Shown here: piece by piece, positions 1-64,000 of the stretch
How the letters are laid out: each line of letters starts with the position of its first letter
Numbering within the stretch: position 1 is the first letter of the stretch
Origin: Hyalangium gracile
GTDB lineage: Bacteria; Myxococcota; Myxococcia; Myxococcales; Myxococcaceae
Direction of reading: 5' to 3'
DNA: 64,000 bases
NCBI RefSeq assembly: GCF_020103725.1
Contig: NZ_JAHXBG010000014.1
Span: 62,001-126,000, forward strand
The notes under the pieces: generated by a model
What the model was told of the DNA's origin: nothing
Database searches by the model: none
What the model saw: the letters and a program-made list of their open reading frames with translations, nothing else
Translations under genes and position numbers: made by a program

Positions 1-342
1 CGTCTGGCCCGCCCGCAGCAGCAGCCCGGGCACCAGCGTGGCCACCGCCAGCGGGGTGATGAAGGCGCCAATGACGGGCTTGCGGTAGCGCAGATCCAGG
101 ATGAGCCCCAGCGCCAGCAGCAGGAAGGCCAGCGTGGAGAACCCTTGCGCCGCGCCCACCGGCATCCCACCTTGTGCGACGAGCAGCGGGAGCAGCGCCA
201 CCCCATGGAGGACCAGGCCCAGCCCCACCAGGACGCGCCCCGCCACCGCGAGCGCGTTCCACTGGCGCGCCAGGTAGGTGAGGTACACCAGCGCGGCAAA
301 GCCGTATGCGTGGCAGGCGAGCGAGACCAGGCTTTCGTTCAT
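1..342 (-). CDS. Cytochrome c assembly (CcsA/HemX-like) membrane protein, N-terminal part only
   Basis: This reading frame is open from an ATG at 342 through the left edge, so only the first 114 residues are present. They begin MNESLVSLACHAYGFAALVY and form about four hydrophobic segments separated by short charged loops (YLARQWN, DLRYRKP). This matches the start of the cytochrome c assembly/CcsA-HemX membrane family, whose members help with haem handling or cytochrome c maturation in the inner membrane. The haem-binding WWD-type region would lie beyond the window, so the assignment rests on topology and general resemblance. The next gene is upstream on the same strand, 34 bp away, so the two may be co-transcribed. 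Confidence 0.55.
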   Translation of the reverse strand, partial: MNESLVSLACHAYGFAALVYLTYLARQWNALAVAGRVLVGLGLVLHGVALLPLLVAQGGMPVGAAQGFSTLAFLLLALGLILDLRYRKPVIGAFITPLAVATLVPGLLLRAGQT

Positions 343-376
343 GGCGGCAGCCAGATAACTCCGGGCGACCGTGCGG

Positions 377-745
377 TCAGCCCATCTTGTTGAGGATGAA
401 GGCGGCCAGCAGGTCCGTCTCGTTGCTCGGCTTCTTGTCGGACGAGCGTGGGGCCGTGGGGACCTCCGTGACGTAGCCGGGCACCACCTCGTAGGCCGAC
501 TCCCCGACGATGACCGAGTCCGCCATCTGCTCGGCCCCCAGGCTGGCCAGCTGGCTCTCCGTCTTCACCTTGGCCACCAGCTTGTGGGTGTCCTCGCCGG
601 AGACGATCTGGACGAAGTGCACCGCGGGCACCGTCGGATAGCTGCCGCCACCCTCCGCCATCACCACCAGCTTGCCGTCCTTGAGATCGGCTTGGTCTCC
701 CAGGGCCCACTCCTCCAGCTGGGTCTGGGGCAGAAAGAGCTTCAT
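377..745 (-). CDS. Conserved hypothetical protein, 122 aa
   Basis: A cytoplasmic protein without signal peptide or membrane segment. It starts MKLFLPQTQLEEWALGDQ and contains a compact mixed alpha/beta region with HFVQIVSGED in the middle, then a polar linker (APRSSDKKPSNETD) and a short C-terminal helix LLAAFILNKMG. I chose the ATG at 745 because a GGTGG stretch sits about 6 nt upstream; a GTG at 754 would add three residues. The layout suggests an adaptor or regulator, but I recognise no named family and assign no function. It is divergent from trxA and lies just upstream of the membrane gene at the window edge. Confidence 0.6.
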   Translation of the reverse strand: MKLFLPQTQLEEWALGDQADLKDGKLVVMAEGGGSYPTVPAVHFVQIVSGEDTHKLVAKVKTESQLASLGAEQMADSVIVGESAYEVVPGYVTEVPTAPRSSDKKPSNETDLLAAFILNKMG

Positions 746-866
746 CACGTCCACCAGCTTACATCACCCCTGGCAACGAGGTCTGTCTCTCGTGGCGCCT
801 GCCTGCTTGAAACCCCCACTGTCCGTCCGCATCTCACCGGTTGGGAACGGTCTGGACGACCGGTCC

Positions 867-895
867 TTGCAGGCCATTGCGGTGCGTACTAGACG
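867..895 (+). promoter_or_regulatory. Possible sigma70-type promoter for trxA
   Basis: TTGCAG (867-872) and TAGACG (890-895) are separated by exactly 17 bp, and the trxA ATG follows at 941. Both boxes are imperfect, so this is a by-eye call. Confidence 0.35.
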
Positions 896-940
896 ACGCG
901 CCAGAGCCAGGCCCGTAGACGGCCTGTGAAGGAGTGACCC

Positions 941-1270
941 ATGGCAGGACCTGAGGTGATGAACATCGGGGACGGAGACTTCTCCAAGGAAGTGCTCCAG
1001 TCCGACAAGCCAGTGCTCGTGGACTTCTGGGCCACCTGGTGCGCCCCGTGCCGGGCGATTGCCCCGGCCGTCGAGGATCTGGCCAGGCAGTACGAGGGCA
1101 AGGTGAAGTTCACCAAGCTCAACATCGACGACAACCAGGACACCCCGCAGCAGTACGGCATCCGCTCCATCCCCACGCTGCTCGTCTTCAAGGGCGGCAA
1201 GGTCGTCGGGCAGATCGTCGGCGCGGTGCCCAAGACGAAGATCGAGGACGCCATCAGCAAGGCCCTCTAG
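941..1270 (+). CDS. trxA: Thioredoxin
   Basis: A 109-residue cytoplasmic dithiol-disulfide oxidoreductase that reduces protein disulfides and is itself recycled by thioredoxin reductase. The active site WCAPC lies at residues 33-37, with W rather than G after the first Cys pair context (FWATWCAPCRAIAP, a common bacterial variant). The conserved Asp of VLVDFWA precedes it, and the cis-Pro loop SIPTLLVF is near residue 77. Length and order match the single-domain thioredoxin family. GGAG sits about 8 nt before the ATG. A strong inverted repeat follows the stop codon, so it is probably a monocistronic unit. Confidence 0.97.
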   Translation: MAGPEVMNIGDGDFSKEVLQSDKPVLVDFWATWCAPCRAIAPAVEDLARQYEGKVKFTKLNIDDNQDTPQQYGIRSIPTLLVFKGGKVVGQIVGAVPKTKIEDAISKAL

Positions 1271-1278
1271 TGTGGTGC

Positions 1279-1317
1279 CTCCACCCGAGCGGGGCCATGC
1301 GCCTCACTCGGGTGGAG
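1279..1317 (+). terminator. Hairpin after trxA
   Basis: Perfect 11-bp inverted repeat: CTCCACCCGAG at 1279-1289 and CTCGGGTGGAG at 1307-1317, loop 17 nt, beginning 8 nt after the trxA stop. Only a weak T-rich tail follows (CCGTTGT), so it may act as a terminator or as a 3' stabilising stem. Confidence 0.5.
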
Positions 1318-1640
1318 CCGTTGTAACGACAGGAACGTCCGGCCCGACGTTCGGAGTGCTCGAGCAGCCCTGGCTCGCTCTCCTGGTAGCGATCGTGTGC
1401 CTCTCCTGGTCGATGTGGATGACGACTGTACAAACACGTCATCCTCGGTGAGCCTCTACCCCCGCGGGGTGCTTGCTTCTGGCAGGTACGTGGTTCAATC
1501 CGCTCCTACACGTCTTCTCCTCCATTCGGGGGAGAGTCCCCGCTATACGAGCACGAACGAACCTGGCAGGTAGGTACCAGACACACGGTCGATACACCTG
1601 TCAGTCCCGCGGAGCAGAGTCAGGATTAACCCACCAACCG
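1318..1640. other. Non-coding stretch between trxA and the small zinc-knuckle gene
   Basis: About 320 bp with no reading frame of convincing codon bias on either strand. GC content falls toward the right, ending in the AT-rich promoter/leader of the next gene. A GGTTCAATCC string near 1493 resembles a tRNA T-arm but has no pairing stem. I see no RNA gene here. Confidence 0.5.
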
Positions 1641-1644
1641 CGTG

Positions 1645-1674
1645 TTGACAGACTTCACGTTAAAGGCCAAATAA
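1645..1674 (+). promoter_or_regulatory. Probable sigma70 promoter of the AT-hook/zinc-knuckle gene
   Basis: A consensus -35 TTGACA at 1645-1650 is followed after 17-18 bp by an AT-rich -10-like CAAATAA (1668-1674). The 60-90 bp before the gene is unusually AT-rich for this genome. The leader would be about 50 nt. Confidence 0.4.
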
Positions 1675-1730
1675 GCAGTTCAACTTTGTATCCAAGCTTA
1701 AACCGGCATCTAAGACTTTTAGGAGTTGTC

Positions 1731-2060
1731 ATGAACCGTCAACGCAAGCCCGCCGTGTCCATGTCCTCTTCCGCCCTGCCCCCCGCGCTCAACCAGTGGG
1801 CGGAGGCCATCGGCGATGCCATCGGTCGAGGTGTGATGCGCGCGCTCCACAACGGTGGGCTGAGCTCCGCGTCCGGTGTGGCCGCGGCACCCATGCGGCG
1901 TCGCGGGCGGCCACCCAAGTCGGCAACGGGAGGAGCCGTCCCTCCGGAGCGGATGTGCACCGTGCCCGGCTGCGGTCGCGAGTCGCGCTCCAAGGGCCTG
2001 TGCTCGGCGCACTACCAGGCCGAGCGGCGGCGCGCGCTCGCCGCCAACAAGAACTCCTGA
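1731..2060 (+). CDS. Small AT-hook and zinc-knuckle protein, 109 aa
   Basis: The start at 1731 has a good AGGAG about 6 nt upstream; longer frames from 1473 lack a ribosome site and coding bias. The product has a polar N-terminus, a short amphipathic helix (LNQWAEAIGDAIGRGVMRAL, 20-39), an AT-hook core RRGRPPK (57-63) that normally binds the minor groove of AT-rich DNA, and a C-terminal Cys76-x4-Cys81-x9-Cys91-x2-His94 cluster likely to bind one zinc. The tail is basic (AERRRALAANK). Together this suggests a small nucleic-acid-binding or nucleoid-associated protein. AT-hooks are known in myxobacterial regulators such as CarD, but this protein lacks the CarD N-terminal domain. The function is inferred from motifs only. 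Confidence 0.75.
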   Translation: MNRQRKPAVSMSSSALPPALNQWAEAIGDAIGRGVMRALHNGGLSSASGVAAAPMRRRGRPPKSATGGAVPPERMCTVPGCGRESRSKGLCSAHYQAERRRALAANKNS

Positions 2061-2067
2061 GGGCCGC

Positions 2068-2265
2068 TCACTCCCCGCGCCAGGGGTCGCCGGGGGAGGT
2101 TGCCTTGAGCAGCCCCCACGCGGCGAGCACATCCACCACCCGCTCGAGCTCGCTGGGCAGCGAGCGGGCCCGCCGCGACTGAAGGTCCTCCTCGGAGAAC
2201 GTCCTCAGTCGCATGCCCAGGAAGAGCCGGGCCAGCGAGACCTCCGGCTGGCCGGTGAACTCCAC
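2068..2265 (-). CDS. Small hypothetical protein, about 65 aa
   Basis: From a GTG at 2265 the frame reads MEFTGQPEVSLARLFLGMRL and continues as a charged helical protein (ARSLPSELERVVDVLAAWGLL) to a stop at 2068. Codon choice resembles real genes more than the overlapping frames do. The start is uncertain: the same frame stays open upstream for about 22 codons across a run of eight Gs, back to a TGA near 2332. It lies between the zinc-knuckle gene (convergent, 7 bp) and mgtE (divergent). No family recognised. Confidence 0.4.
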   Translation of the reverse strand: MEFTGQPEVSLARLFLGMRLRTFSEEDLQSRRARSLPSELERVVDVLAAWGLLKATSPGDPWRGE

Positions 2266-2423
2266 GAAGCGCAGGCCGAAGCCCGAGCGCCCGCCCCCCC
2301 CGCCCGCTGCCTTCTGGCCCCTTCCCCTGCATCATCGCCGCCGCGGCTTCTCGAAAGAATCCCGTACCGGAACCGGCGCGATTCATACACCATGCGCCCG
2401 CGCCATCGCGCGCGGAGAGTGTG

Positions 2424-3803
<1,380 letters not shown>

Positions 3804-3810
3804 GGCCGGC

Positions 3811-4962
3811 TCAGAACATGTGGCGGCGCATGCTGATGTTCACCAGCAGCCCCACGCTGATCATGACGGACATCATGGAGGAGCCGCCGTAGCTCATCAG
3901 CGGCAGGGTGATGCCCGTCACCGGCAGCACGCCGATGACCATGCCGATGTTCTCGAACACCTGCCAGAAGATCATCGCGGTGATGCCCACGGCCACGAAG
4001 GCGCCGAACCTGTCTCGGGCGCTGAACCCCACCGCCAGGGACAGCGAGAAGAGCCCTCCGTAGAGCGCCAGGAGCAGCAGGCAGAACGTGAAGCCGTGCT
4101 CCTCGGCCCACACGGAGAAGATGAAGTCCGTGTGCTGCTCGGGCAGGAAGGACAGGCCCGTCTGCGTGCCCTCGCGCCAGCCCTTGCCCGTCATGCCGCC
4201 GCTGCCCACGGCGATCTTCGACTGGGCCGCGTGGTAGCCGCTGCCCTTCAGGTCCGCCTCCGGATCCAGCCACCCGGAGATGCGCTGGCTCTGGTGCTTC
4301 TTCAGGTGGTGGCGCAGCACCGTGAAGCGGGGCTCGGGCGCCTCGCGCACGTAGTCGTTCCAGATGATGCCGCCCACGGCCACCACCCCCGCCAGCATCA
4401 CCGCCACCAGGTACCAGCGCACCTTGCCGAAGAGGATGACCGTCATCGACGACAGCAGGATCATCATCGCCGTGCCCAGGTCCGGCTGCACCAGCACGAG
4501 CCCGGCGGGCACCGCCACCACCAGCACCGGCTTCCACAGCCGCAGCAGCCCGTAGGACTCCTGATTGGGCCGGAAGTCGTCGTGGTAGATCTTCGCCAGC
4601 ATGAGGATCACGGCGATCTTCATGAACTCGGCGGGCTGCAGGCGCAGCGGCCCCAGCACGAACCAGCTCTCGGCGCCCTTGGCCTTGTGCCCCAGGAAGC
4701 GCAGGGCAATCAGCGCCAGGATGTTGAGCACGTAGATGGGCACCGTCATCCGCTGGATCCAGCGGTAGTCCACCAGGCACACCACCAGGGCGACGACGAG
4801 CCCCACCGCCAGGTAGATGGCCTGGCTGGACCACGCGTTGGCGTGCGGCGGCCGGGCCGCCGAGGCCAGGTTCCAGATGCCCAGCCCGGAGATGGCCAGG
4901 ACGCAGAAGATCAGGCCCCACGGGACGTGGGGCACCATGCGACGTTCAATGCTGAGCTGCAT
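3811..4962 (-). CDS. rodA: Rod shape-determining peptidoglycan glycosyltransferase RodA
   Basis: A 383-residue SEDS-family integral membrane protein. It polymerises lipid II glycan strands during side-wall elongation together with its partner PBP2, encoded immediately upstream. About ten hydrophobic helices are visible. SEDS landmarks include QPDLGTAMMI in the middle, the extracellular loop motif SFLPEQHTDFIFSVWAEEHG, and VTGITLPLMSYGGSSM near the C-terminus. It overlaps the end of mrdA by 17 bp and is the last gene of the mreC-mreD-mrdA-rodA run. Length and motifs match RodA better than FtsW because of the elongasome context. Confidence 0.95.
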   Translation of the reverse strand: MQLSIERRMVPHVPWGLIFCVLAISGLGIWNLASAARPPHANAWSSQAIYLAVGLVVALVVCLVDYRWIQRMTVPIYVLNILALIALRFLGHKAKGAESWFVLGPLRLQPAEFMKIAVILMLAKIYHDDFRPNQESYGLLRLWKPVLVVAVPAGLVLVQPDLGTAMMILLSSMTVILFGKVRWYLVAVMLAGVVAVGGIIWNDYVREAPEPRFTVLRHHLKKHQSQRISGWLDPEADLKGSGYHAAQSKIAVGSGGMTGKGWREGTQTGLSFLPEQHTDFIFSVWAEEHGFTFCLLLLALYGGLFSLSLAVGFSARDRFGAFVAVGITAMIFWQVFENIGMVIGVLPVTGITLPLMSYGGSSMMSVMISVGLLVNISMRRHMF

Positions 4963-6961
4963 TCGGAGAGCCTGCGGGCGGGACGCCGCGAGTGAGCATG
5001 ACGTCCTCCAGCTTCGGCGCCGGAGGCAGGGTCAGGACGTAGGGCTGGTTGGCGCGCGGCGGGGGTGAGTTGGCGTCCTGCCGCTTGAGCTCGAAGTACC
5101 TGGCGAAGACGGCCATGCCCGTGGGCGCCGCGTCCGTGCCGCCGTGGCCGCCGTGCTCGTTGAGCACCACCACCGCGATCTCCGGCTTGTCGGCCGGCGC
5201 GAAGCCGGCGAACCACGCATGGTCTCTGGTGAAGTAGTCCATCTGGTGCGTCTTGAGGCGCACCGCGCCGATGGCCACCACCTGGGCCGTGCCCGTCTTG
5301 CCCGCCACCACGACGTCCTGCAGCCCCTCCTTGTAGGTCTGCCGCGCCCGGAACGCGGTGCCACCCGGCGCGTTCGTCACCGCCACCAGTCCGTCCACGA
5401 TGACCTTGCGATGCTCGGGGTTCATCTCCGTGGTGCGCACCACCTGCGGCGAGAACGCCTCGACCACCTGGCCATCGAGGTCCTCGATGCGCTGCACCAG
5501 TTGCGGCTTGTACAGCGTGCCGCCGTTGGCGATGGCCGCGTACACCCCCGCAAGCTGCAGCGGCGTCACGTTGTCGTCGCCCTGGCCGATGGCGCTGTTG
5601 AGCGCCATGCCCTTGGTGTAGCCGCCCGGCGAGAGCCGATCGTGGTACTCGGAGGTGGGCATGATGCCGGGCACCTCGCCCAGCACGCCGATGCCGGTGG
5701 GGCTGCCCAGCCCGAGCTCGCGGCCCATCTCCGCGATGGGATCGATCCCCAGGGTGTCCGCCACCTTGAAGAACCAGGTGTCGCAGGAGTACGCCATCGC
5801 CTGGTTGGCGTTCACCGGGCCGTGGCCGCTGTCCTTGTGGCAGCGCCAGGTGCGCGCGCCCAGCTTGTAGCCGCCGGGGCAGTTGATGGTCGTCTCCGGC
5901 CGGAACTGCTTGGACTTGAAGGCCGCCAGCTGGGTGATGACCTTGAAGGTGGAGCCCGGGCTGTAGTGCGCCGCGGCCACGCGGTTGATCATCGGCTGGA
6001 GCGGATCCCTCACCAGCGACGCCATCTGCGCCGGGGTGACGCGGCCCGTGAGCAGGTTCGGATCGAAGCCCGGCCGAGACACCAGCGCCTTGATGAAGCC
6101 CGTGTTCACGTCGATGGCCACCACCGCGCCGGCCACGCCGGGGAACACCCGCTCGGCCTCCTCCTGGAGCCGCATGTCGATGGAGAGCACCAGGTTGCTG
6201 CCCGCCTGGGGCTCCACGACGGAGTTCTCCCCCAGCTTGTCGTTCAGCTCCTCGATGGTCCGGCCGCGCGCGTTCACCACTTCCTTGCGCACCCCGTCCA
6301 CCCCGCGCAGCTTCTGCTCGAAGTAGCGCTCCAGGCCGCGCCGGCCGATGTAGTCGCCCAGCGCGTACTTCGCCCCGTCCGCGTTGAGCCGGTCCAGCTC
6401 GTCCTGGGTGATCTCGTTCATGTAGCCCAGCACGTGCGAGAGCACCGTCTCCGAGCGGTAGTTGCGGTGCGGCACCGGCACCACTTCCACGCCATCCAGG
6501 ATGTCCCGCCGCGCGCTGATGCGGTCCAGCTCGTCCCGCGTGAGATCGATGCGCACCGGCAGCGGCTGGAACGGCGCGTTGCGCTTGGCCCCGCGCACCT
6601 GCTCGTCCACCTTCTGGCGCTGATCGGCGTCCCAGCCGAGCAGCTCGGCCAGCTTGGGGATGACCACCTTGGAGCAGTCGGTGCAGAACGCCGGGGTGAT
6701 GAAGGCGTCGAACGAGGGGCGGCTGTCCACCAGGATGGTGCCGCGCGCGTCCTTGATGACGCCGCGGTCGGCGCGCAGGCGAACCTCCTTGACGAAGTTG
6801 GCCACGCTCTTGGCGGCGTACTCCTCGCCGCGGATGATCTGCAGCCGGTACAGCTGCGTGGCCAGCACGGCCAGGCCGCCCACCATGGCCAGACCCAGCC
6901 AGAGGAAGCGCCGCTTGAGATCGCGGCCCGGAGTGGAGTTGCCCAGCGTCGGAGGCGTCAC
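4946..6961 (-). CDS. mrdA: Penicillin-binding protein 2 (peptidoglycan D,D-transpeptidase)
   Basis: A 671-residue class B PBP that cross-links peptidoglycan during elongation. A single N-terminal membrane anchor (FLWLGLAMVGGLAVLATQLY, about 16-35) is followed by the PBP dimerisation domain (about 55-245) and the transpeptidase domain. Catalytic motifs are visible: SxxK as PGSTFK near residue 335, the second motif as YSCDTWFF, and KTGT in VAGKTGTAQVV near 553. The start is a GTG within the GTGA overlap with mreD, indicating coupled translation. It works with RodA, encoded next. The C-terminal roughly 40 residues are Pro-rich and probably disordered. Confidence 0.95.
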   Translation of the reverse strand: MTPPTLGNSTPGRDLKRRFLWLGLAMVGGLAVLATQLYRLQIIRGEEYAAKSVANFVKEVRLRADRGVIKDARGTILVDSRPSFDAFITPAFCTDCSKVVIPKLAELLGWDADQRQKVDEQVRGAKRNAPFQPLPVRIDLTRDELDRISARRDILDGVEVVPVPHRNYRSETVLSHVLGYMNEITQDELDRLNADGAKYALGDYIGRRGLERYFEQKLRGVDGVRKEVVNARGRTIEELNDKLGENSVVEPQAGSNLVLSIDMRLQEEAERVFPGVAGAVVAIDVNTGFIKALVSRPGFDPNLLTGRVTPAQMASLVRDPLQPMINRVAAAHYSPGSTFKVITQLAAFKSKQFRPETTINCPGGYKLGARTWRCHKDSGHGPVNANQAMAYSCDTWFFKVADTLGIDPIAEMGRELGLGSPTGIGVLGEVPGIMPTSEYHDRLSPGGYTKGMALNSAIGQGDDNVTPLQLAGVYAAIANGGTLYKPQLVQRIEDLDGQVVEAFSPQVVRTTEMNPEHRKVIVDGLVAVTNAPGGTAFRARQTYKEGLQDVVVAGKTGTAQVVAIGAVRLKTHQMDYFTRDHAWFAGFAPADKPEIAVVVLNEHGGHGGTDAAPTGMAVFARYFELKRQDANSPPPRANQPYVLTLPPAPKLEDVMLTRGVPPAGSPNAAQH

Positions 6962-7461
6962 AGCAGCCCTCCCACCTGCGAGCGCTCCTGGCGAGCCTCG
7001 AGCTTGCGCAGGAGCGGATAGAGCGCCAGCGCGGCGACTCCCGTGAGCGCCACCTGCAGCGGCAGCCCGGGCAGCACCGCCGTCGCCGAGCCATCCTTCA
7101 CCGTGAGCCAGCCGAAGAAGGCCGCCAGCAGGCCGTGGCCCACGTCCGCGCCCATGGTGAAGAGCACGAAGGCCACCGGGCCGCGCACGTCCACCAGCGA
7201 GTGCACCAGCCGCCCCACCAGGAAGGTGAAGACGCCCAGGAAGGTGAACAGGCCCGTGGGCTGGCCGCTCATCAAGTCGAGCAGGTAGCCCACCGCGAAG
7301 GCGGACAAGGCGCCCTCCATCAGCGAGGCGCGCAGCGCCAGGAAGGCCAGCAGCACCACCGTCACGTCGATGCGCGAGAGCACCAGCCCCGCCCGCTGCA
7401 CCACCACGGACTCCAGCGTGAGCAGCAGCAGCGCAAGCCCCACGGTGACGAGGAACTTCAT
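6958..7461 (-). CDS. mreD: Rod shape-determining protein MreD
   Basis: A 167-residue inner-membrane protein with five to six hydrophobic helices and very few soluble residues (MKFLVTVGLALLLLTLESVV at the start). It contains the MreD-like segment GALSAFAVGYLLDLMSGQPTGL. It joins MreC, RodA and PBP2 in the elongasome. MreD is poorly conserved, so identification leans on size, topology and position between mreC and mrdA. It overlaps mreC by 4 bp (ATGA) and mrdA by 4 bp (GTGA). Confidence 0.9.
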   Translation of the reverse strand: MKFLVTVGLALLLLTLESVVVQRAGLVLSRIDVTVVLLAFLALRASLMEGALSAFAVGYLLDLMSGQPTGLFTFLGVFTFLVGRLVHSLVDVRGPVAFVLFTMGADVGHGLLAAFFGWLTVKDGSATAVLPGLPLQVALTGVAALALYPLLRKLEARQERSQVGGLL

Positions 7462-8309
7462 CGCGTCCCCTCCACCATCGGCGCCGCCTCCTGGTACGGA
7501 CTGCCCACCACGAGCACCTCCTCCAGCTTCGTCGTGTCCACCGCGGGGATGATGTCCGCGGCCTGGAACATGCCGTGCTCTCGCTTCTGGAGATTGGCCA
7601 CCCGCCCGACGATGAGGCCCGGCGGGTACACCCCGTCCGTGCCCGCGGTGATGATCAGATCGCCGTCCTCCACGTCCTCGGTGCGCAGCATGTTCTCCAG
7701 CTTGAGCGGCCCGCTGCCCGCTCCGGCCGCCGTGCCGCGCGCCCGCGAGCGCTGCACGCGCACGCCCACCCGGCTCTGGGGATCCGTCACCAACGCCACG
7801 TCCGCGTAACCTCCCGTCGTCCTGATCACCTGGCCGACGATGCCATCCGGCGTCACCACGGACATGCCCTGGAACACGCCCTGTCGCTCTCCACTGCTGA
7901 TCCGCACCGACAACAGCTTCGCCACCGGGTTCACCCCCACCACTCGCGCGGGAATTTCCGGCCCGGGTGCCTTCTCGGCGTACTGCAACAGCTGCTTGAG
8001 CCGGTCATTCTCCGCCCGAGCCTCTCCGAGCGCCTGCACGGCCGCTCGCAGCTGCATGTTCTCCAGCCGCAGCGCGTCATTCTCCTGCCGCACGCCGCGC
8101 AGGTCCACGTAGTGGTTCACCGCCCCCACTGCGCTGTCGATGACGCGGTTGAGCAGCGACTGCAGGGGTGACGTCATGCCGATGAGGGCGCGATCGAGCA
8201 GGTTCGGCTCGCGGCCCCGCCGGCCGGTCACCAGGAAGGCGAACAGCGGGTAGAGCAGCAGCACGCTCACGAAGAGAAAGCGGCGGTACCGCTTGAGGAG
8301 CGACAGCAC
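7458..8309 (-). CDS. mreC: Rod shape-determining protein MreC
   Basis: A 283-residue periplasmic scaffold anchored by one N-terminal helix (FLFVSVLLLYPLFAFLV, about 11-27). It is followed by a coiled coil (NDALRLENMQLRAAVQALGEARAEND, about 75-105) and the two beta-barrel MreC core with VVGVNPVAKLLSVRISSGERQG and VTPDGIVGQVIRTTGGYADV. This is the family's standard arrangement; MreC activates PBP2-RodA. The start codon is GTG with no obvious ribosome site. It is the first gene of the operon. mreB, which usually precedes mreC, is not adjacent here: the divergent ppiD-like gene lies upstream instead. Confidence 0.92.
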   Translation of the reverse strand: MLSLLKRYRRFLFVSVLLLYPLFAFLVTGRRGREPNLLDRALIGMTSPLQSLLNRVIDSAVGAVNHYVDLRGVRQENDALRLENMQLRAAVQALGEARAENDRLKQLLQYAEKAPGPEIPARVVGVNPVAKLLSVRISSGERQGVFQGMSVVTPDGIVGQVIRTTGGYADVALVTDPQSRVGVRVQRSRARGTAAGAGSGPLKLENMLRTEDVEDGDLIITAGTDGVYPPGLIVGRVANLQKREHGMFQAADIIPAVDTTKLEEVLVVGSPYQEAAPMVEGTR

Positions 8310-8535
8310 TGGGGCGAGGTCCCCGTGTAGGGAAAGAGGGGCAGGAAGGAGAGGGAGCGGCTAAACACTGTAAATCGCTTGCATTTTCTGGGGCCTTGTC
8401 CTAGGCAGTCAAGGCCCTGAATGGGGGGTGGTGCGGAACTGTCCACCCACCGACCGGGCATCCAACAAACCCGCGCCGCGAGTCCTTCCACGAAGGCAGC
8501 TTCTGCGGCGCCTTGCACGAAGAAACGACAGCAAC

Positions 8536-10101
8536 ATGGAAGGTCTGAACCTCCGGAAGGTCGTCTCGCTGGTGTTCATCATCGGCATCGCCGTCGTGTT
8601 CACGCTGAACTTCGGTCCCGGAAGCTTCAGCAAATCGAGCGGCCAGCTGACGGAGGCGAGCGCCGCGGCGGTGGTCAACGGCAAGGAGATCCCCCTGCGG
8701 GACTTCAGCCGGGCCTACGCCATGCAGATCAACAGCCTGCGCAACCGCGGCAACCCCATCCCCGAGTCCGCCGCGCGCCAGTTCCTGGCCCCGCAGGTGC
8801 TCCAGCAGCTGGTGGATGTGGAGCTGCTGGCCCAGGCGGCCAACCGCAACGGCATCGTCCCCGCGGACTCCGAGCTGGTGGACATCATCCACCGCAACAC
8901 GGACTTCCAGAAGGACGGCGACTTCGACTTCGAGCGCTACCGCCAGGTGCTGCGCGACTTCTACCGGCTGACCGAGGCCCAGTATGAGGAGGACCTGCGC
9001 CACCAGCTGGCCGCCCAGAAGATGCTCGAGGTGGTGCGCAACGGCGCCGTCGTCTCCGAGGACGAGGTGCGCGCCCGCTACGACAAGGACGCCAACCAGG
9101 CCAAGCTCGTCTTCGCCCGCTTCCTGCCCACCATGTACGCGGACAAGGTGCCGGCCCCCACGCCCGCGCAGCTGGACGAGTTCAAGAAGGCGCACGCCAA
9201 GGAGATCTCGGACTATTACGAGACCAACCGCTTCATGTACCAGCAGCCCGAGCGCGTCCGGGCGCGGCAGATCCTCGTGACGCTGCCGGCGGACGCCACC
9301 GCGGCGCAGAAGGAAGAGGCGAAGAAGCGCGCCAGCGCCATCCGCGATGAGGTCACCTCGGGCGCGAAGGACTTCGCGGCGGTGGCCCGGGAGAAGAGCG
9401 AGGATCCGGGCACCAAGGCGGCGGGTGGAGACCTGGGCCTGGTGGAGCGCGGCAGCCTGGATCCGGCGCTGGCGGACGCCATGTTCGCCCTTTCGCCCAA
9501 CAGCGTGTCGGAGCCCATCGAGACGAAGCTGGGCTACCACGTGGTGAAGGTGGAGGAGAAGCAGGCGGCGTCCGACAAGAAGCTGGCGGACGCGGAGAAC
9601 GAGATCGCCACCACGCTCTACAAGCAGCAGCAGGCCAAGGAGCTGGCGAAGGCGGAGGCGGAGAAGGCGCTGGCCGAGCTCAAGGGCGGCAAGACGATCG
9701 CGACGCTCTTCCCGCCGGAGAAGGAGGGCCAGCCGGCGCTGCAGCGCTTCGAGACGGAGACGCGCCCGGAGGCGGTGGAGACGGGCAGCTTCACGGCCGG
9801 TGGCGAGTCGGTGCCCTACCTGGGCCCGGCGCCCCAGCTCATCTCCGCGGCCTTCGCCGCGCAGGCCCCGCAGGCGCTGGACCAGGTGTTCCCGGTGGGC
9901 GAGGGCTTCGTGGTGGCCCAGGTCACCGAGCGCCAGAAGCCCAGCGACGAGGAGTTCACCAAGAAGAAGGACGAGCTGCGCGAGCAGGCCCGCCGCGCCA
10001 AGCAGATCGAGCTCGAGGACTCCTTCATCAAGGCGCTGCGCAAGCAGGGCACGGTGGTGACCAACAACGAGGCCGTGCAGACGGTGATCGGCACCGGGTG
10101 A
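8536..10101 (+). CDS. SurA/PpiD-type membrane-anchored peptidyl-prolyl isomerase
   Basis: A 521-residue foldase, most like PpiD: a short cytoplasmic N-terminus, one membrane helix (VVSLVFIIGIAVVFTLNF, about 8-25), a SurA_N-like helical chaperone region (about 35-200), a parvulin PPIase domain (about 240-345; RVRARQILVT ... GGDLGLVERGSLDPALADAMFAL ... LGYHVVKVEEKQ), and a second helical/parvulin-like segment to the end. It acts in the periplasm on outer-membrane or secreted proteins leaving the Sec translocon. The start at 8536 was chosen because the frame before it lacks coding bias and because the membrane anchor then begins near residue 8. A gene symbol is withheld because myxobacteria carry several such paralogues. 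Confidence 0.85.
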   Translation: MEGLNLRKVVSLVFIIGIAVVFTLNFGPGSFSKSSGQLTEASAAAVVNGKEIPLRDFSRAYAMQINSLRNRGNPIPESAARQFLAPQVLQQLVDVELLAQAANRNGIVPADSELVDIIHRNTDFQKDGDFDFERYRQVLRDFYRLTEAQYEEDLRHQLAAQKMLEVVRNGAVVSEDEVRARYDKDANQAKLVFARFLPTMYADKVPAPTPAQLDEFKKAHAKEISDYYETNRFMYQQPERVRARQILVTLPADATAAQKEEAKKRASAIRDEVTSGAKDFAAVAREKSEDPGTKAAGGDLGLVERGSLDPALADAMFALSPNSVSEPIETKLGYHVVKVEEKQAASDKKLADAENEIATTLYKQQQAKELAKAEAEKALAELKGGKTIATLFPPEKEGQPALQRFETETRPEAVETGSFTAGGESVPYLGPAPQLISAAFAAQAPQALDQVFPVGEGFVVAQVTERQKPSDEEFTKKKDELREQARRAKQIELEDSFIKALRKQGTVVTNNEAVQTVIGTG

Positions 10102-10115
10102 GCCCGGTCCGCCCA

Positions 10116-10151
10116 GGACTCTGGCTCCCCTCCTTCCGGGAGCCAGGGTCC
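10116..10151. terminator. Bidirectional hairpin between convergent genes
   Basis: CTGGCTCCC (10121-10129) pairs with GGGAGCCAG (10138-10146) across an 8-nt loop. After one mismatch the stem extends with GGAC/GTCC at both ends. It sits between the ends of the foldase gene and the oppositely oriented oxidoreductase gene. There is no T-run, so it is inferred as a shared terminator. Confidence 0.5.
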
Positions 10152-10187
10152 TCCCCCTGATTCACCCACCGAGCGCCGAGGCGGGCC

Positions 10188-11894
10188 TCAGGCCTGATCG
10201 CCCTCGGTGGGCATCTGGTCCGGATAGACGATCGACTGACGCAGGCTCCGGGCGACCCCGGGGACGAGCTCGTCGACGCTGTCAGCGGACTGCTCCGCCA
10301 GGGCGCTCTCTCCGCCGATGCTCTGCTCGAAGTTGAAGACGGACGTCGGATCGTACTTCCGCTTCACGAACACCAGGACGGGGTAGTACTCGGCCCAGTA
10401 CCGCCGCTGCCAGTGGGTGATGTAGGGCTTGGGGTAGTTCTGGTACGCCTCCTGGTTGGTCCACGGCTCGCCGATCTCGAGCCAGCGGTTCATGAAGGCG
10501 AAGGCCTTGGGCTTCTCCTCCTCACTGTCCCAGTAGGTGTTGAGGTAGGTGTTGAAGTCGGCGCGACGGTGGATGTACGCGTTCTCGCCGCGGTGCTTCT
10601 CGTTGATGGCCGCGCCCGCCGCCTCGATGACCATCTGCGGGCCGATCTTCATCACCGTCGGCGCGCCGCGGATGTGGTCCACCATCTGGCGCCACCCGGC
10701 CACGCCCAGGTGCTTGTCGAAGTAGCGCGTGTTCTTCTCCTGGCGCGGCGCCAGGGCCAGCGGCGTCATCAGCGCCGGCAGGATGTCCGGCTCCTGCGCG
10801 TAGCCCATGAGCTTGTTGTTCATCGAGTAGTAGGAGCCCATGTCCTCCCACTGCACCTGGCAGCCGGGGGTGGCGATGAGCTCGGCGAGCAGCTGCTGCC
10901 ACAGGCCGCGCTGCCCGCGGTACATGGCGCGGACGATGAGGAAGGGGCCGTCGAAGTTCGCCCCATGCTGGATGAGCGCCAGGTAGCCCAGGCGCCGGTC
11001 GTGGTTGGAGCCCATGTAGCGCCGCTGCAGGATGTCGAGCGCGTGAGCCCCCTGCGCCGCCTCCGCGTCGGTCCCCAGCCGCCACTGCATGACGACGGCG
11101 CCGACCTCCTGGAGCGGATAGAGCTTGTAGGTGGCCCGCGTGAGGATGCCGAACTGGTTGCCCGTGCCGCCGCGTACGGCCCAGTAGAGGTCGGCGTTGT
11201 GGATGGCGTTGGCGACCACCTGCCGGCCGTTGGCCAGCACCATCTCCACCTCGGTCACGGCGTCGCAGCTCATCCCGAACATGCGCGAGCCGAAGCCGAA
11301 GCCACCGCCCTGCATCATCCCGCCGATGCGGACGTCCGGGCAGATGGCGGCCGGAGCGAACAGGCCGTAGTCGTCGATGGTGCGGTAGAAGTCGCGCATC
11401 TGGACGCCGGGGCCCACGTGGACGAGCCGGCGCTGGGGCTCGACGAAGATGTTGTCCAGGCCGCGCACGTCCAGCATCAGCCCGCCCTCGACGGTGGAGT
11501 AGCCGGCGGTGCTGTGTCCGCCCGCGCGAGGCACCCAGCGGAACGCGGGGTTGGTCTCCCGCTGCCTGCGGATGAAGCGCATGAAGGTGCGCACGTCGTG
11601 CAGGGACTCGCAGACGCCAATCGCGGACGGACGGACGTCCTCGAAGTTCGCGTAGGCCACGCGGCGCAGGGCGTCGTAGTCCGCGTCCCAGGGGAAGACG
11701 AGCCGGCCACTGGTGTCCCACAGGAGCTGGGTGGCCTGCTCGCGAGTCATCTGAAACCGCTCGAAGTCCGCATCCGGCCGCTTGGCCCACCCCGCGAGGC
11801 GTTGAACGATCTCGATTCTCTTGGCGTCGTAGTTGAGTTCCATGGAGGAGCGCCCCTGCTCACGGCCGGGGTCGATCCCAGGCCTGAGAGACAT
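10188..11894 (-). CDS. BBE-type FAD-dependent oxidoreductase (VAO/berberine-bridge family)
   Basis: A 568-residue flavoenzyme. The FAD-binding PCMH domain contains WVPRAGGHSTAGYS near 125-138, where the His is the usual 8-alpha FAD attachment, and AAICPDVRIGGMMQGGGFG further on, where the Cys occupies the second covalent FAD position of bicovalent BBE-like enzymes. The C-terminus carries the BBE motif (YYPVLVFVKRKYDPTSVFNF). Family members oxidise sugars, alkaloids or polyketide-derived alcohols; the substrate here cannot be read. No Tat or Sec signal is clear at the chosen ATG (11894, AGGAG 11 nt upstream). A GTG at 11906 is the alternative start, and the ATG at 11843 would begin at MELNYDAKR. 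Confidence 0.85.
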   Translation of the reverse strand: MSLRPGIDPGREQGRSSMELNYDAKRIEIVQRLAGWAKRPDADFERFQMTREQATQLLWDTSGRLVFPWDADYDALRRVAYANFEDVRPSAIGVCESLHDVRTFMRFIRRQRETNPAFRWVPRAGGHSTAGYSTVEGGLMLDVRGLDNIFVEPQRRLVHVGPGVQMRDFYRTIDDYGLFAPAAICPDVRIGGMMQGGGFGFGSRMFGMSCDAVTEVEMVLANGRQVVANAIHNADLYWAVRGGTGNQFGILTRATYKLYPLQEVGAVVMQWRLGTDAEAAQGAHALDILQRRYMGSNHDRRLGYLALIQHGANFDGPFLIVRAMYRGQRGLWQQLLAELIATPGCQVQWEDMGSYYSMNNKLMGYAQEPDILPALMTPLALAPRQEKNTRYFDKHLGVAGWRQMVDHIRGAPTVMKIGPQMVIEAAGAAINEKHRGENAYIHRRADFNTYLNTYWDSEEEKPKAFAFMNRWLEIGEPWTNQEAYQNYPKPYITHWQRRYWAEYYPVLVFVKRKYDPTSVFNFEQSIGGESALAEQSADSVDELVPGVARSLRQSIVYPDQMPTEGDQA

Positions 11895-12029
11895 CGTACC
11901 CAGCACTCCTGACGCCTTTGTTGGCTGGACGACAAGTAGGGAAAATGACGTGCCAGGCCCCCTGCTGCTCAGGAAGCCGAGGCATCGACGCAGCGCGACA
12001 CCGTCCGCTTGACGCGGAGGGACAACGCG

Positions 12030-13112
12030 TCAGCGCGCCGGCGGAGCCACGTTGGGATCGGGAGGCATGCGCTCGGCGAGGCAGACCTCATCGCGGCCCT
12101 GGGCCTTGGCGGCGTACATGGCGAAGTCCGCGGCACGGACGAGATCCGTGGCGGTGCGCGCGTGGTCCGGGAAGGTGGCCACGCCCAGGCTGGCGGTGAG
12201 GCGCAGCTCGAGCCCATGGCTCTGCATGAAGCGCCGGGCGCGGAAGGCGTCGCGGATGCGCCGGGCGATGGTCATCGCGCCGTCGGGGTCGGTCTCCACC
12301 AGCATCAGCGCGAACTCGTCGCCGCCGTAGCGGAACACCATGTCGAGCTGGCGGCTGGAGGCAATGAGCAGCTCACCCACCTCCTTGAGCAGCGCGCTGC
12401 CCACCAGGTGGCCGTGCGTGTCGTTGACGTTCTTGAAGCGGTCCAGGTCCAGGAACACCAGGGACAGCGGGTGGTGGAAGCGCTGCGAGCGCCGCACCTC
12501 GTGCTCGAGCTGCGAGCGCATGTGCCGGGCATTGAAGCAGCCGGTGTGCTCGTCGGTGATGGTCAGCTCCTGCACCCGGCGGAAGTTGCGCGCGTTCTCG
12601 ATGGCGATGGCCGCGTAGTCCGCGATGGCCGTCAGCGTGGTGAGGTCGTCCTGGGTGAAGGGCGGATCCTTGGGTCCGTTCACCAGCTCGATGATGCCCA
12701 GCACCCGCCCGCGGGCGATCAGCGGCACGGCCAGGATGGAGCGCGTGCGGAAGGCGGAGGCCTGATCGAAGCGCGGCGCGAACGCCGGGTCGCCGCCCAC
12801 GTCATCCACCAGCCGCGCCGAGGCCGTGGAGAACACCGTGCCGGCGATGCCCTCGCCCGGGAGGATCTGCAGCGACTTGAGGGCCTCGGCCCCATCTCCC
12901 ACCGCCACCTCGAAGTAGAGCTTCCCGGTGCGCTCGTCCTGGAGGATGAGGGACCAGTTTCGAGGGTGGAGCAGATCGCTCACCTTCTGCATCACGAGGT
13001 TGAGGACCTCCTTCAGCTCCAGGGTGGAGGTGAGCGCCTTCGCCATCTCGTTGAACGCGGCCAGCTGCTCCACCGTCCGCTTCATGGCCGACAGGAGATC
13101 CGCGGGATTCAT
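12030..13112 (-). CDS. GAF-GGDEF diguanylate cyclase
   Basis: A 360-residue cytoplasmic signalling enzyme predicted to make cyclic di-GMP from two GTP. A short N-terminal coiled segment leads into a GAF domain (about 30-170; LNLVMQKVSDLLHPRNWSL, then GEGIAGTVFSTASARLVDDV), followed by a GGDEF domain (about 185-345). The active-site sequence is RYGGDEF near 262, and an RxxD inhibitory site (RQLD) lies five residues before it, so product feedback inhibition is expected. The metal-binding LDLDRFKNVNDTHGH motif is intact. Neighbours give no clue to the signal sensed. It lies on the same strand as, and upstream of, the oxidoreductase gene. Confidence 0.93.
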   Translation of the reverse strand: MNPADLLSAMKRTVEQLAAFNEMAKALTSTLELKEVLNLVMQKVSDLLHPRNWSLILQDERTGKLYFEVAVGDGAEALKSLQILPGEGIAGTVFSTASARLVDDVGGDPAFAPRFDQASAFRTRSILAVPLIARGRVLGIIELVNGPKDPPFTQDDLTTLTAIADYAAIAIENARNFRRVQELTITDEHTGCFNARHMRSQLEHEVRRSQRFHHPLSLVFLDLDRFKNVNDTHGHLVGSALLKEVGELLIASSRQLDMVFRYGGDEFALMLVETDPDGAMTIARRIRDAFRARRFMQSHGLELRLTASLGVATFPDHARTATDLVRAADFAMYAAKAQGRDEVCLAERMPPDPNVAPPAR

Positions 13113-13163
13113 CCGAGGTCCACTCCGAGACGCAGTTCTGCTAAGGGCTTCCGACCTTTCACC

Positions 13164-13760
13164 ATGCGCACTCTAGAGGATCCCTCGTCCCTCGTCCTTG
13201 CTTCTGCCTCGCCCCGGCGGCGCGATCTGCTTTCGCAGCTCGGGATGCGATTTACCGTGGCCGCCGCCGACATCGATGAGTCTCCCTTCTCCGCCGAGGT
13301 GGCGGACGCCTACGTGCTGCGGCTGGCCCGCACCAAGGCCCAGACGGTGGCCGGGCGCTTCCCGGGCGCCTGGGTGCTGGCGGCCGACACCACCGTGGCC
13401 CTGGGCTCGCAGCTGCTCGGCAAGCCGAGCGGACCGGAGGAGGCCCGGGACATGCTCACCCGCCTCTCCGGCCGCAAGCACTCCGTCTACACCGGTGTAG
13501 CGGTCGCCGGCCGTGCCGAGGTGTCCGCGGTGGTCCACACCAGCGTCACGTTCCGAACACTCTCCGCGGGAGAGATCGACTGGTACGTGTCCACGGGTGA
13601 GCCGCTGGACAAGGCGGGGGCCTACGGCATGCAGGGCAAGGGCAGCTTCCTCGTCTCCGCGATAGAGGGCAGCCCCACCAACGTCATCGGCCTGCCGCTG
13701 GGGGAGACCCTGGAGCTCCTGACGCGCGCGGGCGTTCCTCTTCCCTGGAGGGCAGCATGA
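13164..13760 (+). CDS. maf: Maf family nucleoside-triphosphate pyrophosphatase
   Basis: A 198-residue house-cleaning enzyme that hydrolyses non-canonical or pyrimidine NTPs to NMP and pyrophosphate. The Maf fingerprint is present: LASASPRRRDLLSQLG near 12-27, the metal/phosphate site VLAADTTVALGSQLLGKP, SGRKHSVYTGVAV, and KAGAYGMQGKGS near the C-terminus, with the second catalytic Glu of SAIEGSPTNVIGLPL. The sequence pattern is closer to the dTTP/UTP (YhdE) subgroup. The start at 13164 gives the normal family length. Its last four bases overlap the start of the next gene. Confidence 0.93.
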   Translation: MRTLEDPSSLVLASASPRRRDLLSQLGMRFTVAAADIDESPFSAEVADAYVLRLARTKAQTVAGRFPGAWVLAADTTVALGSQLLGKPSGPEEARDMLTRLSGRKHSVYTGVAVAGRAEVSAVVHTSVTFRTLSAGEIDWYVSTGEPLDKAGAYGMQGKGSFLVSAIEGSPTNVIGLPLGETLELLTRAGVPLPWRAA

Positions 13761-14422
13761 GCGAGGTGGCCGAGCGACTGGCGGGAATCCGAGCCCGGGT
13801 GGCCGCGGCGTGCGCGCGAGCGGGCCGTCCGGTGGAGTCGGTGACGCTGCTGGCGGTGTCCAAGCTCAAGCCGGCGGAGCTCATCCGCGAGGCGTACGCG
13901 GCCGGCCAGCGCGACTTCGGAGAGAACTACGCGCAGGAGCTGAGGGACAAGGCGGCCGAGCTGGCCGGGCTGGAGGGCCTGCGCTGGCACGCCATCGGGC
14001 CGCTGCAGACGAACAAGGTGAAGTACGTGGCGAAGGCGGCGCACGCCTTCCACGCCCTGGACAGGCTGGACGTGGCGCGCGAGCTGTCCAAGCGGAGGGC
14101 GGACGCGCCCCTGCCCTGCTACGTCGAGGTGAACATCGGCGGCGAGCAGAGCAAGAGCGGGCTGGCGCCAGCGGCGCTCGCGAGCTTCCTGGAGGAGGTG
14201 CGCACCCTGCCGGGACTGAAGGTGGAGGGGCTGATGGCGCTGCCCCCGCCCACCGAGGAGGTGGAGCAGGCGCGAGGCCACTTCCGACAGCTGCGCGAGC
14301 TGGCCCGCGCGCAGGGACTCGCGGGCCTCTCCATGGGGACGACACACGACTTCGAGCTGGCCATCGAGGAGGGCGCCACCGTCGTCCGCGTGGGCACGGC
14401 CATCTTCGGCGAGCGGGCCTGA
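13757..14422 (+). CDS. YggS/PLPBP family pyridoxal-phosphate homeostasis protein
   Basis: A 221-residue single-domain PLP-binding TIM-barrel protein of the YggS/PROSC family, which buffers PLP and influences amino-acid pools. The PLP lysine lies in LLAVSKLKPAELIREAYAAG near 36 (usual form VSKTKP). DFGENYAQEL, WHAIGPLQTNKVKY, EVNIGGEQSKSGL and LSMGTTHDFELAIEEGATVVRVGTAIFG are all family blocks. It overlaps maf by 4 bp (ATGA), so the two are translationally coupled. Confidence 0.95.
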   Translation: MSEVAERLAGIRARVAAACARAGRPVESVTLLAVSKLKPAELIREAYAAGQRDFGENYAQELRDKAAELAGLEGLRWHAIGPLQTNKVKYVAKAAHAFHALDRLDVARELSKRRADAPLPCYVEVNIGGEQSKSGLAPAALASFLEEVRTLPGLKVEGLMALPPPTEEVEQARGHFRQLRELARAQGLAGLSMGTTHDFELAIEEGATVVRVGTAIFGERA

Positions 14423-14434
14423 GCCCCCGGGCGG

Positions 14435-14653
14435 CTACAGCTCCTTGAGCCTCATCTTGCCCGACTCGTTGAAGGACACCGCGAACTCGTTGCCGCAGTA
14501 GTTGCAGCGGACCTCGAAGCCGTTGGAGAGGGGCTCCTCCGTGGGGTTGTTGGCCTCGCACGTCGGACAGTCGAACTCCTTGATGGCCTTGCCCGACTTG
14601 GTCTTGGCCTTCTTCCCACCGTCGTCGTCATCATTGAAGTCGTAGCTCTGCAT
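14435..14653 (-). CDS. Small zinc-ribbon protein, 72 aa
   Basis: From an ATG at 14653 (AGAGGAG about 10 nt upstream) the protein reads MQSYDFNDDDDGG, then a Lys-rich linker (KKAKTKSGKAIK), then a zinc ribbon: CPTC and CNYC pairs separated by 20 residues, ending ESGKMRLKEL. The acidic start, basic middle and ribbon are visible; a role in nucleic-acid or protein binding is inferred. It converges with the YggS gene, with 12 bp between stop codons. A start at 14689 would add 12 residues but lacks a ribosome site. Confidence 0.75.
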   Translation of the reverse strand: MQSYDFNDDDDGGKKAKTKSGKAIKEFDCPTCEANNPTEEPLSNGFEVRCNYCGNEFAVSFNESGKMRLKEL

Positions 14654-14703
14654 GGCCTCGAATCTCCTCTGACTGGCTGCGGCGCGCACCGGACGTCGCC
14701 GGG

Positions 14704-15016
14704 CCGCAGGCTAGCAGCGGTACCTCGGCCACGCTCGGACTCGTTCACACCTGGGGCCTGGAGCCTGGGGCGCGGGAGCCTGTGCTGTCCCGCCGCTCGG
14801 TGTGCAGGGGTGTAGGCAAGCCCTGGTGCCTCTCTGCCACCCCTGCCTACCCACGGGAGTGCCCACCGTTGAATGATGGTTTCCCCGCCTCGTCCAGGGA
14901 AGTGAACGCCAGCGGTGAGGAAGTGGCCGGAGCGGTTGGCGGCGCGGAAACTGGCTACCTACATTGGCCCGATCTTTCACCGAGGGAGGGCAGGACCCCG
15001 AGTCCAGGAGCGCAAG
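14704..15016. other. Divergent intergenic region with a 9-bp inverted repeat
   Basis: About 310 bp with no plausible gene. It holds GCAGGGGTG (14804-14812) and CACCCCTGC (14838-14846), with a smaller GGCA/TGCC stem inside the loop. The element lies between the divergent starts of the zinc-ribbon and DUF3108 genes, so an operator or leader structure is possible. No clear promoter boxes are seen. Confidence 0.4.
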
Positions 15017-15802
15017 ATGCACACGCGGTTCAACGTGGCGATCGTTGGCCTGATGTCGGCGATGCTGTCCTCCAGCGTGGCCCTGGCCCAGGAGTCGAAG
15101 GCGGCCTTCGGCCCCGGCGAGCAGTCGCTCTACCGCGTGCAGTACCTGGGAGTGACGGCGGGCACCGCGCAGATCACCGTCGGCGCGCCGATGAAGCAGT
15201 GGGGCGAGCAGGTGTGGCCCATCGTCTCGCTGGCGAAGTCGGACCCGGTGATCGGCGTGTGGCCCATCAAGGACAAGTTCGTGTCGTACTGGAACGACGC
15301 GGCGCAGCGCTCGCTGGGCAGTGACTTCTTCGTGGACGAGAACAACAAGCGGCGCCGCCAGCGTGTGCAGCTGAAGGAGGCGGGCCGCGTCGCGCACGTC
15401 GTCCGGCAGCGGGAGGGCGCCGCGCCCACCGAGGCCACCCACGAGCTGCCCGAGGGCTCGATGGATCTGGCGAGCGCCACGTTCGCGCTGCGCAACCGCG
15501 GCATCGCGGACGGCCAGGAGTACACCTACCCGGTCTTCACTGGCTCGAAGTCCTTCATGCTGCGCGCCACGGTGGACGGCCGCCAGCGCATGAAGACGGC
15601 GCTGGGCGAGCGCGAGGTGTTCCGGGTGAAGCTCCAGACGCAGTTCTCCGAGAAGCTGCAGGCCCGGCGCGACATCATCGCGTACTTCACGACGGACCCC
15701 AGCCACGTGCCGGTGCGCGTGGAGGCGGACCTGGCGCTGGGCTCCATCGTGGCGGAGCTGGCCGAGTACAAGCAGGGTCGCCTGATGGCGATGAACGACT
15801 AA
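15017..15802 (+). CDS. DUF3108 domain exported protein (first copy)
   Basis: A 261-residue protein with a Sec signal peptide (MHTRFNVAIVGLMSAMLSSS, cleavage likely after VALA-QES). The mature part has the DUF3108 pattern: QSLYRVQYLGVTAGTAQITV, SLAKSDPVIGVWPIKDKFVSYW, a basic KRRRQRVQL strand, TFALRNRGIADGQEYTYPVF, and VPVRVEADLALGSIVAELAEY at the end. The family is a periplasmic beta-rich fold of unknown function, often near lipid or cell-envelope genes. GGAG lies 7 nt before the ATG. It heads a rightward group with a DUF4091 protein and a second DUF3108 protein. Confidence 0.85.
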   Translation: MHTRFNVAIVGLMSAMLSSSVALAQESKAAFGPGEQSLYRVQYLGVTAGTAQITVGAPMKQWGEQVWPIVSLAKSDPVIGVWPIKDKFVSYWNDAAQRSLGSDFFVDENNKRRRQRVQLKEAGRVAHVVRQREGAAPTEATHELPEGSMDLASATFALRNRGIADGQEYTYPVFTGSKSFMLRATVDGRQRMKTALGEREVFRVKLQTQFSEKLQARRDIIAYFTTDPSHVPVRVEADLALGSIVAELAEYKQGRLMAMND

Positions 15803-15831
15803 CGCGCGGCGAGGCCGCGGAAGGTGGTGGC

Positions 15832-17496
15832 ATGGGAGCGGGCTGGGCGTGGGCGGTCACGGCGATGCTGGCGGCATCCCCCGGGCCGAAGGTGGTGTCA
15901 TCGCTGGTGAAGGTGAGGCCGGGCGTCTCGGTGCAGGGCGCCTCCGAGGCCCGGCTGAGCGTGGCGCGCGGCGAGTGCGAGGCCGCGCAGGTGGTGCTCC
16001 CCGGCAAGGTCCGCCAGGTGACGGCGGGCCCGCTGGCGCTGAAGGGGCCGGGAGCGGCGCTGTCCGCCTCGCTGTGGCGCGAGGGCTTCCTGGACGTGAA
16101 GACGCCGTCCAACAGCCAGGGCGAGAAGGGCCCGTGGCCGGATCCGCTGCTGCCGGTGGACACGCCGGCAGAGCCCTCGCTGCCCGCGGTCCTCTACGTG
16201 GAGGTCTGCGCGCCGGAGAAGCAGGAGCCGGGAACGTACCGGGGCGAGCTGCGCGCGAAGGCGGACGGAGCGGCGGTGGCCCCGGTACCCTTCACGGTGG
16301 AGGTGCAGCCCTTCACCCTGCCGGCGACGGCCTCGCTGCCGACGAGCTTCGGCCTGTCGCTCTACAGCATGGCGCGCGGGCACGGGGTGTCCCCGGAGTC
16401 CGCCGAGGCCCGCTCGCTGCTGCGCTCCTACGCTCGCGTGCTGCTGGAGCACCGCGTCAGCGCGCATGGCATGAGCATGACGCCGCCGCCGGTGCGCTTC
16501 GAGGGCGGCCGCGCGGTGGTGGACTTCCGCACCTATGAGGAGGAGATGGCGCCCTTCTTCGAGGGGAGCCTGCTGCCCTCTGGCGCCCGCTTCACCACGG
16601 CGGAGGTGCGCGACTTCCGCCAGGCGAGCACCGAGGCGGAGAAGGTGGCGTACTACCGCGCCTTCGCCGAGCACTTCCGGAGCAAGGGCTGGTCCGCGCA
16701 GCTCTTCTTCTACGCGAAGGACGAGCCGAAGCCGGAGGATGTGCCGCTCGTGAAGGCGCAGTCCTCGCGGGTGCGCGCGGCGGGCCGCATCCCCGTGCTC
16801 GTCACCTCGCCGTTGGATGATGCGCTGCGTGGCACCGCGGACATCCTCACTCCGACGCTCAACTGCTTCTTCCCCCGGTCCGGGCCGCAGACGTGCAAGA
16901 ACGTGCTGCCCATCGACAAGCTGCGCTCGCGGCTCCCGCGGGGCGCGAAGGTGTGGTGGTACCAGAGCTGCAACTCGCACGGCTGCACGGGAGGCCCGGC
17001 AGCGGATGCCTCGGTGGAGACAGTGTACAGCGGCTGGGCGTCCTATATGGTGGACCACCCTGCCCCGCTCAACCGGGCCATGGGGCCGCTGGCCTTCCTC
17101 ACCGGGGTGGACGGCGAGCTCTACTTCGACACCGTCTACGCCTACAACACGAAGGATCCCTGGAAGGACATCTTCGAGTTTGGTGGCAACGGAGACGGCA
17201 CCCTCTTCTATCCTGGGACTCCGGCGAGGCTGGGGACGAAGGAGCACCAGCCCGTCCTGTCGCTGCGGCTCAAGCACATCCGCGACGGCCTGGAGGATTA
17301 TGAGTACCTGCACCTGCTGGCGAAGCTGGGCGACAAGGATGCCGCCCGGACGTTGGCGCGCCAGCTCGCCCGCTCGGGCTATGAGATCGAGCGGGACCCT
17401 GCGAAGTGGATACAGGTCCGACAGGACCTGACAACCCGCCTGAACCAGCGCTGGGAGTCGTCCGAATATGCGAAGCGTCCTGGCGTCCGACCGTGA
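15832..17496 (+). CDS. DUF4091 glycoside-hydrolase-like exported protein
   Basis: A 554-residue protein with a short hydrophobic N-terminus (WAWAVTAMLAASPG), probably a signal peptide. An N-terminal beta-sandwich (about 30-160; SVARGECEAAQVVLPG, YVEVCAPEKQEPGTYRGEL) precedes a barrel-like domain with LPTSFGLSLYSMARGHG, the acidic pair in FFYAKDEPKPEDV, and the C-terminal DUF4091 block HIRDGLEDYEYLHLLAKLGD. DUF4091 proteins resemble GH123-type glycosidases, so envelope or extracellular polysaccharide is the likely target, though no substrate can be named. It sits 29 bp after the first DUF3108 gene and 40 bp before the second. Confidence 0.8.
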   Translation: MGAGWAWAVTAMLAASPGPKVVSSLVKVRPGVSVQGASEARLSVARGECEAAQVVLPGKVRQVTAGPLALKGPGAALSASLWREGFLDVKTPSNSQGEKGPWPDPLLPVDTPAEPSLPAVLYVEVCAPEKQEPGTYRGELRAKADGAAVAPVPFTVEVQPFTLPATASLPTSFGLSLYSMARGHGVSPESAEARSLLRSYARVLLEHRVSAHGMSMTPPPVRFEGGRAVVDFRTYEEEMAPFFEGSLLPSGARFTTAEVRDFRQASTEAEKVAYYRAFAEHFRSKGWSAQLFFYAKDEPKPEDVPLVKAQSSRVRAAGRIPVLVTSPLDDALRGTADILTPTLNCFFPRSGPQTCKNVLPIDKLRSRLPRGAKVWWYQSCNSHGCTGGPAADASVETVYSGWASYMVDHPAPLNRAMGPLAFLTGVDGELYFDTVYAYNTKDPWKDIFEFGGNGDGTLFYPGTPARLGTKEHQPVLSLRLKHIRDGLEDYEYLHLLAKLGDKDAARTLARQLARSGYEIERDPAKWIQVRQDLTTRLNQRWESSEYAKRPGVRP

Positions 17497-17536
17497 AACC
17501 CGTACCCCCGCCCTTCCTGGAAGAAGGATGACCCAC

Positions 17537-18466
17537 ATGCGCTCCGTTCTCGTGGCCAGCCTCGTTCTCCTCGCCAGCGCCGCCCAGGCCCAGGCACCCG
17601 CCGCCGCGGCCGCAGCCCCGGCGCAGGAGTCCGCGGGCGCCGAGGCCCCTGACAAGGACGTCCCTCCGGCCCAGGACATGGCTCCGCCAGAGACGCCCGC
17701 CACTCCCGTGCCCACCTGCCCCAGCGCGCTGCCTCCGCTGCGCTCGCCCATCGCCTTCATGCCCGGCGAGCTGCTCGAGTTCGACCTGGACGCCATGGGC
17801 GCGCAGGCGGGGAAGATGACCATGCGCGTGCAGCGCCCCGACAACGGCGCGCTGCCGGTCCAGATCGAGGCGCAGACCAACACCTTCTTCTCCAAGGTGC
17901 GGCGGGTGAAGGGCACGGCGGTGAGCTATCTGCACCCGCGCACGCTGCGGCCCTCGCGCTACACCGAGGAGGCCACGGAGAACGAGGTGCGCCGCACCGC
18001 GGACGTGGCCTTCGTCGCCAAGGACCGCTCCGTCAAGGTGGACTATGTCGTCGGCAAGAGGCCGGGCCAGTACAACTACACCTACGACAAGGACGGGCTG
18101 GATGTGGCCGGCGCCATCTACCTGATGCGCCAGCTGCCGATGAAGGAGGGCCTGCCCGTGTGCTTCGACGTGTACGGCATCCGCCGGCTGTGGCGGCTGA
18201 CGGGCACCGTGGTGAAGCGCGAGCACGTCTCGCTGCCCGTGGGCGAGTTCGATGCGTGGTACCTCACCGGCACCGCGGTGCGCCTGGACAAGCCCAAGCA
18301 GAAGCGAGAGATCCACGTGTGGATCTCCGACGACGCGCGCCGCCTGCCGCTGGTGGCCGTGGGCACCCTGGACCTCGGAGCCGTGCGCGCCACCCTCACC
18401 GCCTACACGAGGCCCGGTGAGAAGGAGAAACGCGCCAAGAAGGGCAAGGAAGAGCTCAAGTGGTAG
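17537..18466 (+). CDS. DUF3108 domain exported protein (second copy)
   Basis: A 309-residue protein with a signal peptide (MRSVLVASLVLLASAAQAQA), then an Ala/Pro-rich linker of about 50 residues, then DUF3108 from about 75: GELLEFDLDAMGAQAGKMTM, VKGTAVSYLHPRTLRPSRYT, PGQYNYTYDKDGLDVAGAIYLMRQLPMKEG, and RREIHVWISDDARRLPLVAV-like C-terminal strands ending in a Lys-rich tail. It is clearly related in layout to the first copy but divergent in sequence. The ATG at 17537 is preferred over 17528 because AAGG then lies about 9 nt upstream. A rho-independent terminator follows. Confidence 0.85.
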   Translation: MRSVLVASLVLLASAAQAQAPAAAAAAPAQESAGAEAPDKDVPPAQDMAPPETPATPVPTCPSALPPLRSPIAFMPGELLEFDLDAMGAQAGKMTMRVQRPDNGALPVQIEAQTNTFFSKVRRVKGTAVSYLHPRTLRPSRYTEEATENEVRRTADVAFVAKDRSVKVDYVVGKRPGQYNYTYDKDGLDVAGAIYLMRQLPMKEGLPVCFDVYGIRRLWRLTGTVVKREHVSLPVGEFDAWYLTGTAVRLDKPKQKREIHVWISDDARRLPLVAVGTLDLGAVRATLTAYTRPGEKEKRAKKGKEELKW

Positions 18467-18498
18467 CTGGCGGCGAGCGCTGACCGGTGGAGGACCCA

Positions 18499-18522
18499 CT
18501 CCCCCTCACGGGGGAGCTTTTT
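18499..18522 (+). terminator. Rho-independent terminator after the second DUF3108 gene
   Basis: CTCCCCC (18499-18505), loop TCAC, GGGGGAG (18510-18516), then C and five Ts (18518-18522). A textbook intrinsic terminator, separating the DUF3108/DUF4091 group from the iron-type operon. Confidence 0.9.
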
Positions 18523-18532
18523 GGCCCTCCAA

Positions 18533-18555
18533 TTGATTTCGATTTGCAAAATCAA
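18533..18555 (+). promoter_or_regulatory. Fur-box-like palindrome upstream of the porin-imelysin-dihaem operon
   Basis: TTGATTT (18533-18539) and AAATCAA (18549-18555) form a perfect 7-bp inverted repeat around a 9-bp spacer. A nested GATTT/AAATC pair (18541-18545, 18549-18553) overlaps it. It is AT-rich in a very GC-rich genome and ends about 30 bp before the first start codon. The TGATTT...AAATCA pattern and the imelysin/di-haem cargo suggest an iron-responsive (Fur-type) operator; binding itself is inferred. Confidence 0.55.
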
Positions 18556-18586
18556 AAGCAGGTAGTCTAGGGTGCGCGCCATTCCG

Positions 18587-19915
18587 ATGCGTCACCTCCG
18601 CCTGGTCTCCGTTCTGTTGTGCGCCGTCGCCGTCCTTGCCGCCTGCCCTGCTCGAGCCCAGGAGAAGGAAGAGGAGAAGGAGGCCGAGAAGAAGCGACCG
18701 GCGCTGGACGTGGAGATCGGCGGGTACGCGGATCTGCAGTTCACCTACTACAACCACGGGCTGAACCAGAACCGCGAGGGGGGCGCGCAGCGCGACTCGC
18801 GGATGACGTTCGACACCACCCGGCTGGTGCTGGAGCTGGAGGCGGAGCTGCCCGACTACGGGCTCGAGGCCGAGGTGGAGGTGGAGTTCGAGCACGGCGG
18901 CACGGGCTCCGCGCTGGAGCTGGAGTACGAGGAGTTCGGCGAGTTCGAGCAGGAGGTGGAGAAGGGCGGCGAGGTGCTGGTGGAGGAGCTCTACCTGAAG
19001 AAGGAGTTCGGGGAGCGCTTCTCGCTGTCCGTGGGGCGCTTCTACGTGGCGGTAGGCACGCTGAGCGCGTACTACCGGCCCACCGACTACCTGGCCACCA
19101 TCCGCTCCGAGTCGGAGACGCTGATCATCCCCAACACGTGGGATGAGATGGGGCTGCAGGCGCAGGTGAAGCTGGACGGCGGGCTGAGCCTGACGGCGCA
19201 GGTGATCAACGGGCTGGACTCCACGGCCTTCAGCTCGCAGTTCTGGGTGGCGCGAGGGCACCAGCGCCGCTTCGAGCTGACCCGCGCGACGGACATGGCC
19301 GCGGTGCTGCGAGCGGACGTCACGCGCTTCGATGGGCTCGTGTTCGGCCTCTCCGCCTACTACGGGGACACGACGCGCAACCGCCCCAAGCCGGATCTGG
19401 TGAAGGCGTGCGAGGAGGTGAACGATCGCGAGGTGGCGCCCTGCGGCTACGTCTCCGCGCCGCTGCTGCTCACGGACGTGCACCTGTCGCTGGCGCGGGG
19501 GCCGTGGCGCGCCAAGGCGCTGGCCATGTGGGGCTACCTGCAGAACGCGGATGACATCTCCGCGCGCAACACGCGCCTGTCCAACTTCCTGAACGTGCTG
19601 CGCACGCCCGTGGCCGAGCACGCCTTGGCGCTGTGGGCCGAGCTGGGCTTCGACGTGGCCTCCCGGGTCGGGCTCGGCAGCGACCACCGGATCGAGCCCT
19701 ACGTGCGCTTCGACTACGCGGACACGGTGTTCCACCCGCGCACGGAGCTCTTCGACAACCCGCGCTTCGCCCGCTCCATCTACACGGCGGGCGCGGCCTA
19801 CACGCTGGCCGGGATTGCCTTCGGCAAGCTCGACTTCAGCCACCGCCGCCTCGGCGATTCCTCCCGCTTCCGTCCGGAGAACACGGTCCGTTTCTCCACC
19901 GGCTTCTCGTACTGA
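18587..19915 (+). CDS. Porin-like outer-membrane beta-barrel protein
   Basis: A 442-residue protein with a signal peptide (MRHLRLVSVLLCAVAVLAAC, cleaved near ARAQ-EKE), then a Glu/Lys-rich segment (EKEEEKEAEKKRP) and a long series of amphipathic beta-strands with aromatic girdles (GGYADLQFTYYNHG, RLVLELEAEL, FSLSVGRFYVAVGTLSAYYR), ending in an aromatic residue (RFSTGFSY) as outer-membrane barrels do. An extended acidic stretch (EFEQEVEKGGEVLVEEL) lies in an early strand-loop. As the first gene behind the Fur-like box and just before imelysin, it may be the outer-membrane entry for iron or an iron complex; that role is inferred from context. A GTG at 18572 is an alternative start. Confidence 0.75.
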   Translation: MRHLRLVSVLLCAVAVLAACPARAQEKEEEKEAEKKRPALDVEIGGYADLQFTYYNHGLNQNREGGAQRDSRMTFDTTRLVLELEAELPDYGLEAEVEVEFEHGGTGSALELEYEEFGEFEQEVEKGGEVLVEELYLKKEFGERFSLSVGRFYVAVGTLSAYYRPTDYLATIRSESETLIIPNTWDEMGLQAQVKLDGGLSLTAQVINGLDSTAFSSQFWVARGHQRRFELTRATDMAAVLRADVTRFDGLVFGLSAYYGDTTRNRPKPDLVKACEEVNDREVAPCGYVSAPLLLTDVHLSLARGPWRAKALAMWGYLQNADDISARNTRLSNFLNVLRTPVAEHALALWAELGFDVASRVGLGSDHRIEPYVRFDYADTVFHPRTELFDNPRFARSIYTAGAAYTLAGIAFGKLDFSHRRLGDSSRFRPENTVRFSTGFSY

Positions 19916-19938
19916 CTCACTCCCCCAGGATGAACCTC

Positions 19939-21027
19939 ATGACGCTCCCTCGCTTCTTCTTCCGTTCCCTTCTGCTCACCGGCGCGCTGGCCCTGGCGTC
20001 CTGTGGCGACGACGACGACAACGGCCCGACCCAGCCCACCTTCGACTCGGAGATCATCACCCACTTCGCCGACGACGTGGTGGTGCCCACCTACCAGAAC
20101 CTCGCCACGCGGCTGACGGAGCTGGACAGCGCGGTGAACGCGCTCGCGACGCAGCCCACGGCCGCGAGGCTCACGGCGGCGCAGGACGCCTGGTTCGCCG
20201 CTCGTGTTCCGTGGGAGCAGAGCGAGGGCTTCCTGTTCGGCCCGGTGGACTCCTTCGGGTACGATCCGGCCCTGGACAGCTGGCCGGTGAACCGCTCGGA
20301 TCTCGACGCGGTGCTTGCCAGCAGCGACGCCTTCACGCCCACGTACGTGGCCACGCTCCAGGAGACGCAGAAGGGGTTCCACACGGTGGAGTACCTCATC
20401 TTCGGCGACGGCCGCACGAAGAAGGCGGAGGACTTCACGCAGCGCGAGTTCGACTACCTCAAGGCCATCTCCGCGGAGCTGAAGAACATCGGCAGCGCGC
20501 TGGCCGACTCCTGGACGAAGGCGCAGAACGGCCGTCAGCCGTACCGCGACGTGCTGGCCAACGCCGGGCAGGCGGGCAACAGCGGCTACCCCTCCGTGGA
20601 GTCCGCGGCGCAGGAGATGGTGGGCGGCATCATCAACATCCTGGATGAGGTGGCGAACGGGAAGATCGCCGACCCCTACGACGCGAAGGATCCGCAGCTG
20701 GTGGAGAGCCAGTTCGCCTATAACTCCCTGTCCGACTTCACCAACAACATCCGGAGCGTGGAGAACGTGTACCTGGGGCACCTGCCGGGGCAGACGGCCA
20801 AGGGGCGCTCGCTGGCGGTTCTCGTGAAGGATGAGAACGCCGAGCTGGACGCGCGCATCCGCCAGGAGATCGCCGACTCGATCGCGGCGCTGGCCCGCAT
20901 CCCGGAGCCCTTCCGCGCGTCGATCACGGATCCGGCCTCCGCGGATGAGATCGAGGCAGCGCAGGCCGCCATCCGCAAGCTCCAGGCGACCTTCGAGACC
21001 AACGTCAAGCCGCTCACCTCTCGCTGA
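19939..21027 (+). CDS. Imelysin-family (M75) iron-associated lipoprotein
   Basis: A 362-residue lipoprotein: signal MTLPRFFFRSLLLTGALALASC with lipobox LASC, then a four-Asp stretch and an all-helical imelysin domain. The diagnostic GxHxxE metal-binding motif appears as KGFHTVEYLIFG. The start of the mature domain (HFADDVVVPTYQNLATRLTEL) and the AQDAWFAARVPWEQSEGFLFGPVD block are also typical. Imelysins (EfeO/IrpA/ICMP) lack peptidase activity in studied members and are linked to iron uptake at the cell surface. The ATG at 19939 has AGGATG six nt upstream; one at 19930 is alternative. It lies 23 bp after the barrel gene. Confidence 0.92.
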   Translation: MTLPRFFFRSLLLTGALALASCGDDDDNGPTQPTFDSEIITHFADDVVVPTYQNLATRLTELDSAVNALATQPTAARLTAAQDAWFAARVPWEQSEGFLFGPVDSFGYDPALDSWPVNRSDLDAVLASSDAFTPTYVATLQETQKGFHTVEYLIFGDGRTKKAEDFTQREFDYLKAISAELKNIGSALADSWTKAQNGRQPYRDVLANAGQAGNSGYPSVESAAQEMVGGIINILDEVANGKIADPYDAKDPQLVESQFAYNSLSDFTNNIRSVENVYLGHLPGQTAKGRSLAVLVKDENAELDARIRQEIADSIAALARIPEPFRASITDPASADEIEAAQAAIRKLQATFETNVKPLTSR

Positions 21028-21050
21028 GCGGGAGCGAAGGAGGCCATGCG

Positions 21051-22376
21051 ATGCGACGGGTTCTCACGCTAGGCGCCACCACCCTGGCGCTCATGTCGGG
21101 CTGCGGTGAGGAGGAGGGGCCTCCGCGGGCGGGAGGCTCCACCACGATCGACGATCGCACCTCGCTGGCCTTCGCCCAGCCCGCGCCGAATCTCTCCGCG
21201 GAGGGGATCGCGTTCCACCGCGCGGGGGATGCGGCGTTCGCGGCGCAGTTCGTGCCCGCGCCCGCGCCCGTGAACCCCGGGCTCGGGCCGCTGTACAACA
21301 ACAACTCCTGCAACGGCTGCCACCTGCGCAACGGGCGCGGCATGCCGGTGATGGGGCCTGGCCCGCAGCGCACGCAGCTCCTGGTGCGCGTCAGCCTGCC
21401 GGACGGCACGCCGAGCCACCCCAACGGAGCGGTGCCGGTGCCCGGCCTTGGCACGCAGATCGCGGACCAGGCCGTCTATGGCGCCACGCCGGAGGCCTCC
21501 GTGGTGCTGTCCTGGGAGGAGAGCGGCGGCACCTACGCTGACGGCACCGCCTACAGCCTGCGGGAGCCGCGCATCCAGATAACGCCGAGCGACGGCGCTC
21601 CCCTGTCCTCGGGGATGCTCACCTCGCTGCGCCTGCCGCCCCCCGTCTTTGGCCTGGGGCTGCTCGAGGCGGTGACGGACTCCACGCTGCGCGCGATGGA
21701 GGACCCGAGCGATCGCAACAAGGATGGCATCTCCGGTCGGCTGAACATCGTCTGGGACACCCAGGCGGGCGCCCTCGTCCCCGGGCGCTTCGGGTTGAAG
21801 GCCAATAGCCCCAGCCTGCTCCAGCAGTCGGCCGACGCCTACTTCAACGACATGGGGGTCACGAGCCCGCTCAACCCCGAGCCGGATGGCACGTACGATC
21901 TGCCGAGAGAGACGCTGGAGGCCGCCGTCTTCTACTCCCAGTCGCTGGCGGTGCCGGCGCGCGCGGCCCTCGAGGACGCGGAGGTCCAGCGCGGCGAGGA
22001 GCTCTTCAGGTCCCTGGGCTGCGAGCACTGCCACCGCGAGACGCTGGAGACCGGAATGCATGCCGTGGCGGAGCTGGCCCACCAGACGATCCACCCGTAC
22101 ACGGACCTGCTGTTGCACGACATGGGCGAAGGGCTCGCGGATGGGCGGCCGGATGGAGCGGCGGATGGCCAGGAGTGGAGGACTGCGCCGCTGTGGGGAC
22201 TCGGGCTGACGCAGACGGTGCTGCCGTATGCGGGCTATCTCCACGATGGCCGAGCCCGGACGCTGGAGGAGGCCATCCTCTGGCATGGGGGCGAGGCGGA
22301 GCGCTCGCGGGAGCGTTTCCGGAAGCTCTCGAGCCCAGAGCGTGCCGCACTGGTGAAGTTCCTGGGCTCGCTCTGA
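21051..22376 (+). CDS. Di-haem cytochrome c-like oxidoreductase (DUF1111), lipoprotein
   Basis: A 441-residue protein with a lipoprotein signal (MRRVLTLGATTLALMSGC, lipobox LMSGC). Two c-type haem attachment sites are visible: SCNGCHLRNGRGMP near 86 and LGCEHCHRETLETG near 325. This is the di-haem oxidoreductase/DUF1111 family (formerly called thiol oxidoreductase), regularly found beside imelysin genes. A redox role in extracytoplasmic iron handling is inferred from this partnership. It is the last gene of the operon, 23 bp after imelysin. A large nested hairpin follows about 140 bp downstream. Confidence 0.9.
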   Translation: MRRVLTLGATTLALMSGCGEEEGPPRAGGSTTIDDRTSLAFAQPAPNLSAEGIAFHRAGDAAFAAQFVPAPAPVNPGLGPLYNNNSCNGCHLRNGRGMPVMGPGPQRTQLLVRVSLPDGTPSHPNGAVPVPGLGTQIADQAVYGATPEASVVLSWEESGGTYADGTAYSLREPRIQITPSDGAPLSSGMLTSLRLPPPVFGLGLLEAVTDSTLRAMEDPSDRNKDGISGRLNIVWDTQAGALVPGRFGLKANSPSLLQQSADAYFNDMGVTSPLNPEPDGTYDLPRETLEAAVFYSQSLAVPARAALEDAEVQRGEELFRSLGCEHCHRETLETGMHAVAELAHQTIHPYTDLLLHDMGEGLADGRPDGAADGQEWRTAPLWGLGLTQTVLPYAGYLHDGRARTLEEAILWHGGEAERSRERFRKLSSPERAALVKFLGSL

Positions 22377-22517
22377 GCGGCCGTGTCACGGAGAGAACCG
22401 GAGGCGCCGCGGACGAACCTGTAGGACAAGTCTACCGGTTCGCCCCAAGCACGCCTGGGGTGCACCTTGCGTAGCCTGGGTACGCTGGAGGCCGTGGTCA
22501 GAGGGAGAGCGGGACGC

Positions 22518-22558
22518 CGGGGCGGGCGGACCCGTCAGTGACGGGGGGACCCGCCCCG
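22518..22558. repeat. Nested inverted repeats downstream of the iron-type operon
   Basis: Outer arms CGGGGCGGG (22518-22526) and CCCGCCCCG (22550-22558) enclose inner arms CCCGTCA (22531-22537) and TGACGGG (22539-22545) with a one-base centre. It lies in the 250-bp gene-free gap 22377-22628, between convergent genes. It could be a terminator without T-run or a DNA-level element. The rest of the gap shows nothing I can support. Confidence 0.5.
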
Positions 22559-22628
22559 CAGCGAGGGACCCGCGACCTGTGTCCCCGAGCTGTGTGTCTG
22601 AGAGAGCGCTGAGCTGCCCGAGCCCCGC

Positions 22629-23006
22629 TCAGCTGTCGCCAAGAGGGAGCGGCAGTTGGCGCATCATCCCCGCGGCCTGGGAGAGCCGGCGGCGGACCTG
22701 GGACACCACGCCCACCAGGACCTCGAGCCGCTCGAGTACGAGCTGATCATCGCCCAGTGAGATGAGGGCGATGGGCGAAGGCCGCTCCATGCGCATCGCA
22801 TCGAGCACGTCGGCGAAGTGACACTCCACGTCTCCCAGGGCATCCAGCCCCTCGCGGAGATCATCTCCCAGGAGGTCCACGAGCACCGCCGCATCCGTAC
22901 GCGCGGGCAGCACGCGAGCCAGGTTCTCCATCGCCTCGCGCAGAGGATCCTCACTGGCGGAGCGCGAAGTCGCGGGGACGGCAAAGGCTGCAACGGACGT
23001 CGACAT
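22629..23006 (-). CDS. Hypothetical protein, 125 aa
   Basis: Starts MSTSVAAFAVPATSRSASED and becomes helical and hydrophobic-patterned (LREAMENLARVLPARTDAAVLVDLLGDDLREGLDALGD split across helices), ending in MRQLPLPLGDS. There are no membrane helices or signal. A compact cytoplasmic helical fold is likely; no family recognised. A perfect 14-bp inverted repeat begins only 13 bp upstream of the start and may control it. It is downstream of, and co-oriented with, the Pro/Gly-rich exported protein. Confidence 0.55.
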   Translation of the reverse strand: MSTSVAAFAVPATSRSASEDPLREAMENLARVLPARTDAAVLVDLLGDDLREGLDALGDVECHFADVLDAMRMERPSPIALISLGDDQLVLERLEVLVGVVSQVRRRLSQAAGMMRQLPLPLGDS

Positions 23007-23019
23007 GGGCTGAACGCTA

Positions 23020-23063
23020 CAGGCACGTAGCGAACGGTCAATTTTTCGCTCGCTACGTGCCTG
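23020..23063. repeat. Perfect 14-bp inverted repeat
   Basis: Arms CAGGCACGTAGCGA (23020-23033) and TCGCTACGTGCCTG (23050-23063) are exact reverse complements around a 16-bp AT-richer centre holding TTTTT. A shifted register (AGCGAA/TTCGCT) is also possible. It lies in the 72-bp gap between two leftward genes, so it is either the terminator of the upstream gene or an operator/leader hairpin of the gene at 22629-23006. Confidence 0.8.
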
Positions 23064-23078
23064 GCCTCGCCTCCGCCC

Positions 23079-24692
23079 TCAGATCGAAGGGGGGACGCCC
23101 GTACCACCCGGCGAAGGAGAAGGCACCGCCGGAGCCGCTCCCGGAGTCACCGGAGTCGAGGTGGTGGCGCCAGGCGTGGCGTTGAGCGGAGCGGGAGTCC
23201 CGATCAGCGCAGGCGGGGGCGCGATGTTGAGCGGCGCGGGCGTGCCGAGCAGCGGCGGCGCGGGCGCGGCGGTGAGCGGCGCGGGCGAGCCCAGCAGCGG
23301 CGGCGTCGGCACCGTGCGATCCGTCCCAAGCGGAGGCGCGGTGGCGATGATGCCCGGGCTCACCTGCCCGGTCCCCGCGAAGTTGCTGAAGTTCGGCGGA
23401 GAGATCGGCACGGTGAAGCTCCCCGGAGGCAGGGACGCGGTCGGCTTTCCGAGCGACACGCCCGACTCCGCGCCACCACCGGGAGGCGGTGCGCCCGGGG
23501 GCAGCGGTGCATCGAGCGCGAGCGCGGAGCCGGGAGCCGGAGTCCCCGGGATGAAGCCCGAGATGTTCGCAGGGGGCGTCGGCGCACCCGTCGTGGGGAA
23601 CGTGCCGCTGATCGTATCCGGCGTCACGGCTCCTGGCCCCACACTGCCTCCCGTCGTCACCGGCCCCGCGCCAGGCGTGCCCGGCACCCCCGGCACACCG
23701 GGAGCCGCCGTACCGCCCTGCGTGCCCTCGTTACCGACGCTCACGCCCGGAATGGCGAGCGGATCAAGAGAAGCAGGTCCGCCCAGCGTCCCAGGGCTCA
23801 CCGGCGTCACCGGCCCGCCGGGAGTTCCCGTCACGGGCGCCGCCGTGAAGTCGAAGCCGCTACCACCCACGCCCTGGCTCGGCGGCGGGCCCTGCGGAGT
23901 CTGCACGAAGGTGCCACCTTGCCCGAAGCCTCCGGTCGTCGGCATGACGCCGCCCGACTCCAGGCCGAGCACGTTCGGCACCACGGCCACGGCCCTCACG
24001 GGCTGCCCCGCGAAGTCGATCTCCACATCGTCGAAGGCGAACTGGATGAAGCCGCGCGGCTCGGCGCTCAGCGGCAGGTTCCACACGAGCACCTCGAGCT
24101 CCGTGTCACCCGCTCGCGCCAGCGCGAGGGGCTGGTGCGACTCGTCATCCGCGTGCGCGCCGTGGGACAGCGCAGCCACCTGGATCACCGCGCTGTCGGT
24201 GAGCAGCTGCCCGTTGCGCCAGACGCTGCCCACCCCCCACACGGCGACGGCCGCGTGCACCTGCGTCGTAGCGGGCCAGCCCAGGCCGCTGCCTCCATGG
24301 AGGCCCCGATCCAGGATCACGCCGCCTTCGACGAAGTGGCCCGGCCGGGGAACGGCCGAGCGAGCCGCCGAGCCCCCTGCCCCCTGCGCGGGCGGGAAGC
24401 CGGGCTGGGTGAGCTCCACCCGGTATTCCACCTGTCCCAGTCGGAACTGCGCCTCCAGGCGCGCCTTGTCCCCGTACGTGGCCCCCATCGCGGAGACCCG
24501 ATCCTGGCCCGTCAGGGTCGCTGACCCGAAGCCTCGCTCATACAGGTTGGGGTACGGGGTAACCCCCTGGGCGAAGAAGCCCGCCGGGGAAGTCGTCCGA
24601 GCGCTCGCCTCGCGGCCCTCGAACGAGAAGTCTCCCGCCGGCGCTGCGGCCAGGAGACCTGACACCATGATGCCTAGTAGTGAACCCGCCAT
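23079..24692 (-). CDS. Exported Pro/Gly/Thr-rich protein with C-terminal tandem repeats
   Basis: A 537-residue protein with a signal peptide (MAGSLLGIMVSGLLAAAPAG). Residues about 20-220 look folded (NLYERGFGSATLTGQDRVSA, RLGQVEYRVELTQPGF, VLVWNLPLSAEPRGFIQFAFDD). The remaining 300 residues are low-complexity Pro/Gly/Thr/Ala with short GxP-rich runs (GVPGVPGTPGAGP), ending in three near-identical 15-residue units of form P(P/A)L(L/I)G(T/S)PAPL. The ATG at 24692 has GGGAGG five nt upstream. It is probably an envelope-associated or surface protein with an extended, disordered stalk; no family recognised. DUF507 precedes it by about 54 bp on the same strand. Confidence 0.65.
   Translation of the reverse strand: MAGSLLGIMVSGLLAAAPAGDFSFEGREASARTTSPAGFFAQGVTPYPNLYERGFGSATLTGQDRVSAMGATYGDKARLEAQFRLGQVEYRVELTQPGFPPAQGAGGSAARSAVPRPGHFVEGGVILDRGLHGGSGLGWPATTQVHAAVAVWGVGSVWRNGQLLTDSAVIQVAALSHGAHADDESHQPLALARAGDTELEVLVWNLPLSAEPRGFIQFAFDDVEIDFAGQPVRAVAVVPNVLGLESGGVMPTTGGFGQGGTFVQTPQGPPPSQGVGGSGFDFTAAPVTGTPGGPVTPVSPGTLGGPASLDPLAIPGVSVGNEGTQGGTAAPGVPGVPGTPGAGPVTTGGSVGPGAVTPDTISGTFPTTGAPTPPANISGFIPGTPAPGSALALDAPLPPGAPPPGGGAESGVSLGKPTASLPPGSFTVPISPPNFSNFAGTGQVSPGIIATAPPLGTDRTVPTPPLLGSPAPLTAAPAPPLLGTPAPLNIAPPPALIGTPAPLNATPGATTSTPVTPGAAPAVPSPSPGGTGVPPSI
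23169..23303 (-). repeat. Three tandem 45-bp units inside the Pro/Gly-rich gene
   Basis: Three consecutive in-frame 45-bp units encode PPLLGSPAPLTAAPA, PPLLGTPAPLNIAPP and PALIGTPAPLNATPG. The units differ at a few codons. Copy number could vary between strains. Confidence 0.75.
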
Positions 24693-24746
24693 CGCTGCCT
24701 CCCTTCCACACAAGGTAGGCAGCGGTGCGGGGGAATGCAGGCCCCG

Positions 24747-25265
24747 CTAGATGAGGCCGCGTGCTCGGCGGATCTGCTCCACCGTCTTGTTGTACTCGAT
24801 GTCGAAGGCGCTGGTGCCCTCCTGCAGGTGCTTCAGGCGGGAGCGGGCCTCCTTGTCGATCTCGTCGTCCACGTCCAGGTGCTTCTTCATCACGCTGTGG
24901 ATCTTCGAGCGCAGGACATTGTCGGCGGCGAACACTTCCTCGACGTTCCGGCTGATCAGCAGGAACTCGATCATCTGGTTGATGACGTACTCGATGCCCT
25001 CGTCCCCCATCTTGAAGCCGCGGACATCCGCCATCTCGCGCTTCACCTGGTTGAACTTGGAGTAGTCATAGCCGCGACGCTCGAGGGCCTCGCGCGTGGC
25101 CTGGTTCACGCGCTCCTCGTTGGCCAGGTACTCGCGCATGATGGCCGAGAGGTCCATTTCCGCGTCCGCCACCCGCATCGGCTCCACCTCGATATCCCCG
25201 TCCTGCATCAACAGCTGGATGCACTCACGCGAGATGATCGGGATCACCTTCGGATAGAGCCTCAT
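24747..25265 (-). CDS. DUF507 family protein
   Basis: A 172-residue soluble, charged, mainly helical protein beginning MRLYPKVIPIISRECIQLLM. The DUF507 landmarks are SREC, MRVADAEMDLSAIMREYL, RRGYDYSKFNQVKREMAD, GFKMGDEGIEYVINQMIEFLL and the C-terminal HLQEGTSAFDIEYNKTVEQIRRARG. The family occurs in deltaproteobacteria and a few other lineages and has no established function. The ATG at 25265 has AGGGAG six nt upstream. It lies between uvrC and the exported Pro/Gly-rich gene, on the same strand as both. Confidence 0.88.
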   Translation of the reverse strand: MRLYPKVIPIISRECIQLLMQDGDIEVEPMRVADAEMDLSAIMREYLANEERVNQATREALERRGYDYSKFNQVKREMADVRGFKMGDEGIEYVINQMIEFLLISRNVEEVFAADNVLRSKIHSVMKKHLDVDDEIDKEARSRLKHLQEGTSAFDIEYNKTVEQIRRARGLI

Positions 25266-25308
25266 GTGTCGCTCCCTCACCCTTTTTTGCGTAGTACTGA
25301 ACGCGATC

Positions 25309-25338
25309 GCTATAAAACAGCGTCGCGCCCAGCCGCAA
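25309..25338 (-). promoter_or_regulatory. Possible sigma70-type promoter for the DUF507 gene
   Basis: On the minus strand TTGCGG (25333-25338) and TATAGC (25309-25314) are 18 bp apart, with the gene start about 44 bp downstream of the -10. By-eye match only. Confidence 0.35.
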
Positions 25339-25340
25339 TG

Positions 25341-25366
25341 AAAAACCCTTGGAACCTCATGGTTCC
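25341..25366 (-). terminator. Probable terminator after uvrC
   Basis: On the minus strand GGAACC-ATGA-GGTTCC (25351-25366) is followed by AAGGG and five Ts (25341-25345), 41 bp after the uvrC stop. The stem is short (6 bp), so the call is moderate. Confidence 0.5.
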
Positions 25367-25406
25367 GGCGTACTTTTTCCCTCGAAATTCCCGAGCAGAA
25401 AATTAA

Positions 25407-27347
25407 TCACGCCGAACCGGCTGGCGACCCTCCTTCGGAGGATTTTTCGTCCACGTCCGCGCCAGCGTCAGCCAGAGACGCCTCCCGGATGGGGTCTGGT
25501 TCCTCCTCTTCGGGGTGCCCGTGCAGGGCGGAATGGACCCGCTCGGCAACCGAGGGACCGACCACCTCGGCCAAGTCCTCGATGGAGGCCTCCTGGACTC
25601 GCTTGAGTGATCCGAAATGACGCAGGAGCATCTTGCGGCGGGCCTCTCCCACCCCCGGAATGTCCTCCAGGGCGGAGCGGATACGACTCTTGCGCAGATC
25701 CTTGGCCTGGTAGGTGATGGCGAAGCGGTGGGCCTCGTCCCGCATGCGGGTGAGCATGAACATCTCGGCGGAGTTCTGGGTGAGGATGATCGGATCCTTG
25801 CGCCCCAGGACGAAGACGCGCTCGGGGCTGCGGGCGCTCTCCTCGTCGCGGTCGAACACCTCCTGGTCGCGACTCTTGGCCAGACCTATGACGTCCACCT
25901 TCTCGATGCCCAGGTCCTTCATGGCGGCGTGGGCGCTGGCGAGCTGCCCCTTGCCGCCGTCGATGACGAGCAGGTCCGGCAGATCCTTCTCCTCCAGGCC
26001 GCGCTTGAGGCGGCGGGAGAGCACCTCGTACATGCTGGCGAAGTCGTCCTGCTTCTCCAGCGTCTTGATCTTGAAGCGGCGGTAGCGGGACTTGTCCGTC
26101 TCGCCATCGGTGACGGCCACCTGCGAGGCGACGATGCTCGAGCCCTGGAAGTGCGAGATGTCGAAGCACTCCATGCGGCGCGGGTAGTTGCGCAGGTTCA
26201 GCTTCTGCTGGAGCCGGGAGAGCACGGCGTCCGTCTCGTCCTTGGTGCGCTTGCGCTCGATGAAGGCCTGCTCGGCGTTCTTGGCGGCCATGAGCACCAG
26301 ATCGTGCTTCTCGCCACGCTTGGGCACCATCACGCGGACCTTCTCGCCCTTGCGCTCGGACAGCAGTAACTCCAGGCCCTCCAGGCTCTCCGGCTCCAGG
26401 GGCAGGAGGACTTCCTCGGGCACGAAGCTGCCCTGGTCGTAGTAGAGGTTGACGAAGGAAGGCAGCAGTTCCTCGTCGGGGAACTCCTGGCTACCGAAGG
26501 GGAAGGCCTGGCCGCCGTTGAGCCGGCCCTGCCGCACCCAGAGGACGTAGAAGAGGATGCGATCGCCCTCGCGGTGGAAGGCGAAGACGTCCTGGTCCTT
26601 GAAGTCGGTGGTGGCCACCTTCTGGCGCTCCAGGCTGCGCTCGATGGCCAGGAGCTGATCGCGCAGGCGCGCTGCCTCCTCGAACTTCAGCTCCGAGGCG
26701 GCGCGCTTCATGCGGCCCTTGATGCCATCCACCAGCTCGCTCCCCTTGCCCTCCAGGAACAGCACCACCTCGTCCACGCTGCGGCGGTACTCCTCGGGCG
26801 GCACCGGGTAGACGCACGGCGCCGGGCAGCGGCCGATCTGGTGTAGCAGGCAGGGCCGCTTGCGGTTGGCCATCACGTGGTCGGTGCACGTGCGCAGGTG
26901 GAAGTAGCGGTTGATGAGGCGCAGCGTCTCGCGGATGGCGCCGGCGCTCGAGTAGGGCCCGAAGTAGCGCGCCCCGTCCCGCTCGTACTTTCGTACGACA
27001 TCCAGCCGCGGATAGGTCTGCGTCCTATCCAGCCGCAGGGAGATGAACTGCTTGTCGTCCTTGAGCAGGACGTTGAAGCGCGGCTTGTGCTTCTTGATGA
27101 GCTCGTTCTCGAGGAGGAGCGCTTCCTTCTCGTTGTGGACGAGCACCGTCTCGATGTCCCCCAGAATGGAGTCGAGCATCGAGACGAAGACGCGCGTGTC
27201 CCCGGTCCGGGTGAAGTACGAGCGCACCCGGTTGCGCAGACTGATGGCCTTGCCCACGTAGATGACCTGACCGCGGCGGTCCTTCATCAGGTACACGCCG
27301 GGCTCGGTGGGCAGAGCGTCCAGCTTCTCCTGGAGCCGGGCGTCCAT
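25407..27347 (-). CDS. uvrC: Excinuclease ABC subunit C (UvrC)
   Basis: A 646-residue nuclease that makes both incisions around lesions bound by UvrB. The N-terminal GIY-YIG domain ([20 protein letters not shown], about 15-95) makes the 3' cut. A Cys-rich patch with [18 protein letters not shown] (about 145-165), a UVR segment for UvrB contact ([14 protein letters not shown], about 215), the RNase H-like 5' nuclease domain ([22 protein letters not shown]; about 390-540) and helix-hairpin-helix motifs ([20 protein letters not shown], about 560-600) follow in the expected order. The gene starts 6 bp after the uvrB stop, indicating an operon. An acidic C-terminal tail ([10 protein letters not shown]) extends past the usual end. 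Confidence 0.97.
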
Positions 27348-27353
27348 GGTGGG

Positions 27354-29450
27354 CTAGCGCCTCCTCCGTCCCTTGGCCGCGTGGCCCTTGCGGCCCTTCA
27401 TCGGCACATCCTTCTCGGCGGGCTTCACCGGGGCGGCCAGGAGCGCGCGGCTGGGCGGCTTGAGGCCCAGGTCCATGTCCTTGAGCAGGAGGATGCGGTC
27501 GCGGAACTGAGCCGCCTTCTCGAACTCCATCTCGTCGGCGGCGCGCTGCATGTCCTTGGTGAACTCCTCGATGAGGCGCTTGATCTCCTTGGGGATGAGC
27601 AGATCGTTCGCGGCATCGGCGGCCATGGGCAGGGCCATGGGGTCGGCGTCGTAGAACTGCGCGGACAGGTCCAGGATGGCGCTCTTCACCGAGCGCGGAG
27701 TAATTCCGTGCTTCTCGTTGTAGGCGCGCTGCACCTCGCGGCGGCGGTTCGTCTCCTCGATGGCCAGCTTCATCGAGTCGGTCATCTGGTCCGAGTACAT
27801 GATGACGCGGCCGTTCAGGTTGCGCGCCGCGCGGCCAATGGTCTGGATGAGCGAGACGTGGCTGCGCAGGAAGCCCTCCTTGTCCGCGTCGAGGATGGCC
27901 ACCAGGGACACCTCGGGGATGTCCAGGCCCTCGCGCAGCAGGTTGATGCCCACCAGCACGTCGAAGACGCCCTTGCGCAGGTCCCGGATGATGGCGGTGC
28001 GCTCGATGGCGTCGATGTCCGAGTGCAGGTAGCGCACCTTGACGCCCACGTCCGTGAAGTACTCGGTGAGGTCCTCCGCCATGCGCTTGGTGAGCGTCGT
28101 GACGAGGACGCGCTCCTGCCGGTTGACGCGGAGGCGGACCTCCTCCAGCAGATCGTCCACCTGGTTGGCGGCGGGACGGACCTCCACGGGCGGATCCATG
28201 AGGCCGGTCGGGCGGATGATCTGCTCCACGACCACGCCCTTGCTCTTCTGCAATTCGTACTCGGCCGGAGTGGCGGAGACGAAGACGGCCTGCTGCACCA
28301 TGCCCTCGAACTCGGAGAACTTGAGCGGCCGGTTGTCCAGGGCGCTGGGCAGGCGGAAGCCGAACTCCACCAGCGTCTCCTTGCGCGAGCGGTCGCCGCG
28401 GTACATGGCGCCGATCTGCGGGATGGTCTGGTGGCTCTCATCGATGAGGATGAGCATGTTGCGCGGGAAGTAGTCGATGAGGCACGGCGGCGGCTCGCCG
28501 GGGGCACGGCCCGAGAAGTGGCGCGAGTAGTTCTCGATGCCGTTGCAGAAACCCACCTGCTCGATCATCTCGAGATCGAACATCGTGCGCTGCTCCAGGC
28601 GCTGGGCCTCCAGCAGCTTGCCCTCCTTCTTGAAGAGGCTGAGGCGCTCGGCCAGCTCGTCGCGGATGGTCTGGAGCGCGCGCTTGCGGGTGTCCACCTC
28701 CGTTACGTAGTGGCTGGCGGGGAAGATGACGATCTTCTCCAGCGCGCCCAGGGTGAGGCCACGCAGCGGGTCGAACTCGGTGATCTTCTCCACCTCGTCG
28801 CCGAAGAAGCTGATGCGGACGGCGCGCTCCTCCTCGTAGGCGGGGAACACTTCCACGGTGTCTCCGCGAGCGCGGAAGGTGCCGCGATGGAAGTCGAAGT
28901 CGTTGCGCTCGTACTGGGCCTCCACCAGCCGGCGCATGAGCGCGTCACGGCCCAGCTCGGCGCCCATGTTCACGGTGATGGCCATGTCCACGTAGGAGCG
29001 CGCGGTGCCCAGGCCGTAGATGCAGGACACGCTGGCGACGATGATCACGTCATCGCGGATGCGCAGGCTGTGGGTGGCCGAGTGGCGCATGCGCTCGATC
29101 TCGTCGTTGATGGACGAGTCCTTCTCGATGAAGGTGTCCGACGAGGGGACGTAGGCCTCGGGCTGGTAGTAGTCGTAGTAGGAGACGAAGTACTCGACGG
29201 CGTTCTCCGGGAAGACTTCCTTGAACTCGCCGTAGAGCTGGGCCGCCAGGGTCTTGTTGTGGGCGATGATGAGCGTGGGCCGCTTCACGTTGGCGATGAC
29301 GTTCGCCATGGTGAACGTCTTGCCCGACCCGGTGACGCCGAGCAGGGTCTGGTACTGGTCCCCGCGCAGCACCCCCTCGGTCAGCTCGCCGATGGCCCTC
29401 GGCTGGTCGCCCTGCGGCGCGTATTCGCTGTGGATCTTGAAGTCCGCCAT
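27354..29450 (-). CDS. uvrB: Excinuclease ABC subunit B (UvrB)
   Basis: A 698-residue DNA damage-verifying helicase of nucleotide excision repair. The start [20 protein letters not shown] at 29450 matches the family; the longer frame from 29468 adds six residues. Walker A is [14 protein letters not shown] near 40, the beta-hairpin is [19 protein letters not shown]-like ([19 protein letters not shown]), the DEAD-like box is [10 protein letters not shown], and helicase motifs V/VI are [22 protein letters not shown] and [17 protein letters not shown]-terminal UVR domain ([17 protein letters not shown]) binds UvrC. A basic Lys/Arg-rich tail ends the protein. uvrA is not in the window. Confidence 0.97.
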
Positions 29451-29528
29451 GAGGCGGACATTTAACACCCTGCAACGAAGCAGGCTGGCACTTCCTGCAT
29501 GCCTGCTCGACAGCGGACGGAGGCGGGG

Positions 29529-31211
29529 CTACTTCGCCCCCTTTGCCTCCAGGGCCTTGGTTGCCTTGAGGGACTCCAGCCGCGCGGCCTCGAACTCGTC
29601 CCCCTTGTTCCAGCGGGGCATCTCCGGCGCGCGAGCCACGTGAGCGCCCAGCAGGAAGCTCAGCCGCACGTCCTCCACGGCCCCGCTGAGATCCCAATCC
29701 GGGCGCAGCTCGTCGGAGGGCTGGTGGTAGTGCTTCGCCTCCCACAATTCGCGCTGCTGCTTGCCCCACCCCTCCGGCCGGCCAATGAAGTCCATGCCGC
29801 TGCCGAAGTAGGCCGCGGGGATGCCAAGCTTGGCGAAGTTGAACTGATCCGAGCGGTAGAAGAAGCCGCGATCGGAGAGCTGGTCCGCCTTCACGCTACG
29901 GCTCTGCGTCTTCGCCAGGCCGACGATGGTGGCATCCAAGGTGGACTTGCCCAGGCCGATGACGGTGACGTCCCGCGTGCGCCCGAGGATGTTGATGCCG
30001 TCGATGTTGATGTTGGCGGCGATGTGGCCCGCGGGCACGGGCAGGTGGCTGGAGAGGTACAGCGAGCCCAGCAGCCCCTGCTCCTCCGCGGCCACGGCGG
30101 CGAAGAGGATGGAGCGGCGCGGGGGCTTGGGCAGCGCGTGGAAGGCGCGCGCCGCGGAGAGCAGGGCCGCCACGCCCGCCGCGTTGTCGACCGCGCCGTT
30201 GTAGATGGCGTCCTCGCCGGGCTTCGGGTTCTCCTTCATGCCCAGGTGGTCGTGGTGCGCGGTGTAGAGCACCACCTCGTGAGCCAGCTTCGGATCGCTG
30301 CCGGGCAGCAGCCCCAGCACGTTGGCCGTGGGGCGGCGACGAACCTGGTTCGCGAAGCGCGTGGACACCTTCACCCCGAGCGGCACGGGCTTGAAGTCGC
30401 GCTTCTGCGCGGCGGCGATGAGCGTGTCGAGCTCCTGCCCTCCGAGGCGGACGATGCGCCGCGTGGCCTCCTCGGTGGTCCAGCCCTTGACCTGGACACG
30501 AGAGCCGGACGTGGCGGGCAGCTCGAACTGCTCGCCCGTCCACGAGGTCTGCACCACCTGCCAGGGGTAGCCGGCGCTCGGCGTGGTGTGGAGGATGATG
30601 GCTCCGGCGGCGCCCACCTTCGCCGCCTCCTCGTACTTGTAGTCCCAGCGGCCGTACCAGAGCCGCGTCCGGCCCGCGAAGAGGTTCGGATCGTCCGACG
30701 GATCGTTGTTGAGGATGAGGAGCGTCTTGCCCCGCAGGTCCATCCCCTTGAAGTCGTCCCAGGAGTGCTCGGGCGCGACGATGCCGTAGCCCACGAAGAC
30801 CAGCTCCGAGTTGTCCAGCCGCGCCTCCGGCTCCTGCACTCCAGACACGGCGATGAAGTCGTCGTGGAACTGGAGCTCCACACGCCCGGACGCCGTGGCG
30901 AACGTCATCGTGTCGGGGTGGCCGTTGATGCCCACGAGCTCGAAGGGCTGAAACCACGTGCCGTCCGTGCCCGCTGGCTTCAGCCCGAGCCCCTCGAGCT
31001 CAGCGGCGATGTACGCCTGCGCCAGCGCGTCCCCGCGAGTGCCAGGACCGCGGCCCTCGAGGAGATCGTGCGCCAGGAAGCGCACGTGGCCTCGCAGCTG
31101 GTGGGCGTCGATGGTCTGTGCCGCGGCCTTCTCCGCGGGGGTGCTGAGAGGCACCGCCTGCGCGAAGACCGGGAGGGGCATGAGGAACAGCAGGGCCAGC
31201 AGGCGCTTCAT
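29529..31211 (-). CDS. Secreted M28 family zinc aminopeptidase
   Basis: A 560-residue protein with a signal peptide (MKRLLALLFLMPLPVFAQA). The M28 catalytic domain is interrupted by a PA (protease-associated) domain at about 100-270. The zinc ligands are visible: TAHHDHLG (His), GAVDNAAGVAALL (bridging Asp), and AAEEQGLLGS (catalytic Glu plus ligand Glu). The C-terminal part contains the remaining ligand region with YFGSGMDFIGRPEGW and HYHQPSDEL. The enzyme should trim N-terminal residues from peptides outside the cytoplasm, fitting the proteolytic lifestyle of myxobacteria. The start at 31211 places the signal at residue 1. Same strand as uvrB, 78 bp upstream of it. Confidence 0.93.
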   Translation of the reverse strand: MKRLLALLFLMPLPVFAQAVPLSTPAEKAAAQTIDAHQLRGHVRFLAHDLLEGRGPGTRGDALAQAYIAAELEGLGLKPAGTDGTWFQPFELVGINGHPDTMTFATASGRVELQFHDDFIAVSGVQEPEARLDNSELVFVGYGIVAPEHSWDDFKGMDLRGKTLLILNNDPSDDPNLFAGRTRLWYGRWDYKYEEAAKVGAAGAIILHTTPSAGYPWQVVQTSWTGEQFELPATSGSRVQVKGWTTEEATRRIVRLGGQELDTLIAAAQKRDFKPVPLGVKVSTRFANQVRRRPTANVLGLLPGSDPKLAHEVVLYTAHHDHLGMKENPKPGEDAIYNGAVDNAAGVAALLSAARAFHALPKPPRRSILFAAVAAEEQGLLGSLYLSSHLPVPAGHIAANINIDGINILGRTRDVTVIGLGKSTLDATIVGLAKTQSRSVKADQLSDRGFFYRSDQFNFAKLGIPAAYFGSGMDFIGRPEGWGKQQRELWEAKHYHQPSDELRPDWDLSGAVEDVRLSFLLGAHVARAPEMPRWNKGDEFEAARLESLKATKALEAKGAK

Positions 31212-31325
31212 GAGGCAGAGCCCTAACACGAAGCTCCGCTCCTCGGCAGGGCGAATCGAGACGCTGGTGGTCGGGCACGAAGGAGGGGCCCTGCCTGGGC
31301 GAATGCCAGGCGGGCGACCCGTCGC

Positions 31326-32804
31326 TCAGGCGGACTCCGTCGGGGGCGCCGCCACCTTCCAGGTGGTGCCTCCAGGCGTGTCCATGATCTCCACGCCCTT
31401 GGCCTTCAGCTCCGCGCGCACCCGGTCCGCCTCGGCGAAGTTCTTCGCCTTGCGCGCCTCGTTGCGCTGGACGATGAGCTGCTCCACCTGCGCCACGTCG
31501 ATGCCGCGCTCACGCACCGCCCGGTCGCGCCGACGCAGCAGCCACTGCGCCGGCTCGTCCTCGAACAGTCCGAGCACGCCCGACACCTTGCCCACCACCT
31601 CCCGCAGCGCCTGCAGCGTCCGCCCCACCAGCGCCTTGTCCTTCACCGGCGGCTTGTCCACCAGCTCGTTCATCAGCGCGAACAGGCCCGACAGCCCTCC
31701 CAGCGCTCCGGCGAAGTTGAAGTCGTCGTCCATCGCCGTCTCGAACTCGCGCAGGAAGCGCTCGGGCTCGCCGTGCACGGGGCCCTTGCCGAAGTCCTTG
31801 CCCGCCACGCGCTCGTCCACCTTGCGCAGCGTCTCGTAGAAGTACTCCATGCGCTGCTCGGAGTCCGCGATCGCCTTGTCCGAGAAGTTCAGCGGGTGCC
31901 GGTAGTGCGTGGACAGGAAGAAGAAGCGCAGCGCCTCCGCGTCCACCTTCGCCAGCGCGTCGCGCAGCCGCACCACGTTGCCCAGCGACTTGGACATCTT
32001 CGCGCCTTCCATGTCCAGGAAGCCGCAGTGCATCCAGTACTTCGACAGCGTCTTGCCGCTCGCCGCCTCGCTCTGGGCGATCTCGTTCTCGTGGTGGGGG
32101 AAGATCAAATCGAGCGCGCCGCCGTGGATGTCGAACGACTCACCCAGGAAGCGCGCGCTCATCGCCGAGCACTCGATGTGCCAGCCCGGACGCCCCTTGC
32201 CCCACGGGCTGTCCCACGACGGCTCTCCGGGCTTGGCCGCCTTCCACAGCGCGAAGTCCAGCGGCTCGCGCTTCTGCTCGCCCGGCTGCACCCGCTCGCC
32301 CGCGCGCAAGTCATCCAGGTTGCGCTTGGACAGCTTCGCGTACTCCGGGTAGCGGCTCACCTGGAAGTACACGTCGCCCTGGGACTCGTACGCCACGCCC
32401 CGGGCCACCAGCTTCTCGATGATGCCGATGATCTCCGGGATCGTCTCGCTCACTTTCGGCGAGACGTCCGGCTCCTTCATGTGCAGCGCCCGAGCGTCCT
32501 CCCGGAACGCCTCCACGAAGCGCGCCGCCAGCGCCACCGGCTCCTCGCCCGTCTCGTGCGCGGCCTTGATGATCTTGTCGTCCACGTCCGTGTAGTTGCG
32601 CACGTACGTGACGCGGTACCCCCGGTACCTCAGGTACCGGACCACCACGTCGAAGGAGGTAAAGGTACGAGCATTCCCGACATGAATGTAGCTATAGACG
32701 GTCGGCCCACAGACGTAGATGCGGATGGCCCCCGGCTCGAGTGGAACCAGCGGTTCCTTCTGCATCGTCAGCGTGTTGAAGAGCGTGATCGACGGCTGAG
32801 CCAC
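31326..32804 (-). CDS. cysS: Cysteinyl-tRNA synthetase
   Basis: A 492-residue class I aminoacyl-tRNA synthetase that charges tRNA-Cys. The HIGH-type motif is YSYIHVGNARTF, preceded by the zinc Cys of IYVCGPTVY. WHIECSAMS and the HHENEIAQSEAASGK zinc/substrate blocks are present, and the KMSKS loop is MEGAKMSKSLGN. The C-terminal anticodon-binding region holds RNEARKAKNFAEADRVRAELK. I favour the GTG at 32804 because GGGAGG lies about 10 nt upstream and the protein then begins VAQPSITLFNTL, like other family members. An ATG at 32822 is the alternative and encodes that ribosome site in its own codons. It is divergent from the FHA gene. Confidence 0.95.
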   Translation of the reverse strand: MAQPSITLFNTLTMQKEPLVPLEPGAIRIYVCGPTVYSYIHVGNARTFTSFDVVVRYLRYRGYRVTYVRNYTDVDDKIIKAAHETGEEPVALAARFVEAFREDARALHMKEPDVSPKVSETIPEIIGIIEKLVARGVAYESQGDVYFQVSRYPEYAKLSKRNLDDLRAGERVQPGEQKREPLDFALWKAAKPGEPSWDSPWGKGRPGWHIECSAMSARFLGESFDIHGGALDLIFPHHENEIAQSEAASGKTLSKYWMHCGFLDMEGAKMSKSLGNVVRLRDALAKVDAEALRFFFLSTHYRHPLNFSDKAIADSEQRMEYFYETLRKVDERVAGKDFGKGPVHGEPERFLREFETAMDDDFNFAGALGGLSGLFALMNELVDKPPVKDKALVGRTLQALREVVGKVSGVLGLFEDEPAQWLLRRRDRAVRERGIDVAQVEQLIVQRNEARKAKNFAEADRVRAELKAKGVEIMDTPGGTTWKVAAPPTESA

Positions 32805-32887
32805 GGTAGGGGTTCCTCCCATCAGTGAACGGACGGTAGCCACTCTAGGCACCTGAAGGTGGCACAGTCAGCCACCAATCTGGGAGA

Positions 32888-34351
32888 ATGGGCTCAGGAA
32901 TGGCCCCCTCCAACCCCAAACGCCCGCCGCGCCCCCCACGCCCCCCTGGCGCGTCGGCGTCCAAGAAGGAGGACGTGGAGCTACCCTTCGACGACGACGA
33001 GGTGGCGCCGCTGCAGGAGGACGATCCGCGTCCGCAGCGCGTTCCCCAGTACCCCGCCGGCCCGCGCCGCTCGACGCGCGGTACCCGAGGCCCGCGCGAG
33101 AGCACGAAGGACCGCGAGCTGACCACGCGGTTCGACACGAACGAGTACTCGGACCCGGGCTACACGCCCGTCTTCCTCTATGTGGAGAAGGGGCCGGGCG
33201 CCGGGCAGCTGATGCCCGTGAAGCAGGGTCCGCTGGTCATCGGCCGGGCGTCCGCGTGTGACTTGCGGCTGCAGCACCCGTCCATCAGCCGCCGCCATGC
33301 CCAGATCATGCGCCAGGGCGAGCGCTTCGTCCTACGAGACCTGGGCAGCCAGAACGGCACCTTCGTCAACCGGGTGAAGATCACCTCGGATCACGACATC
33401 AAGGTCGGGGACGAGCTGTCGCTGGGCAACGCGGTGATGCGGCTGCGAGGCTCGGGAGGCCCCCTCGACAAGCTCCCCGAGGTGACCGACCCGGGCGGCG
33501 TGCCCCTGCGCAAGGGCACGAGCATGGCGCGCGTGGCCATCATCGCGGGGACCGTGGGCTCGGCGGTGGCGGCCCTGCTGACGCTGGCCTTCCTGAAGTT
33601 CTCGGGTGCGGACCAGCCGGCCCCCACCTCCCCTGCTCCCTCGACCCGGAGTGCCACTCCCGCCACGGACGAGCCCGCCCAGAAGGCCGACGACGCCTAC
33701 GAGCCGCCTCCTCCCGCTGACGCGGAGGAGAGCCAGGCCGCGGACTCGGACTCGGAGCCAACGGAAGAGTCCGAGCGCGCCGTGAAGCCGATCCAGCCCT
33801 CCACGGAGACGTCGGCTCCTGGGGACGCCAAGGCCTCTGGCCCTCGGGCCGGTGCCGTCAGCGCGAAGTCCTTCGCCTCTCGCAAGGAATCCAGCTCGAA
33901 GGCGGGCGGCAGCAAGGGCTCGGCTCGCCAGGAGGCCCTCGCGGGCAACGTGGACCGCGCCGACATCCTCGCCGTCTATGAGAAGGGGGATGTGGACGGC
34001 GCGTTGAAGCTGGCGCGAGCGGCCCAGGCCGAGCCGCTCGCGGCGAAGATCTCCCAGTTCCAGGCGGCCAAGGCCGCGGGGGAGCAGGCCATCAAGGCTC
34101 AGGACACCGCCATCGCCATCCGGCAGCTCACCATGGCGCTCCTGGTGGACCAGGACCTGTCCCAGGGCTGGAGCGTGCAGGGGCGCCATCTCCGCAAGCA
34201 GCTCGGCAGGCTCTACGCCCAGTCCGGTCAGCAGCAGCTGAAGACGGGGAACAAGGGCGCGGCCCGCATCGCCTTCGAAGCGGCGCTCAAGCACGACCCG
34301 GCCAATACCGCGGCCAAGGCGGAGCTCCAGAAGCTCGATGGCAAGAAGTAG
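32888..34351 (+). CDS. FHA domain membrane protein with C-terminal TPR-like region
   Basis: A 487-residue protein with a Pro-rich cytoplasmic N-terminus (about 1-90), an FHA phosphothreonine-binding domain (about 95-195; GPLVIGRASACDLRLQHPSISRRHAQI, then SQNGTFVNRVKI), one membrane helix (VAIIAGTVGSAVAALLTLAFL, about 217-238), a Pro/Ser/Glu-rich linker of about 110 residues, and a helical TPR-like domain (about 355-485). The topology predicts an inside FHA sensor and an outside repeat domain, so it may relay Ser/Thr kinase signals to the envelope. An ATG at 32900 is an alternative start; neither has ideal spacing. A second FHA-TM protein lies at 39919-40776. Confidence 0.85.
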   Translation: MGSGMAPSNPKRPPRPPRPPGASASKKEDVELPFDDDEVAPLQEDDPRPQRVPQYPAGPRRSTRGTRGPRESTKDRELTTRFDTNEYSDPGYTPVFLYVEKGPGAGQLMPVKQGPLVIGRASACDLRLQHPSISRRHAQIMRQGERFVLRDLGSQNGTFVNRVKITSDHDIKVGDELSLGNAVMRLRGSGGPLDKLPEVTDPGGVPLRKGTSMARVAIIAGTVGSAVAALLTLAFLKFSGADQPAPTSPAPSTRSATPATDEPAQKADDAYEPPPPADAEESQAADSDSEPTEESERAVKPIQPSTETSAPGDAKASGPRAGAVSAKSFASRKESSSKAGGSKGSARQEALAGNVDRADILAVYEKGDVDGALKLARAAQAEPLAAKISQFQAAKAAGEQAIKAQDTAIAIRQLTMALLVDQDLSQGWSVQGRHLRKQLGRLYAQSGQQQLKTGNKGAARIAFEAALKHDPANTAAKAELQKLDGKK

Positions 34352-34381
34352 CGCTCGGCGTGAGGCTCGGGTGATGAGGCC

Positions 34382-35050
34382 TCACTCCTGAGCAGGCTCG
34401 ATCGGCGCGGGAGCCCTGCGCAGCCCTCGCACCAGGAGCCAGCCGTTCATCGCGATGATGAACACCAGCAGCAGCGCCACCGCCAGCCGTCCGAAGTCCT
34501 CTCCCGGCCGCTGGCCCTCGATCACGATCCACAGCCGGCCCTTCAGCGGCTGCACCTCTCCCTTCGAGCGCAGCAGCTCGAACGCATCGCCGTAGCGCGA
34601 CGCCTCCTCCTCGGCCAGCAGCCGTCCCCTCACCGCGAAGGGACGCTGGTTCGGCGGTGGAGGCTTCCGCCCCGGAGCCCACTCCTCCCCCGGCAGCGAG
34701 GGGCGGCGCACCACGAACGGCGAGTCCTTGAGCCCCACCAGGACGAACACCGCACTCCCGTCCCGCTCGTAGGCGGCGTGGCTCGTGGGGATGCCGTGCA
34801 GCTGCACGTAGCGGTTGGAGACCAGCTCCTCGTAGCGGTAGTCGCCCTCGGCCCCCAGCGACAGCGGCGTACGGGACGAGAAGAAGTACTGGACCTCTCG
34901 CCACTGCATCGTGAAGAGCGCCGCCGCCACGCCGATGGCCACCAGCGACACCGGCGCCCTCAGCGGGCTGCGCGGCCGCCGGGCCTGCCGGGCCTCCAGC
35001 TCCGCGATGCGCCGCTCCCGCTCCTCCCGAACGAGCTGTTCTTCGGACAT
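34382..35050 (-). CDS. Two-TM envelope protein, hypothetical
   Basis: A 222-residue protein. A short charged N-terminal helix (EEQLVREERERRIAELEARQ) lies in the cytoplasm, then a membrane helix (APVSLVAIGVAAALFTMQW), a periplasmic domain of about 125 residues (DYRYEELVSNRYVQLHGIPT, AYERDGSAVFVLVGLKDSPFV), and a second membrane helix near the end (LAVALLLVFIIAMNGWLLV). The arrangement recalls SURF1-like proteins, but no signature is present, so no function is claimed. The start ATG lies directly after the intrinsic terminator of cdnL, with no ordinary ribosome site. Confidence 0.7.
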   Translation of the reverse strand: MSEEQLVREERERRIAELEARQARRPRSPLRAPVSLVAIGVAAALFTMQWREVQYFFSSRTPLSLGAEGDYRYEELVSNRYVQLHGIPTSHAAYERDGSAVFVLVGLKDSPFVVRRPSLPGEEWAPGRKPPPPNQRPFAVRGRLLAEEEASRYGDAFELLRSKGEVQPLKGRLWIVIEGQRPGEDFGRLAVALLLVFIIAMNGWLLVRGLRRAPAPIEPAQE

Positions 35051-35051
35051 G

Positions 35052-35086
35052 AAAAAGCCCCGGGTTCCTCTCGAGGAGCCCGGGGC
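35052..35086 (-). terminator. Intrinsic terminator of cdnL, abutting the next start codon
   Basis: On the minus strand GCCCCGGG-like arms pair perfectly over 8 bp (35057-35064 with 35079-35086). A small inner stem (CCTC/GAGG) lies in the 14-nt loop, and five Ts (35052-35056) follow immediately. Two bases later comes the start codon of the next gene (35048-35050). Confidence 0.88.
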
Positions 35087-35113
35087 CAGCATGCGCCAGC
35101 GGCGCAGCGAGTG

Positions 35114-35611
35114 CTAGGCGGTGATGTTGAAGATCTTCTTCAGGTCCGACTCGATCTCTTCCTCGGAGCAGTCCTTGGCCAGCGACAGCTCCTTGATGAG
35201 CAGCGAGCGCGCCGTGTCCAGCATCTTGCGCTCACCGAACGAGAGGTCCTTGTCGCCCTTCAGGAGGTAGAGGTCGCGCAGCACCTCGGCGATCTCGAAG
35301 ACGGAGCCCGTCTTGATCTTCTCCATGTACTCCCGGTAGCGACGGTTCCACGTCGTGGAGTCGACCGAGATGTCCTTCTCCTTGAGGATGGAGTAGACCT
35401 GCTTGACGTCCTCCTCGCTGATGATCTCTCGGAGGCCGACCGATCCCACCTTGTTGATCGGGATCATGATTCGCATCCCGTTCTCCAGGATGCGCAGCAC
35501 GTAGAACGACTGGCGCTGCCCGGCAACCTCGGTGTGCTCGATGCCCATCACCTCGCCCACGCCCTGCCCCGGGTAAACCGCCTTGTCACCAGTCTTGAAG
35601 CTGGTCTGCAC
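35114..35611 (-). CDS. cdnL: CdnL, CarD-like RNA polymerase-binding transcription factor
   Basis: A 165-residue essential transcription factor that binds the RNA polymerase beta subunit through its N-terminal Tudor-like domain (about 1-65; GDKAVYPGQGVGEVMGIE) and stabilises open complexes at housekeeping and rRNA promoters through the C-terminal helical DNA-binding domain (about 70-160; TTWNRRYREYMEKIKTGSVF, with the Trp that wedges the bubble). It matches what I recall of Myxococcus xanthus CdnL almost throughout. The start is GTG at 35611 with AAGGAGG about 9 nt upstream. Lacking the AT-hook tail, it is CdnL and not CarD itself. An intrinsic terminator follows 28 bp after the stop. Confidence 0.96.
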   Translation of the reverse strand: MQTSFKTGDKAVYPGQGVGEVMGIEHTEVAGQRQSFYVLRILENGMRIMIPINKVGSVGLREIISEEDVKQVYSILKEKDISVDSTTWNRRYREYMEKIKTGSVFEIAEVLRDLYLLKGDKDLSFGERKMLDTARSLLIKELSLAKDCSEEEIESDLKKIFNITA

Positions 35612-35680
35612 TCGTTACCGCCTCCTTGAATGATCCGGCTCCGGCCTACGGAAGCACGGCACTACTACCACAAACCACAC

Positions 35681-35731
35681 CTCCCGGCAACATTTCCCAC
35701 CGGGAGTTCTTGACCGTCCCTGAACCGTCAA
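35681..35731. promoter_or_regulatory. Paired inverted repeats in the cdnL/comEC divergent region
   Basis: CTCCCGG (35681-35687) and CCGGGAG (35700-35706) form a perfect 7-bp pair. A second element, TTGACCG (35710-35716) facing CCGTCAA (35725-35731), gives a TTGAC on each strand, so these could be back-to-back -35 elements for the two genes. No convincing -10 is visible by eye. Confidence 0.4.
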
Positions 35732-35737
35732 ACTACC

Positions 35738-38272
35738 GTGTCGGATTTCATGCGTGCTTCCCGCTGCTGTGGGTGGCACGCCGGGGATAGGACGGGCGGG
35801 GTGGGGTTGGATCGATATCTGTGGCGCGACCTTGGAGCGCGCCCTCTCTTCTTTCCTGCATTAGGCGTGATGCTGGGCGCGGCCGCGCACGCCGAGGGAA
35901 CCGTCCCTCTCAGCGGGAAATTCCTGATCATCGCAGCTGTCTTGAGTGCGGCCGTGCTGGCGCTCGCTCGCCTGCCTGGTGCCCATCTGGCGCTGCTGCT
36001 CTCGCTGGGGCTGACGGGTGCCGGGCTCGCGGGGCTCGAGGCTCGGGTGGATGTACCGCCGGAGTTGGTCCGCGGCGGCACCGCCGTGCTCGAGGGCGAA
36101 GTCGAGAGAGTGGATCATTTCGAGGATTCCACGCGCCTGCAGCTCGCCGTGGCGCGGGCCGGGCTGAAAGCGGAATCCACGGTGGAGGCGCGCTTCCGCG
36201 CCAGTGTCTACCTGCGCGGTTCGCCGGAGCTGCTCCTGCCCGGACAACGCGTCCGGGTGGAGGCGAAGCTCCAACCCCTGGAGCCTCCCAGCAATCCGGG
36301 GGAGAAGAACTTCACGGCCATCCGCAAGCGGCAGGCGTTTGCCTTCTCCGGCAGCATCACGGCGGGGCGGGTGCTGGTGCTGTCCTCCGCGTCCGGGTGG
36401 CAGCGGTACATCGCGCGAACCCAGGCGGAGCTCTCGGCGGCGGTGCGGCGCGTGGCTCCCTCGGAGGATGCCGCGGCGTTCTTCCTCACGCTCGCCGCCG
36501 GGCAGCGTGCCGCGCTCGATGACGAGCTGGAGGAGGCGTTCTCTCGCAGCGGGCTGGCGCATGTCCTGAGCGTGAGCGGGCTGCACGTGGCGGCGCTGGC
36601 GCTGATGACGCTGGCGCTGCTGCGGCGGGTGCTCGTCCGCGGCGGTGGGCGCTTTCGCGGGCTGGAGGCACGCCGGGTGGCGGCTCCCGCGTCCGTGCCC
36701 TTCGTCTGGGCCTATGTCGTCTTCACGGGCAACCAGGCTCCGGCGGTGCGCTCGGCGGTGATGGCCACCGTGGTGCTCCTGGGTCTGGCGCTGTGGCGGC
36801 GAGCCGATGGCCTCAACAGCCTGTCCACCGCCGCCCTGGTGCTCGTCATCTGGAGCCCCTCCAGCGTCGTGGACCTGTCGCTGCAGCTCTCCTTCCTCGC
36901 CGTGCTGAGCCTCCTGCTGCTCACGCCCGCGTTCCGGGCGGCCCTCCCCATCGCACCGCCGGATCCCCAGGAGGAGCGGCTGCTGATGCGCTGGCTCGGC
37001 AAGGGACGGGAGACCATCCTCGAAACGCTCTGCGCGAGCGCTGCCGTGACACTGGCCAGTGTGCCCCTCGTCGCCAGCTCCTTCGGGCGCGCGAGCCTCG
37101 CGGGCTTCGTGTCCAACATCGTGTGCCTGCCCCTGTGCGGGCTGCTCACGGGCTTCGCCGCGGGCGGCGCGGCGCTCTTCACGGTCTCTCCGCTCCTGGC
37201 CACTCCGGTGCTTTGGGGCGGTGCCTGGGTATCCGAGCTGCTGCTGATCCTCACCCGCTTCTTCGCCGCGGTGCCGTTCGCCACGGTGAAGCTGCCGCTC
37301 TTCGGGCCCTGGCTCACGGCGCTGTTTGCCATCGGCCTCGCGACCTGGGGGCTCGGCGTCGGACGCTGGCGCCTCGGTGGGCTGCTCGCGCCCCTGGCCC
37401 TGGTGGCGGCCATGCTGGTGCCGGTGTTCGCGCCCCAGGCGCCCCTGCGCATCACCTTCCTCTCCGTGGGGCAGGGGGACTCCGTGGTCCTCAGTTCGCG
37501 AGGCCATCACGCGCTCGTGGACGGCGGCGGTGCACCCGGCGGCGCCGATACGGGCACCCGCTACGTCCTTCCCTTCCTGAACCACGAGCACATCGATCGG
37601 CTGGAGCTCGCCGTCCTGTCCCATCCCCACCCGGACCATGCGCTGGGGATGATCTCCACGCTGGGCCAGGTCCCCACGCAGCGACTGTGGCTGCCCGCGG
37701 GCACCACGGAGGGAGACCTGTCCCGGAAGCTCATCGCCGCGGCGGCGGGTGCGAAGGTCGAGGAGGTCCAGGTGGGCTGGCCCACCTTCACGCTGGGCGA
37801 GGCCACCCTGGAGGTGCTGGGCCCTCCCCTCCCCGAGGATCGCGAGCTGCTCGAGGGCGTGAACGATCGCAGCATCGTGGTGCTCGTGCGCCATGGCGCC
37901 GTCACCGTGTTGCTCACCGGAGACGTGGAGGAGGCCGGTGAGGAGATGCTGCTCGATCGCCTGGGGCCCGTGACGGTGCTCAAGGCGCCCCACCATGGCT
38001 CTCGAACGTCCTCCACCGAGCCTTTCCTGGAGCGGACCCGTCCCCGATACGTCGTCTTCTGCGTGGGGCGCCGCAACCGGTTCGGCTTTCCCCATCCGGA
38101 GATCTTCGAGCGCTACCGGGAGCGCGGCACGGAGTGCTTCCGCACGGATCTGGACGGCGCCGTCACCCTTGAGAGTGATGGCCGCGACGTCCGCCTGCAC
38201 GGCTACCTGCCGCGTGAGGAGGGGCCTTCTGAACCCACCCTTGCCCCTGTCGCCCGTCATCCCCAGCCTTGA
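35738..38272 (+). CDS. comEC: ComEC/Rec2 DNA-uptake channel protein
   Basis: An inner-membrane protein of up to 844 residues that forms the channel for single-stranded DNA during transformation. N-terminal helices lead into a DUF4131 region (about 60-200). The Competence domain (about 235-520) carries the family signature GLAHVLSVSGLHVAALALM and further helices. A C-terminal metallo-beta-lactamase domain (about 570-820) contains SVGQGDSVVL, LSHPHPDHALGM and LKAPHHGSRTSS, consistent with an intact nuclease-type metal site. The start is uncertain: GTG at 35738, ATG at 35750 or a GTG near 35801 are possible, none with a clear ribosome site. Divergent from cdnL. Confidence 0.93.
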   Translation: MSDFMRASRCCGWHAGDRTGGVGLDRYLWRDLGARPLFFPALGVMLGAAAHAEGTVPLSGKFLIIAAVLSAAVLALARLPGAHLALLLSLGLTGAGLAGLEARVDVPPELVRGGTAVLEGEVERVDHFEDSTRLQLAVARAGLKAESTVEARFRASVYLRGSPELLLPGQRVRVEAKLQPLEPPSNPGEKNFTAIRKRQAFAFSGSITAGRVLVLSSASGWQRYIARTQAELSAAVRRVAPSEDAAAFFLTLAAGQRAALDDELEEAFSRSGLAHVLSVSGLHVAALALMTLALLRRVLVRGGGRFRGLEARRVAAPASVPFVWAYVVFTGNQAPAVRSAVMATVVLLGLALWRRADGLNSLSTAALVLVIWSPSSVVDLSLQLSFLAVLSLLLLTPAFRAALPIAPPDPQEERLLMRWLGKGRETILETLCASAAVTLASVPLVASSFGRASLAGFVSNIVCLPLCGLLTGFAAGGAALFTVSPLLATPVLWGGAWVSELLLILTRFFAAVPFATVKLPLFGPWLTALFAIGLATWGLGVGRWRLGGLLAPLALVAAMLVPVFAPQAPLRITFLSVGQGDSVVLSSRGHHALVDGGGAPGGADTGTRYVLPFLNHEHIDRLELAVLSHPHPDHALGMISTLGQVPTQRLWLPAGTTEGDLSRKLIAAAAGAKVEEVQVGWPTFTLGEATLEVLGPPLPEDRELLEGVNDRSIVVLVRHGAVTVLLTGDVEEAGEEMLLDRLGPVTVLKAPHHGSRTSSTEPFLERTRPRYVVFCVGRRNRFGFPHPEIFERYRERGTECFRTDLDGAVTLESDGRDVRLHGYLPREEGPSEPTLAPVARHPQP

Positions 38273-38276
38273 AGGG

Positions 38277-38531
38277 ATGATCTCGGAAGATCTTGACCTA
38301 AGGCAGCTGACCCAGGACCTGAAGGCCGCGTTTGCTCACGCCGAGCCCGTCGGCTACCTCCGTGGCAAATCCTTGATGCGGGACATGCTCGTGGGGATGA
38401 AGGGCTTCTCCGAGCTCGAAGCCGAAGAGCTCATCGATACCCTCGAGCTGCGCGGCTTCCTCCGCTTCCTCGGCGACCCCTCCGAACGGTCCGTCGCGGA
38501 CGCTCCGTGGGAGATCACTCCCCACGCGTAG
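38277..38531 (+). CDS. Small hypothetical protein, 84 aa, downstream of comEC
   Basis: The frame starts at an ATG 4 bp after the comEC stop, so the two are almost certainly co-transcribed. It encodes a soluble helical protein: MISEDLDLRQLTQDLKAAFA, then GYLRGKSLMRDMLVGMKGFSELEAEELIDTLELRGFLRFLGD. The second half resembles a small winged-helix-like or helix-turn-helix fold, but no named family is evident. GAAGGG directly precedes the ATG, closer than ideal. The longer frame from 37995 is read inside comEC and is not credible. Confidence 0.6.
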   Translation: MISEDLDLRQLTQDLKAAFAHAEPVGYLRGKSLMRDMLVGMKGFSELEAEELIDTLELRGFLRFLGDPSERSVADAPWEITPHA

Positions 38532-38548
38532 CCATCCCGGCCCGCTCG

Positions 38549-39754
38549 CTACTCGAAGGTGAGCCAGCCGAAGCGCGGCAGGGCGTGGAAGTCCCCCACG
38601 AAGAGCGGGGAGAAGGCCTGGCCCTCCACGTCACGCCGGTTGAGGTGCTCCAGCCGGTACAGGTTGAAGCGCCAGCGGTCGCCCTTCTTCGGCGCCACGT
38701 TCGGCACCTCCGCCAGCCGCGCGAAGGGGATCTGCATCTCCACCGTCCAGCGCTCGTCGCGGTCCGACGGGTTGTCGAGCGTCCCGCGCACCTTCACCGC
38801 CGTCTTCATCCCCGAGTCCCAGCCCGTGTCCATGCCCTGGCGCCGCGCGGGGAAGTACGCGTCGAAGATGACGTTGTGCGGAGAGACCTGCAGCTCGTTG
38901 TAGGTCCGCCCATCCGCGTTGGCGTCGAGGAACACCTCCACCACCTCTTCGTTGTAGATGGGATCGTCCCGCTTGAGCAGCGTGCCCCAGATGTCCGGGT
39001 CCTCCGCGTCGAACGAGACGTAGAGGTTCGCGTCGTCGTAGGCCAGGCGCGCCTCGGTGCGCAGGTTGACGGCCCGGCCGTCGAAGCTGCCCTGCAGCAC
39101 CACCGCCGTGGCCTCCTTCCACGCCTCGTCGTCGAGCACCCCGTCCAGCACCGGCGCCTTCTTCGCGCGGTGGGCCTTGTACTCGGGCAGCTCGGGCCCC
39201 GCGCCGAGCGTTGGCCCCAGCACCCGGTTCGAGCCGTCCTGGTGGCGCGAGTCGTCCACGGCAAGGCGCTCGTCCCCTCGCCAGAAGCCGAGCACCACCC
39301 GCGCCTCCGTGCCCGGCATCGGGACGGTGTGCGTGTCCTCGAGCACCTTGCCCACCGGCCAGGCCGAGAGTGGCGCCACGCCACCCTGGAACTCGTGGTC
39401 CGCGTTCATGAGCATCTGCCCGCTGGCCGGATCGATGATGTGGACGAAGAACTGGAAGTCCGGCGGCGGCGGGCGCACCGCCTGGAAGTAGTGAGCCAGC
39501 ACCACCGGCTGCCCGGCCTTGGCCTGCGCCGGAGTGACTCGCGAGCCCAGGTACACCACCGCGCCGCCTCCCAGCGTGGCCCCGCTGCGGTACGTGAGCT
39601 CGGCCGGCGCGGCGTCCAGGGTGCGCAGCTGCGTCTGCTCGGCGGGAGGCAGGCGCTGGGTGCGTGGGCGTGGGCCGGCCTGCTCGTCCCGACAGGCCAC
39701 GAGGGACAGGGTCAACGTCAACAGCGCAACGGCGAATGGGCGGAAGGGGCGCAT
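38549..39754 (-). CDS. CBM9-like domain lipoprotein
   Basis: A 401-residue lipoprotein: signal MRPFRPFAVALLTLTLSLVAC with lipobox SLVAC. The first half (about 60-190) is a beta-rich region of unknown type (TPAQAKAGQPVVLAHYFQAV, FFVHIIDPASGQMLMNAD). The second half (about 205-400) has the family-9 carbohydrate-binding/DOMON pattern: VLDGVLDDEAWKEAT, LRTEARLAYDDANLYVSFDAED, VVEVFLDANADGRTYNELQVSP and RWTVEMQIPFARLAEV. CBM9-like modules bind sugars at chain ends, so binding of an extracellular glycan is the likely role. It converges with the comEC pair, 17 bp between stops. Confidence 0.8.
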   Translation of the reverse strand: MRPFRPFAVALLTLTLSLVACRDEQAGPRPRTQRLPPAEQTQLRTLDAAPAELTYRSGATLGGGAVVYLGSRVTPAQAKAGQPVVLAHYFQAVRPPPPDFQFFVHIIDPASGQMLMNADHEFQGGVAPLSAWPVGKVLEDTHTVPMPGTEARVVLGFWRGDERLAVDDSRHQDGSNRVLGPTLGAGPELPEYKAHRAKKAPVLDGVLDDEAWKEATAVVLQGSFDGRAVNLRTEARLAYDDANLYVSFDAEDPDIWGTLLKRDDPIYNEEVVEVFLDANADGRTYNELQVSPHNVIFDAYFPARRQGMDTGWDSGMKTAVKVRGTLDNPSDRDERWTVEMQIPFARLAEVPNVAPKKGDRWRFNLYRLEHLNRRDVEGQAFSPLFVGDFHALPRFGWLTFE

Positions 39755-39810
39755 CGGCGCGGCGAATCCTAGGGAGGTCTCCCGGCAAAGTCTCGGAATG
39801 GAGACGGGCC

Positions 39811-39826
39811 GTCCACGGACGTGGAC
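39811..39826. repeat. Small palindrome in the divergent region before the second FHA gene
   Basis: GTCCACG (39811-39817) and CGTGGAC (39820-39826) are perfect complements with a 2-bp centre. An overlapping CGGAC/GTCCG pair (39816-39820, 39828-39832) shares it. The position between divergent starts suggests an operator; no regulator is implicated. Confidence 0.4.
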
Positions 39827-39918
39827 TGTCCGCGGAGGAGGGGCGGGAGCTGCGCGGTCCTCTGCCCTTGAAAACCGCAGAGGCGGGATTCGGCATCGCG
39901 GTTGCTCTACGTCCGCGC

Positions 39919-40776
39919 ATGCACTTCGAATTCGAGCACCTGGGGACGACGACGCCGTTCGAGCTCGCGGAAGGCCAGCACCTGCTTGGGGGCGGCCCCG
40001 AGGATCAGGTGAGGCTGGAAGCCCTGCCCCCGGGCTTCCTGACGCTGCGCATCGAAGGTTCCCGCCTGACCGTGGAGGCGGCGCGGACCTTCACCGTGAA
40101 CGACGTGCTCGTTCCCCCGGGAGTGCCTCGGCTGGTGCTCCCGGGAGAGGTGGTGGGGTTGCCTGAGGAGATGCGCCTCAAGGTCCTCCAGCCGCCTGAT
40201 GGCGGGACTCGCGGCGTGGGGACCGTGGCCGTGCTCAAGCACCTGCTCACCGAGCAGGCTGGCGAGCTCCCCTCCCGCGCCCCCACCCTCACCTGCCTCA
40301 CCGGCCTGGACGTGGGCCGCACCTTCCCGCTGGCCGAGGCGAAGACGGACATCGGCCGGGGCACCCAGGTGGACTTCCGCCTGAGGGATCGCGCCGTGTC
40401 CCGCTCTCACGCCCGCATCCTCCGCGAGGGCTCCGCGTTCACGCTCGTGGACCTGGACAGCCCCAATGGCGTCTACCTCAACGGCCGGCGGCTCCAGGCC
40501 ACCGCGCCGCTCGCCGAGGGCGATGTCATCGAGCTGGGGAAGACGCTCCTGCGCTTCCAGGCCGCGGTGGAGGAGCCTGCGGCGCCTGCTCCCGAGCCTG
40601 CCGCGCCTGCTGCTCCCTCCGAGTCCACCCCGCCCCCTTCCGAGGCTCAGGACGCGGCCCTGCCCTCGCCAGTGGAGCCGGCTCGGGTGAAGTCCCGCGC
40701 GGAGGGGTGGTTCATCGGGCTGGGCGTGGCGACGGCCCTCGGTGGGGTCCTCATCACCTACGCCCTGCTGAGCTGA
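39919..40776 (+). CDS. FHA domain protein with C-terminal membrane anchor
   Basis: A 285-residue protein. Residues 1-85 resemble a degenerate FHA fold (HLLGGGPEDQVRLEALPPGFLTLRI). A canonical FHA domain follows at about 118-210: TDIGRGTQVDFRLRDRAVSRSHARIL and DSPNGVYLNGRRLQA, with the phosphothreonine-contacting Arg, Ser and Asn in place. A Pro/Ala-rich linker leads to one membrane helix at the very end (GWFIGLGVATALGGVLITYALLS), so it is tail-anchored with FHA inside. The ATG at 39919 is chosen by domain content; upstream codons to 39664 lack coding character. Partner kinases are not in the window. Confidence 0.82.
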   Translation: MHFEFEHLGTTTPFELAEGQHLLGGGPEDQVRLEALPPGFLTLRIEGSRLTVEAARTFTVNDVLVPPGVPRLVLPGEVVGLPEEMRLKVLQPPDGGTRGVGTVAVLKHLLTEQAGELPSRAPTLTCLTGLDVGRTFPLAEAKTDIGRGTQVDFRLRDRAVSRSHARILREGSAFTLVDLDSPNGVYLNGRRLQATAPLAEGDVIELGKTLLRFQAAVEEPAAPAPEPAAPAAPSESTPPPSEAQDAALPSPVEPARVKSRAEGWFIGLGVATALGGVLITYALLS

Positions 40777-40780
40777 GGGC

Positions 40781-41215
40781 TCACGAGGTCATCGGCCGGA
40801 GCCCGGCGCGCTCCACGAGCAGCGCCGCGAGCCTGCGGTGGTGCTGGAAGAAGCTGGTGAAGTGGACGAACCCGCCGCCGGTGTCCCGGATGGCGTACAC
40901 CGTCACTGGCCCCGGCAGCACATCCACCTTGCGGATGTCCTCGAAGGTGTAGCGCCGCGTGCGCACCATGCCGCGGTAGGTGATGCCTCGCGCGTCCACC
41001 ACGATGCGGGTGCGCGCGTAGTACGTCAGCGACACCGCGAAGAAGACCACGAAGAAGATCACCGCCAGGAACGTCTTGACGGGGACGTCGTCGAAGCGCA
41101 GCAGGTACACCAGGACCGTCACCCAGAGCACACCCGCGGCGGCCATCAATGCCGCGAGGACCCGTCGAGGACGAAAGATCTGCCGGCTGCCCGCTTTCGA
41201 AGTGCGCCCGTCCAT
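40781..41215 (-). CDS. Bacterial PH-like domain membrane protein, 144 aa
   Basis: A small inner-membrane protein: a basic N-terminus (DGRTSKAGSRQIFRPRR), two adjacent membrane helices (VLAALMAAAGVLWVTVLVYLL and FLAVIFFVVFFAVSLTYYA), then a cytoplasmic beta-rich domain (TRIVVDARGITYRGMVRTRR, YTFEDIRKVDVLPGP) with the strand order of bacterial PH domains. Such proteins are often of unknown function. It converges with the FHA gene (4 bp between stops) and may share a transcript with the TPR gene, which lies downstream? no: the TPR gene is upstream on the same strand, ending 64 bp before this start. Confidence 0.65.
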   Translation of the reverse strand: MDGRTSKAGSRQIFRPRRVLAALMAAAGVLWVTVLVYLLRFDDVPVKTFLAVIFFVVFFAVSLTYYARTRIVVDARGITYRGMVRTRRYTFEDIRKVDVLPGPVTVYAIRDTGGGFVHFTSFFQHHRRLAALLVERAGLRPMTS

Positions 41216-41279
41216 GCAGACAAGCTAAGGCGGGGGTGTGACATCCGCCAGCCATCCGCAGGGAATACGGACTGCATAT

Positions 41280-42641
41280 TCACCGCAGTCGCTCGGCATT
41301 CTGGCGAGCCTCGGCCTGGAGCTCCGGCCTCACGTCCTTGGCGGTAGACGTGGCGTAGCGCTGGTAATAGGCGCGCGCCTCGGCGTTGCGGCCGAGCATC
41401 CGGTAGGACTCTCCGAGCCCGTACAGGGGTGACGCCGAGTCCGGGGCCAGACGCAGCGCGTAGTCGTAGTCCACGGCGGCCTCGGCAAAGCGGCGCAGGC
41501 CGATGTAGGCGCTGCCCCGCGCCGTGTAGGCCACCGCCAGCGTCGGCTCGAGCAGGATCGTCTGCGTAAGGCTCTGCAGCGCGCCGGCGTAGTCGCGGGC
41601 ATGGATGCGCTGGACGCCCTGCTCGTAGGCGCGACGGGCCTGGGCGCGCGTGGTGTCCGCCAGCGGCCCGAAGCCCGGGGCCACCCCCTGCGCCTGCGGA
41701 GAGCCCCCCTGCTGCGCGATGCGGCCCTGCGCCTTGGCCACGTTGTCCAGCGCGCTCTGGCGGATGGTGGCGTCCGGGGTGAGCTGCGCCACGCGGTTCC
41801 AGCGCTCCACGGCCTGCGAGTAGTACCCGAGCACCGCCAGCGCGTTGCCCAGCTTGAACAGCGCCTCCACGTTGCCAGGATCCGCGTGCGTGGCATCCAG
41901 GTAGGCGAAGGTCGCCTCGCGGTACCGACGCTCCTTCATCAGCGCGTCTCCATCCCGGACGCGGGTGATGGAGAGCGTCGAGTGGGGCGTGCCTCCCGGG
42001 GACAGTGTCCCCACATTGGAGGTGGCTGGAGCCACGGGGGCGGGAGCCAGGGTGGACGCGGCGGAGGTGACAGGCGCGGGGGTGGCAGCAGCGGGCGGAG
42101 CGCCAGCGGGGGCGCGCAGGGAGGCGACCTGCTCGCGAGCCCTGGCCACCCACTTCTGCTCGCTGGGCCGCTTCTCCTTGGCGATATAGGTCTCGTAGGC
42201 GGCGATGGCCGGGGCGGACTGGCCGAGCTGCCGGAGGCTCTCCCCGAGCCCGTAGAAGCCATCCGGATCATTCGGATCGAGCTGGGTGTAGCGCTCGTAG
42301 GCCCGCGCCGCGGTGGCGTAGTCCCCGGACTTGCGCGCGGCATAGCCGAGGTTGAACCAGGCCAGCTTGAGCTCCGGGTCGGCCTCGGTGGCGGACTTGA
42401 AGAGGGCGATGGCCTCGACGGACTGGCCCTTCTTGAAGAGCGCGCTGCCCAGCCCGTTGAGCGCCGGAGCCCAGTTCGGGGTGGCCTCCAGGGCCTTGCG
42501 GTAGGCCGCGGCGGCGTCATCCAGCTTGTTCGCCGCCAGCGCCTTCTCGCCGCGCTCGAAGGCCGCCTGCGCTGGAGCGGACGGCGTCGCCGCCCCCAGG
42601 AGCGCGGCAGTGAGACCGATGAGGATGCAGCGAACCACCAT
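41280..42641 (-). CDS. Exported TPR repeat protein
   Basis: A 453-residue protein with a signal peptide (MVVRCILIGLTAALLGAATP, cleaved near APAQA). At least five tetratricopeptide repeats are visible before a linker: FERGEKALAANKLDDAAAAYRKAL, NGLGSALFKKGQSVEAIALFKSA, FNLGYAARKSGDYATAARAYERY and YGLGESLRQLGQSAPAIAAYETY. After a Pro/Ala/Thr linker (about 180-225) more repeats follow (FKLGNALAVLGYYSQAVERW, YALRLAPDSASPLYGLGESY). It is probably a periplasmic or outer-membrane scaffold. The ATG at 42641 has GGGAG six nt upstream; the longer frame from 42779 overlaps purA and lacks coding character. Confidence 0.8.
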   Translation of the reverse strand: MVVRCILIGLTAALLGAATPSAPAQAAFERGEKALAANKLDDAAAAYRKALEATPNWAPALNGLGSALFKKGQSVEAIALFKSATEADPELKLAWFNLGYAARKSGDYATAARAYERYTQLDPNDPDGFYGLGESLRQLGQSAPAIAAYETYIAKEKRPSEQKWVARAREQVASLRAPAGAPPAAATPAPVTSAASTLAPAPVAPATSNVGTLSPGGTPHSTLSITRVRDGDALMKERRYREATFAYLDATHADPGNVEALFKLGNALAVLGYYSQAVERWNRVAQLTPDATIRQSALDNVAKAQGRIAQQGGSPQAQGVAPGFGPLADTTRAQARRAYEQGVQRIHARDYAGALQSLTQTILLEPTLAVAYTARGSAYIGLRRFAEAAVDYDYALRLAPDSASPLYGLGESYRMLGRNAEARAYYQRYATSTAKDVRPELQAEARQNAERLR

Positions 42642-42680
42642 GGCAGCTCCCGGACGAGTCACTGGGGAGTGCCGTAGCAG

Positions 42681-42704
42681 AAAACCCCCTCGGCGCGCGA
42701 GGGG
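42681..42704 (-). terminator. Intrinsic terminator of purA
   Basis: On the minus strand CCCCTCG (42698-42704) pairs with CGAGGGG (42686-42692) around a 5-nt loop, then one G and four Ts (42681-42684). It lies 11 bp after the purA stop. Confidence 0.85.
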
Positions 42705-42715
42705 CTTCCCGCGCC

Positions 42716-44035
<1,320 letters not shown>

Positions 44036-47000
44036 TTAGCACGCACCGGGGGAGGCGTGACAGTGTTCCGCGAAGCCACAATGCAGTGCCTGGCAGGTTG
44101 GCCTCTCCCGCCCCGGCCACTCCCTCCGCAGATCGCCCTGGACGAGGGCTCGCACGGCCTCTCCCAGCCGCCCGGTGGGCTCCTCCAGCCCTCCGGGAAC
44201 AGTGAGGAACTCCGGCTCCGGGGCGGGCTCACCGAGGAAGACGATTCCTACCCGTACGGTCACGCCCTCGCGCACCAGGCGCCTGGCCGCGAGCCCGTGG
44301 ACCACCAGCTCATGCGCGGCGGAGGCCACGCCCAGGGGGTGACGCTTCCCCGGCCTCCAGGCCACTACCCAGGCCTCCCCTTCGGGCGTCTCCCACAACA
44401 GGTCCAGCTCTCCGCTGACCGCCGTGCGACCCTTGCCTGCCCCCGCGGGCAGCTCCAGCACGAAGGACAGCTCCCGGTGGATGTTCGCGGCCGGACTCGA
44501 GGCCAGCCCGCGGGCGAACGCAGAGGCGAGGAAGCGCTCCACCATCCCCAGGGCCTCCTCCATGCCCTCTTCGTCGGGCATCCGCCCCATGTTCCGCAGC
44601 AGCTTCTCCAGGTGCGCGCGCCGCTCCGTCGCGGGGGCCTCCGCCACGCGCAGATCCACATCCCGGAGCAGCAGCGGGACGAGCTGCGCGGAGCCTCGGG
44701 TCTCCAGCCAGGACTCGGGCTCCACCCAGGGCGGCATGGCCCGCGCGGGCAGCTCCCACGGCCGAGGGCCGCACAGCCCGAGCTGGTGCACGTAGCGGTA
44801 GCGCCGGGGGCACGCCATGAAGTCCTGGAGCGCGGCGGCCGAGGCGACGGCTTCCTCCGGCTCGGGCAGGAACTCCCGGCCGCGGACACGCTGCACGGCG
44901 GCCTCCACGCGCTCCTCCGCCTCCACGAGCTCCTCCGCGCTCGGAGGCATCGGATCCGCGGGCGGAGGGAACGCCTCCACGTCCACGTCCAGCACCCGCT
45001 CCCGGAGCGCGGCGTCCACGCCCAGCCGCTCGTCGAGCATGTGCCACCAGGAGTCCGAGGCCCCCCGCTCCGCCGAGCCGGAGAGGATGAGCAGATCCCT
45101 GGCTCGGGTGAGCGCCACATAGAGGAGGCGGCGGTACTCGGCGAACTCCCGGGACTTGAGCTCCTCCTTCACCTGCTCGAAGCGCCGCGAGCGGAAGTCC
45201 TCCAGCCGGTCCGGGAGCCAGGGCCGCAGCGCGAGCCCGTGGGTGCGCTCGAAGTGGGCGCGAGCGCTCGTGGAGCGGCGCTTGCCTCCGAGCGCGGGCA
45301 CCACCACCACCGGCCACTCGAGCCCCTTGGCGCGGTGGATGGTGAGGATCTGCACCGCGCGAGGATCTCCCGCGTCCAGCAGGTCCGCCTGGGCCTCGGT
45401 GGGATCCGAGTCGGCCAGCATCCGCAGCTCCCGAGCGAACGCCGTGCACCCGCCCGTCCCGCGCTCATCGCGCCGGCCCGCGAGCGCCAGCAGCTTGTCG
45501 ATGTTGGCGCTGGCCTGCTCCGCGTAGGGCGTGCCCGCCATGGCCTCGCGATAGCCCGTCACCTCCAGCGCCACCTGGAGCAAGGCGCGCACGCCGAGCC
45601 GATCCCGCTCGCGCTTCAACGAAGGCAGTGCCGCGAGGAAGCGCTCCAGCCGGACCCGCTCCCGGGGAGGAAGCTCGCAGGCGGCCAGATCCTGCCGCAC
45701 CACCCCCGCCAGCGTCAGCCCGTGCTTCTCGTCGTGCCGGGCCAGCCGGAAGAGCGACGCGTCCGACAGGCCCACCAGCGGCGAGCGCAGCACGGCGGTC
45801 AAGGCCAGCGTGTCCTCCGAGTCCGACAGCAGGGCCAGCAGCGAGGCCAGATCCAGCACCTCCTGCGCGCCGTAGAAGCCGCGCCCGCGCAGCACCCGGT
45901 GGGGAACGCCGTGACGGATGAGCGCCTGCCGATACACCTCGAGGTGGGTGAAGGTTCGCAGGAGGATGGCCACCTCCCCACCCCGAGCCGGGCGCAGGCG
46001 CTGTCCATCCTCGTCCATCACGCTGGGCGCCGCGCCCGGAGCGAGCATCACCCGCAGGCGCCGGGCCACCGCATCCGCATCCTTGTTGCGCGCCTCCGCC
46101 GTGGACTCCGCCTCCCCCAGGACCAGCCGCTCCACCGCGGCCTCCTCCGAGACGGAGCGCCGCACCGGCGAGAGATCATCCTCCGCCGGGACGTACTCCA
46201 CCTCGTAGGGCCGAGGCGGCTGGCTCGTCACCAGCACGCCCGCGAAGGCGCGGTTGAAGAAGTCCAGCAGCGCCGGCACCGAGCGGCGGTTGTGGCGGAG
46301 GAAGTCCTTCGCTCCGCCCTCGGACTCGAGCTTGTTCGCCAGCAGCGTGAAGACGGAGACGTCCGCGCCGCGGAACTCGTAGATGGACTGCTTCCGGTCA
46401 CCCACCGCGCACAGGAACGCGGGCTCCAGCGGGAGCACGGCCCGGAGCTCCTCGTCCGGACGCACCGTCCGGGGGCCGCCCTCGCGCCGCTCCGCGAGCA
46501 GGAGCACCAGCTCGAGCTGCAGGCGGTTGGTGTCCTGGAACTCGTCCACGAGCAGCGCGCCCATGCGCTCCTGCACCTGGCGGCGGAAGCCCGGGTGGTC
46601 GCGCAGCAGATCCCTCGCCTTCACCAGCAGGGCCGTGAAGTCGAAGACGTTGCGGCGGGCGAACTCGGTCTCGTGGCGCGCCTCCACCCGGCCGAGCAGC
46701 TCGCGGAAGGTGGCCTCGAAGGGCGCGGTCCTCCACGCGGCGTACCCATCCTCCAGCCGCAGCACCGAGCCGTCGCTCTTGCCGAACACCAGCCAGTACA
46801 GCGAGCGGATGGGCCCGGCGGCGCCCTTGCTCAGCCTCGCGAAGTTGCGGCCGTCCGCCAGGAACGCGGCCTTGAGCGAGGGCAGCCGATCCGCCTCGAA
46901 GAGGTTCTCCGGCGTCATGCCCTCCAGCGCCCGCTCGCAGGCGGCGCGCAGGCGGCTCCACTCGCCCTTGGCATCCAGCTCGCGTGCCGCCGCGCAGTGC

Positions 47001-47683
47001 CGCAGCCCCTCCTGGAAGAGCGCCTCCAGCTCCGCGCGGGCCTCCTCCGGATTCGAGAGGGCGGCGGAGGCCGCGCGCAGGCCTTCCTCGCGCAGTTTCG
47101 CGTAGACCTGCCGCAGCGAGGCCACGAGGCCATCCGAGAACCCCGTGCCCGAGAACGTCAGCTCCTGGCACAGCTCGCGGACATTCGCATCCTCGGCCTC
47201 CAGGGCATCCAGCACCACGCGCTCGCACACATCCAGCACCAGCCCGAGCGCCTCCAGCTCATCGAGCACCTCGAAGGCGGGATCGATGCCCAGCCCTGGT
47301 GGGGCGCGACGCAGGAGCTGGCCACAGAGCGAGTGGAAGGTGCCCACCGTGGCCGCGCCCAGCTCCTCGCGCAGCGCGCGCCACATGTCCTGCGAGGGGA
47401 ACGGCCGCCCGAGCCGCTCCAGCGAGGCGCGCAGCTCCGGCTCCTGGGCCTCGCCCTGCGCCAGCGCATCGAGACGGGAGCGCGTCCGCGCGCGCATCTC
47501 CGCGGCGGCCTTGTCCGTGAACGTGAGCATGCACAGCCGCGAGGGCTTGAGCGGCGCGGCCGCCTCGCGCGCTCCCGCGAACAGGTGCAGCACCATCGTC
47601 ACCAGGCTGTACGTCTTGCCCGCTCCGGCGCCCGCCATGAGCGCGAGGTTGCGCTCCAGCGCCAGGGGCGACACCGCACTCAT
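44036..47683 (-). CDS. addA: AddA-like UvrD helicase with degenerate nuclease site
   Basis: A 1215-residue superfamily 1A helicase subunit of an AddAB-type complex that unwinds and resects broken DNA for RecA. Walker A is GAGAGKT (18-24). Helicase motifs II (LLVDEFQDTNR), III (CAVGDRKQSIYEFRG), V (ILTIHRAKGLEW) and VI (RLLYVALTRARDLL) are intact. The C-terminal PD-(D/E)XK-like domain keeps the first acid in GELDLLW (D1094), but the D-x-K position reads A1108-W1109-R1110 (VVAWRPGK), so nuclease activity is probably lost. The C-terminus has a Cys-rich stretch CQALHCGFAEHCH. It overlaps addB by 4 bp. The ATG at 47683 is chosen because the Walker A then sits at the normal distance. Confidence 0.88.
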   Translation of the reverse strand: MSAVSPLALERNLALMAGAGAGKTYSLVTMVLHLFAGAREAAAPLKPSRLCMLTFTDKAAAEMRARTRSRLDALAQGEAQEPELRASLERLGRPFPSQDMWRALREELGAATVGTFHSLCGQLLRRAPPGLGIDPAFEVLDELEALGLVLDVCERVVLDALEAEDANVRELCQELTFSGTGFSDGLVASLRQVYAKLREEGLRAASAALSNPEEARAELEALFQEGLRHCAAARELDAKGEWSRLRAACERALEGMTPENLFEADRLPSLKAAFLADGRNFARLSKGAAGPIRSLYWLVFGKSDGSVLRLEDGYAAWRTAPFEATFRELLGRVEARHETEFARRNVFDFTALLVKARDLLRDHPGFRRQVQERMGALLVDEFQDTNRLQLELVLLLAERREGGPRTVRPDEELRAVLPLEPAFLCAVGDRKQSIYEFRGADVSVFTLLANKLESEGGAKDFLRHNRRSVPALLDFFNRAFAGVLVTSQPPRPYEVEYVPAEDDLSPVRRSVSEEAAVERLVLGEAESTAEARNKDADAVARRLRVMLAPGAAPSVMDEDGQRLRPARGGEVAILLRTFTHLEVYRQALIRHGVPHRVLRGRGFYGAQEVLDLASLLALLSDSEDTLALTAVLRSPLVGLSDASLFRLARHDEKHGLTLAGVVRQDLAACELPPRERVRLERFLAALPSLKRERDRLGVRALLQVALEVTGYREAMAGTPYAEQASANIDKLLALAGRRDERGTGGCTAFARELRMLADSDPTEAQADLLDAGDPRAVQILTIHRAKGLEWPVVVVPALGGKRRSTSARAHFERTHGLALRPWLPDRLEDFRSRRFEQVKEELKSREFAEYRRLLYVALTRARDLLILSGSAERGASDSWWHMLDERLGVDAALRERVLDVDVEAFPPPADPMPPSAEELVEAEERVEAAVQRVRGREFLPEPEEAVASAAALQDFMACPRRYRYVHQLGLCGPRPWELPARAMPPWVEPESWLETRGSAQLVPLLLRDVDLRVAEAPATERRAHLEKLLRNMGRMPDEEGMEEALGMVERFLASAFARGLASSPAANIHRELSFVLELPAGAGKGRTAVSGELDLLWETPEGEAWVVAWRPGKRHPLGVASAAHELVVHGLAARRLVREGVTVRVGIVFLGEPAPEPEFLTVPGGLEEPTGRLGEAVRALVQGDLRREWPGRERPTCQALHCGFAEHCHASPGAC

Positions 47684-50600
47684 GCGATCTCCTCCACCAC
47701 CCTCCGCTCCGAGATGCGGCACACCGCGCGATAGCCGCACCCGCCACAGTCCTTCGGACGCATGCCGAACCTCCCCTCACGCGTCGCCTGCACCAGCCCC
47801 TCCACCGCGTTGGCCAGGTTGAGCCCGCCCTCCTCCGCCAGCTTCGAGCGCACCACCGGATCCGTGGACAACATGCCCTCGACCTCGGCCTCGGACAGCA
47901 CCTCCGTCAGGCTGATCGTCGTCCCCGTGCGCAGCGAGAACCAGGCCGCGTTCCGCGCCTCCTTGTGGCCGCTGGCGCGCGCCGCGTACAGGTAGAGCGG
48001 GAGCTGGAAGTCCGAGGACAGCAGCCGCTCACGCAGCGCCCGCTTGTCCAGCCGGCCCGACTTGTAGTCGATGACGCCCACGTCACCCGCGCCCTTGTCC
48101 AGCCGGTCGATCTTCCCCTCGAAGTAGATGGCCTCCTTGCCCGCGTAGAGGAACACGTCCTGCCATGGATCCTCGTCCGCGCCGGGGCCGAACTTCAGCT
48201 CGAAGCCCTCGGGCATGTACTGCTCGAAGGGCAGGCCGCGCCGCTCGTCCGCCAGGATGCGCCTCACCATGGCGCGCGCGCGCTCCTTCGCCAGCTGCCA
48301 GAGCACCGGGTGCCCCACGTGGTAGCGCTCCTCGAAGGAGTGCACCGCCTCATCGAGCGCCTTCTTCAGCAGCTCCTCGGGGATCTCCTCCAGCCCCTTG
48401 CCCAGCAGCCCCTGCTCTCGGAGCTTCTTGAAGACCTCCTCCACCACGCGGTGCCAGAACGTCCCGCGTCCCCGCGCGTCGAACTCCTCGCCTGGAGACT
48501 CCGGCTCGGCCACCTTCAGCCCGTACGTGAGGAAGCCCTGGAAGCCGCAGTTGCCGAAGCGCGCCAGCGCCGAGGCCGACAGCGGCTTCGTGATGTCGAA
48601 GCGGAACGTCTCTCGCAACGCCTCCCGCAGCCCCGGACCATCCACCTCGCCCGTGTAGGGCCCCACTCGGGACGACGGGTTGCTGAAGAAGTGCAGGCGC
48701 TCGTACTCCACGTGCGCCAGCTCCTTCGCGGCGGAGAACCACTCCTCGCTCTCGAAGCGCCGCCGGAGAATCGCTCCCGCCACATCCGGCTCGGTGACGC
48801 GCAGCCGCGCGGGCGCCATCGTCTCCAGCGCCACCCGCTGCCGGAGCTCGGCCTCCGTGAGCACGTCGTCCAGCGGAGGCACCGCCATCAGCGAGCGCGC
48901 CTCCCACGTCATGCCCGTGAGCCGCCGCACCTCCTCCAGGAACGCGGAGGGCACCTGCTCCTGCCCACCCACGCCCGCCACCGCGTAGGACAGGCTCACC
49001 TGCCGCTCGGCCGCCACGAGCGCGCTCGCGAAGAGCAGCCGGTCCTCGGTGAGCCGCCACGGAGACCGGTCCTCGAACTCGCCACCGGTGAGGCGGAAGG
49101 CCTCCCGCCCCAGGCGCTTGTTGAGCTCGGCGCGGTCGGCATCTCCGAGCAGCGGGTTCGGCTCCTCGTGGCCAGGCAAGCGCCCCTCCGTCATGCCCGC
49201 GAGGAAGAGGTAGTCGAACGTCCTGCCGGGCAGCTCGCGGACATCGAGCACCTCCACGGCGCCCGAGTCCGGCCCACGGGCCGGCAGGTACGTGTCCCGC
49301 ATCGCGTCCGCCAGCCAGCGTCCGAAGATGCGGCGCGACATCCTCGGGCCTCCCCCTACCCTCCTCAACGCCCGCTCCAGCTCTCCCACCCGGAGTCGCA
49401 GCGCGTGACGCGCGGCATCGTCCCGGGCCCGAGCCTCCAGCGCATGCGCGCTCAGCGAGCCCTCCACGCGAGGCTCCAGCGGACCTTCCGTGTCCTGCAG
49501 CCCGAGCTGCTTCACCACCCGCCACCAGGCCCCGAGCAGCTCCAACGCGCTCCCCGACTCGGGGATGCGGCGGCACCACTCCATCAGCCTCAGGCACCGC
49601 TCGCGCAGCACGCGCACGCCATGGGCATGCTCGTCCTTGGCCACCACCATCCGCCGCGCCAGCGCCTCCAGCCGCACGTCGTACGCGCCGCGCCCCTTCT
49701 GGGCCCCGAGCCGATCGTCCCGGATAGCGGCCAGCGTGAAGAGCGTCGCCGGTGCCTCCGGAGCCCCTCGGGACAGCGAGGGCGCGTAGCGGCTGGCCAC
49801 CACCTCCGCTACCCGCCGGGCCGGGAAGGCATCCTCGACGAGCAGCGGCAAATCGAGCGCCAGCCGGACCGGCCCCGTCAGCGCGAGCGGCTCGCCCCAC
49901 GGCAGGCGCACCGGCACCCCCAGCTCCTCGAGCGCCTCGGCCAGCCACCGCGCCTCCGCCCCGGGCTCGCGCCAGGCGACGGCGATGCGCCCCGGAGAGA
50001 CACCCTCCGTCACGAGCCGGCGCACGTCCCGGGCCAGCTGCCGGGCCTCGTCCTGGGCCGTGCCCACGCTCCACATCCGCAGCGTGCCCGCGGCCGTGGC
50101 GGACAGGGCCCCGCGCTTCACCTGCGGCGAGAAGAGGTGCCGCCCCAGCTCGGACAGGGGGCGCTTCTCGAAGGTGAGGTCCGCCTTGAAGAGGTCCACG
50201 TGGCCCACGGTCTCACCGCGGCTCTCGAAGGCCCGGAAGAGCGCCGCCAGCGCCGCGTCCGCCACCGGGGAGCCCCCCACCGGCGTCTCCATGCGCAGGG
50301 AGATCCGCCGCGCCTCGCACACCATCGCCAGCGCGAGGAGCAGGCCCAGCCCGGAGGGGCGGACGTCATACACCCCGTGGATGACGATGGACTGCACGTC
50401 CTCCCAGGCCGCCGGCCACTGCCCGCGCCCGAGCGCCTCACGCGAGCCGCGCAGCACATCCTCGCGATCCGCGAGCCCCAGCTCGGCCATGCGGCGCTCA
50501 TACGTGTCGTACAGGCCCGCGAGCACGCGCGCCTTGACCCGACGCTCTGGCGGGAGCGACTCGGAGGCATCCTGCAGTTCACGCGGGGTGAGCCGCCCGG

Positions 50601-50898
50601 CCTTCATGTCGAGCACGAGCTCCAGGGCGGCGCGCGCGAAGGCCGGCTCGCTGACGAAGTCTCCGAAGGGCGTGTCCGCCAGGCCCTGCGCCAGCGAGGC
50701 CATGAGGACGCGGCAGGTGGGGGCCGAGCAGGGGCGTCGATTGAGCTCGCCTGCTCCACCCAGGGCGTTGACGAACTCGTCCCACGTCAGCCAACCCGAG
50801 CCCAGCACGAGGCCGCGCTTTTCCCGTGCGGCGCGCAGCACTTGCTGGCGACGCTCTGCATCGGGGAAGACCTGGAGGGTGCGGCCGGGACGCGACAT
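47680..50898 (-). CDS. addB: AddB-like subunit with PD-(D/E)XK nuclease and Fe-S cysteines
   Basis: A 1072-residue partner of AddA. The N-terminal helicase-like part lacks a Walker A box. The C-terminal nuclease domain has the intact active site EGKIDRLDKGAGDVGVIDYKSGRL. Cysteines for a 4Fe-4S cluster are visible: FGNCGFQGFL before the domain and DCGGCGYRAVCRI at the end (C-x2-C-x5-C). In studied AddAB, AddB cuts the 5' strand and scans for recombination hotspots. The ATG at 50898 is chosen because the longer frame to 51279 is antisense to the PAP2 gene. It is divergent from that gene and its last 4 bp overlap addA. Confidence 0.88.
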   Translation of the reverse strand: MSRPGRTLQVFPDAERRQQVLRAAREKRGLVLGSGWLTWDEFVNALGGAGELNRRPCSAPTCRVLMASLAQGLADTPFGDFVSEPAFARAALELVLDMKAGRLTPRELQDASESLPPERRVKARVLAGLYDTYERRMAELGLADREDVLRGSREALGRGQWPAAWEDVQSIVIHGVYDVRPSGLGLLLALAMVCEARRISLRMETPVGGSPVADAALAALFRAFESRGETVGHVDLFKADLTFEKRPLSELGRHLFSPQVKRGALSATAAGTLRMWSVGTAQDEARQLARDVRRLVTEGVSPGRIAVAWREPGAEARWLAEALEELGVPVRLPWGEPLALTGPVRLALDLPLLVEDAFPARRVAEVVASRYAPSLSRGAPEAPATLFTLAAIRDDRLGAQKGRGAYDVRLEALARRMVVAKDEHAHGVRVLRERCLRLMEWCRRIPESGSALELLGAWWRVVKQLGLQDTEGPLEPRVEGSLSAHALEARARDDAARHALRLRVGELERALRRVGGGPRMSRRIFGRWLADAMRDTYLPARGPDSGAVEVLDVRELPGRTFDYLFLAGMTEGRLPGHEEPNPLLGDADRAELNKRLGREAFRLTGGEFEDRSPWRLTEDRLLFASALVAAERQVSLSYAVAGVGGQEQVPSAFLEEVRRLTGMTWEARSLMAVPPLDDVLTEAELRQRVALETMAPARLRVTEPDVAGAILRRRFESEEWFSAAKELAHVEYERLHFFSNPSSRVGPYTGEVDGPGLREALRETFRFDITKPLSASALARFGNCGFQGFLTYGLKVAEPESPGEEFDARGRGTFWHRVVEEVFKKLREQGLLGKGLEEIPEELLKKALDEAVHSFEERYHVGHPVLWQLAKERARAMVRRILADERRGLPFEQYMPEGFELKFGPGADEDPWQDVFLYAGKEAIYFEGKIDRLDKGAGDVGVIDYKSGRLDKRALRERLLSSDFQLPLYLYAARASGHKEARNAAWFSLRTGTTISLTEVLSEAEVEGMLSTDPVVRSKLAEEGGLNLANAVEGLVQATREGRFGMRPKDCGGCGYRAVCRISERRVVEEIA

Positions 50899-50938
50899 TC
50901 CGTAGGTGGAGTGTAGAACGTCCGAGGTGCCGGAGTTT

Positions 50939-51832
50939 ATGCTTCCTTCCGTGCTGCCCTCTCCCTGTGTCCTGGCGGTCGCCACCCTGCTCGCTGCATC
51001 TCCCGTGCCTCCGGCTGCTCTCCCAGCGGCCGAGGGAGCTCCCGTCGTCCGGAACCTCCGGTTCGACTGGACCCGCGACAGTGTCATCACCGGTGTGGGT
51101 GCGGTCCTCTGGATAAGCAGCGAGGCCCTCTTCAAGGAGCAGCTGGCTCCGGAGCCGTGCCGCTGGTGTGACCGGAGCGCGGACGGCACGGACACGCTCA
51201 ACGGGCTGGACAAGTGGGGGCGAGGCCTCGCCGGCACCACGGAGGTCCAGCGCAAGCGCGCGGACACCTGGAGCAACATCGTGGACTTCGGGCTGCTGCC
51301 CGTGGGGGTGCTGGGGGCGCAGTACGCGCTCGTTCAGGGGAACGGAGCGCCCCGGAGCGTCTTCTTCCAGGATGCGGGCATCATCGTCGAGACGGCCGTG
51401 CTGTCGGCCGTGCTCAACCAGACGGTGAAGTTCATCGTCGGCCGCGAGCGCCCCTTCGTCCACGTGCTGCCCGAGGACCAGAAGCTCCTCACGGCCCATC
51501 CGGACGACAACAACCTCTCCTTCTATAGCGGGCACACGAACCTGGCCTTCGCGCTCGTGGTCTCCGCAGGCACGGTGGCCGAGCTACGCGGCTACAAGCA
51601 CCGCATGTGGATCTGGGTGGCGGGCCTGCCCCTGGCCACCAGCGTGGGCCTGCTACGCATGGCGGCGGACAAGCACTACCTCACCGACGTGGCCACGGGC
51701 GCGGTGCTGGGCACGGCGTTCGGCCTCGCGGTTCCACTGCTCCTGCACGGGCGCGTGGACGAGGCCCCGGGCGCGGTCTCCCTCCGTGTATCGGGAGGGC
51801 CTCGCGGCGCGGTGATCTCGGGCCGCTTCTAG
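50939..51832 (+). CDS. PAP2-family membrane phosphatase
   Basis: A 297-residue protein with an N-terminal hydrophobic stretch (MLPSVLPSPCVLAVATLLAA), probably a signal or anchor, and a phosphatidic acid phosphatase type 2 domain. The three catalytic motifs are present: KFIVGRERP (motif 1), FYSGHTN (motif 2) and RMAADKHYLTDV (motif 3), with hydrophobic helices between and after them. Substrates of the family are lipid phosphates such as undecaprenyl pyrophosphate or phosphatidate, hydrolysed on the periplasmic side. GGAG lies close before the ATG. It is divergent from addB and followed 58 bp later by a histidine kinase gene on the same strand. Confidence 0.88.
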   Translation: MLPSVLPSPCVLAVATLLAASPVPPAALPAAEGAPVVRNLRFDWTRDSVITGVGAVLWISSEALFKEQLAPEPCRWCDRSADGTDTLNGLDKWGRGLAGTTEVQRKRADTWSNIVDFGLLPVGVLGAQYALVQGNGAPRSVFFQDAGIIVETAVLSAVLNQTVKFIVGRERPFVHVLPEDQKLLTAHPDDNNLSFYSGHTNLAFALVVSAGTVAELRGYKHRMWIWVAGLPLATSVGLLRMAADKHYLTDVATGAVLGTAFGLAVPLLLHGRVDEAPGAVSLRVSGGPRGAVISGRF

Positions 51833-51890
51833 CCGTCCTCGCGGGACACATTGCTCGGAGCCAGACCGCGCCGCAGGGAGGCAGGGCTTC

Positions 51891-53801
51891 ATGACCAGCA
51901 CTGTCGTTCCCGAAGTCAGACCACCGCCCCCTGAAGCTCCCAGCCCTCCCCCCCCACGCTCACGGCTGATCGAATGGTTCGTGGCTCGGCTGGACTCGCT
52001 GCTCTCGAAGGAGCTGCGCCAGGGCTCCCCCTCGGAGCTCGCACGCTACCGGGTGCTGGCCGGGGCCTGCGCCCTGGTGCTCCTGTTCAGCCTCGTGGTG
52101 GTCGTGATGTTCCCGCTCTCGCGGTTCACGCTCGCCGTGGGGGGTGTCAGCCTGGGCTATGTGGCGGCCCTGGTGCTTCTCCGGCGCGTCACCACGCACA
52201 CGCTGCCCGCCATGCTCCTGTGCACGACGATGGCGTTCGGCAGCACCGTCATCATCTTCTCCACGGAGGATCTCCCCCAGATCGGCACGCACGCCACGCA
52301 CATGCTGGTGCCCGCGCTCTCCGTGTACCTGCTGGGGCCTCGCCGGGGCTTCGTCCCCACCCTCATCATCTGCATCAGCAGCGGCGTGCTCTACCCCCTC
52401 TACCAGGCCCATGTCCGCGCGGGCCCTCTCGGAGTTCCGAGCCCGTTCTTCTGGCCCCTCTATGTGCTCGCCGTCATCTCCTTCATCGGCGCGTGGGCGC
52501 TGGACTCGCTCCACAGCGCCTCCCGAGACGCGGCGCAGACGTCTCTCGAGCAGGCGCTGACGACCCTCCGCGACAGCGAGGAAAAGCTCAGCAGCCTCAT
52601 CGAGAGCACCGACGATCTGGTGGCCTCGCTCGACACCGAGGGGCGGCTGCTCGCGCTCAACTCCGCGATGAAGCAGGCCTTCGTCCGAGCCCAGGGCCGC
52701 GAGCCCACCTTGGGAGAGCCCTTCTTCTCCGAGTCGAATCCTCAGCTGCGCGCCACCTGGATGCCGCGTCTGGCCCTCGCGCTGGCAGGACAGCGCCAAC
52801 GCTACGAGGAGCCCTACGCGCGCAACGAGACCGTGCTCACGTTCGACGTCAGCGTCAATCCCTCGCACGGCACGGGCGGCCGCATCACCGGCATGACGAT
52901 CTTCGCCCGCGACATCACGTCGAGGAAGCAGGCCGAGGCCCGCCTGGGAGAGCTGCACCGGACGCTGGTCGATGTCTCCCGCCAGGCGGGCATGGCCGAG
53001 ATCGCCACCGGCGTGCTCCACAACGTGGGCAACACCCTCAACAGCGTCAACGTCTCCACCTCGCTCGTCATCGATCTGCTGCGCAAGTCCCGCCTCTCGG
53101 GCCTGGGCAGGGCGACCAGCCTGATGCAGCAGCACGCGGCCCACCTCTCCTCCTTCCTCACCGAGGATCCTCGAGGACAGAAGCTGCCGGACTACCTCTC
53201 GGCCCTCTTCACCCAGCTCCAGCAGGAGCACGACGCCCTGCTCCAGGAGATGCACTCGCTGAGCACCAGCGTGGACCACATCAAGTCCATCGTCAGCATG
53301 CAGCAGAAGCACGCGCGCATCGCCGGAGCCGTGGAGGAGGTGCCCGTGCCGCAACTCATCGACGAGGCGCTGCGCCTGCATGCCTCCTCCTTCGAGCGCC
53401 TGAACATCCAGATCGAGCGCGACTACGCCGACACGCCCTCCCTCCTCGTCGATCGGCACCGGCTGCTGCAGATCCTCGTCAACCTGCTCAGCAACGCCCG
53501 AGATGCCTTGATGGCCAGCGATGTCCAGGACAAGCGCCTGCGCATCTCCGTCCACCCCGTCTCGGAAGGCGAAGCCCTGCGCATCCAGGTGACCGACAAC
53601 GGCAGGGGCATCGCCCCGGAGCACATGCCCCGCATGTTCTCCCAGGGCTTCACGACGAAGAAGCAGGGCCACGGCTTCGGCCTGCACATCAGCGCCCTGT
53701 CCGCCATGGAGATGAAGGGGCAGCTCACCTGCTCCAGCCCCGGTCCGGGACAGGGCGCCACCTTCACGCTCGAGCTCCCCATGCGAGACACGGGGCGCTG
53801 A
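51891..53801 (+). CDS. Membrane PAS-containing sensor histidine kinase
   Basis: A 636-residue kinase. After a Pro-rich N-terminus come about six membrane helices (about 55-215; VLAGACALVLLFSLVVVVMF and others), a short coiled coil, and a PAS domain (about 233-340; SLIESTDDLVASLDTEGRLL). The phosphoacceptor region is GMAEIATGVLHNVGNTLNSV (His near 376), the HNVGN variant of the H-box found in many myxobacterial kinases. The ATPase domain has LLQILVNLLSNARDAL, VTDNGRGI and TTKKQGHGFGLHIS. No response regulator is adjacent, so it is an orphan. It converges with the ROK gene (17 bp between stops). Confidence 0.9.
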   Translation: MTSTVVPEVRPPPPEAPSPPPPRSRLIEWFVARLDSLLSKELRQGSPSELARYRVLAGACALVLLFSLVVVVMFPLSRFTLAVGGVSLGYVAALVLLRRVTTHTLPAMLLCTTMAFGSTVIIFSTEDLPQIGTHATHMLVPALSVYLLGPRRGFVPTLIICISSGVLYPLYQAHVRAGPLGVPSPFFWPLYVLAVISFIGAWALDSLHSASRDAAQTSLEQALTTLRDSEEKLSSLIESTDDLVASLDTEGRLLALNSAMKQAFVRAQGREPTLGEPFFSESNPQLRATWMPRLALALAGQRQRYEEPYARNETVLTFDVSVNPSHGTGGRITGMTIFARDITSRKQAEARLGELHRTLVDVSRQAGMAEIATGVLHNVGNTLNSVNVSTSLVIDLLRKSRLSGLGRATSLMQQHAAHLSSFLTEDPRGQKLPDYLSALFTQLQQEHDALLQEMHSLSTSVDHIKSIVSMQQKHARIAGAVEEVPVPQLIDEALRLHASSFERLNIQIERDYADTPSLLVDRHRLLQILVNLLSNARDALMASDVQDKRLRISVHPVSEGEALRIQVTDNGRGIAPEHMPRMFSQGFTTKKQGHGFGLHISALSAMEMKGQLTCSSPGPGQGATFTLELPMRDTGR

Positions 53802-53818
53802 GCCCCGGGGACCGCGTC

Positions 53819-54874
53819 TCAGTCCGAGGAGCGCGTCGCACCACGAGCCCCCTCGCGACTCGCCTCGCGTGAGGCGTGTCTCGAGGCGAGCTGCTCCGCC
53901 GCGGGCTCGGCGAGCAGCGCCGCGCCGATGGCCCCCGACAGCTCGCCCAGCTCCGAGAGCCGCACGTCCGGGGGCCGCTGGGACACGAAGAGGTGGGGGT
54001 GCATCGCCTGGGAGATGCGCTCCACATAGGGCTGGCCCAGCCGCGTGCCCAGCCCTCCGCCGATGATCACCGCCTCCACGTCGATCAGGTTCACCGCCGA
54101 GGCGATCCCCGCCCCCAGCATCCGGACAGCCCGGGCGATGAGGCGCTCGGCCAGACCGTCCTCCTGCTTCAGCGCCCGCATCCAGATGCCGCTGGTGAGC
54201 CGCTCCTTGCCGTGCGTCTCCATCAGCTCGAACAGCTTCGTCTTCTCGCCACGGCTGACGGCCTTGCGCGCCTTGCGCTCCATCGCCCCCCGTCCCGCAT
54301 ACGCCTCCATGCAGCCCCGCCGGCCACAGGAGCAGCGCGCGCCTCCCCGGCGCACGACGATGTGGCCGATCTCCCCCGCCGCGCCACGCCCCGTCCAGCG
54401 CCTGCCGTCCAGGAAGAGGCCGCCGCCCACGCCCGTCCCCCACCACACCCCCAGCAGCGAGCGGTACGCCCGCCCTGCTCCCAGCCGCGCCTCGGCCGCC
54501 ACCGCCACCTGCACGTCATTGCCCAGGAACACCGGCACCTTCACCTGCTTCGAGAGCGCCTCGGCCAGCGGATAGGGCCCGTCCCAGCCGGGGAGATTGC
54601 CCGCCTGCAGCAGCACGCCCGCCACCGGATCCACCGCGCCCGGTGCTCCCACCCCCACTCCCGCCAGGGCCGAGGGCTCCAGCTTCAGCATCTTCGCCGC
54701 GTCCTGCAGCGTGCCGAACAGCGCGTCGACGATGGCCGGAGGGCCTCCCTTCTGCGGAGTGACGCGGCGGGCCTGGCTCACCACGTTGCCCTCCTCGTCC
54801 AGCACCACGGCCTGGATCTTCGTCCCGCCCAGATCGAGCCCTCCAAACACCTGCTTCCTGCCGCCGCCTCGCAT
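53819..54874 (-). CDS. ROK family sugar kinase (glucokinase-like)
   Basis: A 351-residue ATP-dependent hexose kinase. The N-terminal phosphate loop is GGLDLGGTKIQAVVLDEEG near 10, and the ROK zinc-binding signature is GARCSCGRRGCMEAYAGRGAM near 180. The EIGHIVVRR block places the catalytic region just before it. There is no N-terminal HTH, so it is an enzyme and not a ROK repressor. Glucose, N-acetylglucosamine or another hexose is possible. GAGGAGAGAG lies upstream of the ATG at 54874; the longer frame to 54925 lacks a site. Its C-terminus is a charged extension (RHASREASREGARG) not typical of the family. Confidence 0.88.
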   Translation of the reverse strand: MRGGGRKQVFGGLDLGGTKIQAVVLDEEGNVVSQARRVTPQKGGPPAIVDALFGTLQDAAKMLKLEPSALAGVGVGAPGAVDPVAGVLLQAGNLPGWDGPYPLAEALSKQVKVPVFLGNDVQVAVAAEARLGAGRAYRSLLGVWWGTGVGGGLFLDGRRWTGRGAAGEIGHIVVRRGGARCSCGRRGCMEAYAGRGAMERKARKAVSRGEKTKLFELMETHGKERLTSGIWMRALKQEDGLAERLIARAVRMLGAGIASAVNLIDVEAVIIGGGLGTRLGQPYVERISQAMHPHLFVSQRPPDVRLSELGELSGAIGAALLAEPAAEQLASRHASREASREGARGATRSSD

Positions 54875-54964
54875 CAGGTCTCTCTCCTCGCCGTGGCCCG
54901 AGCGCTCCGGGCGACAGGCCCCCAATCAGCACTGCGTCCCGGGCCGCCGCGACGTTAACCTGCC

Positions 54965-54981
54965 CCCCGAGGCGCTCGGGG
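54965..54981. repeat. Small hairpin in the ROK/GNAT divergent region
   Basis: CCCCGAG (54965-54971) pairs perfectly with CTCGGGG (54975-54981) across a 3-nt loop, 90 bp upstream of the ROK start. Could be an operator; no promoter boxes are evident. Confidence 0.35.
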
Positions 54982-55055
54982 CGGTGAGCCCTCGCTGTCC
55001 ACCGCCGGCTGTCAGATGCCTGACCTCGCCCCGCCTGGATTGAAGAGGACCCATC

Positions 55056-55883
55056 ATGAGCAACCTGAGCTTCATCGAGATCGCCCGCCTCGTGGAGAGC
55101 AAGCAGGCCAGGGCCGCGGCGGAGCTGGCGCGGGAGTCACACCCCTTCGCCGAGGGCTGGCTGGCCTTCGGAGGCAAGGGCTCCTACGTGAACAAGGCCT
55201 GCGGGTTCGGGCTCGGGCGGGCCATCGCGGATGACGAGCTGGATGAGCTCGTCGAGTTCTTCACCTCGCGCGGCGTGGAGCCCCGGGTGGAGCTCAGCCC
55301 CTTCGTGCAGGCCTCCGTGCTCGAAGGGCTCGACCGGCGCGGGTTCGCGCTCCAGCGGTTCGGCAACGTCCTCGCCCGGCCGCTCTCCGCCGGCGAGGCG
55401 CTCCGGGCGAGCCTGCCCCGGGGCTGGCCGAAGGAGGTCACGGTCGAGCGCGTCGATCCCCGAGACGACGCCGCGGTCCGGGAGTACGTCGAGGTCTCCG
55501 AGAGCGGCTTCCTCGCCGAGGGAGAGCCACTGCCCACCGAGTTCCTGGAGCTCGGCATCAAGGCCGTGCGAAGGCCGGTGCAGGACGCGTATGTGGCGCG
55601 CATCCGTGGCGAGGCCGTCGGCGCCGGAGGCTGCGAGTCCAGTGACGGCGTCACGGCCCTGTTCGGCACCTCGGTGAAGCCGGCCTTTCGCGGGCGAGGC
55701 ATCCAGCAGGCGCTCATCGTCGCGCGGCTGGAGCGAGGGCTGGAGCGAGGCAGTCGGCTGGCCGTCATCATCTCGGGGCCAGGCATTCCTACCGAGCGGA
55801 ACGCGGCGCGCCTGGGCTTCTTCATGGCCTACTCCCGCGTCTGCCTGGTGCTGCACGGCGAGGGCCTCACCCCGTCCAGCTAG
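55056..55883 (+). CDS. GNAT family N-acetyltransferase
   Basis: A 275-residue protein. The N-terminal half (about 1-120) is a helical/beta region that may be a degenerate GNAT copy (AFGGKGSYVNKACGFGLGRA). The C-terminal half is a canonical GNAT domain: EVSESGFLAEGEPL, AVGAGGCESSDGVTALFGTS, the acetyl-CoA loop VKPAFRGRGIQQALIVARLERG, and NAARLGFFMAYSRVCLVLHG. It should transfer an acetyl group to an amine of a small molecule or protein; no substrate can be named. Upstream, the 55056 start has GAGGA about 9 nt before it. It is divergent from the ROK kinase. Confidence 0.85.
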   Translation: MSNLSFIEIARLVESKQARAAAELARESHPFAEGWLAFGGKGSYVNKACGFGLGRAIADDELDELVEFFTSRGVEPRVELSPFVQASVLEGLDRRGFALQRFGNVLARPLSAGEALRASLPRGWPKEVTVERVDPRDDAAVREYVEVSESGFLAEGEPLPTEFLELGIKAVRRPVQDAYVARIRGEAVGAGGCESSDGVTALFGTSVKPAFRGRGIQQALIVARLERGLERGSRLAVIISGPGIPTERNAARLGFFMAYSRVCLVLHGEGLTPSS

Positions 55884-56069
55884 GCGGCCATGTGGGGAGC
55901 AGGGCCACAGCCCTGAGCCCGCTCTCGAAGACTGGGAAAAGCAGATTCTCAGGGACTCCCCTTGAGTCCTACCAAACGCCTCCCGTACAGTGATCTCCAC
56001 TTTTGCTGCTGAGGATGTGCCCAACCAGCGCAGAAGCCACCGGCCTGCTGGCCTGCTCGGGGGTTGTCG

Positions 56070-57377
56070 ATGATCAACAAGAAGGTGCTTGGTGGCGTAG
56101 TCGGGGCTGTCGTTGCACTGAGCGCACTGCCAGCGCTCGCGCAGAGCCGCACTCCCTGGCAGATGCACAACGGGAACGAGGTGACGGCCTCCAACCCGCT
56201 GGGCCTGCTCAAGTTCAACTGCTCGCCCTCGCGGCACGGTGACATCTGCGAGTACGACGTGGCCAGCGTCCCGGCCGCCTCGGATCCGGACTGGGTGGCC
56301 GCGCCCAACGGCGAGACGATCGCATTTTCCGTCTACCCCTCGCGTGTGTGTCAGGCGCCGAATACCTGCATGGGCTACGGCGACTTCACCTACTTCCAGA
56401 CCTTCGTGAACGTGCCCTCGAACGTGGCGGTGACGACGTTCACCATCACCTTCAACGGCATGGACGACGGCTCGCGGGTGACGATCTACAACTCGGCGCA
56501 CCCCGGCGGCCTCGTCATCCCCGGCAGCTACGTGTACCTGGGCGGCTCGGGCACCGCCAACCTGGCGGCCTACGTGAAGTCGGGCGAGAACAACCGCGTG
56601 GTCATCACCCAGGTGGATGACTGCTGCATCGAGAACCACCTGCAGAGCGCGAAGGTGGTGCTCAACGGCGAGGTGGTGGACACCGCCTGCAGCACCTCGG
56701 CGGACTGCGAGGACGGCGATCCGTGCACCTCGGACGTGTGCCACACCGACGGCTCCTGCAGCCACCCGGCGCTGGCGTGCGTGAACAGCCAGGTGTGCGG
56801 CAACCCGAACCTGAACGCCAACACCTCCACGGCCAACTACAGCTCCGCCGCGTGCACGCCGAACCCCTCCGGCGAGCCCACCCTGCTGGCCAACGGCAGC
56901 CTGGACATGGTGCTGGAGTGCGGCGAGACGACCTGGGTGGATCCGGGCGCCGAGGCGTTCGACGCCACCTGCGCGCCCATCACGGTGCACTACTACAACT
57001 CGGGCCATGACGCGTACGGCCCCGGGCCGGCCACCTGCGCCGAGGGCCTCTACTACGTGCAGTACATCGCCTGGGACGCCATGGGTAAGACGGTCAGCGC
57101 CATCCGCAACGTGACGGTGAACGACACCAAGGCGCCCACGCTCACGCTCAAGGGCCCCACGCACATGGTCCACCAGTGCGGCTCGCAGTGGGTGGATCCG
57201 GGTTGGGCCGCCTTCGACACCTGCTACGGCGACATCACCCCCGAGGTCCACTGGACGGGCTTCCCGAACGCCTGGGTCGAGGGTGTCTACACGGTCACCT
57301 ACACGCTGACGGACAGCGGCGGCAACAGCGCCGCGCCGCTCACCCGCACGGTGGAAGTGGTCAACTGCCCCTGGTAG
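56070..57377 (+). CDS. Exported Cys-rich protein with DUF5011-like Ig domains
   Basis: A 435-residue protein with a signal peptide (MINKKVLGGVVGAVVALSALPALA). A beta-rich domain (about 30-210; LGLLKFNCSPSRHGDICEYD, FTITFNGMDDGSRVTIYNSA) is followed by a cysteine-rich module (about 213-255) of the CxxDxDPCTxDxC type seen in many myxobacterial surface proteins (DCEDGDPCTSDVCHTDGSC). Two DUF5011/Ig-like repeats follow (about 285-435; ETTWVDPGAEAFDATC and SQWVDPGWAAFDTCYGD). It is probably secreted or surface-exposed; disulfide bonds are expected. A strong terminator follows. The adjacent hybrid kinase could be functionally related, but nothing proves it. Confidence 0.75.
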   Translation: MINKKVLGGVVGAVVALSALPALAQSRTPWQMHNGNEVTASNPLGLLKFNCSPSRHGDICEYDVASVPAASDPDWVAAPNGETIAFSVYPSRVCQAPNTCMGYGDFTYFQTFVNVPSNVAVTTFTITFNGMDDGSRVTIYNSAHPGGLVIPGSYVYLGGSGTANLAAYVKSGENNRVVITQVDDCCIENHLQSAKVVLNGEVVDTACSTSADCEDGDPCTSDVCHTDGSCSHPALACVNSQVCGNPNLNANTSTANYSSAACTPNPSGEPTLLANGSLDMVLECGETTWVDPGAEAFDATCAPITVHYYNSGHDAYGPGPATCAEGLYYVQYIAWDAMGKTVSAIRNVTVNDTKAPTLTLKGPTHMVHQCGSQWVDPGWAAFDTCYGDITPEVHWTGFPNAWVEGVYTVTYTLTDSGGNSAAPLTRTVEVVNCPW

Positions 57378-57411
57378 TCGGCCCGCCGCACCGCGGCACT
57401 TGAACAGCACG

Positions 57412-57453
57412 GGGCCGGGCGAGCCAACGAGGGCCGCCCGGCCCTTCTGTTTT
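57412..57453 (+). terminator. Intrinsic terminator after the DUF5011 gene
   Basis: GGGCCGGGCG (57412-57421) pairs perfectly with CGCCCGGCCC (57435-57444) around a 13-nt loop, followed by TTCTGTTTT. A strong 10-bp stem with a T-rich tail, 35 bp after the stop. Confidence 0.85.
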
Positions 57454-57521
57454 CGCGTGGAAGGCATGTGGGGAGCCGAGCCCATTGACTTGATCCAGCC
57501 CTCGGTGTCCCGCTGCGGGAC

Positions 57522-61193
<3,672 letters not shown>

Positions 61194-61195
61194 GC

Positions 61196-62122
61196 TCAGC
61201 CCGGCTCCATCTCCTCCATCTCACCGTCCTGCTCGGCCCCCGCGGGGCGGACGGCCGGCAGGCGCAGCAGGGACCACTGCTCCCCGGCCTTCCACGCCAC
61301 CTCGCCGGACAGGCCCCAGCCGGCGCGCACGGGCTCCCGGCCCTCGTACTCCAGCCAGAACACCGCCTCGTCCGGGCGGGCGGCCTGATCCAGACAGGCG
61401 ATGCGGGACACCGGACGGTGGCCCTCGCCTCCCAGCGTCACCGCGAACCCCTTGTGCGAGTGCCCACACAGCACCCAGCGCGGCCGGAGGGTGTCCACCA
61501 GCCGCCGCGTGATGGGGTTGCCAATCCAGTAGGACGGCAGGGGCCTGCCGGTGGACAGCCCCTCGTCCCGGGCGCGCTGGACGATTCCGCGCGGCCACTC
61601 GTGCACCAGCAGGATGTCCACGTCCCGGACACCGGAGATCTTCTCCACCTCGGGCGCGCGGAAGTAGCCGGCCTGCTTCGCCGTGTCCAACGACGCCGGC
61701 CGCTTCAGCGGCTGCTCGAAGAAGCGCGGCGCGTGGATGCCCGACAGGTAGGCGATGCGCAGCCCCTTCACCTGCCGCAGCCCCGCACGCCCCAGGTAGT
61801 GCACGTTGGGCGCCAGCTCGCAGCCCTCGGGCGTGTCGTGCAGCGCCTCGAAGTCCTCGTTGTTGCCGCCAATGAAGTACAGCGGCCGCTTCATCCGCTT
61901 CAGCCCGTCCGCGTACTCGGCGAACTCGGCCGGCATGGCGCGCTTGGCCGCCTTGCGCCGGTGGTCATCCGCGCGCCGGAAGGCCTCCACGTCCCCCACC
62001 GCCAGCACCAGATCCACGGGCCTACCGCGCGCCGCTTCCAGCGCATCCATCCACGCCTCCACCCGGTGGAAGCGCCCATGGATGTCTCCCACGCCGACCA
62101 CGAGCTGGGATTCTGGAGGCAT
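61196..62122 (-). CDS. Metallophosphoesterase resembling RNA lariat debranching enzyme
   Basis: A 308-residue cytoplasmic calcineurin-like phosphoesterase. Metal-binding motifs are GDIHG (D13, H15), GDVEAF (D44), GGNNED (N87; N88 replaces the usual His), LVHEWPRG (H174) and CGHSHKGF (H221, H223). Beyond the shared superfamily motifs, the overall block order matches eukaryotic Dbr1: VDLVLAVGDVEAFRRADD, a FIGGN step, PNVHYLGRAG, VKGLRIAYLSGI, HEWPRGI, and IGNPITRRLVDTLRPRWVL leading to GHSHKGFA. From memory, human Dbr1 has GSP...LLEHLKP...AHLH.KF in that place. The ATG at 62122 has AAGGGCGG upstream. It converges with the hybrid kinase (2 bp between stops). A lariat or other 2',5'-linked substrate is inferred and unproven. 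Confidence 0.8.
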   Translation of the reverse strand: MPPESQLVVGVGDIHGRFHRVEAWMDALEAARGRPVDLVLAVGDVEAFRRADDHRRKAAKRAMPAEFAEYADGLKRMKRPLYFIGGNNEDFEALHDTPEGCELAPNVHYLGRAGLRQVKGLRIAYLSGIHAPRFFEQPLKRPASLDTAKQAGYFRAPEVEKISGVRDVDILLVHEWPRGIVQRARDEGLSTGRPLPSYWIGNPITRRLVDTLRPRWVLCGHSHKGFAVTLGGEGHRPVSRIACLDQAARPDEAVFWLEYEGREPVRAGWGLSGEVAWKAGEQWSLLRLPAVRPAGAEQDGEMEEMEPG

Positions 62123-62201
62123 CGTCCGCCCTTGAACCTGCCGCGCGCGAACTCCCATGTCGAGCGGGAATTCCCTCAGGTGTACAGAAACAGTGAAAAG
62201 C

Positions 62202-62239
62202 GAAAATAACGATGGGGACGCCCCGGTTGGGACGCCCCC
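62202..62239 (-). terminator. Intrinsic terminator of the VWA protein gene
   Basis: On the minus strand an 11-bp stem (62229-62239 with 62214-62224, two G-U pairs) around loop AACC is followed by a T-rich tail (TTATTTT). On the plus strand this appears as a directly repeated GGGACGCCCC. It lies 27 bp after the stop. Confidence 0.75.
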
Positions 62240-62265
62240 ACCTCACCGCCCGTTCCAGACCCGCG

Positions 62266-64000
62266 CTAGCAACCCAGCGGGTAGTTCACCTCGACGAAGG
62301 CCCCCGGCGGGGGCGCGGCCCCCATGTCGAAGAGGACGGAGTTGGTGGCCGCGTCGTAGCGCCACTGGGAGGCGACCTCCACGCCGTTCACCCGCACCGT
62401 GATGGCCGCCGGGTCCGCCGGCACGTCCGAGAGCGGGAAGCTGCGCTTGGGGCCGAAGGTGCTGTCCGACAGCTTCTTGAGCGAGCTGGCCCAGTTCGGC
62501 GTGCAGATGCTCTCCACGACGCCGCCAGTGGCCTCGGCCAGCTGGATGTAGCGGCTGCCCGAGCTGCTCGCGGTGGCGCAGGAGGACAGGTCCCGAGGAC
62601 CGACGATGGCGGAGACGCTCAGCTTGCTGGAGTCATTGTCCTTCAGCGACTTGAAGTACGTCTCGTAGAAGGACACCGGCTGCGAGGAGAAGTCCTCCTC
62701 GTCCGACACGAAGATGAGGGCCAGGCGCGCGTCCGAGCGGAGGAAGCCGCCGTTGCCGTCCGAGGCCTGCGGCGTGCGCGGATCATCGACGCTGTGCATC
62801 AGCGGCTCCGAGAGGGCGCGGTAGGCGCCGTCCAGGCCCTGCTCGTTCCAGTGGCACACGCCCACCTGGGTGTTGTGCGCGAAGACGCTGGCCGCGTTCG
62901 CGGTGAGCGGGGTGATGACGCGCGGCGCCGAGCCGTTCACCGGGAAGAGCCGGCCGTTCTCGCCGCCCTCCGCGCCCCCCGGGCACTGGGACCAGCCGCC
63001 CGAGGAGGGGTCCAGGCCCGTGGTGGTGACGCCGATGTGGTAGTCCACGTCGGACTCGAGCGCCGAGCTCATGAAGGCCGCGAAGTTGGCACCCAGGCTC
63101 TGCTGCTCCTCCATCATGGAGCCCGAGTTGTCGATGACGAAGAGCACGTCGACCTTGGCCCCGGACTCCTGGAGGAAGGTGTCCGTCTTGTCGGTGTTCT
63201 CGGAGGCCTCGCCCACCAGGCTGGCCGTGTAGAGGGAGCCCTGGCCCAGATCGAAGCGCAGCGCCGCCAGGTCCACGCCCTCATCCACGGGGTCGTACTT
63301 CGCCGTCACGCGGAACTGCGCCCCGGCCGCCAGCGTCAGCGGGAACGCGGGAGCGTCGGTCACCTGGAACTCCTGGCTGACGCGCTCCACCGTCATGCCG
63401 TGCACCGTGACGGGGCCCACGCAGTTGTTGTAGGCGACGAGCTCCCGGGTGCGCGGCTCGCACGTGAGCTTGGTGAGGCCGAACGCCAGGTGGGTGGGCT
63501 GCACGGCGAAGCAGCCCTGCACGCCCTTGCCCTGCACGACGACCGTGGGGTGGCCGTAGGTCGGGTGGTTCACCCACGTCTCCGCCAGGCCCCCGTAGGA
63601 AGCCTCCGCCTCCGGCTTGAAGCGCACGAGCATCGTGGCGTGCTGCCCCGGCTGGAGCACCCGGTTCTCCACCCGCGAGGAGGTGAACACCTCATCCGTG
63701 CCCGTCGCCAGCTGCATGGAGGCCAGGTAGCAGGCCGAGGAGCCGGTGTTGCGCAGGGACACCCCGAGCACCACCTCCGCGCCCACCGGCACCTGGCCGA
63801 AGTCGAGCGCCTGCGGCGACAGCGCGTACTGGCACGGCGGGAAGACCTTGCCCACCCCGGACAGCGCCACCCCGTCCGTCGCGACGGCGGTGCCCAGGCG
63901 CGTCGTCACCGCCAGCTGGCCCACGGCCTCGCCGGCCCCGGAGCGCGGGGTGAAGGTGATGCCCACGAGGGTGGAACTGCCCGGCTCGAGCGGCTGGCTG
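62266..64000 (-). CDS. VWA/choice-of-anchor protein, C-terminal part
   Basis: The frame is open through the right edge, so the N-terminus is missing; the GTG at 63966 is inside the frame and not a convincing start. The visible 578 residues begin with ASPM-SPD-2-Hydin-like beta-sandwiches (PQALDFGQVPVGAEVVLGVSLR, LPPGQHATMLVRFKPEAEA-like blocks) also called choice-of-anchor D repeats, then a von Willebrand factor A domain with an intact MIDAS (DVLFVIDNSGSMMEE), then a C-terminal region with DPAAITVRVNGVEVAS. Two-domain proteins of this kind are exported and mediate adhesion or metal-dependent binding. An intrinsic terminator follows the stop. Confidence 0.85.
   Translation of the reverse strand, partial: SQPLEPGSSTLVGITFTPRSGAGEAVGQLAVTTRLGTAVATDGVALSGVGKVFPPCQYALSPQALDFGQVPVGAEVVLGVSLRNTGSSACYLASMQLATGTDEVFTSSRVENRVLQPGQHATMLVRFKPEAEASYGGLAETWVNHPTYGHPTVVVQGKGVQGCFAVQPTHLAFGLTKLTCEPRTRELVAYNNCVGPVTVHGMTVERVSQEFQVTDAPAFPLTLAAGAQFRVTAKYDPVDEGVDLAALRFDLGQGSLYTASLVGEASENTDKTDTFLQESGAKVDVLFVIDNSGSMMEEQQSLGANFAAFMSSALESDVDYHIGVTTTGLDPSSGGWSQCPGGAEGGENGRLFPVNGSAPRVITPLTANAASVFAHNTQVGVCHWNEQGLDGAYRALSEPLMHSVDDPRTPQASDGNGGFLRSDARLALIFVSDEEDFSSQPVSFYETYFKSLKDNDSSKLSVSAIVGPRDLSSCATASSSGSRYIQLAEATGGVVESICTPNWASSLKKLSDSTFGPKRSFPLSDVPADPAAITVRVNGVEVASQWRYDAATNSVLFDMGAAPPPGAFVEVNYPLGC

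Follow-up and report, generated by a model that had tools for sequence, protein, structure and literature searches.

The 64,000-nucleotide stretch of the Hyalangium gracile genome analyzed here (the window) probably encodes an AddAB-type break-resection enzyme with an AddA nuclease that has turned into a pseudo-nuclease, so that AddB cuts the 5′ strand only and the 3′ strand escapes cutting even without Chi. Comparisons across the order established, at the level of sequence, that a whole clade of myxobacteria has lost the predicted catalytic residues from the AddA domain, that its core and a four-cysteine pattern have remained under selection, and that the AddB nuclease motifs are intact. We found no description of a conserved pseudo-nuclease AddA in the accessible portions of the best-ranked literature matches and the cited papers.

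The addAB locus and its two nuclease domains

The long addA open reading frame covers positions 44036–47740 of the reverse strand and gives 1,234 residues if read from the GTG at 47740. The ATG at 47683 is the likely start, because it overlaps the addB stop codon as ATGA; it yields a protein of 1,215 residues and reproduces the AddA numbering of an earlier note on this DNA. The genes are adjacent in the window with this 4-bp overlap, and of 119 retrieved loci with AddA, 111 also contained an AddB match; the remaining eight stretches ran to a contig end. AddA matched the UvrD_N (E 4e-48) and UvrD_C (E 1e-22) profiles and carries the conserved helicase motifs GAGAGKT and DEFQD, as expected of an SF1A helicase, and its match to PF12705 was weak (E 9e-7). 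The NCBIfam AddA models scored far under their cut-offs (TIGR02784, 220.7 bits against 860.75; TIGR02785, 216.9 against 707.65), and we therefore filed the protein as an AddAB-type variant and not as a member of either equivalog; the same scores make the window enzyme distant from the studied AddAB and count against our preferred explanation. Considered as a possible second motor of the AdnAB type, AddB matched PF12705 above the cut-off and UvrD_C only weakly, below it (E 0.099).

Table 1. Features of the addAB locus, in positions of the window. Clade and intact counts refer to the AddA alignment described in the text.
Feature	Position	Strand	Basis
addA, SF1A helicase with predicted C-terminal pseudo-nuclease domain, 1215 aa	44036..47683	-	Pfam UvrD_N and UvrD_C; start overlaps the addB stop as ATGA
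AddA C-terminal nuclease-like domain, 280 residues modelled alone, stop codon excluded	44036..44878	-	AF2 and structural match
AddA C958, first predicted Fe-S ligand	44810..44812	-	63/63 clade, 44/44 intact
AddA P1003 at the motif-I His position, His lost	44675..44677	-	H 1/63 clade, 44/44 intact
AddA D1094, retained motif-II Asp	44402..44404	-	63/63 clade, 44/44 intact
AddA A1108-W1109-R1110, degenerate D-x-K position	44354..44362	-	D 0/63 clade, 44/44 intact
AddA E1125...H1129 in place of the Gln and Tyr of QxxxY	44297..44311	-	Q 0/63, Y 0/63 clade; 44/44 intact
AddA C1197, C1202, C1208, remaining predicted Fe-S ligands	44060..44095	-	58/58, 58/58, 58/59 clade rows with data; 44/44 each intact
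addB, Chi-subunit homologue with predicted intact iron-staple nuclease, 1072 aa from ATG	47680..50898	-	PF12705 E 3e-37; H816, D931, D944-x-K946, Q/Y motif, four Cys
AddB C784, first iron-staple Cys	48547..48549	-	sequence
AddB D944-Y-K946, intact D-x-K	48061..48069	-	kept in 105/105 genomes with AddB data
AddB C1051, C1054, C1060, other iron-staple Cys	47719..47748	-	sequence

The earlier note had described an intact VIDYKSGR motif and four candidate Fe–S cysteines in AddB, and both are present (VGVIDYKSGR; Cys 784, 1051, 1054 and 1060). Together with the nuclease motif residues H816, D931, D944 and K946, they identify AddB as a predicted iron-staple RecB-family nuclease. For AddA, the note had placed a retained GELD motif at D1094 and the residues A1108-W1109-R1110 at the D-x-K position, and these are the residues found there in the 1,215-residue protein. 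Its picture of a degenerate D-x-K was correct but incomplete: in the PD-(D/E)XK domain of the window AddA, the motif-I His, the Asp and Lys of D-x-K, and the Gln and Tyr of QxxxY are all lost and the motif-II Asp is retained. A dual-nuclease AddAB is expected to hold active-site residues in both domains; here, the set is complete in AddB and incomplete in AddA.

We aligned 63 clade members with 44 intact relatives, leaving out G061 and three genomes of a second lineage and thus using 63 of the 67 rows with a loss. The D-x-K Asp was found in none of the clade members and in all intact relatives, and in the clade its column holds A, L, V, S or T, with no single replacement. The Lys is K in 33 and K or R in 59 of the 63 members (K in 44/44 intact relatives), and the Glu of the REL motif remains in two, one of them the window (44/44 intact). 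The motif-II Asp is the one catalytic motif residue shared by every clade member. Misalignment was ruled out, as the sister genomes G069 (LDYK) and G015 (VDYK) make the column unambiguous; on the same ground, the refuting condition set by the earlier note, a true D-x-K elsewhere in AddA, fails. A frameshift or sequencing error was likewise dismissed, the loss being seen in 64 clade genomes and three of the second lineage, nearly all with open frames (in G061, AddA is split into two pieces). A motif-I His flagged by a loose regular expression in G075, G078, G079 and G080 was discarded on the column count of one in 63.

The AddA domain also contains four cysteines of the iron-staple type (C958, C1197, C1202 and C1208), missed by the earlier note; the domain fits the four-cysteine pattern, and an Fe–S cluster is predicted. 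Its AF2 model had a mean pLDDT of 90.6 and a pTM of 0.88, and the top VIA-align match was the nuclease domain of AdnA from mycobacterial AdnAB (PDB 9np6, 6ppr; Z 14.4, 234 aligned, rmsd 4.6). The best PDB matches included AdnA, Cas4-family, AddB, AddA, Dna2 and RecB nuclease domains, and in this confident model the catalytically stripped domain retains the RecB-family fold. Some residues conserved in the clade are mostly missing from intact relatives: W976, W992 and R1114 (63/63), with just 13 and 21 of the 44 intact rows aligning at W976 and W992, respectively; W1097 (62/63); and the clade-wide D1010 and E1103.

Distribution of the loss and selection on the domains

We searched 145 genomes of the order, of which 114 had a match at E 1e-60; removing the partial G086, G116 and G119 and adding G026 gave 112, and 111 were readable, G048 being unreadable at motif III. 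Of these, 67 have lost the AddA D-x-K and 44 retain it. The tree placed two losses, in a clade of 64 genomes and in a second lineage of three, although it was of a quick kind and warned of the long branches L096 and L098 meeting, which makes the independent position of the second loss less certain than its support; L030 was excluded from one step, and the tree did not include L109 and L110. The claim that a single active nuclease sits on AddB, the nonhelicase subunit, agreed with the motifs in 65 of the 67 genomes with an AddA loss, AddB being unreadable in the other two. As a background, we sampled 80 of 475 relatives and set aside 16 short UvrD-like proteins and three without a motif VI match. 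The 61 AddA-like proteins with a long C terminus came from many phyla; among these listed matches, a simple motif search recovered D-x-K in 58, and one of the three without it is a Corallococcus of the same clade.

The changes were concentrated in the AddA nuclease domain. Among 26 positions of this domain that intact AddA conserves, the clade has lost 10, compared with one of 87 conserved positions in the helicase and none of 30 in AddB (nuclease versus helicase, Fisher p 8e-7, without phylogenetic correction). Seven of the 10 are catalytic: the Gly and His of motif I, the Glu of REL, the Asp and Lys of motif III, and the Gln and Tyr. The four cysteines, R1070, G1091 and D1094 stay. Among 260 pairs from a subset of clade rows (80–98.5% identity, dS < 1.5), dN/dS of the catalytically dead domain was 0.246; with this value well under 1 and the core retained, pseudogene decay was ruled out. 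The ratio of nuclease-domain to helicase dN/dS was 1.46 in the clade and 1.44 in the intact relatives, the latter represented by only six pairs.

An AddA nuclease that still cuts through a rebuilt site, with a migrated Lys or acidic residues near D1094, would fit several of these patterns. The invariance of D1094 and the presence of Lys or Arg in the third position of D-x-K in 59 of 63 members are odd for a fully freed site and count against our preferred explanation; the clade also conserves residues that intact relatives mostly lack, such as D1010, E1103 and R1114, and residue migration is documented for the PD-(D/E)XK superfamily (PMC1185551). However, the motif-I His, the D-x-K Asp, the Gln and the Tyr vanished together, and the mixed Asp column is as expected of a functionless site. 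We consider a rebuilt site very unlikely.

Strand-specific cutting and its alternatives

In B. subtilis, the AddA nuclease is described as cutting the 3′-terminated strand and the AddB nuclease the 5′-terminated strand (PMC4824097). The loss of the AddA nuclease therefore predicts sparing of the 3′ strand, and the suggestion of the earlier note that resection polarity would change was not supported by this strand assignment. In our preferred explanation, AddA would keep 3′→5′ translocation and unwinding, the AddB iron-staple nuclease would degrade only the 5′-terminated strand at its channel exit, and the 3′-terminated strand would slip past the dead AddA domain uncut. The product would be 3′ single-stranded tails from the outset, a constant version of the post-Chi state of B. 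subtilis AddAB. The pseudo-nuclease may form the wall or exit of the 3′-strand channel and act as a structural clamp, and perhaps as a docking site too; such a role of wall and clamp would explain why its cysteines and core are kept. In Bad, another iron-staple enzyme, a motif-III Asp-to-Ala change is reported to abolish cutting with little effect on the ATPase, and the cysteine mutants to be labile (PMC7430649).

Two observations on AddB count against our preferred explanation. Residues 20–770, which should span the Chi-reading domain, are as constrained as in the relatives (dN/dS 0.154 in the clade, 0.163 in intact genomes with only six pairs), with no sign of relaxed selection, and Chi recognition may thus still matter. 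For the AddB nuclease domain, the clade dN/dS of 0.227 exceeds the value for the intact relatives (0.158, again six pairs only), the opposite of what a sole remaining nuclease might suggest.

The RecB nuclease of RecBCD cuts both strands. AddB could similarly be the sole cutter and yet serve both, such that both are destroyed until Chi and only the number of active sites differs. The continued selection on the N-terminal region of AddB would fit, and RecBCD is described as working with one nuclease domain (PMC5443536). We nevertheless regard this as unlikely, as each strand in B. subtilis AddAB is reported to exit through its own channel, with a different nuclease lining each of the two (PMC4027173), and none of the 30 conserved AddB positions has changed in the clade.

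The loss could also be tolerated through redundancy, with the 3′-strand work done by other exonucleases or by a stand-alone four-cysteine RecB-family nuclease (333 aa, C44 of the window genome, G000). Among the 67 genomes with an AddA loss, 65 have the gene for the latter, compared with five of the 22 same-family genomes in which AddA is intact (Fisher p 5e-12, without phylogenetic correction). However, 13 of the 22 intact genomes from other families also carry it, G053 and G054 lack it, and the tree offers only two independent contrasts (sign test, median p 0.5). Redundancy seems highly improbable as the explanation, and compensation by this nuclease is a suggestive candidate lead. A second AddAB or RecBCD as a backup was rejected: PDDEXK_1 matches in the genome were confined to AddB, AddA and the stand-alone protein, and the search for recC with TIGR01450 at E 0.001 gave no match in G000 (in the control, a set of 14 genomes gave matches in two, E. 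coli and B. subtilis, one of them over the cut-off).

Related systems and implications

The window enzyme shares with B. subtilis AddAB (PDB 3u44, 4cej) the single AddA-type motor and an AddB partner with a four-cysteine RecB-family nuclease, and phmmer aligned 3u44_A to the window AddA over the helicase only. The clade differs in that its AddA nuclease has no catalytic residues and yet has the four-cysteine pattern; to our knowledge, B. subtilis AddA has no iron staple. AdnA and AdnB each have a motor and a nuclease, whereas in the window enzyme the single motor and the single predicted live nuclease are split between the two subunits. DNA2 performs helicase-linked 5′-strand resection and is, by analogy, the closest functional analogue of the predicted AddAB reaction. 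The four-cysteine likeness extends to the DNA2, Bad and Cas4 iron-staple nucleases; in DNA2 and Bad, as described, nuclease and motor are on one chain (PMC7430649, PMC3466216).

In RecBCD, likewise, one of two paired RecB-family nuclease domains is reported dead with its fold kept (Rigden 2005, PMC1185551). The arrangement is a mirror image: there, the RecC domain, on the AddB side, is dead and RecB, on the AddA side, cuts, and the reverse is predicted for the myxobacterial clade. A natural AddA without nuclease function is also described in Wolbachia of isopods, where a premature stop deletes the whole domain in six endosymbiont strains (PMC4224334); the myxobacterial clade, in contrast, keeps the domain under purifying selection in genomes of 4.4–13.8 Mb. 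A broader reading, which we put forward tentatively and at somewhat less than even chance, is that the enzyme is a naturally Chi-independent AddAB fixed in a recombination-promoting state, that the dead Fe–S nuclease was recruited as a noncutting element that channels or docks the 3′ strand, and that the mirror of RecBCD was reached twice in myxobacteria. The clade-conserved W976, W992, W1097 and R1114 of this domain would fit such a recruitment.

Phage defence in myxobacteria could be affected, as the enzyme might be less able to degrade foreign DNA ends on both strands. The dead RecC domain of RecBCD and the dead AddA domain suggest that evolution silenced either partner of the pair. In AddAB models, as presented in PMC4824097, PMC4027173 and PMC5443536, there are two nucleases and Chi acts by keeping the 3′ strand away from that of AddA. 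A large natural clade without the AddA nuclease lets one ask what the domain does apart from cutting, and it opens the question of what Chi is for when nothing remains to switch off.

Catalytic residues of AddA and AddB

The stop codon of addB and the start codon of addA overlap in an ATGA by sequence reading. A domain scan of the neighbours placed genes for adenylosuccinate synthetase and a TPR protein downstream of the pair and, on the opposite strand, a PAP2 protein gene upstream; no nuclease was found among them. Pfam matches in AddA are a UvrD helicase and a weak PDDEXK_1 domain (E 9e-7), while PDDEXK_1 is strong in AddB (E 3e-37). Residue numbers refer to the 1215-aa AddA, as in the earlier note; those of the 1234-aa ORF run 19 higher.

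Features discussed, with positions in the window unless stated otherwise
Feature	Position	Strand	Description
addB	47680-50898	-	1072 aa
addA	44036-47683	-	1215 aa, 3' of addB
AddA motif-II Asp	44402-44404		D1094
ComEC-type competence protein	35738-38272		roughly 6 kb away from addA; Competence, DUF4131 and metallo-beta-lactamase domains
Hybrid two-component sensor	57522-61193		large; Reg_prop propeller, Y_Y_Y, HisKA, HATPase and receiver domains
Stand-alone RecB-family nuclease	contig C44 of the window's genome (G000), 42867-43865 (= L273:1471-2472)		333 aa

The earlier note had read AddA as retaining the motif-II aspartate D1094 and as having A1108-W-R1110 at the D-x-K position (motif III), and both readings hold; intact AddA has D-x-K there. 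Positions invariant in 44 rows of intact AddA (44/44) were scored in the main lost clade, represented by 63 rows. The D of D-x-K survives in 0/63 and its K in 33/63, the G and H of motif I in 3/63 and 1/63, the E of REL in 2/63 (the window's AddA among them), and the Q and Y of the QxxxY motif in 0/63 each; the R of REL is kept in 63/63. Over the clade, 10/26 conserved positions were lost in the nuclease domain, 1/87 in the helicase and 0/30 in AddB (nuclease versus helicase, Fisher p 8e-7, a guide only because the rows are related). In these alignments the catalytic site is the target of AddA erosion. The motif-II Asp is invariant (63/63) though its partner ligands are gone; its persistence, and that of a basic amino acid where D-x-K has its K, would count against a dead site.

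Spread and number of losses

An order-wide search of 145 genomes gave matches in 114 at E 1e-60, and AddA was read in 112 (three partial ones left out, one added), with a legible motif III in 111. AddA has lost D-x-K in 67/111 and kept it in 44/111, and AddB has kept it in all 105 genomes with readable AddB, bearing out the proposal of a single predicted nuclease. Corallococcus interemptor (L124) belongs to the lost clade. Among the matches listed, 58/61 AddA-like proteins with a long C terminus, from many phyla, have D-x-K, the exceptions being from Corallococcus, a Poribacteria MAG (N-x-K) and a Bacteroidetes MAG; intact AddA prevails outside this clade.

The helicase part of AddA was used for a quick-method tree of 59 rows, in which 29 lost rows formed one starred clade, with which intact G069 and G015 grouped. 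The lost rows of G070 and G101 were placed apart, so the starred branches force two changes. G012, absent from the tree, shows the same loss by motif reading. This second, apparently independent loss (L096, L098 and L222 in G070, G101 and G012, respectively) keeps all four cysteines discussed below; in G070 the motif-II Asp is gone as well.

Other related proteins were observed. A second AddA/RecB-like match (E 1e-47 to 1e-52) accompanies the window type in G007 (C546), G010 (C37), G011 (C935) and G019 (C218). G021 and G028 show this second type only (L028 and L029, the two in which its motif was read), with E/D-x-K kept. In the window's genome the next-best AddA match reaches only E 1.3e-10. 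The stand-alone nuclease has an intact VVDWK and a four-Cys pattern, and matches Cas4 TIGR00372 weakly (E 4e-5, below cut-off); its gene occurs in 65/67 AddA-lost genomes, 5/22 intact genomes of the same family and 13/22 of other families.

Persistence of the predicted inactive domain

The earlier note had assigned candidate Fe-S cysteines to AddB only. AddA also carries four, the first ahead of motif I and the other three near one another at the C terminus (63/63, 58/58, 58/58 and 58/59 in the lost clade), an arrangement reported as the mark of iron-staple nucleases (PMC7430649, PMC3466216). Because all 44 intact rows have them too, the ancestral AddA of the order was probably of the iron-staple kind. 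An Fe-S cluster is predicted in the domain. In both loss lineages the cysteine pattern has survived the loss of the catalytic site. For Bad, an iron-staple enzyme, replacing the single motif-III D by A is reported to abolish cutting while the ATPase is little affected, and Cys substitutions to make the protein labile (PMC7430649), a split that AddA evolution repeats here.

The dead domain is not decaying. By Nei-Gojobori dN/dS, helicase and dead domain stand at 0.165 and 0.246 in the lost clade (260 pairs; ratio 1.46), and helicase and nuclease domain at 0.148 and 0.211 in intact relatives (6 pairs; ratio 1.44). Modelled alone, the domain gave a confident structure (mean pLDDT 90.6, pTM 0.88), which Foldseek and VIA-align placed in the RecB family, closest to the AdnA nuclease domain (Z 14.4, 234 aligned, rmsd 4.6), followed by an Argonaute-associated Cas4-family protein (Z 13.6), AddB (13.3), AddA (13.2), Dna2 (11.7) and RecB (10.8). 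AddA has lost its catalytic residues and kept the domain core. The domain may have another job: W976, W992 and R1114 (63/63 each) and W1097 (62/63) would fit a repurposed surface, although shared descent alone can yield such conservation.

Predicted strand cutting by the variant complex

In Bacillus subtilis, cutting is reported to be divided by strand, the nuclease of AddA taking the 3'-terminated one and that of AddB the 5'-terminated one, with Chi holding the 3' strand away from the AddA nuclease (PMC4824097, PMC4027173). By homology with this specificity, a complex with AddA dead and AddB live would most simply degrade the 5' strand with unwinding and leave the 3' strand uncut ahead of any Chi. 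The AddB N-terminal part, which should include the Chi-reading domain, appears to be without relaxed selection (dN/dS 0.154 in the 260 lost-clade pairs versus 0.163 in the 6 intact pairs), which counts against this reading. Alternatively, the AddB nuclease might act on both strands. Its dN/dS of 0.227 in the lost clade (260 pairs) versus 0.158 hints at weaker constraint, the 6 intact pairs being too few to tell; this might run counter to expectation for a sole cutter.

RecC of RecBCD has an inactivated nuclease domain described as a hoop for a DNA strand (PMC1185551), whereas here the opposite partner, AddA, is inactivated. In isopod Wolbachia strains, the AddA nuclease domain is reported lost via a stop codon (PMC4224334). 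Among the papers listed by the literature searches, which did not extend to the main AddAB-distribution survey, none was found that describes AddA as a conserved pseudo-nuclease. The complex is a genuine, clade-wide AddAB variant with one predicted nuclease, not a new kind of system.
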